Source: a virus
Strand: one strand, 5' to 3'
IMG/VR virus record: IMGVR_UViG_3300046747_000009
Location: 1 to 23,284 of that record
Length of the DNA: 23,284 nt
Shown here: in pieces, positions 1 to 23,284 of the stretch
Layout of the letters: the number at the start of each line of letters is the position of its first letter
Position numbering within the stretch: the first letter of the stretch is position 1
The notes under the pieces: model-generated
The model's input: the letters and a program-made list of their open reading frames with translations, nothing else
The model's database searches: none
Told to the model about the DNA's origin: nothing
Translations under genes and position numbers: made by a program

Positions 1-50
1 CTCGTTTGCACAAAATTTTGGCTTGAACCAGAGCCGGAGGAACCTGAACC

Positions 51-335
51 ATGCCCCAGACCGAACCAGCCGGTTCAGGCGACGCGCCCGACCCGAACGT
101 CAATCCGAGTGAGGCCCTCCAGACGGGCGACCCTGTGGCGTTCCTGCGGGCCTTGATGATGGACCCGACTGTGGACATGAAACTGAGGCAGGACTCGGCG
201 AAGCGGCTGATCGCTTACGAGAAGAAGAAGCCGGGTGAGCGCGGGAAGAAGGACGATCAGGCTGACGCGGCGGTCGTGGCTGCTGGTGGGAAGTTCGCAC
301 CGATGAAGGCACCGAAGCTTCACGCGGTGAAGTGA
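51..335 (+). CDS. terS: Terminase small subunit (probable)
   Basis: This 94-residue protein probably recognises phage DNA and recruits the large terminase for packaging. The recognisable stretch is DPVAFLRALMMDPTVDMKLR followed by QDSAKRLIAYEKKKPGERGKK (residues about 27-66) and a KFAPMKAPKL end. That pattern, an xDPxxDxxLRxDAAKxL helix followed by a Lys/Gly-rich segment, is one I know from small terminases of proteobacterial siphophages. The acidic, Pro-rich N-terminus looks disordered. The start is set by GGAGG at 36-40, 10 nt before ATG. It lies directly upstream of the large terminase, the usual place. The DNA-binding domain is not obvious by eye, so the call rests on sequence style and position. 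Confidence 0.72.
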   Translation: MPQTEPAGSGDAPDPNVNPSEALQTGDPVAFLRALMMDPTVDMKLRQDSAKRLIAYEKKKPGERGKKDDQADAAVVAAGGKFAPMKAPKLHAVK

Positions 336-442
336 TGTTCCCCTTTCCCCCGGCACGGCGCTGGCATTCTCTGGATGGCCGAGCGCCGAGACTGAACATT
401 CTCGCTGCGTGGATTCGCTTCATCCTGTCGCGGGGCTTGTAA
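335..442 (+). CDS. 35-residue coupled ORF between the terminase genes
   Basis: A 35-codon ORF fills the gap between the terminase genes exactly. Its ATG overlaps the preceding stop in TGATG, and its TAA (440-442) ends one base before the GTG start of the large terminase. The product starts MFPFPPARRW and ends FILSRGL, is basic and aromatic, and resembles no family I recognise. The arrangement suggests translational coupling: ribosomes finishing here could restart on the large terminase, which has only a weak ribosome site of its own. It may be a leader peptide rather than a functional protein. Confidence 0.4.
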   Translation: MFPFPPARRWHSLDGRAPRLNILAAWIRFILSRGL

Positions 443-443
443 G

Positions 444-2105
444 GTGGACTGGACGACGGCTTGCCCAGACTGGGAGCGCCGGATCGTCGAGCGTGAACCG
501 CTGATCCCGTTCGGGCCGCTCTTTCCGGAGCAGGCCGATGCAGCGCTCCGGGTTTTCGAGCAACTGAGGGTCATGGACGTGCTGGGCAGCCCGACGATGG
601 GCGAGATCAGCCGGGAATGGCTGCTTCAGTTCGTGGGTGCGCTGTTCGGGTCGTATGACCCTGAAGCGGGGCGTAGGCTGATCAGCGAGTTCTTCCTGCT
701 GATCTCGAAGAAGAACACGAAGTCCACGTCGGCTGCTGGGATCATGCTGACGGCACTGATCCTGAACTGGCGGCAGTCGGGCGAGTTCCTGATCATCGCG
801 CCGACGAAGGAGATTGCGGACAACTCGTTTGCTCCGGCTCGAGACATGATCCGAGCGGATGACGAGTTGCGCGATCTGATGCATGTGCAGGATCACTACC
901 GCACGATCACGCACCGCGTCACGAATGCGACGTTGAAGATCGTCGCTGCGGACAGCGAAGCGGTCGGCGGCAAGAAGGCAATCGGGGTGCTGATCGACGA
1001 GTTGTGGTTGTTCGGCAAGCGTGCGAACGCGGAGAACATGCTGCGCGAGGCTTGCGGGGGGCTGGCATCCAAGCCAGAGGGGTTCACGGTTTCACTCTCG
1101 ACGCAATCGGACGAACCACCGGCTGGGGTATTCCGCAGCAAGCTTCTCTACGCGAGGGGCGTGCGCGACGGTCGGATCAAGGACAACAAGTTCCTGCCGG
1201 TGTTGTACGAATTTCCGGATGCGATGTTGAAGGCGGAAGCCTATCGCGATCCGAAGAACTTCTACATCACGAACCCGAACATCGGCGCGTCCGTGGATTC
1301 GGAATTTCTCGAGCGAGAGTTGGCGAAGGCTGACGAGGCGGGCGAGGAGTCTGTCCGTGGGTTGCTCGCGAAGCACTTCAACGTCGAGATCGGTCTCGCG
1401 CTGAAGTCCGATGCGTGGGCTGGCGCGATGTATTGGGAACCGCAGGCGGACAAGAAACTGTCTCTGGCCTCGCTGCTCGAACGCTGCGAGGTGGTAACTG
1501 CCGGGGTGGACGGTGGTGGTCTGGACGATCTTCTGGGGTTGAGCATAGTCGGCAGGGAGAAGTCCACCGGGCTATGGCTACACTGGGCGCATGCTTGGGT
1601 CCATCCAATCGGTCTGCTTCGCAGGAAACAGGACGCGCCGCGCTACAAGGATTTCGAAAAGCAAGGCGATCTCACCATCGTCAAGCACATTGGAGATGAC
1701 ATCGATGGCGTCGTTCACCATATCCGCGAATGCGAAGATGCTGGCTTGCTTGAACGAGTCGGCGTCGATCAAGCGGGAATCGGATCGATTGTTGACGCAC
1801 TGGTTGCGGCTGAGATCGGAATTGACCGAATCGTTGCGATCCCCCAAGGCTGGCGCATGGTCGGAGCGGTCAAGACCACCGAACGGAAACTCGCTGGCGG
1901 CACGATGATTCACTGCGGTTCTCCGCTGATGAACTGGGCAGTCGGCAACGCGAAGGTCGAGCCGAAGGGCAACGCCATCGCGATCACGAAAGAGGCATCT
2001 GGGAACGGCAAGATCGATCCGCTGATGGCGACATTCAATGCGATCACGCTGATGTCGCTGAATCCGGAATCACGGCACAAGAAGTACGACGTCGTTTTCA
2101 TTTGA
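444..2105 (+). CDS. terL: Terminase large subunit (packaging ATPase/nuclease)
   Basis: This 553-residue motor protein pumps DNA into the prohead and cuts it. The N-terminus (DWTTACPDWERRI, then LFPEQADAALRVF and GSPTMGE) is typical of HK97-group large terminases and supports the GTG start at 444. The ATPase half carries a variant Walker A (ISKKNTKSTSAAG, about residues 88-100) and a Walker B with catalytic Glu (GVLIDELWLF, about 180-190). The nuclease half shows the expected acidic residues in VTAGVDGGGLDD (about 350), VGVDQAG (about 438) and GKIDPLMA (about 522). The length is normal. There is no strong Shine-Dalgarno sequence, and the preceding short ORF stops one base before the GTG, so translation is probably coupled. 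Confidence 0.96.
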   Translation: MDWTTACPDWERRIVEREPLIPFGPLFPEQADAALRVFEQLRVMDVLGSPTMGEISREWLLQFVGALFGSYDPEAGRRLISEFFLLISKKNTKSTSAAGIMLTALILNWRQSGEFLIIAPTKEIADNSFAPARDMIRADDELRDLMHVQDHYRTITHRVTNATLKIVAADSEAVGGKKAIGVLIDELWLFGKRANAENMLREACGGLASKPEGFTVSLSTQSDEPPAGVFRSKLLYARGVRDGRIKDNKFLPVLYEFPDAMLKAEAYRDPKNFYITNPNIGASVDSEFLERELAKADEAGEESVRGLLAKHFNVEIGLALKSDAWAGAMYWEPQADKKLSLASLLERCEVVTAGVDGGGLDDLLGLSIVGREKSTGLWLHWAHAWVHPIGLLRRKQDAPRYKDFEKQGDLTIVKHIGDDIDGVVHHIRECEDAGLLERVGVDQAGIGSIVDALVAAEIGIDRIVAIPQGWRMVGAVKTTERKLAGGTMIHCGSPLMNWAVGNAKVEPKGNAIAITKEASGNGKIDPLMATFNAITLMSLNPESRHKKYDVVFI

Positions 2106-2115
2106 GGGCAGCAAA

Positions 2116-2715
2116 ATGGACAAGGCATACTCACTCTTCGAACTGAAGTCGATCAACGAGGAAGAGCGGACCTTCGAGGGCATCGCCACGACTCCGCAGG
2201 TTGACCGGACGGAAGACATCGTGGAACCCATGGGCGCGGAGTTCACACTTCCACTGCCTATGCTCTGGCAGCACGGCAAGGGATCGATCCCAGACCCCAT
2301 CGGCCAGATCATCGAAGCCCGCGCCATGCCGAGCGGGATCAAGATCAAAGGCCAGATGCTCAAGCCTGGAGCCGACTACCCGCAGCAGTTGCGCGACGAC
2401 CTGAACAAGGCGTGGGTGCTGGTGCGCGACAAGGTTGTGCGCGGCCTATCCATTGGCTTCAAACCCATCGAGTCCGAACCCATCAAGGGTACATACGGCA
2501 TGCGCTTCACGAAGTGGAGCTGGCTCGAACTCTCTCCGGTTGCAATTCCAGCGAACGCTGGCGCGACCATCCAAACAGTGAAGTCGTATGACACGCAGCG
2601 CGCCTCGTCTGGCGAACCAGTTCATCGTGTCGTGCGTCTTCCACCTCCCGGCGTCACGGGAAAATCCAAGGCGGGCGTTGTCCGTCTACCCAAACACGAC
2701 GAGGAAACCAAATGA
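2116..2715 (+). CDS. HK97-type prohead protease (peptidase U35)
   Basis: This 199-residue serine protease should cleave the scaffolding part off the capsid protein during head maturation. It begins with the family's substrate-like strand pattern (FEGIATTPQVDRTEDIVEP). The likely catalytic residues are visible: His53 in LWQHGK, Ser112 in RGLSIGF and Glu138 in WLELSPVAIPANAGA. Residues after about 155 form a basic, Pro-rich tail that the protease may remove from itself. GAGGG at 2104-2108 stands 7 nt before ATG. The gene's last bases overlap the capsid start in ATGA, so protease and substrate are made together. The portal is not upstream here as it is in HK97; it comes after the capsid gene. 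Confidence 0.95.
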   Translation: MDKAYSLFELKSINEEERTFEGIATTPQVDRTEDIVEPMGAEFTLPLPMLWQHGKGSIPDPIGQIIEARAMPSGIKIKGQMLKPGADYPQQLRDDLNKAWVLVRDKVVRGLSIGFKPIESEPIKGTYGMRFTKWSWLELSPVAIPANAGATIQTVKSYDTQRASSGEPVHRVVRLPPPGVTGKSKAGVVRLPKHDEETK

Positions 2716-4160
2716 ACATCCAGCAGCAAATCAAGTCCTATCTGGACTTGCGCGAAACCAAGTCGGCAGTCATTTCCAGCTTGCTCGAAGCGTCGGAGAA
2801 GTCCGGCGAGTCGTTCGATCCCGAACAGGCGACCCAGTACGACGAAGCGAAAGCCGAAGTCGCCACCATCGACAAGCATCTTGATCGTCTGCGCGAGTCC
2901 GAACTCCTGCTCGGCAAGAACGCCAAGCCGATTCAGTCTCCGACACAGGACGATGAAGGCTCTGTCGTCACCCTGAAGGAAGGTCCGAGCGATCATCGCC
3001 GCATCGTCGCGGTCGAGCGCAAGTTGGAGAAGGGCATCGGCTTCGCCCGCTTCGTGGGCCTGATGGCTCGCGGCAACGGCGACGCCAGCGTGGCTCTCCA
3101 GATGGCGAAGGAGATGTATCCGAACGAGACTCCGCTCCAGAATGTCATCAAGATGCATATCGGTCAGGGTTCGTCCCGCGCATTCATCGAGAAGACGGCT
3201 GTCGCTGGCGCGATCACCAGCACGGCAGCATTCGCTGGCGCGCTCGTGCAGTATCAGGACTTGGCGACGGACTTCATCGAATACCTGCGTCCGAAGACCA
3301 TCATCGGTCGGCTCCCCGGCATGCGGATGGTTCCGTTCAAGGTCCGCGTCAAGCGGCAGACGGGCGGCGCGACGGCTTCGTGGGTTGGCGAGGGCAAAGC
3401 CAAGCCTCTATCGAACGCTGCGTTCGATACCGTGACGCTCGACTTCACCAAGCTGGCTGCGATCACCGTCGTCACAGACGAAGTAGCTCGCCTCTCGGTT
3501 CCTTCGGCGGATACGCTTCTGCGTGACGATCTGGCGAATGCCGTCATCACCACGATGGACTCGGACTTCATCGATCCGTCGAACTCGGGTTCTTCGAACG
3601 TCAAGCCTGCTTCCATTACCAATGGTGCGACGAACTCGGCGGCGACGGGCACGACGACCTATTCCGCGATTGCGACGGACATCCTGACGCTGTTCGCTCC
3701 GTGGATCGCTGCGAACATCGACCCAACGGGCGGCGCATGGATCATGTCCCCAACGACAGCGATGGCGCTGAGCCTGATGCTGACCAGTTTGGGCAATCGC
3801 CAGTTCCCGACCATCGACATGACGGGCGGCACGCTGGAAGGCTTGCCGGTCATCGTCTCGCAGTCGGCGGGTCTGGTGGGCGCGTCGGACGGCTCGCACA
3901 TCGTGGTTCTCGTGCATGCTCCGTCGATTCTCCTTGCCGATGACGGCATGGTCGCAGTTGACGCTTCCCGCGAGGCTTCGGTCGAGATGTCGGACGCACC
4001 AACGAACCAGTCGGCTAACGGTACGGGCGCTTCGCTCGTTTCCATGTGGCAGACGAACTCGACGGCGATTCGCGCCGAACGGTGGGTCAACTGGGTGAAG
4101 GGTCGCTCCGCTGCCGTGTCGTACCTGACGGCAGTTCACTGGGGTGGCTTCCCGGTCTAA
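2712..4160 (+). CDS. Major capsid protein, HK97 fold, with N-terminal delta domain
   Basis: The 482-residue capsid protein belongs to the Phage_capsid family. Residues 1 to about 75 are charged and coiled-coil-like (IQQQIKSYLDLRETKSAVIS, then EAKAEVATIDKHLDRLRESE), as expected of a delta domain acting as internal scaffold. The mature part probably begins between about 100 and 170, before AGALVQYQDLATDFIEYLRP; the cleavage point cannot be fixed by eye. Fold signatures follow: GATASWVGEGKAKPLSNAAF, FTKLAAITVVTDEVARLS, AWIMSPTTAMAL and TLEGLPVIVSQ. GAGG at 2701-2704 precedes the ATG by 7 nt. An intrinsic terminator follows at 4175-4204, which would let this gene be expressed more than the ones behind it. 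Confidence 0.96.
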   Translation: MNIQQQIKSYLDLRETKSAVISSLLEASEKSGESFDPEQATQYDEAKAEVATIDKHLDRLRESELLLGKNAKPIQSPTQDDEGSVVTLKEGPSDHRRIVAVERKLEKGIGFARFVGLMARGNGDASVALQMAKEMYPNETPLQNVIKMHIGQGSSRAFIEKTAVAGAITSTAAFAGALVQYQDLATDFIEYLRPKTIIGRLPGMRMVPFKVRVKRQTGGATASWVGEGKAKPLSNAAFDTVTLDFTKLAAITVVTDEVARLSVPSADTLLRDDLANAVITTMDSDFIDPSNSGSSNVKPASITNGATNSAATGTTTYSAIATDILTLFAPWIAANIDPTGGAWIMSPTTAMALSLMLTSLGNRQFPTIDMTGGTLEGLPVIVSQSAGLVGASDGSHIVVLVHAPSILLADDGMVAVDASREASVEMSDAPTNQSANGTGASLVSMWQTNSTAIRAERWVNWVKGRSAAVSYLTAVHWGGFPV

Positions 4161-4174
4161 CAGTCAACACTCTT

Positions 4175-4204
4175 GGGAGTCCCAATCATGGGACTCCCTT
4201 TTTT
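4175..4204 (+). terminator. Intrinsic (rho-independent) terminator after the capsid gene
   Basis: A perfect 9-bp stem, GGGAGTCCC (4175-4183) and GGGACTCCC (4190-4198), encloses a 6-nt loop and is followed by six T (4199-4204). It begins 15 nt after the capsid stop codon. The ribosome site of the next gene, GAGG at 4206-4209, follows almost at once. It is probably leaky, because portal and tail genes lie downstream with no obvious promoter. Confidence 0.9.
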
Positions 4205-4214
4205 CGAGGTTCTT

Positions 4215-4403
4215 ATGCCCAAGATGCGAGTCGTCAAGCGTCACACATGGAACGAGCGGACGGTACAGCCGAAAGAGGAATATATTGCCACTGAGGATGA
4301 GGCACTTCTCGTCGAGGCGCTCGGCTGGGCAGAGCGAGTGGAATATTCGCAGCCCCGTCAGAATCGCGCCTATCGCCGCAGAGACATGACAGCCGAAAAG
4401 TGA
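4215..4403 (+). CDS. Small protein between capsid and portal genes
   Basis: This 62-residue basic protein starts MPKMRVVKRHTWNERTVQ and ends in an Arg-rich tail (NRAYRRRDMTAEK). I chose ATG 4215 because GAGG (4206-4209) stands 5 nt ahead; upstream in-frame starts would run through the terminator hairpin. The pattern of a short basic strand, a YxATEDEALLVEALGWAERV helix and a Tyr/Arg-rich tail resembles small uncharacterised proteins encoded beside capsid genes in many phages. No function is established. Its stop overlaps the portal start in GTGA. A role in head assembly is inferred from position only. Confidence 0.7.
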   Translation: MPKMRVVKRHTWNERTVQPKEEYIATEDEALLVEALGWAERVEYSQPRQNRAYRRRDMTAEK

Positions 4404-5818
4404 ACATTCTCGGGTTCGAAATCAAGCGCAAGACCTACGTCGGACCAGTCGATGGCGGCGCGCTCATGCCCACCGGAGACTCTGGTCTGGGTGGGTGGTG
4501 GCCAATTATAAGGGAGCCGTTCTCAGGCGCGTGGCAGCGCAATGCTGAGTGCAGCAAGGAGACGCTGCTCTCTTTTTCAGCCGTCTATTCCTGCGTGACT
4601 CTGATCGCTGCCGACATCGGCAAGTTGTGTCTGGAATTGATGCAGGAGGACGCTGACGGGATCAGCACGGAAACGACTTCACCGTCGTTCTCTCCGGTGC
4701 TGGACAAGCCGAACAGTTACCAGAACCACATCGAATTCAAGGAAGCGTGGATCATCTCCAAGCTTCGCACCGGCAACACCTACGTGCTCAAGCAGCGCGA
4801 CGGCAAGGGCAACGTCGTGCAGATGCATGTCTTGAACCCGATCCGTGTGCGGCCACTGGTCGCGTCGGACGGCAGCGTGTTCTATCAGTTGTCGATGGAC
4901 ATCCTCGCTGAACTTCCTGAGTCGGTGATCGTCCCGGCATCCGAGATCATCCATGACCGGATGAACTGCCTGTTCCATCCCATGGTCGGTGTCGCCCCCC
5001 TATTCGCTTGCCACATGCCAGCGCTGACGGGTCTGGAGATTCAGAAAAACAACGCGAGGTTCTTCGCCAACGGTGCGAAGATCAGCGGCATCATCATGGT
5101 TCCCGGCGCGATCAGTCAGGACAAGGCGAAGGAAGTCTCCGACAAGTTCAACTCCGGTTACACCGGGGCGAACGCTGGCAAGATCGCGGTGCTGGGCGAC
5201 GGCATGAAGTTCCAACCGCTGACCATGACATCCACGGACGCACAGTTGATCGAACTCCTGAAGCTGTCTGCGGAACAGGTCTGTTCCTGCTTCCACGTCC
5301 CGGCTTTCATGGCGGGAGTCGGCGCGATGCCGTCGTATGACAACATCGAAGCGCTCTGGCAGCAGTATTACAACCAGTGCCTGCAGACGCACATCGAGAA
5401 GATGGAACTTTGTCTCGAAGAAGGTCTTGCCGTTCCCGACAAGTATTGCATCGAACTGAATCTCGACGGCTTGCTTCGGATGGACACCAAGACGCAGATC
5501 GCGACTCTTGGCGAGGGCGTGAAGAGTTCCATCTTCGCCCCGAACGAAGCGCGCAAGAAGTTGAACCTAGCTCCGGTTTCTGGCGGCGACTCGCCAATGA
5601 TCCAGCAGCAGAACTTCAGTCTCGAAGCAATCGGCAAGCGCGACTCTATGCCTGATCCGTTCGTCATTGATCGTCCTACGTCAAACCCGACGCCATCGGC
5701 AAGTGGCCCGCCCGCAGTCTCTGACCCATCCCAGACAGGGAAAGAGGTGGACGACTTCCTCGCGAAGGTCATGGGTCATCTGAAAGACAAAATTCCGGAA
5801 CTTTCCGATGGATGCTGA
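4400..5818 (+). CDS. Portal protein (HK97 type)
   Basis: At 472 residues this has the normal length for the ring protein at the unique head vertex, through which DNA passes and to which the connector binds. Family signatures are visible: LLSFSAVYSCVTLIAADIGK (about 55-75), LRTGNTYVLKQRDGKGNV, IIHDRMNCLFHPMVGVAPL, and the wing/stem part NNARFFANGAKISGIIMVPG, then LLKLSAEQVCSCFHVPAFM and PSYDNIEALWQQYY. The C-terminal 60 residues are Pro/Ser-rich and probably flexible. GTG 4400 overlaps the previous stop in GTGA; no strong Shine-Dalgarno sequence is seen, so it is probably coupled. Lying downstream of protease and capsid is unusual compared with HK97. Confidence 0.95.
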   Translation: MNILGFEIKRKTYVGPVDGGALMPTGDSGLGGWWPIIREPFSGAWQRNAECSKETLLSFSAVYSCVTLIAADIGKLCLELMQEDADGISTETTSPSFSPVLDKPNSYQNHIEFKEAWIISKLRTGNTYVLKQRDGKGNVVQMHVLNPIRVRPLVASDGSVFYQLSMDILAELPESVIVPASEIIHDRMNCLFHPMVGVAPLFACHMPALTGLEIQKNNARFFANGAKISGIIMVPGAISQDKAKEVSDKFNSGYTGANAGKIAVLGDGMKFQPLTMTSTDAQLIELLKLSAEQVCSCFHVPAFMAGVGAMPSYDNIEALWQQYYNQCLQTHIEKMELCLEEGLAVPDKYCIELNLDGLLRMDTKTQIATLGEGVKSSIFAPNEARKKLNLAPVSGGDSPMIQQQNFSLEAIGKRDSMPDPFVIDRPTSNPTPSASGPPAVSDPSQTGKEVDDFLAKVMGHLKDKIPELSDGC

Positions 5819-6659
5819 GAAGTTCGCAGAAAGCATTGCTGTGATGATGCGCTCCGAAGTTACGCGGGCGACGGCTCCTCTGCTTAAGCGCGTCTCGGAA
5901 CTTGAGACGGCTGTTGAGCAACTATCCGCAATGCCAGTCATTGACTATGCGGCGTCTGTTGCAGCGGCTGTCGAGGCAATGCCAAAGGCGAAGGACGGAA
6001 CGAGCGTCACGCTCGACGATGTTCAGCCGATGATCCTCGAAGCGATTCAGGCGGCGATGATTCTGGTGCCTGCGCCGAAGGATGGAACGAGCGTCACAGT
6101 GGACGACGTTCTGCCCATGCTGCGCGCTGAGATGCTGAAAGAAATCTCTGCGCTTCCGCGACCAAAGGATGGAGATGACGGCAAGAGCGTTTCGCTTGAC
6201 GATGTGGTTCCTGTCCTTAATTCATGGCAATCCGCGTGGGCGCTGGACTTCGAGCGCCGCGCTCAGGAGTTGTTCCAGAAAGCGGTAGACAAGATGCCAG
6301 CAGCGAAGGATGGCGTTGACGGGTTCGGGTTGGATGACTTCAGGGTCGAGCTTGACGAAGACGGTCGCACGTTGGTGCTCAGTTTTGAGCACGGTGACCG
6401 TCGAGTCGAGAAGCGCCTCACCCTGCCGATTCTGATCGACCGTGGGGTTTACCTACCGGAGAAGGAGTATCAGCGGCACGATGGCGTGACGTACAACGGT
6501 GGCTGGTGGACGGCGCAGAAGGACAACCCGCAAGGAAAGCCGGGCACTTCTGCTGATTGGAGATTGACTGTCAAAAAGGGTCGGGATGGCGCGGACTTCA
6601 GGGGCGTCGAGATCAAGCCACCGTCGCAGGTTGGTCTGAACGGAAGCAAGCGGCCATGA
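5808..6659 (+). CDS. Portal-adjacent protein with KDG repeats and a CBM5/12-like C-terminal module
   Basis: This 283-residue protein begins inside the portal gene (11-bp overlap). Residues 1-40 are helical with heptad character (LLKRVSELETAVEQL). A loose repeat follows: KDGTSVTLDDV at 62, KDGTSVTVDDV at 91, KDGDDGKSVSLDDV at 120 and KDGVDGFGLDDF at 167, with helices between, spaced 29, 29 and 47 residues. A strand-rich part (FRVELDEDGRTLVLSFEHGD) leads to a carbohydrate-binding-like module at about 213-261 (GVYLPEKEYQRHDGVTYNGG, WWTAQ, then SADWRL and KKGRDG), the aromatic pattern of CBM5/12 chitin-binding domains. Similar ends occur in phage tail and head fibres. I infer an elongated fibre-like virion protein; its attachment point is not shown. 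Glycan binding is untested. Confidence 0.68.
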   Translation: MDAEKFAESIAVMMRSEVTRATAPLLKRVSELETAVEQLSAMPVIDYAASVAAAVEAMPKAKDGTSVTLDDVQPMILEAIQAAMILVPAPKDGTSVTVDDVLPMLRAEMLKEISALPRPKDGDDGKSVSLDDVVPVLNSWQSAWALDFERRAQELFQKAVDKMPAAKDGVDGFGLDDFRVELDEDGRTLVLSFEHGDRRVEKRLTLPILIDRGVYLPEKEYQRHDGVTYNGGWWTAQKDNPQGKPGTSADWRLTVKKGRDGADFRGVEIKPPSQVGLNGSKRP

Positions 6660-6994
6660 TGTTCGTCTCGCTCCAGACAGCGAGTGATCACTTGCGTCGT
6701 GGCACGACTGCGGACGATGCTCTGGTGGAACTGTATATCCAAGCAGCGTCTCAGGCTGTCGCGAACTACATTGGAGACAACGCGAATTTCTTCAACAGCG
6801 CTGGCGTTCCGAGTGCTGACTCGAACGGTATTGCTCTGGACATTCCGGAAGACGTGAAGATCGCGACGCTGCTTCTCATCGGCTACTACTACAAGGACCG
6901 CGACAACGACGAGGGGCATGAGTACGAGACGGGCTACCTGCCGCGTCCCGTGACGGCGATGCTCTATCCGTACCGGAACTTTGGGATCGGCTGA
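6656..6994 (+). CDS. Head-tail connector protein (HK97 gp6-like)
   Basis: This 112-residue protein should form the ring attached under the portal. SLQTASDHLRRGTTADDALV opens it, then ELYIQAASQAVANYIGD, and the late helix VKIATLLLIGYYYKDRD leads to LPRPVTAMLYPYRNFGIG. This is the QLRG/gp6 pattern of N-terminal helices and a late 'A.L.L...yyyk.R' helix. I chose ATG 6656, which overlaps the previous stop in ATGA; a longer reading to 6557 would run deep into the previous gene. Its stop overlaps the next start in TGATG. The pair with the next gene matches the usual joining module of HK97-like phages. Confidence 0.88.
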   Translation: MMFVSLQTASDHLRRGTTADDALVELYIQAASQAVANYIGDNANFFNSAGVPSADSNGIALDIPEDVKIATLLLIGYYYKDRDNDEGHEYETGYLPRPVTAMLYPYRNFGIG

Positions 6995-7332
6995 TGGGCG
7001 GGCTTAAGGCTGGCAGACTGCGTGATCTGGTGTCGCTGCAAAGTCAGGCGACGATCCTGAACTCTAACGGCGATCAGGTGAAGGTCTGGACGGAGTTCGC
7101 TCAGGTCTGGGCGGACATCTCGCCGCTGAGCGCACGCGAATTCACCGCGTCTCAGCAGACGACTTCGAGCGCGACTGGGCGGATCACGATTCGCTATCGT
7201 TCGGACGTGAATGCGTCGTGCCGGATCGTCGCTGGCTCGAAAATTTACAACATCCTCGGCGCGCTCCAAGACCCGAACACTGGAGTGGAGTGGTTGACGC
7301 TGCCGGTCGCGCAGGGAACGAATGAGGGTTGA
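6994..7332 (+). CDS. Head-tail adaptor / head closure protein (SPP1 gp16-like)
   Basis: This 112-residue protein begins MGGLKAGRLRDLVSLQSQAT and continues VWTEFAQVWADISPLSAREF, with ITIRYRSDVNASCRIVAGSK and a YNILGALQDPN motif. This is the classic head-tail adaptor pattern: an N-terminal 'G.lr..v..q', central 'W..vWA.i.p', then 'i.iRyr......ri...g..y.I.......'. It closes the filled head and docks the tail. It is coupled to the connector gene by TGATG. Its own stop overlaps the start of the first cassette gene in the same way. In related phages the gp10-like gene would follow here; in this window 4.6 kb of sugar-modification genes come between. Confidence 0.9.
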   Translation: MGGLKAGRLRDLVSLQSQATILNSNGDQVKVWTEFAQVWADISPLSAREFTASQQTTSSATGRITIRYRSDVNASCRIVAGSKIYNILGALQDPNTGVEWLTLPVAQGTNEG

Positions 7333-8063
7333 TGCGGCAAGCATGGCTCTCGCTACGCTTCACAATTCCCGAACGCAGAGCAGTCGTCTGCGAGGGGTTG
7401 CGTAGGATCGGATTCAAGCCGGTCGATGCGCTGACTCTTTCGCCTAGCGATGGCGACGTGCTGGTGACGTGGAACAGGTTTGCAGATTCAGATCGGGCTG
7501 CGCGAATCTTCGAGGCTCGCGGACTTCCGGTTCTGTGCATGGAGAATTGCAGCTTCGGATCGAACTCGTTCGCTGGCAGGAACTGGTATCACATAGCGCG
7601 AGGCTTCCATAATCGCTCAGGGTGTTTCCCGATACGAGACAACAAGCGGTGGGATTCCCTCGGCGTAGAGTTGGCAGACTGGAGAGACGAAGGCGGCGAG
7701 ACGGTTGTCCTGCCGCAGCGCGGTTTCGGTCCTGCTGAAGTCGCGCAACCGAACGGATGGCTGGAGAGGCAGAATGGCAGGATCAGGCCACATCCGGGGA
7801 ATAGGAAAGCGCCTGCGAAGACTCTGGCTGAAGATTTGGAAAAAGCTAGTTGGGTCACGACGTGGGGATCTGCCGCAGCGATTCAGGCGTTGATGTGGGG
7901 TGTAAAGGTTCGCTCCGACTTCAAGAACTGGATCGCGGCGCAGGACAACACGACTGAAGGAAGGCTTGCAATGTTTCGCAGGCTCGCATGGGCGCAGTCA
8001 ACGCTGGCTGAAATCGCAAGTGGCGAGGCGTTCGACAGGTTGCTAAATTTCACGGCAAGGTGA
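7332..8063 (+). CDS. Capsule-synthesis/GT-B-like putative glycosyltransferase
   Basis: This 243-residue protein is first in the cassette. ATG 7332 overlaps the previous stop in TGATG. Visible motifs are GDVLVTWNRF (41-50), VLCMENCSFG (67-76), VVLPQRGFG (125-133), RPHPG (152-156) and TTWGSAAAIQALMWGVKV (176-193). The order 'ExG, Q-R-G-G, R-HPG, S-xA..EAL..G.PV' is what I know from capsule polysaccharide (KpsC/KpsS type) and CDP-glycerol-type transferases of the GT-B fold. The C-terminal RRLAWAQSTLAEIASGEAFD is a feature I associate with a phage-encoded subset. Donor and acceptor cannot be read from the sequence. It is shorter than bacterial KpsS-like enzymes, so it may be a minimal or divergent member. 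No signal peptide is seen. Confidence 0.62.
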   Translation: MRQAWLSLRFTIPERRAVVCEGLRRIGFKPVDALTLSPSDGDVLVTWNRFADSDRAARIFEARGLPVLCMENCSFGSNSFAGRNWYHIARGFHNRSGCFPIRDNKRWDSLGVELADWRDEGGETVVLPQRGFGPAEVAQPNGWLERQNGRIRPHPGNRKAPAKTLAEDLEKASWVTTWGSAAAIQALMWGVKVRSDFKNWIAAQDNTTEGRLAMFRRLAWAQSTLAEIASGEAFDRLLNFTAR

Positions 8064-8605
8064 AACCGATGGCGAAGTACAGTAGTGCGCTGGATGAGTT
8101 CGAGAAGCGGTTCGTCAAGCCGCAACCCGGCAGGACGTTGATCGTCGGCTCCAAGGTTTACAGGGGGAAGCCTGATCGAAGACTCCTATACCCGGATGCT
8201 ATCGGCATCGACATGGAGGAAGGAGATGGCGTCGATCTGGTGATGGACTTGGAGCAGAAGCAGCCGTTGTGGACCTTGTTCGATCACGTCGAGTGCATGT
8301 CCGTTCTGGAGCATTCGCGCAGGCCGTGGATGCTGGCAGAAACGATTGAGACCCTGATGGCTCCCGGCGCGACGATCTTTATATCGGTGCCGTGGATTTG
8401 GCGCTATCACGCTTACCCGAAGGACTACTTCAGGTTCAGCCCTGACGGGATCGAAGCGCTGTTCCCGAACATCGAGTGGGAATACATGATGATCGCGAGC
8501 GACGCGCTGAGAGAGCGCGGCAAGAACGTCCCGGCTGTGACCGTCGAAGGACACGTCCATCTGGCTCGCGCTGAGACGGTCGGGTTCGGGAGGTTGAAGG
8601 CGTGA
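8060..8605 (+). CDS. Class I SAM-dependent methyltransferase-like protein
   Basis: This 181-residue protein keeps the second half of a class I methyltransferase fold. RTLIVGSKVY (25-34) replaces the usual glycine-rich motif I with a weaker form. AIGIDMEEGDGVDLVMDL (47-64) holds the acidic residue expected to contact the ribose of S-adenosylmethionine. HVECMSVLEHSRRPW (76-90) and APGATIFISVPWIW (101-114) are the motif IV/V strands, and HAYPKDYFRFSPDGIEALF (117-135) is a strong signature of Methyltransf_11-like proteins found in sugar and polysaccharide loci. The GTG at 8060 forms GTGA with the previous stop; an in-frame ATG at 8069 is an alternative. The degenerate motif I makes cofactor binding less certain. 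Confidence 0.72.
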   Translation: MKPMAKYSSALDEFEKRFVKPQPGRTLIVGSKVYRGKPDRRLLYPDAIGIDMEEGDGVDLVMDLEQKQPLWTLFDHVECMSVLEHSRRPWMLAETIETLMAPGATIFISVPWIWRYHAYPKDYFRFSPDGIEALFPNIEWEYMMIASDALRERGKNVPAVTVEGHVHLARAETVGFGRLKA

Positions 8606-9447
8606 AAATCCTCGTAACCGGCAAGGGTGGCGAGACGGGAAGCTGGAAGATCAGGGGGGACCAGCTAGGAACAGCGCTGGGGGCTACCGTGAAGCCGCTG
8701 GCGACGTTCGCGGACTTCAAGACGTGCGATCTAGCGGTGGTGGTCAAGCGCACGCCCTCGTGCGTCTTGGACGGGCTGCTGCGGTCTAAGAAGCCGTGGG
8801 TGTTCGATGCGGTGGACTTCTACCCGCAGCCTGAAGCGTCACATTGGACTCGCGAGGAGGCGATTGCGTGGGTTCGGGGGCAGATAAATCAGTTTAGACC
8901 GACTGCCGTGGTCTGGCCTTGCCAACGGATGATGGACGACTGCGGCGGAAACCTGCCGGGAATGGTGCTCAAGCACCACCATCGTCCGGTGATGCGAGTC
9001 AACCCGGTGCGCGAGAGCGTGACCCGGGTGGGCTACGACGGGGACAACCGCTACCTTGCCGATTGGCGGGAAGAGTTGCATCTGGAGTGCCTGAATCGAG
9101 GCTGGCGGTTCATCGTCAACCCGGATCACCTCGCGGACGTGGACATTGCTGTCGCGTTCCGTGGTGGTCGATGGAACGGTTATGTGCAGCAGCACTGGAA
9201 GTCGAACGTCAAATTGGCAAACGCGCACGCGAGCGGAACACCGTTCGTTGGGCAGCGCGAGTGTGGCTATGTCGAGACTTCAACCGGGGCTGAGTACTGG
9301 GTCGCAAACCGCAGTGAACTGAAGACTGCATTCGATTGGCTTGAGCCGTTGGAGTCCCGTGAAGAGATACATAAACGGTTCGTCGCTGAGGCGTACTCGG
9401 TCCATGCGGCAGCGTCAGACCTTCGCAGGTTCCTCAGTGAGTTGTGA
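8602..9447 (+). CDS. GT-B-like putative glycosyltransferase
   Basis: This 281-residue protein starts with MKILVTGKGGETGSWKIRGD and QLGTALGA (to residue 27), a Rossmann-type strand-loop-helix; the 'SWKIRGxQLGxALGA' motif recurs in phage and island glycosyltransferase-like proteins. RPTAVVWPCQRMMDD (99-113) and HHHRPVMRVNPVRE (125-138) mark the domain junction. The C-terminal KLANAHASGTPFVGQRECGY (204-223) corresponds to the donor-sugar-binding 'K..EA.a.G.PVv......E' region of GT4-like enzymes, followed by a helix. The start is the GTG of GTGA at 8602. The donor is unknown. It may act with the adjacent methyltransferases on one glycan. Confidence 0.66.
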   Translation: MKILVTGKGGETGSWKIRGDQLGTALGATVKPLATFADFKTCDLAVVVKRTPSCVLDGLLRSKKPWVFDAVDFYPQPEASHWTREEAIAWVRGQINQFRPTAVVWPCQRMMDDCGGNLPGMVLKHHHRPVMRVNPVRESVTRVGYDGDNRYLADWREELHLECLNRGWRFIVNPDHLADVDIAVAFRGGRWNGYVQQHWKSNVKLANAHASGTPFVGQRECGYVETSTGAEYWVANRSELKTAFDWLEPLESREEIHKRFVAEAYSVHAAASDLRRFLSEL

Positions 9448-10336
9448 TTGCGAGATCATTGTCGATGAGCAGATGTCTTCTCGTGGCAAGAAGATGCTGA
9501 ACTCGATGGCAAGCATCGCGAGCAGATGCGGGATCAACGTGATCTGCTCGACCGACTGGAGAGGCGCAGCGGAGTGGCTGATGGTCTACGGCATCGGTCA
9601 TCAGGGACGCAGACCGTGGATCGAGAAGCACATGGAAGCCGGTGGTCACATGATCGGCTGGGACTTGGGCTACTGGCTCAGGCACGCGCCAATCGGGTTC
9701 CACATGCGGTTGACGATTGACGCGGATCACCCTTGGCGGATGATCGAGCCGGAGCATCCGCAGCGACTGGCGAACACGAGCATCAAGCTGCGCGAGGACG
9801 CTGATCCGAACGGTCCAATCGTTCTGTGCGGACTCGGATCCAAGCAGCGGACGTGGAAACGCTTGCAGGTTTGCGAGTGGGAGGAACGCACGCTCAATGA
9901 ATTGCGAACGAAGTTCCCCGGTCGGGAGATCGTCTATCGTCCGAAGGTTCCGGAAGAGGGACTGCACGGGCTGGAGGTGATGAAAGGGTCGATTGAAGAG
10001 GTGCTGAAGGGCGCGTCTCTGGTCGTCTGCCAGCACTCGAACGTCGCGGTAGATGCGTGCATCGCTGGAGTGCCGGTGATGTGCGAGGACGGGATTGCCT
10101 ATGCGCTGTATAGGCATGGACAGAACCCGACGCGAGAGCAGAGATTGGATTTCCTGCGGTCGCTGGCGCACTGGCAATACACGCCCGCTGAGTCGCATCT
10201 GGCATGGGCATTCATCAAGAGGAAGTTATGCGAGTCAACTTCGGTTGTGGCAAGGCAATCCGAGACGGATGGTTCAACATCGACGCGGAGCGTCATCCCG
10301 GCGCAACCAGAGACCCTGAACTTATCTTCCAGTTGA
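9437..10336 (+). CDS. KpsS-like putative glycosyltransferase with an abnormal C-terminal extension
   Basis: This protein has 299 residues from GTG 9437 (11-bp overlap with the previous gene; an AGG about 7 nt upstream is a weak ribosome site). EIIVDEQMSSRGKKMLNSMA opens the fold. LGYWLRHAPIGF and MRLTIDADHP follow, then PIVLCGLGSKQRTWK. VYRPKVPEEG and SLVVCQHSNVAVDACIAGVP (about 193-213) with VMCEDG match the C-terminal half of capsule/Kdo-type transferases. A natural end would be WAFIKRKL at residue 264. Instead the frame runs 35 more residues (CESTSVVARQ to LNLSSS) through the start of the next gene. A C in place of A at 10231 would explain the lost TGA. Function is inferred; the tail looks like non-native sequence. 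Confidence 0.62.
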   Translation: MSCDCEIIVDEQMSSRGKKMLNSMASIASRCGINVICSTDWRGAAEWLMVYGIGHQGRRPWIEKHMEAGGHMIGWDLGYWLRHAPIGFHMRLTIDADHPWRMIEPEHPQRLANTSIKLREDADPNGPIVLCGLGSKQRTWKRLQVCEWEERTLNELRTKFPGREIVYRPKVPEEGLHGLEVMKGSIEEVLKGASLVVCQHSNVAVDACIAGVPVMCEDGIAYALYRHGQNPTREQRLDFLRSLAHWQYTPAESHLAWAFIKRKLCESTSVVARQSETDGSTSTRSVIPAQPETLNLSSS

Positions 10337-10743
10337 GGTTCAGTGGCGGGAAGTTGATCGAACAGATTCCGCTGGAAGACGGATGCGCTGAAGAGATTGA
10401 GGCCATCCATGTGATCGAGCACTTCCAGCGCTACAACGTGGACGCGGTTCTGGAAGAGTTCAGACGGCTGTTGGCGAAGAAAGGGCGATTGGTTCTTGAG
10501 CTACCGAACCTGCGCGCTGCGGCATGGAATCTGTTGAACGGTGGTGATAAGCGTTCGTCTCTGGATGCGATCTACGGATCGGACAAGGACGACGGTACGT
10601 TCATGTCGCACCTGTACGGCTACACCCCGGAGTCGCTGGCGAAGCTTCTCGGGGAACACGAGTTCAAGCACATTCACGTCATGGAGCCGCAGACGCACGG
10701 CAAGCGGCTACATCGGGACATGAGGTTCGAGGCGCGGAAATGA
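10228..10743 (+). CDS. Class I SAM-dependent methyltransferase
   Basis: This 171-residue enzyme shows clear motifs: MRVNFGCGKAIRDGWFNIDA (1-20) is motif I plus the acidic residue after strand 2; IEAIHVIEHFQRY (57-69) is motif IV; LLAKKGRLVLELPNL (81-95) is motif V; and SHLYGYTPESLAKLLGEHEF (127-146) is typical of methyltransferases in sugar loci. I chose ATG 10228 because AGAGGAAG (10218-10225) stands just upstream and motif I starts immediately; an in-frame ATG at 10204 is possible but would put extra residues before the first strand. It overlaps the previous gene by 109 bp, the only long overlap in the cassette, and joins the next gene in ATGA. Probable target: a hydroxyl or carboxyl of a sugar. 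Confidence 0.82.
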   Translation: MRVNFGCGKAIRDGWFNIDAERHPGATRDPELIFQLRFSGGKLIEQIPLEDGCAEEIEAIHVIEHFQRYNVDAVLEEFRRLLAKKGRLVLELPNLRAAAWNLLNGGDKRSSLDAIYGSDKDDGTFMSHLYGYTPESLAKLLGEHEFKHIHVMEPQTHGKRLHRDMRFEARK

Positions 10744-11447
10744 GAATCTTCATCGGCTATGACAATCGGGAGAACGAAGCGTTCGAGGTTGCGCGTAGCA
10801 CGGCGCAGTCGTTCGGTTGTCAGGTCACGCCGATCTATGAAGACCAGTTGCGCGCTCAGGGATTACTGACGCGACCAGTGGACCGGCGCGGAGGGATGTT
10901 CGATCTGGCAAGCTCGGCTCCGCAATCGACGCAGTTCGCGATCAGCCGGTTCTTCGTGCCGCTGCTGGCGCACTCGGGCTGGTGCCTGTTTACGGACTGC
11001 GACGTGGTGTTCCTGCGCGATCCGAAGGAACTGCTGAAGCGCGCCGATGATCGGTTCGCTGTGATGGTGGTCAAGCATCCGTCGCTCGATAGTGTCGATG
11101 ATAAGATGGATTCACAGGTACAGACGCTATACAAAAGGAAAAACTGGAGCAGCGTGATGCTGATCAACTGCGATCACCCCGGCAATCGTCGTCTGAACCT
11201 TTCGACGCTGAATCAGTGGCCCGGTCGCGATCTCCATGCGTTCTCATGGCTCGCTGATTCCGAGATTGGGGAACTGAGTCAGGACTACAATTGGCTGGTC
11301 AACGTGCGTCTGCCGCCAGCGAATCCTGCCATCGCGCACTTCACGCTCGGTGGCCCGTGGATTCCCGGCTGGGAAGGCAAGCCGTATGACGAACTTTGGA
11401 TCAAGGCGCAGCGCGAGCATTCTCAGAGAGTCGTCGAGGTCGTGTGA
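10740..11447 (+). CDS. GT8-like glycosyltransferase (GT-A fold, DxD)
   Basis: This 235-residue protein begins MRIFIGYDNRENEAFEVARS, the usual opening of GT-A transferases related to GT8. The metal- and nucleotide-sugar-binding DxD is D86-C87-D88 in WCLFTDCDVVFLRDP. KRKNWSSVMLINCDHP (132-147) and LSQDYNWLVN (179-188) are further family signatures, and IAHFTLGGPW (198-207) holds the metal-binding His and the GGPW motif. All catalytic elements look intact. It starts at the ATG in ATGA with the previous gene and ends in TGATG with the next. It is expected to be cytoplasmic, with no membrane segment. Its donor (glucose, galactose or another UDP-sugar) cannot be told. Confidence 0.82.
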   Translation: MRIFIGYDNRENEAFEVARSTAQSFGCQVTPIYEDQLRAQGLLTRPVDRRGGMFDLASSAPQSTQFAISRFFVPLLAHSGWCLFTDCDVVFLRDPKELLKRADDRFAVMVVKHPSLDSVDDKMDSQVQTLYKRKNWSSVMLINCDHPGNRRLNLSTLNQWPGRDLHAFSWLADSEIGELSQDYNWLVNVRLPPANPAIAHFTLGGPWIPGWEGKPYDELWIKAQREHSQRVVEVV

Positions 11448-11950
11448 TGCGGGTGGCGATACTGGCAAGCGGCGAGAGCATGTCTCAGGAGGTCGCGGAC
11501 TCGGTTCGCGGCGAGTACACGGTTCTGGTCGTGAACAACGTCTACCAGTTGGCTCCGTGGGCTGATGGGCTTGTGGCGAACGACCACGACTGGTGGCGCG
11601 CACACAAGGACGCTATCAAGTTCGATGGGCGCAAGTTCAGCAGCAACAACATCGTTGGCGTCGAGCGCGTGTTCTCGGACTACGTGACGAGTCAGTCGAG
11701 TTCCGGGGTTCTCTCGCTGGAGGTGGCGCGCAGCCGCTACTTCGCGAAGGAGATTCACCTGTACGGATTCGACAACAAAGGCTCGCACTACTTCGGGCAG
11801 CATGTCGCTCCGTTGAACAACACGACGGCTGGGCGGTTCGAGATATTCCAGCACCAGTTTAAGGCAATCGGTGAGTTCCTTTCCAAGTGCGGAGTCAAGG
11901 TGATCAACAAGACACCGGGTTCCGCATTGCGCGCATTCCCTTTCGAGTAG
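11447..11950 (+). CDS. MptE/sialyltransferase-like (DUF115-related) protein
   Basis: This 167-residue protein closes the cassette. MRVAILASGESMSQE (1-15) matches the 'G.GPSL' nucleotide-binding loop of DUF115/MptE-like proteins and of GT42 sialyltransferases such as CstII, with GES in place of GPS. VLVVNNVYQLAPWADGLVAN (26-45) followed by DHDWWRAH (46-53) and IHLYGFDN (103-110) fit that fold. KVINKTPGSALRAFPF (151-166) is an end I associate with phage members often left as hypothetical. ATG 11447 overlaps the GT8-like stop in TGATG. Its stop is not coupled to the next gene; five bases separate them. Whether it transfers a sugar or a phosphate-containing group is unknown. Confidence 0.58.
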   Translation: MRVAILASGESMSQEVADSVRGEYTVLVVNNVYQLAPWADGLVANDHDWWRAHKDAIKFDGRKFSSNNIVGVERVFSDYVTSQSSSGVLSLEVARSRYFAKEIHLYGFDNKGSHYFGQHVAPLNNTTAGRFEIFQHQFKAIGEFLSKCGVKVINKTPGSALRAFPFE

Positions 11951-11955
11951 ACAAC

Positions 11956-12438
11956 ATGCCTGTTGATGTACAAGTAACCGGGCTGAAAGAACTTCAGCAG
12001 CGGTTGCAGCAAATATCCGACACGGTGGGTGGCAAGCAAGCCGCGAAGCCGGTCGTGCATGCACTGCGTCAGGCGGGCAAGCTGATTCAGACGAGCGCGA
12101 TCAATCTGGTACACAAGAAGTCGGGAACGCTTGCTGCGAACATCATCGTTACGCACCCGAAGACTCGGGTTGCTGGCGTTGAGAAGATCACCGTGACGAT
12201 CCGTGCGAAGGCGAAGAAGTATGCGGACAACGCGGGTAACCGGCGCAAGGGTCGAGCCGGTGGGAAATACAAGGACTATGGCCCGCTATTCTATGCGCGG
12301 TTCCTCGAGTTCGGGACATCGCATCAGCCACCCTACCCATTCTTGCGTCCGGCATTTGAGTTCAACAAATCCGATTTGCCTGAAGTTTTCGCTGATAGCC
12401 TGAGCAAATCTCTCGACAAGTTGGAATCTCCAAAGTGA
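11956..12438 (+). CDS. HK97 gp10-like head-tail/tail completion protein
   Basis: This 160-residue protein contains VTGLKELQQRLQQISDTVGG (8-27), a helix with HALRQAGKLIQTSA (about 39-52), and the family hallmark FYARFLEFGTSHQPPYPFLR followed by PAFE (about 112-135), as in HK97 gp10 proteins. I chose ATG 11956, five bases after the cassette's last stop; a longer in-frame reading to 11887 would overlap that gene with no ribosome site. The nearest purine run is GAG at 11945-11947. This gene resumes the conserved head-tail order broken by the cassette. Its stop overlaps the next start in GTGA. Confidence 0.9.
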   Translation: MPVDVQVTGLKELQQRLQQISDTVGGKQAAKPVVHALRQAGKLIQTSAINLVHKKSGTLAANIIVTHPKTRVAGVEKITVTIRAKAKKYADNAGNRRKGRAGGKYKDYGPLFYARFLEFGTSHQPPYPFLRPAFEFNKSDLPEVFADSLSKSLDKLESPK

Positions 12439-12797
12439 TACCGAACTTCACGGCGACGCTTCTGGGCAACAATGCGATCAATACGGCTGTTTCCGGGCGC
12501 GTGTACCGGACCGCTGCACCACAGAGTCCAGCGATACCTGAGTCACCGCTGATTGTCTGGTCGATCATCTCGGGTGTTCCGGAGAACTACCTTCAGGAGG
12601 AGCCTGACATTGACGACGCACGGTTCCAGTTTGACTTCTATGCTCTGGCGCAGTCTACGGCGCGGCAGCTTTGTGAAGCCGCTCAAGCGGTTCTGGAGCC
12701 TCTTGGTTATATTGTCATGGGTCCGATGGAATCGCGGGAGGAAGATACGCTTCTCTGGCGCTGGACATTCGATCTCGAAACTTGGACGCAGAGGTGA
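12435..12797 (+). CDS. Tail terminator/completion protein (DUF3168, gpU/HK97 gp11-like)
   Basis: This 120-residue protein has the DUF3168 pattern: AINTAVSGRVYRTAAPQSPA near the start, IPESPLIVWSIISGVPENYL, then DARFQFDFYALAQSTARQLC, EAAQAVLEPLG and a final RWTFDLETWTQ. The family caps the head-proximal end of the tail tube and stops tube growth. GTG 12435 overlaps the gp10-like stop in GTGA. After it the tight gene packing stops: 227 non-coding bases precede the tube gene. Confidence 0.9.
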   Translation: MIPNFTATLLGNNAINTAVSGRVYRTAAPQSPAIPESPLIVWSIISGVPENYLQEEPDIDDARFQFDFYALAQSTARQLCEAAQAVLEPLGYIVMGPMESREEDTLLWRWTFDLETWTQR

Positions 12798-13024
12798 ACA
12801 CTGGGCCACTTCGGGCTTGACCCGTGGTGAATAGTCCAGCCGCGACGTGGGGCGCATGCTCCCCAGTCGCCCGGTAACTGAGCAATTCGGTAGCAAGGAA
12901 ATCCGGCGCGGGCCACGGCGATACGTGGCACTGAATTCTTGCGGAGCGCTCCGCACGAAAACGACCGTGGGCAAGAGCGGTTGAACTTGCCGAAAGGCTT
13001 TCACCATCGATGGAGTAGACACAA
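12798..13024 (+). other. 227-nt non-coding, hairpin-rich leader before the tail tube gene
   Basis: No convincing ORF is seen, yet potential stem-loops follow one another. GCGAC-g-TGGGG (12842-12852) pairs with CCCCAGTCGC (12861-12870). GCCACG (12912-12917) pairs with CGTGGC (12924-12929). A perfect 16-bp palindrome TGCGGAGCGCTCCGCA lies at 12940-12955. GGCAAG (12970-12975) pairs with CTTGCC (12986-12991). None is followed by a T run, so these are not simple terminators. I saw no clear promoter or tRNA. A mRNA leader, an RNA-processing site or a lost gene are all possible. The tube ribosome site GGAG (13012-13015) closes it. Confidence 0.6.
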
Positions 13025-13495
13025 ATGGCACAGAAAACCAAGGGTACAGAGCTGTGGATGCTCCGTCCCGATTCCCACGGGTACACGGTCATCAAGATCG
13101 GTTGCCCGACTGGTATTACGGGAGTCGGTGGAGCGAAGACGCAGATTCCGACGACGTGTCTGGACGACACCGAGATGACGTTCCTCGCTGGCTTCGGTCA
13201 GCCCGGACAGGTCACGGTCAATCTGGACTTCGATCAGACGAAGATCAGTCATCAGCAGTTGTTCGCGTTCAACGAACTGGGTGACACGCTCAAGTGGGTC
13301 ATCGGTTTCAGCGACGGCACGGCTGCACCGACGATCAACTCGGCTGGTGTCGAGTCGTTTCCGTCTTCGCGCACGTATCTGGCGTTCGACGGCTACATCG
13401 CTGATCTTCCGTTCGACTTCGCGATCAACTCGGTCACGAAATCGACCATGCAGATTCAGCGCAGCGGCTCGCGTACCCTCCACATCAAGACGTAA
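13025..13495 (+). CDS. Tail tube protein (lambda gpV-like)
   Basis: This 156-residue protein forms the stacked hexameric rings of the tail tube. It begins MAQKTKGTELWMLRPDSHGY, and TTCLDDTEMTFLAGFGQPGQ followed by VTVNLDFDQTKISHQQLFAF is characteristic of the siphophage tube family, as is LAFDGYIADLPFDFAINSVT, which carries the final strands. The C-terminal Ig-like domain of lambda gpV is absent. GGAG at 13012-13015 stands 9 nt before ATG. Flanking structured non-coding stretches on both sides set this gene apart from its tightly overlapped neighbours, consistent with high, separately controlled expression. Confidence 0.9.
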   Translation: MAQKTKGTELWMLRPDSHGYTVIKIGCPTGITGVGGAKTQIPTTCLDDTEMTFLAGFGQPGQVTVNLDFDQTKISHQQLFAFNELGDTLKWVIGFSDGTAAPTINSAGVESFPSSRTYLAFDGYIADLPFDFAINSVTKSTMQIQRSGSRTLHIKT

Positions 13496-13549
13496 GCTCG
13501 GCAACGGCAAGCAACGCTCTTCGCGGCCACTGCTCACATCCATAGCACG

Positions 13550-13605
13550 TCTCCTTGCCGTGACGTGTGTGGGCTGTGGTCGCGATCTACTCAACGGCAA
13601 GGAGA
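13550..13605 (+). promoter_or_regulatory. 12-bp inverted repeat covering the chaperone ribosome site
   Basis: TCTCCTTGCCGT (13550-13561) is perfectly complementary to ACGGCAAGGAGA (13594-13605), with a 32-nt loop. The right arm holds the Shine-Dalgarno sequence AAGGAG (13599-13604) of the tail assembly chaperone, so the hairpin would hide it. A second copy of ACGGCAAG lies at 13504-13511, 8 nt after the tube stop codon, and could pair with the same left arm instead. This allows two exclusive folds, one exposing the ribosome site. The complementarity is seen directly; the regulatory role is inferred. Confidence 0.6.
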
Positions 13606-13611
13606 ATGGTT

Positions 13612-13950
13612 GTGGAACTCAACGAGTTTGAATCACCCGGTCAAGAAGAAGTCGAGATCACGATTCGCGGAAAGTCTGCGAAGTACCTGATCCGGGAAGT
13701 GTCTGGAGCAAAGATCAACGATCTGTTCGCTCCGCTGCGGAATGCCACGACGCCGGAGAAGAAAGACAAGGCGGCACGCGAGTCCATCGCGAAGGTTATC
13801 GCTGCGTGTGTCTCTCGTGCGGACGGAACAGCGTTTACAGAGGAAGACGCTGGCAAGTTGCGCTTCTCTCTCCAGCAGGCTCTCCAGAAGCACGTCATGG
13901 AGATCAACGGTCTGACTCCGGATGCGGATGAAGCAGCAAAAAAAGGGTAG
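13612..13950 (+). CDS. Tail assembly chaperone, short form (gpG-like)
   Basis: This 112-residue protein (MELNEFESPGQEEVEITIRG onward) is the short form of the lambda gpG/gpGT-type chaperone pair that coats the tape measure during tail assembly. It has an N-terminal strand pair, KYLIREVSGAKINDLFAPLR, a helical middle (KKDKAARESIAKVIAACVSR) and LRFSLQQALQKHVMEINGLT. I favour GTG 13612 because AAGGAG at 13599-13604 stands 7 nt ahead; ATG 13606 in the same frame is only one base from it. The gene ends with seven A and GGG before TAG, a frameshift site. Position between tube and tape measure fits the family exactly. Confidence 0.87.
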   Translation: MELNEFESPGQEEVEITIRGKSAKYLIREVSGAKINDLFAPLRNATTPEKKDKAARESIAKVIAACVSRADGTAFTEEDAGKLRFSLQQALQKHVMEINGLTPDADEAAKKG

Positions 13951-13979
13951 AGAACGGTGATGTTTGGTGGGCACTGTTC
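13938..13979 (+). promoter_or_regulatory. Programmed -1 frameshift site with downstream hairpin
   Basis: Seven A (13938-13944) give an A AAA AAA slippery heptamer in the zero frame, followed by GGG TAG. Seven bases later a hairpin can form: GAACGGTG (13952-13959) with CACTGTTC (13972-13979), eight pairs including one G-U, loop of 12 nt. A 7-nt spacer is in the range of known -1 stimulators. The -1 frame stays open to 14240. Confidence 0.87.
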
Positions 13980-14240
13980 GCTCGTACTGGTATCCCGCCA
14001 CACAAGGCGAAGCGGATTCTCTCGTCGAAGCAGACGAGGGAATTCCTTGCCTACTGCACTCGGTTCCCGATTGACGATCAGTCGAACTTCCAGTATCCAA
14101 TCGCATACCTTCACGCCTCTCTGCTGAACATCAACAAAGCGCAGCACGCAACTCCGTTCACCATGAAAGACTGTCTGGTGTTCGGTGGCGAGCCTGACGA
14201 AAACGAAATCGAGAAACTGCTTCTCTCTGAGGAATGGTAA
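13944..14240 (+). CDS. Tail assembly chaperone, frameshift extension (gpT-like)
   Basis: After a -1 slip at 13938-13944 the reading frame adds about 98 residues, beginning RVENGDVWWALFARTGIPPH and running through KRILSSKQTREFLAYC, FQYPIAYLHASLLNINKAQH and a final NEIEKLLLSEEW before TAA at 14238-14240. There is no start codon early in this frame (the first ATG is at 14163), so it can only be made as the C-terminal part of a roughly 209-residue fusion with the short chaperone. This is the lambda gpGT arrangement: the T part is thought to bridge the tape measure and the tube subunits. The tape measure starts at the base after the stop. Confidence 0.85.
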   Translation, partial: RVENGDVWWALFARTGIPPHKAKRILSSKQTREFLAYCTRFPIDDQSNFQYPIAYLHASLLNINKAQHATPFTMKDCLVFGGEPDENEIEKLLLSEEW

Positions 14241-17200
14241 ATGGCTTCTAATCTTGGCAGCATGGTTCTGGAACTGAGCGCAAATTTCGCTCGTTTCGAA
14301 TCAGATATGGGCAAGGCTGCATACATTGCCCAGCAGAATGCCGAGAAGATGCAACGTGCGGTGCAAGGCGCTGTCGATAACGTATCTGGTAGCCTGATGC
14401 ATCTGGCGGGGAATATCGTCGCTGCTTTCTCAGTCGAGAAATTGGTGGAGTTCGGAAAGCGCGCCATCGACACGGCTGATGAAGTCGGCAAGATGGCTCA
14501 GAAGATCGGTATCTCGGTCGAGTCGCTTTCTGCTCTTCAGGTGCAGGCGCGTCTGAGCAACACTGCTAACGAAGAACTTCAAGTTGGTCTTTCGAAACTG
14601 GCGAAGGCTGCTGCGGACGCTGCCGGTGGTGGCAAGCAGAATCAGGCTGTCTTCGCTGCTCTTGGTGTATCAGTCAAGGACGCTGCGGGGAACCTGCGCC
14701 CGATGGCCGATCTGCTGCAGGACGTTGCCGGGAAGTTCGCAACCTATCGAGACAGCGCAGCCAAGACCGCTGACGCACAGTTGCTCTTCGGCAAGTCCGG
14801 AGCAAACCTGATCCCATACCTCAACGAACTGGGGCAGAAGTCTCTTCCTGAAGTCATTGCACAAGCCGAGCAATTCGGTTCTGTGATAAGCACGAAGACT
14901 GCAAAGCAGGCTGAGGCTTTCAACGATAATCTGACCAGTCTGAAGCTTGAGGCTGAAGGATTCGCGAACGCAGTAGCGAAGCAACTCCTCCCAAATCTCG
15001 TCGATCTTTCCAACCAGATGGTCGAGGCTGGGAAGACGACCGACTCCTACGCAAGCAGCGCCTCCACGGTGGCCGATGGCGTCAAGGTCTTCGTCTTCAG
15101 CTTGATCGCAGCCAAGGAAGTCGTCGCAGCGCTTGCGACGGGCGTGTTCGCCTTCTTCGATGCGGTCTCGACCGTGTTCGATTCAGCAGGGAAACTCGTT
15201 GCTGCGTGGGCTGAGACGACGGCGAAAGCGATCAAGGCTGCTTTCAGTCTTGACAGTGCTGGTCTGGATGCTGCCGACAAGGAGTTCGCTGATCGAGTCA
15301 GCAAGATCGGCAAGGGCGTCGCCACTGCGTTGAAGGGCGCTGCAGAGGGGCTGAGTGGTGGCGTCACCGATGCAGTTGATCGCGCCAAGATCGCATACAA
15401 TTCGTTGTTCAATTCGACTGAAGCCGCTGGAACGTCAGCAGAGAAGGCGGGGAAGAAGTTCGGTGACGCAGCCGCTCCGATCATTGCGAACGCAGCCGCT
15501 GCGGACAAGGCGGAAAAGGCAGCGCAGAAGATCGCTGCCGATTATCTTGACATGCAGAAGGTGCTCGACGGGCTTGCTGCAAAACTCGGTGGTCCCTACG
15601 ACAAGGCGTGGTCCGAATATGCCGCAGCGATTGATCAGGCGCAGCGTGCCTCTGCCAAATACACGGCTGATGGTGTCCCGCTGGCTGACGTGCAGAAGTT
15701 CATCGCTGAAGCGACGGAGTTAGCGACCGAGCGGTTCCGCGAACTGACCAGTGCAGAACTCAACCTTAACAAGGGCATGGAAGCCGCATCGCAGGAATAT
15801 GCGAAGCAAGTTGATCTGATCGGGCAAACGTCCGATGAGATCGCCATCGAGGCCGAATACCAGAAACTACTCAACATCGCGCTGAAGGAAATGTCGGCAG
15901 TGATGGGGCCACTGACTGAGGAGGAGCAGAAGCGTCTGGAAGGTCTGCACGGAATGGCGGTTGGGCTGGTCGAGTTGAAGAAATCGACGGACCTGAGCGT
16001 GGAAGCCGCGAAAGGCTGGCAGAACATTTGGTCGCAGGCTGGCGACTCCATCGCGAACACGTTCTCGAAGGTGCTGATCGAGGGTGGCTCGTTTATGAAG
16101 GGCCTAGCGGATATCGCCAAGCAGGTTGTCGAGCAGATCATCGCTTACTTCGCCAAGCTCGCGATCATCAATCCGATATTGAATTCGGTCTTTGGAGGAC
16201 AGGCTGGGTTCAGCCAGTTGCCCATGTGGTCGGGTGCTGCAGGGGGTGCCGGGTATGCCGGTGCTGGCAGTTCGTTCGGCTACGGATCGGGCGTGGGAGC
16301 GCTCGGAGGCGCGGCTGCTGGTGCATTCGCTGGCTACAACGCGTTCAAGGATGCAGGGGGCGGCCTGAGCGGGGCAGCAGCGGGCGCGGCCTATGGGGTC
16401 GGTACGTTTGCCATAGGCGGGGCGCTCAGCGCTGGAATCGCTGCCAGCGCAGCCGGTGGCATATCTGCCGGTCTGGCCGCTGGGTTTGCTGCGATCCCGG
16501 TTGTCGGCTGGGTTGCGCTCGCTGCCATGGGCCTGAACATGATCACGGGTGGAGGTCTGTTCGGCACCGCAGCCAAAGCCTACGGAAGCGAGTTCAACGT
16601 CGGCGTCACTGAGGGCGGGGCTCAGGCATCTGCGTTGGTCGATCTGAAGGGCAAGAAAGCTCTTTTCGGTGGTTCGTACTACAAGACGCAATCGACTCCG
16701 GTCGATCAGGCAACGCAGGATGGTTTGAACTCATTCTTCTCGGGTCTTACAGACGCGGCTAACGCGCAAGCGAAAGCCTTCGGCGAGGATGTTGGTCAGA
16801 TCGTCGGCGGCACGTTCCACGAGACGTTCGACAAGGCGGGCAAGATGCTGACCGAAGTCTCAACGGTCGCTGGAGTTCAGTACAAGGAGAGCATCGACGA
16901 CTTCCAGAAGCGCGTCATCGGTGAAACTCTGCTCGGGAATATGGGCGCTGCCTCGGAAGAGGCATCGAAGATCGCGGAGCAGTGGCGTCAGTCGGCAACC
17001 GATCTCCTCGCTGGTTCTCAGTTTCTCGCTCAAGCGCAACTGGATATCAATCAGGGTCACGGTCTGGTCCCCGAAGACACGCTGACGCAACTGACCACAT
17101 TCGTGCAGGGCATGGAAGCGCAGGGCGAGTCTCTGATCCAGACCTATGTCCGTCTCGGAGTCCAGACGACTACGGTTGAGAGCATTCTCGCTAACCTCGG

Positions 17201-18296
17201 AATCTCGACCGGCAAAGCGGGTGAAGCGCTGGTCGAGTTCGACGATGCAATGGTCAAAGCCGCTGGTGGGCTGGACAACCTCAACACGCTTTGGAACAAC
17301 TATTACTCGGAGTTCTATTCTGCAGCCGAGAAGCAGATGCTCGATCAGAAGCAACTGCAGGTTCAGTTTGCAGCCATCGGGCAAGACCCGACAGAAACGC
17401 TCGCTCAGTTCCGCACGAACTTCGAGCAGATGCTTTCGACGCTGACTCCAGAACAGGTTATCGCATGGCTGCAAGCCGGTGATGCTCTGGCGAAGTTCAA
17501 CAGCGAGATCGGCAACACGGCAGACGCTGCTGCGTCGTCCGCTCAGTCGCTGATGGATTCGATGAGTAAGAGCGCTGATGCACTGAAGGGATTCGAGGCT
17601 GATGCTGCCTCCATGGCGAAGACACTCTTCGGTGATCAACTTGATCAATTGAAAGCTCGGCGCGACAAGTATGCTGGCACGCTTGAGTTCCTTCCGCAGA
17701 CCGTGGCTCTGGACAAGCAGATCGCGGCGATTGAGGAACAGCAGGCTGCAGCTCAGCGGCTCAGTGATGCGTCGAAACTGCTGAACGACTTCGCCAACAT
17801 TGGGGCCTATACAGGACAGTCCCTATCGCAACTTGAAAATCAGTTCAACGTTCCAGCCGAACTGCTGCAGCAATATTTGGGGACGAATGCTGAAGGCTTG
17901 CAGTCGCAATTCGAAAAGGCTGAAGCCATCGCATCGGCCAGCCTGCTGATTCAGGACAACACGAAACTCACTGCCGAATATCTGGCAGATGTGGTCGCCC
18001 TGCTTCAGGGAAATGCGCTGCCCTATTCGACAGGCGATCTGTCGAGCGCTGAAGCAGGAACGAATCTGGCAGTTGGCGACAAGATATCTAGGGGTGGAGT
18101 TGCCGGGCCTGCTGCCAGTTCGGATGTTGTCGCCGCAGTTAACACGTCGTCCGTGCAGCAGGCAAACAACACAGATCGGCTCGCGACGATCCTTTCCAGC
18201 ATTGAGGGAGCGCTTCGCGATCTGGCTGCGGTATCCGGTTCAATTCCACCGAATGACGCCCGTTCATTCCGTACCACGATCCTGCGCCAGCCCTGA
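14241..18296 (+). CDS. Tail tape measure protein
   Basis: At 1351 residues this is the largest gene. The N-terminus (SNLGSMVLELSANFARFESD, then helices) and KIGISVESLSALQVQARLSN, FGKSGANLIPYLNE are typical of lambda gpH-type tape measures. Long Ala-rich helices make up most of it. A hydrophobic Gly/Ala-rich stretch at about 650-775 (for example AGYAGAGSSFGYGSGVGALG and AAIPVVGWVALAAMGLNMIT) could insert into the inner membrane during DNA entry, and is preceded by MKGLADIAKQVVEQIIAYFA. No lysozyme or peptidase motif was found. Using the known rule of about 1.5 angstrom per residue, the tail would be near 200 nm. GAGGA (14229-14233) lies 7 nt before ATG; the start abuts the chaperone stop. Confidence 0.94.
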   Translation: MASNLGSMVLELSANFARFESDMGKAAYIAQQNAEKMQRAVQGAVDNVSGSLMHLAGNIVAAFSVEKLVEFGKRAIDTADEVGKMAQKIGISVESLSALQVQARLSNTANEELQVGLSKLAKAAADAAGGGKQNQAVFAALGVSVKDAAGNLRPMADLLQDVAGKFATYRDSAAKTADAQLLFGKSGANLIPYLNELGQKSLPEVIAQAEQFGSVISTKTAKQAEAFNDNLTSLKLEAEGFANAVAKQLLPNLVDLSNQMVEAGKTTDSYASSASTVADGVKVFVFSLIAAKEVVAALATGVFAFFDAVSTVFDSAGKLVAAWAETTAKAIKAAFSLDSAGLDAADKEFADRVSKIGKGVATALKGAAEGLSGGVTDAVDRAKIAYNSLFNSTEAAGTSAEKAGKKFGDAAAPIIANAAAADKAEKAAQKIAADYLDMQKVLDGLAAKLGGPYDKAWSEYAAAIDQAQRASAKYTADGVPLADVQKFIAEATELATERFRELTSAELNLNKGMEAASQEYAKQVDLIGQTSDEIAIEAEYQKLLNIALKEMSAVMGPLTEEEQKRLEGLHGMAVGLVELKKSTDLSVEAAKGWQNIWSQAGDSIANTFSKVLIEGGSFMKGLADIAKQVVEQIIAYFAKLAIINPILNSVFGGQAGFSQLPMWSGAAGGAGYAGAGSSFGYGSGVGALGGAAAGAFAGYNAFKDAGGGLSGAAAGAAYGVGTFAIGGALSAGIAASAAGGISAGLAAGFAAIPVVGWVALAAMGLNMITGGGLFGTAAKAYGSEFNVGVTEGGAQASALVDLKGKKALFGGSYYKTQSTPVDQATQDGLNSFFSGLTDAANAQAKAFGEDVGQIVGGTFHETFDKAGKMLTEVSTVAGVQYKESIDDFQKRVIGETLLGNMGAASEEASKIAEQWRQSATDLLAGSQFLAQAQLDINQGHGLVPEDTLTQLTTFVQGMEAQGESLIQTYVRLGVQTTTVESILANLGISTGKAGEALVEFDDAMVKAAGGLDNLNTLWNNYYSEFYSAAEKQMLDQKQLQVQFAAIGQDPTETLAQFRTNFEQMLSTLTPEQVIAWLQAGDALAKFNSEIGNTADAAASSAQSLMDSMSKSADALKGFEADAASMAKTLFGDQLDQLKARRDKYAGTLEFLPQTVALDKQIAAIEEQQAAAQRLSDASKLLNDFANIGAYTGQSLSQLENQFNVPAELLQQYLGTNAEGLQSQFEKAEAIASASLLIQDNTKLTAEYLADVVALLQGNALPYSTGDLSSAEAGTNLAVGDKISRGGVAGPAASSDVVAAVNTSSVQQANNTDRLATILSSIEGALRDLAAVSGSIPPNDARSFRTTILRQP

Positions 18297-21241
18297 TGTC
18301 AATCTTTTATGCGACATTCGACCAATCGATCATGGGAGCCAGCCTTGCGCTGAGTAACGCTGATCAGGTCGTCACTACGACACTTCCGGGCCTAACCATT
18401 CATCGCCTCGTGCAGGCGACGATCTCGCTAGAGTTTTTCTCTGGCAACGTCGAATGGCTTCCGTTCGGTACAGCCTCGCTTTCCACGAGCAACTTCGCAG
18501 TCGGGATCACTGATGGCACAACACCAACGACAAAATATGTCGGAGAAGACACGCACAGTTACGGTCTGAAAAGCGATGGCAACCTGTACTTCAATAATGC
18601 CAGCGTCGCATCGAGCGGAACGACCATTGCCGACAACGATATCGTCGGCATGGTCTACAACCCGATTGATCCAAGCCTGACGTTCTACAAGAACGGCGTC
18701 CTAATACTGACTTACACAATCGGAAGTTCCTTCGGTGGAACTGGCCCATGGTTCCCGGCAGCAAGCTTGGGCAGCACCGCTACCGGCGATCTTTCGATCT
18801 TCATGAATGCCGGGCAGCAATCGTTTCAGTTCCCGCTGCCGGGTCTGTCCGGTTGGTGGGATCAGACAGCGCAGATCAATCCGGTGCGCGTGGCGACGGA
18901 GGATTTCACCAGTCTGCCGACCGACACGGTTGCTAATGCTGTCTGGGACGGCGTGGTTGATCCCGTCTCGAACAACGGGCAGAACCTCAAGATCGTTCGT
19001 GGCGTGTCTCCGTGGCCATGGCGCAAGAATACGTCGTCGCTGAGCGGTGGGCAGTCATACGGCTCAGTGACACTCGACGATCCGTTTGAACGATACGGAA
19101 ACCTTCTGAGCACAGACGTTCGTGATGCGATCTTCACGATCCAGCGAACCCCATCTCAACAGTCCGGTGGAAGCGTTGATACGGCTCAGGTTATCGCCAC
19201 ATGCGTGGTCGAGCGCGTCGATACTGCAGGGGATTACCAGAAGACGGTTTATGTGAAGGATGTTCTGGCGACGTTCGATATCGCCATGCAGCGTTCTCTC
19301 TTTCTTCCGAATGTCCTCTCCAGCGCTGTTGGACAGCCTTTGCCTGTCGTGATCGGCGCAGCGCGCTCTGTCCCCGGAGTGCTGATCAACTCGACGGCTC
19401 CCTATACGCTCCAGTTCACGGACATGCCGATTGCCCAGCTTGGGGGTCCACGGATTGCTGGCAGGCTCGCAGTGGCTGGATTGGACTTCAACCTGACGGC
19501 TGATGCACGTTCATGCGCGTTTGACGCCACGCTCTATCCAGACGGTCCTCAGGGAAAGATCATCGCGGATATCTCGGCTGTCGGTGGTTCGGTCATCGGG
19601 TTGACTGATCTTCTGGTAACTCAGCCTGCGAACTACACCGGAACGGCAGCAGGGACGAACACGTACACCACGACGGCGTCCCCTGTCCCGGCTGGCTACG
19701 TCTCCGGGGAGATTTACCGAATCACCTTCACGAACGCCAACAGCGGCGCGAGCACACTGAACGCGAACTCGCTCGGAGCGAAAGCAATCCAGCTTGACGG
19801 GATAGCTGTGACGTCGGGGCAGATTCCCGCAGGATCGGTTCTCGATCTGCGCTACAACGGCACGAACTTCCAGATCGTCGGCAGTTCACTTGGGTGGGTG
19901 TTCAACACCTACACTACGACGGATGATCTGGCTCGCAACGCAACGCGTGGCGGGTACTTCTCGAACAAGCCGAACTGGGTCGGCAGTGGAACGGACCCGA
20001 CCTATCCATATCCGCGCTTGGAGATGGAGCCGCAGGGCGGAGCCGGGATCGGATCGTGGGTTTCTACGAAGTGGAACATGTGCCGCAACGGCTACACGTA
20101 CATCGCGGAAGTCGCCATCGAGCACATCCCGGCGCAGGACATCTACGCGACTCAGGCAGCATACCTGTTCGCAGGTCTGGTGCAGAGCTACCACGCGAGC
20201 AGCGGTCAGGTCGCAGTCTTCAATCCGTACTTCGTGAACTACGGCATCGACGCATACGGCTCGCCAACCATCCGCATGCAGGTAACCAACACGACCGGAA
20301 GCTCGAAGCCGTTCGTGCTCGGGTTCCAGTCGAACAACATCACTGGGACGCACGGTCTCGGTCTGGGGAAGATCAAGTCGGTGAAGCTGTACGAGCTTCC
20401 GCTGGCGTCGTCTGTCGTCAATCTCACCGGCACGAACCTCCAGACGTTCCTCCAGACCGTGATCGAGACGGAAGGTGGCCTGTCCCCCGCAGCATGGAGT
20501 TCGGCGGACGCGGCAGCTATCGATATCCTCACCGGCTACACGTCTCTCGGGAACTACTACGCGCAGTCGATCACAGTACGCAATGCTTGCCAGCCAGCGC
20601 TCGACTCATGCGGCTGCGACTTCTTCCCAGACCGCTCTGGCGTCGTCCGGGTCTTCCGTCTGGTCGATCCCGGAACCATCACCAGTTCGGGGATCATCGA
20701 CGAGTCCGTGATCCTCGGGGCTGTCTCCGGCGGGTCGGTCGAAGCGGGTCTGACCATCGGCTCGAGCCAAAATTCCATGATCGCTATGTCGCAGGACATG
20801 GCTCCGGGTCTGACGACGAAAGCCGGGGCGCGCTTCAACCAGTCTCAGTCATCGCAGGGCGACTTCGGGGCGACGACCCTAGCGGACTGCCCCAACGAGA
20901 CGCGAGCGCTCCTGACGCAGCCGTATCAAGCCGTAGTGGCTTCCGGGGTCCAACTCTCGAACGCTTACCGCTACGCTCAGCAGGCGGCACCCCTGCGGAC
21001 GTGTTTCGACGACCCGGCTGAAGCGCTGATCGAGATCGAGCGCATCAACGCGCTCTATACCCAGTTGCGGTTTTTCTACTACGTGCCGGTCAAGTCGGAC
21101 TTCTCGGACTCCTACGAGATCGGCCAAGCATGGCAGTTGAAGTATCCGCGATATGATCTGTCTGGCGGGAAGGACGTGCTGATCGTGGGGATCGCGGAGA
21201 ACCCGATCACCGAACAACTCACTCTGGTCTGTTGGGGCTAA
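18296..21241 (+). CDS. Tail tip/hub-like protein with N-terminal SPRY-like domain and inserted surface modules
   Basis: This 981-residue protein probably forms the tail tip beneath the tape measure. Residues about 60-183 look like a SPRY domain (VGMVYNPIDPSLTFYKNGVL, ending WFPAASLGSTATGDLSIFMN then FQFPLPG). A hub-like core follows (RGVSPWPWRKNTSSLSGGQS, QPLPVVIGAARSVPGVLINS). It is interrupted at about 440-700 by a fibre-type module (TNTYTTTASPVPAGYVSGEI) and a beta-sandwich-like module ending KIKSVKLYELPL. The core resumes with LDSCGCDFFPDRSGVVRVFR and ends with YEIGQAWQLKYPRYDLSGGK and a final LTLVCWG. ATG 18296 overlaps the tape measure stop in TGATG. I infer that the outer modules touch the host. 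The hub assignment rests on length and position. Confidence 0.74.
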   Translation: MSIFYATFDQSIMGASLALSNADQVVTTTLPGLTIHRLVQATISLEFFSGNVEWLPFGTASLSTSNFAVGITDGTTPTTKYVGEDTHSYGLKSDGNLYFNNASVASSGTTIADNDIVGMVYNPIDPSLTFYKNGVLILTYTIGSSFGGTGPWFPAASLGSTATGDLSIFMNAGQQSFQFPLPGLSGWWDQTAQINPVRVATEDFTSLPTDTVANAVWDGVVDPVSNNGQNLKIVRGVSPWPWRKNTSSLSGGQSYGSVTLDDPFERYGNLLSTDVRDAIFTIQRTPSQQSGGSVDTAQVIATCVVERVDTAGDYQKTVYVKDVLATFDIAMQRSLFLPNVLSSAVGQPLPVVIGAARSVPGVLINSTAPYTLQFTDMPIAQLGGPRIAGRLAVAGLDFNLTADARSCAFDATLYPDGPQGKIIADISAVGGSVIGLTDLLVTQPANYTGTAAGTNTYTTTASPVPAGYVSGEIYRITFTNANSGASTLNANSLGAKAIQLDGIAVTSGQIPAGSVLDLRYNGTNFQIVGSSLGWVFNTYTTTDDLARNATRGGYFSNKPNWVGSGTDPTYPYPRLEMEPQGGAGIGSWVSTKWNMCRNGYTYIAEVAIEHIPAQDIYATQAAYLFAGLVQSYHASSGQVAVFNPYFVNYGIDAYGSPTIRMQVTNTTGSSKPFVLGFQSNNITGTHGLGLGKIKSVKLYELPLASSVVNLTGTNLQTFLQTVIETEGGLSPAAWSSADAAAIDILTGYTSLGNYYAQSITVRNACQPALDSCGCDFFPDRSGVVRVFRLVDPGTITSSGIIDESVILGAVSGGSVEAGLTIGSSQNSMIAMSQDMAPGLTTKAGARFNQSQSSQGDFGATTLADCPNETRALLTQPYQAVVASGVQLSNAYRYAQQAAPLRTCFDDPAEALIEIERINALYTQLRFFYYVPVKSDFSDSYEIGQAWQLKYPRYDLSGGKDVLIVGIAENPITEQLTLVCWG

Positions 21242-21258
21242 CATGCGAGGCAAGGCAC

Positions 21259-22224
21259 ATGTTCGATTTTCTGGTAGCGCTCCTGCTATGCACGGCAGCA
21301 GGCGATTCAATCTTCTGCGATGGATTCGGTGACTTCATGTATATCTCGACAGACCGACCAGAGAATCTGGTTTGGGCCATCTACAGCACACCAAGCCACG
21401 ATGCGGCATTCGTCACAAGTTCCACATATCTCAATGACGGGAAGGTTGCTGTTCCATGCCGAATGACTTGGGATACCGGAGCGCAGATCACGAGCGACTA
21501 TGTTCGCCTGACATCGACGGCGACAATGACAATCCCGGCGAACGGGACATTCGTCGGCGCGCTGTTCTTACCGAACACGCCATATGCACTTCCGGTTGGA
21601 GTGGTCGTTTACATCGATGTGGACAACGGACTCGGTACGCAGATTCAGGTGCAGACGGAAGTCGTACAGTTGAACAATGGCGGCAGAGCCTCTATCGGTA
21701 TCATCCCTGCTAGTTCGTTCGTGGGCGCAGACTTTCATGTGGCTTCCGTCCATGTGTACATTTACAACTCGGACGGATCAGGAACATGGGCATCTCCGGG
21801 AGAAACGTTCGACGTTGGTGAAGTGTGGTTCGGTACTCTGCAAGAGTTCAAAGCGCTGACCGACCCGAAGTACGATCTGATCGACCCGACGCTGATGCGG
21901 CGCAGTCACAGCAATCAACCGTGGCCGCTGTTCGTCAAACCGTATCGGCAGTGGACCTACAACTTCGCTCCTATGGACACGGCGACAGCATTCGATTCTT
22001 CGAGTGTCCCGAGCTTCGATACAGTGCGTTATGAAATCTCGCAGCAAAACTGCGCGCTATTCCTGACACGCATCTATGTGCAGGGTACTTCAACTCTCGA
22101 TCCGGTCGCGTTCTACCAGCAGATGTGCTTCGGAAAGCCTGACTCCATCGGCGCGCTCTCCGCAGTCAAGGAAGGAATGGGAATCTGGTCTGCTACTGCA
22201 AAAATCGGTGAAGCACCACCGTGA
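21259..22224 (+). CDS. Tail tip protein of unknown role
   Basis: This 321-residue protein starts 17 nt after the hub-like gene. GAGG (21247-21250) favours ATG 21259 over the upstream TTG 21232; ATG 21337 has no clear ribosome site. Residues 1-26 (MFDFLVALLLCTAAGDSIFC onward) are hydrophobic and look like a signal peptide or an unusual leader. The rest is strand-rich and soluble-looking: ENLVWAIYSTPSHDAAFVTS, PSFDTVRYEISQQNCALFLT, and a segment IDPTLMRRSHSNQPWPLFVK followed by PYRQW. I recognise the general style from siphophage tail-tip clusters but no named family. It lies between the hub and two Ig-like proteins, so a tail-tip role is inferred. The stop overlaps the next start in GTGA. Confidence 0.65.
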   Translation: MFDFLVALLLCTAAGDSIFCDGFGDFMYISTDRPENLVWAIYSTPSHDAAFVTSSTYLNDGKVAVPCRMTWDTGAQITSDYVRLTSTATMTIPANGTFVGALFLPNTPYALPVGVVVYIDVDNGLGTQIQVQTEVVQLNNGGRASIGIIPASSFVGADFHVASVHVYIYNSDGSGTWASPGETFDVGEVWFGTLQEFKALTDPKYDLIDPTLMRRSHSNQPWPLFVKPYRQWTYNFAPMDTATAFDSSSVPSFDTVRYEISQQNCALFLTRIYVQGTSTLDPVAFYQQMCFGKPDSIGALSAVKEGMGIWSATAKIGEAPP

Positions 22225-22508
22225 GCAGAAAGGTCGAGCTATTCCGAATCGGCGGGCTGATGGAAATCGTTGGGTTTCCACAGAGCGGGGCTGCTGGCGT
22301 TGCGTACAGCACCACGTTCACCGGCACCGGAGGAGACGGTTCGTACACGTTCGACATTTCTGTCGATCCTGCGACTGGCTGGAGCGCTATCGGTGGTGTT
22401 CTCAGTAACGCAGCCCCTGCCGCTGACGACTACACGGCAACGGTGACGATGGCAGACGGCTCGCGCAGCCCTCCGGTTACGCAGACCTATCGGTTCTCGA
22501 TCACATGA
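22221..22508 (+). CDS. Single-domain Ig-like protein, copy 1
   Basis: This 95-residue protein is a paralogue of the next gene: both open with a 'VxLxRIGGLxEIxGxP' motif and continue with 'G.AYS.TFT..GG.G'. The body (TTFTGTGGDGSYTFDISVDP, GGVLSNAAPAADDYTATVTM) has the 'GG.G.Y.F.i......G.ls.....ddYt.tVt..D' pattern of putative Ig domains (He_PIG type). GTG 22221 overlaps the previous stop in GTGA, and its own stop overlaps the next start in ATGA. Ig-like domains are common accessory parts of phage tails and capsids, where they aid weak binding to cell surfaces. Here it is a whole gene. Confidence 0.72.
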   Translation: MSRKVELFRIGGLMEIVGFPQSGAAGVAYSTTFTGTGGDGSYTFDISVDPATGWSAIGGVLSNAAPAADDYTATVTMADGSRSPPVTQTYRFSIT

Positions 22509-22879
22509 CACGCCACGTCGTCCTCGTCCGCATAGGAGGGTTATTCGAGATCATCGGCAACCCTCCTGTCGGTATGGTGGGCGACGCTTACTCGTACACG
22601 TTCACGACCGCTGGAGGAACGGGGCCGATCACATGGGCGTGCTTCCCGAATCCTGTCGGAGCCTCCGGAGCAAGTTTCAGCGCTGGAGTGCTCAGCAGCG
22701 CATCCCTTCTGGCTGGTGGTTCATTCGCATTCACGCTCGTCGCGGTTGATGCGAACGGGCAGCGTGCAATAGCATCATTCGTTCTCGTGGTAGTCGGTGT
22801 CGAGGAAGGTCTGATTCGCGAAGACCCGGACGACGACGATATACTCACAGAGGGTGGCATCCTCATGATCGCGGAGTAA
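22505..22879 (+). CDS. Single-domain Ig-like protein, copy 2
   Basis: This 124-residue protein shares the opening of copy 1 (VVLVRIGGLFEIIGNPPVGM, then AYSYTFTTAGGTGPITW) and the same Ig-like core up to IASFVLVVVGV. It differs by an acidic C-terminal tail of about 25 residues (IREDPDDDDILTEGGILMIA), absent from copy 1, that could be a docking peptide. The shared motif suggests tandem duplication followed by divergence. The start is the ATG of ATGA at 22505. Which one is ancestral cannot be told. Both probably sit on the tail tip next to the fibre encoded immediately downstream. Confidence 0.72.
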   Translation: MTRHVVLVRIGGLFEIIGNPPVGMVGDAYSYTFTTAGGTGPITWACFPNPVGASGASFSAGVLSSASLLAGGSFAFTLVAVDANGQRAIASFVLVVVGVEEGLIREDPDDDDILTEGGILMIAE

Positions 22880-22882
22880 TCA

Positions 22883-23284
22883 GTGGGAACCAAGTTCTCC
22901 CAGTTCGGCAACGCAGACAACGCGAGCGATCCAGTTCCAGTCGGGCTGCAATCGGGTGGCAATGTCAAGATGGGTCTGAGCGCTATCGTGCGCTTGATCC
23001 AGAGCGCGGTCGCTCTAGCGAACAACTTCGTGTTCGGCGGGAATATCTCCGCAGCCAATCTCTCGGGGACGAACACCGGGGATCAATCAATTGGAGTCGA
23101 TAGTCCAACAGGGACGATTCTGGTTAACGGTTCACCGCTGACTGGTTCTGGAACAATCGATGTTGATATTGCTGCCGGTCAGCGTCGCTATCATGGATCG
23201 ACCGGAGGCACGAACACCTACAACGTGCTCGGTTCTCCGCTGCCACTCGGCTACTACGAAGGTGATGTATTTGTAATTACCTTC
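22883..23284 (+). CDS. Tail fibre protein, N-terminal part (cut by window end)
   Basis: An open frame from GTG 22883 to the last base gives 134 codons without a stop. GGAG (22873-22876) lies 6 nt ahead. The N-terminus (MGTKFSQFGNADNASDPVPV then GLQSGGNVKMGLSAIVRLIQ) is the usual anchor pattern of phage tail fibres. SGTNTGDQSIGV and GTILVNGSPLTGSGTIDVDI are collagen-free fibre repeats seen in many phages. From about residue 107 the sequence GTNTYNVLGSPLPLGYYEGD matches the fibre-type module inside the hub-like protein. The C-terminal receptor-binding end is outside the window, so specificity cannot be judged. Confidence 0.82.
   Translation, partial: MGTKFSQFGNADNASDPVPVGLQSGGNVKMGLSAIVRLIQSAVALANNFVFGGNISAANLSGTNTGDQSIGVDSPTGTILVNGSPLTGSGTIDVDIAAGQRRYHGSTGGTNTYNVLGSPLPLGYYEGDVFVITF

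Follow-up and report, generated by a model that had tools for sequence, protein, structure and literature searches.

A cassette of seven genes (g1 to g7) with the likeness of glycosyltransferases and methyltransferases is found within the particle-building operon of a phage from an environmental metagenome, all on the same strand, at 7332–11950 of the window (the whole stretch of 23,284 nucleotides analysed, IMG/VR record IMGVR_UViG_3300046747_000009). We consider it probable (roughly 0.6) that the cassette is a phage-owned cytoplasmic pathway by which a virion protein is given a short, O-methylated glycan while particles are being assembled. By predicted fold and by motif, g1–g7 include putative phage-encoded glycosyltransferases. 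No published description of this cassette was found in open-access text and it appears to be undescribed, though virion glycosylation as such is known.

Gene content and boundaries

Table 1 Features of the cassette and its surroundings. Starts of g1, g4, g5, g7, and the gp10-like gene are the likely start codons; values are E-values.
Feature	Position	Strand	Assignment	Evidence
rep	5808..6659	+	PKDGxSVxxDDV repeats; candidate acceptor or partner only	phrog_1289 6.6e-37; phrog_5073 4.4e-4
Hc1	6994..7332	+	Head closure; upstream boundary	Pfam Phage_HCP 1.5e-24; PHROG head closure 9.9e-24
g1	7332..8063	+	Predicted GT-B, KpsC/WbbB/KrkA (CMP-Kdo transferase) structural group; Capsule_synth/DUF6716-like family	AF2 and Foldseek
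g2	8060..8605	+	Putative class I SAM methyltransferase; variable cassette member	Methyltransf_23 7.3e-4 (under curated cut-off)
g3	8602..9447	+	Predicted GT4-type GT-B glycosyltransferase	AF2 and Foldseek
g4	9437..10336	+	Putative GT-B; diverged g1 paralogue	Homology via L004 and Caulobacter phage paralogues
g5	10228..10743	+	Class I SAM methyltransferase	Methyltransf_23 1.6e-6; Methyltransf_11 2.1e-4 (both above cut-off)
g6	10740..11447	+	Putative GT-A/GT8-like transferase with invariant DxD	phrog_28018 1.5e-45
g7	11447..11950	+	Putative GT42/CstII-like, Maf_flag10/MptE-like transferase; anchor gene of related inserts	phrog_4603 4.8e-22
gp10	11956..12438	+	HK97-gp10-like neck/tail completion protein; downstream boundary	HK97-gp10_like 1.2e-6; phrog_5 1e-20

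The preliminary description had placed seven overlapped genes between a head-closure gene and an HK97-gp10-like gene, normally neighbours. All seven reading frames are present, both flanking assignments agree between Pfam and PHROG, and most sister phages have Hc1 and gp10 abutting or about 10 bases apart at most. The overlaps stand in part: several were apparent because the most upstream start codon had been taken; after correction, most of the real overlaps are of ≤4 bases, the exceptions being g3/g4, which overlap by 11 bases, and g4/g5, by about 110, the 3' part of g4 reaching into g5 past the point where its homologues end. GC content gave no indication of foreign origin for the cassette. 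No membrane segments were found in g1–g7, and no flippase, polymerase, or lipid-linked initiating enzyme in the cassette. The PHROG matches of rep are portal C-terminal/tail-fibre-like; rep adjoins the cassette on the 5' side at the rep|Ad1 insertion site, and occurs in cassette-free sisters too.

The transferases and methyltransferases

Three GT-B/capsule-type proteins had been proposed, and the assignment is borne out for g1 and g3 by AF2 models compared by Foldseek and for g4 by homology to g1. Pfam and PHROG searches with the single sequences of g1 and g3 gave nothing useful; family-wide scans and folding were informative. For the g1 model (pLDDT 94.6), each of the top 15 PDB matches is a Kdo transferase (3.8e-6 to 2.3e-4, prob 1.0, TM only about 0.5), and Capsule_synth is matched by 6 of 56 family members. 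Residues E71, H154-P155, and S180 are invariant (56/56). The (K/R)xHP CMP-phosphate motif is present (R152 in 54/56, H154-P155 in 56/56); the QXXXD motif is incomplete, with Q129 in 45 of 56 members but Gly133 at the Asp position in all 56. A QXXXD motif with nucleophilic Asp defines retaining beta-Kdo transferases (PMC12887879), and with its invariant Gly g1 was not classed as such an enzyme. The g1 protein resembles KpsC (GT107), WbbB (GT99), and KrkA (GT140) in predicted fold, (K/R)xHP motif, and conserved Ser, but differs in the replaced nucleophile and in being a single short module of 243 residues; E71 aligns with the base Glu in the LEDGF stretch of KpsC, at an insignificant score. A short methylated sugar or a glycerol-phosphate-like structure had been suggested as product: the parts list of the cassette fits a short methylated glycan, and the structure search with the g1 model favours a CMP-ulosonate-transferase-like fold over glycerol-phosphate chemistry.

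The g4 protein matches paralogues in the related locus L004 (1.1e-17) and Caulobacter phage Col128 (1.3e-6), the latter also matching g1; some relatives carry multiple g4 copies. In the alignment, g4 has D77-x-G-Y for E-N and R-P for HP; both QXXXD and (K/R)xHP are missing. With the QXXXD nucleophile lacking in g1, and HP lacking in g4 as well, the donors and even the activity of both are uncertain.

The g3 model (pLDDT 96.4) points to a GT4 GT-B fold, with GtfC (2.7e-8), SdgB (3.7e-8), SenB, and BshA among its matches (1e-8 to 1e-6, prob 1.0); Glyco_trans_1_2 is matched by 8 of 26 family members. The naming of g6 as a GT8-like enzyme with DxD is consistent with the DxD (D86-C-D88) and the H200-x3-G-x-P-W region (HxxxGxP), to be compared with the C-terminal HxxGxxKPW-like motif of GT8 enzymes, both invariant across seven sequences; its profile resembles WbbM (0.017), glycogenin, and GT8 (0.3 or worse) weakly, at the DxD (range 0.017–0.9). 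Of the two SAM methyltransferases named beforehand, g5 is recovered above and g2 below the Pfam cut-off; g2 is found in 25/72 g3 loci.

The proposed MptE/CstII likeness of g7 is weakly seen. The PHROG that it matches is annotated as 'alpha-2,3-sialyltransferase'; its profile matches CstII weakly (0.011), with the GpS, nSG, and GfD motifs aligned, and the MptE-like Pfam model is matched by 9 of 60 insert proteins, these being g7 relatives. The g7 alignment was too divergent for use in scanning. The central domain of Maf resembles CstII, and Maf transfers Neu5Ac or Kdo directly onto flagellin Ser/Thr (PMC11339370). With Maf/GT42 nonulosonate transferases (flagellin Maf, CstII), g7 would have the GT42 motif regions in common, and its relatives the match to Maf/MptE-like Pfam models; the likeness is weak, and g7 is predicted to consist of one free-standing domain, some 168 residues long, that lacks the N- and C-terminal domains of Maf.

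Conservation, linkage, and insertion sites

That the genes form a cassette is confirmed by their recurrence. In 26 long IMG/VR loci found via g3, g1, g4, and g7 are present in 26/26 and g5 and g6 in 25/26, with 828 of 829 genes on one strand (672/672 co-oriented in a second count); near-identical gene order recurs in 64 loci, and this recurrence on a shared strand is not chance. Across 84,980 genomes, the g1 family was seen only beside other cassette genes and, within the collections searched, only in phages, not in unrelated host loci alone; one relative (L171) lies with phage structural genes on a Variovorax contig, probably a prophage. Between the window and its near relative L002, 95 synonymous and 23 non-synonymous changed codons were counted in g3–g7, indicating purifying selection on these genes.

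Placement between head and tail genes, as first described, applies to the window; elsewhere three sites in morphogenesis operons are used (Hc1|gp10, rep|Ad1, and tail tube|tape measure), and in Caulobacter jumbo phages the core follows the tail genes, so that what the locations have in common is the virion module and no single locus. Among 45 informative sister phages (a sample drawn by portal), 28 have no insert there and 17 have one, 15 of the 17 with a g7 relative; such presence and absence is as expected for an optional decoration. The g7 gene, which was detected in 57 full cassettes and lies ahead of g1 in 50 of them, is near-constant while the transferases and methyltransferases downstream in the inserts vary, which fits a primer plus variable extenders. 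In co-divergence matrices, g1 and g7 track the head-side genes rep and Hc1, and g6 tracks no other gene (g6 versus g1, rho 0.06); the poor correlation suggests that members are exchanged, and travel as a single clonal block is unsupported. Equivalent slots in other phages sometimes hold Mom-like DNA modification, endonuclease, or regulator genes, so the slots are not reserved for glycosylation. A capsid scan returned one distant relative only.

Among named phages, CcrColossus and CcrSC (both isolated), CcrBL9, and CcrPW carry g7-g1-g4-g6, in that order, plus a methyltransferase; they differ in lineage, which is unrelated, in the site of the core (between tail genes and endolysin), in an added GT9, and in having no g3. 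Their core genes are mostly annotated as hypothetical. Pseudomonas phage D3 (orf7, orf12, orf13) has a g7 relative downstream of the capsid gene; orf12 and the methyltransferase orf13 occupy Hc1|HK97-gp10, the same slot as in the window, but the set is of three genes only and g1, g3, g4, and g6 are absent.

Proposed pathway and alternatives

Under the virion-glycosylation model, the cassette would be expressed together with the late structural genes. The first step would fall to g7, linking an ulosonic-type sugar, taken from a CMP-activated donor of the host, to a Ser or Thr residue in one of the virion proteins; CMP-Kdo supplies Kdo in Gram-negative hosts. Related residues would then be added by g1 and g4, the glycan would be extended from nucleotide-sugars by g3 and g6, and capped by g2 and g5, methylating the sugar rather than protein. 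The product may serve in shielding, adsorption, or particle stability.

This model is favoured because five glycosyltransferase-like and two methyltransferase genes form a single unit, strictly co-occurring and co-oriented, without membrane segment, flippase, polymerase, or lipid-linked initiator; because the fold matches of g3 include the protein O-glycosylating SdgB and the adhesin-pathway enzyme GtfC; and because of the CstII-like domain of Maf and its action on flagellin. A GT-D enzyme of TVV S20 sits at a similar position, and mycobacteriophages Che8, Corndog, and Myrna are described as glycosylating capsid and tail tube by their own transferases (Freeman et al. 2023, via PMC12363180), both of which argue in the same direction. 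Phage-encoded glycosyltransferases are common to those phages and the cassette, for which virion decoration is proposed; there, glycoproteins were measured and single transferases named, whereas the window cassette is known from its genes. The cassette also differs in its families, in its five plus two genes, and in lying among head-tail genes of Proteobacteria-linked phages.

An acceptor signal was sought in MCP, MTP, gp10, and portal, whose Ser/Thr content and length show no difference between insert-bearing and insert-free sisters; Ad1 is longer and rep slightly lower in Ser/Thr in the former, differences uninterpretable because of shared ancestry. The missing signal counts against the virion-glycosylation model, as do the motifs lacking in g1 and g4, the weakness of the g7–CstII match, and the DNA modification and endonuclease genes in equivalent slots. 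It would suit production of a small soluble metabolite or signal, such as a methylated saccharide made by MptE-like chemistry of g7, whose relatives match the MptE-like model. We regard this as very improbable: the phage g7 family has the GT42 regions and is nearly always beside other transferases, and such a role would hardly explain why the genes are constantly embedded among those of the virion. Remodelling of the host surface polysaccharide (LPS or capsule) in infected or lysogenic cells, leading to superinfection exclusion or serotype conversion, is unlikely but the strongest of the alternatives; the structural relatives of g1 and g4 work on LPS or capsule, and the Variovorax relative is probably in a prophage. 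It sits poorly with a cassette that occupies three different sites, all within the structural operon, with the absence of membrane protein, lipid-linked initiator, flippase, and polymerase, and with a jumbo-phage core adjoining tail and lysis genes.

Little credence is given to the view that the site is a mere hotspot gathering unrelated accessory genes, with methyltransferases and transferases acting separately. The inserts of sister phages are indeed varied, endonucleases and regulators included, and members have been exchanged, but g1-g3-g4-g5-g6-g7 are kept as a set by almost all long loci, in a single order and at different sites. Least probable of all is glycosylation of phage DNA bases against restriction. 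Glucosylation of phage DNA is a known phenomenon, and one insert at an equivalent slot has a Mom-like protein; however, Pfam finds no DNA-methyltransferase or base-modification family in the cassette genes of the window (the record is a partial genome, and base-modifying enzymes may be encoded outside it), the predicted folds are closer to sugar enzymes of the ulosonate and GT4 kinds than to DNA glucosyltransferases, and the genes are placed among structural genes.

A more far-reaching form of the virion-glycosylation model is tentative, with the odds rather against it: a widespread, phage-exclusive pathway using host CMP-sugars for an O-methylated, ulosonic-acid-containing virion oligosaccharide, a counterpart of flagellin glycosylation with g7 as primer and a new KpsC-like family without the canonical nucleophile, shared between unrelated lineages as a unit. 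The seven-gene unit recurs in siphovirus-type phages of metagenomes and, as a core, in Caulobacter jumbo phages; its Maf/GT42-like anchor is also in D3. If the model is true, it would account for the 'sialyltransferase' annotations in phage head operons and add new transferase families, and a sugar coating, so far documented in a few mycobacteriophages, would be a general option of tailed phages.

Operon organization

The window spans an entire IMG/VR virus record of 23,284 bases, which is probably a genome fragment, since packaging and virion genes alone are seen there. Its morphogenesis operon lies entirely on the + strand: terminase small and large subunits, protease, HK97-type capsid, portal, repeat protein, Ad1 and the head-closure gene Hc1; then seven inserted genes (g1–g7); then HK97-gp10 (gp10), tail terminator, tail tube, chaperone, tape measure, and more tail genes, a layout that is standard apart from the insert. 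The likely g1 start codon falls at the Hc1 stop, and the likely gp10 start immediately past the g7 stop. The preliminary description had all seven genes overlapped, which holds in part; some longest-ORF overlaps vanish with the likely start codons. The last ~30 codons of the g4 ORF go beyond the end of its homologues and overlap g5 in a different reading frame, suggesting that the original g4 stop was lost. PKDGxSVxxDDV units occur in the repeat protein, in which a C-terminal segment, VTYNGGWWTAQKDNPQGKPGTSADWRL, looks by eye like a small carbohydrate-binding module; in relatives, with or without the cassette, its length is about 250 to >700 residues.

Coordinates of features in the window and in relative loci
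Feature	Sequence	Position	Strand	Location
Insert g1–g7	window	7332-11950	+	between Hc1 and HK97-gp10
Repeat protein	window	5808-6659	+	between portal and Ad1
g4 ORF	window	9437-10336	+	within insert
g5	window	10228-10743	+	within insert
Segment divergent from L002	window	9090-10290		inside g3-g4
g7 gene with PKD domain	L015	2116-4032		
Expanded cassette	L004	872-8693		between head genes and Ad1

Linkage and distribution

IMG/VR was scanned with g1, g6, and g3, and the >200 loci gathered (a few contigs may be near-duplicates) were mapped by profile searches; recruited by cassette genes, they therefore describe the cassette, not its frequency. g7 occurred in 70 of the 74 loci found with g1, where recognised genes lay on one strand throughout (672/672). 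Across all 72 g3 loci 828 of 829 genes were co-oriented, and the long ones held g1, g4, and g7 in 26/26 and g5 and g6 in 25/26. Among 64 loci having g1, g3, g4, and g6, the cassette was fully bracketed by Hc1 and gp10 in 28, lay between portal, protease, or repeat protein and Ad1 in 15, and followed the tail tube or terminator in 3, the remainder being cut by contig ends; g7 preceded g1 in 50 and followed g6, the window's arrangement, in 7. Split cassettes were seen in L049/L171 (Variovorax sp. JS1663), L300, and L324, with g7 near the repeat protein and Ad1, and g1–g6 downstream of the gene for the tail tube or the terminator. The expanded cassette of L004 has three g4 paralogues and adds FkbM, another methyltransferase, an FAD oxidoreductase, and a short-chain dehydrogenase.

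Sister phages with and without an insert, as earlier proposed, were compared in a sample drawn by portal similarity, with no cassette gene as query: 28 of 45 region-spanning loci lack an insert and 17 carry one, the underlying portal alignment being derived from cassette-bearing loci. Hc1 and gp10 usually touch in the insert-free sisters, which supports the view that they are normally neighbours. A g7 relative is present in 15/17 inserts; one insert, L207, is the same contig as L017. Sister-insert proteins (L179-L252) are mostly methyltransferases, g7 relatives, GT2, GT8, GT9, or LicD enzymes; in a minority of phages these slots also hold genes for HNH endonucleases, a Rha regulator, or a DNA modification protein resembling Mom.

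Elsewhere, in phage D3 the capsid gene is followed by a g7 relative, and three genes, including orf12 and the methyltransferase orf13, lie between Hc1 and gp10. In Tetraselmis viridis virus S20 several consecutive cassette-type genes separate capsid from Hc1, and one of them encodes a GT-D domain. In the Caulobacter phages CcrColossus and CcrSC, g7-g1-g4-g6 plus a methyltransferase and GT9 are found between tail genes and endolysin. A g1 scan of 84,980 bacterial and archaeal genomes gave six loci, all with cassette-gene neighbours (6/6); relying on short patterns, it could therefore let distant host homologues escape. In the five of these genomes searched whole, g1-like genes were confined to the cassette contig. 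Phage structural genes were recognisable in two loci (Variovorax JS1663 and a Rhodospirillaceae MAG), tape-measure-like genes in two more, and a phage-type replication gene in one.

Between gp10 and tail tube the window and its near relative L002 do not differ at all, whereas inside g3-g4, and in g4 itself, as many as 35 of 150 bases differ; this sharp concentration of divergence suggests local allele exchange within the cassette. Changed codons in g3–g7 comprise 95 synonymous and 23 non-synonymous, and these genes are under purifying selection.

Predicted enzymes

g7 belongs to phrog_4603 (alpha-2,3-sialyltransferase); its profile matches CstII at E 0.011 across the expected motif regions. 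Its relatives match MptE-like PF01973, the family to which PMC11339370 assigns the central, CstII-like domain of Maf transferases acting on flagellin. In L015, L016, L023, and L081 the g7 protein has 631-639 residues; that of L015 adds a PKD (Ig-like) domain, which could serve in targeting or as an acceptor. Both g5 and g2 are class I methyltransferases, with Pfam scores above and below cut-off, respectively. g6 (phrog_28018) has an invariant DxD and an H-x3-G-x-P motif, and its profile weakly matches WbbM, glycogenin, and GT8 structures.

Database searches with g1 and g3 gave no useful match, and AlphaFold2 models were built from locus alignments (confidence 94.6 and 96.4, respectively). The g3 model indicates a GT4-type GT-B enzyme, its best structural matches including the adhesin glycosylation enzymes GtfC and SdgB. 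For g1, KrkA, KpsC, and WbbB filled the top 15 places, and some family members match Capsule_synth; g4 is by sequence a diverged g1 paralogue. Three elements are essential in retaining Kdo transferases (PMC12887879, PMC10148158): the nucleophile of a QXXXD motif, an HP motif, and a Glu that acts as base. Across 56 g1 family members HP is invariant, and so is a Glu that lines up with the base of KpsC, a correspondence treated as a lead only because the alignment score is not significant. The QXXXD Asp position is an invariant Gly, so g1 was not assigned to the retaining Kdo transferases; its mechanism may differ from theirs, or its donor may.

Proposed role

The main rival explanation is that the cassette modifies a host polysaccharide. 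The parts list, the constant company of virion genes, the near-universal g7, and a search of g1–g7 that found no membrane segments point to a cytoplasmic pathway, in which g7 would prime a virion protein and a short methylated chain would then be built on it. Comparing virion proteins of insert-bearing and insert-free sisters revealed no acceptor; the repeat protein, since it is also found in sisters that lack the cassette, is no more than a candidate.

No description of the seven-gene cassette was found in the open-access literature. Phage virion glycosylation is known from mycobacteriophages (PMC12363180).
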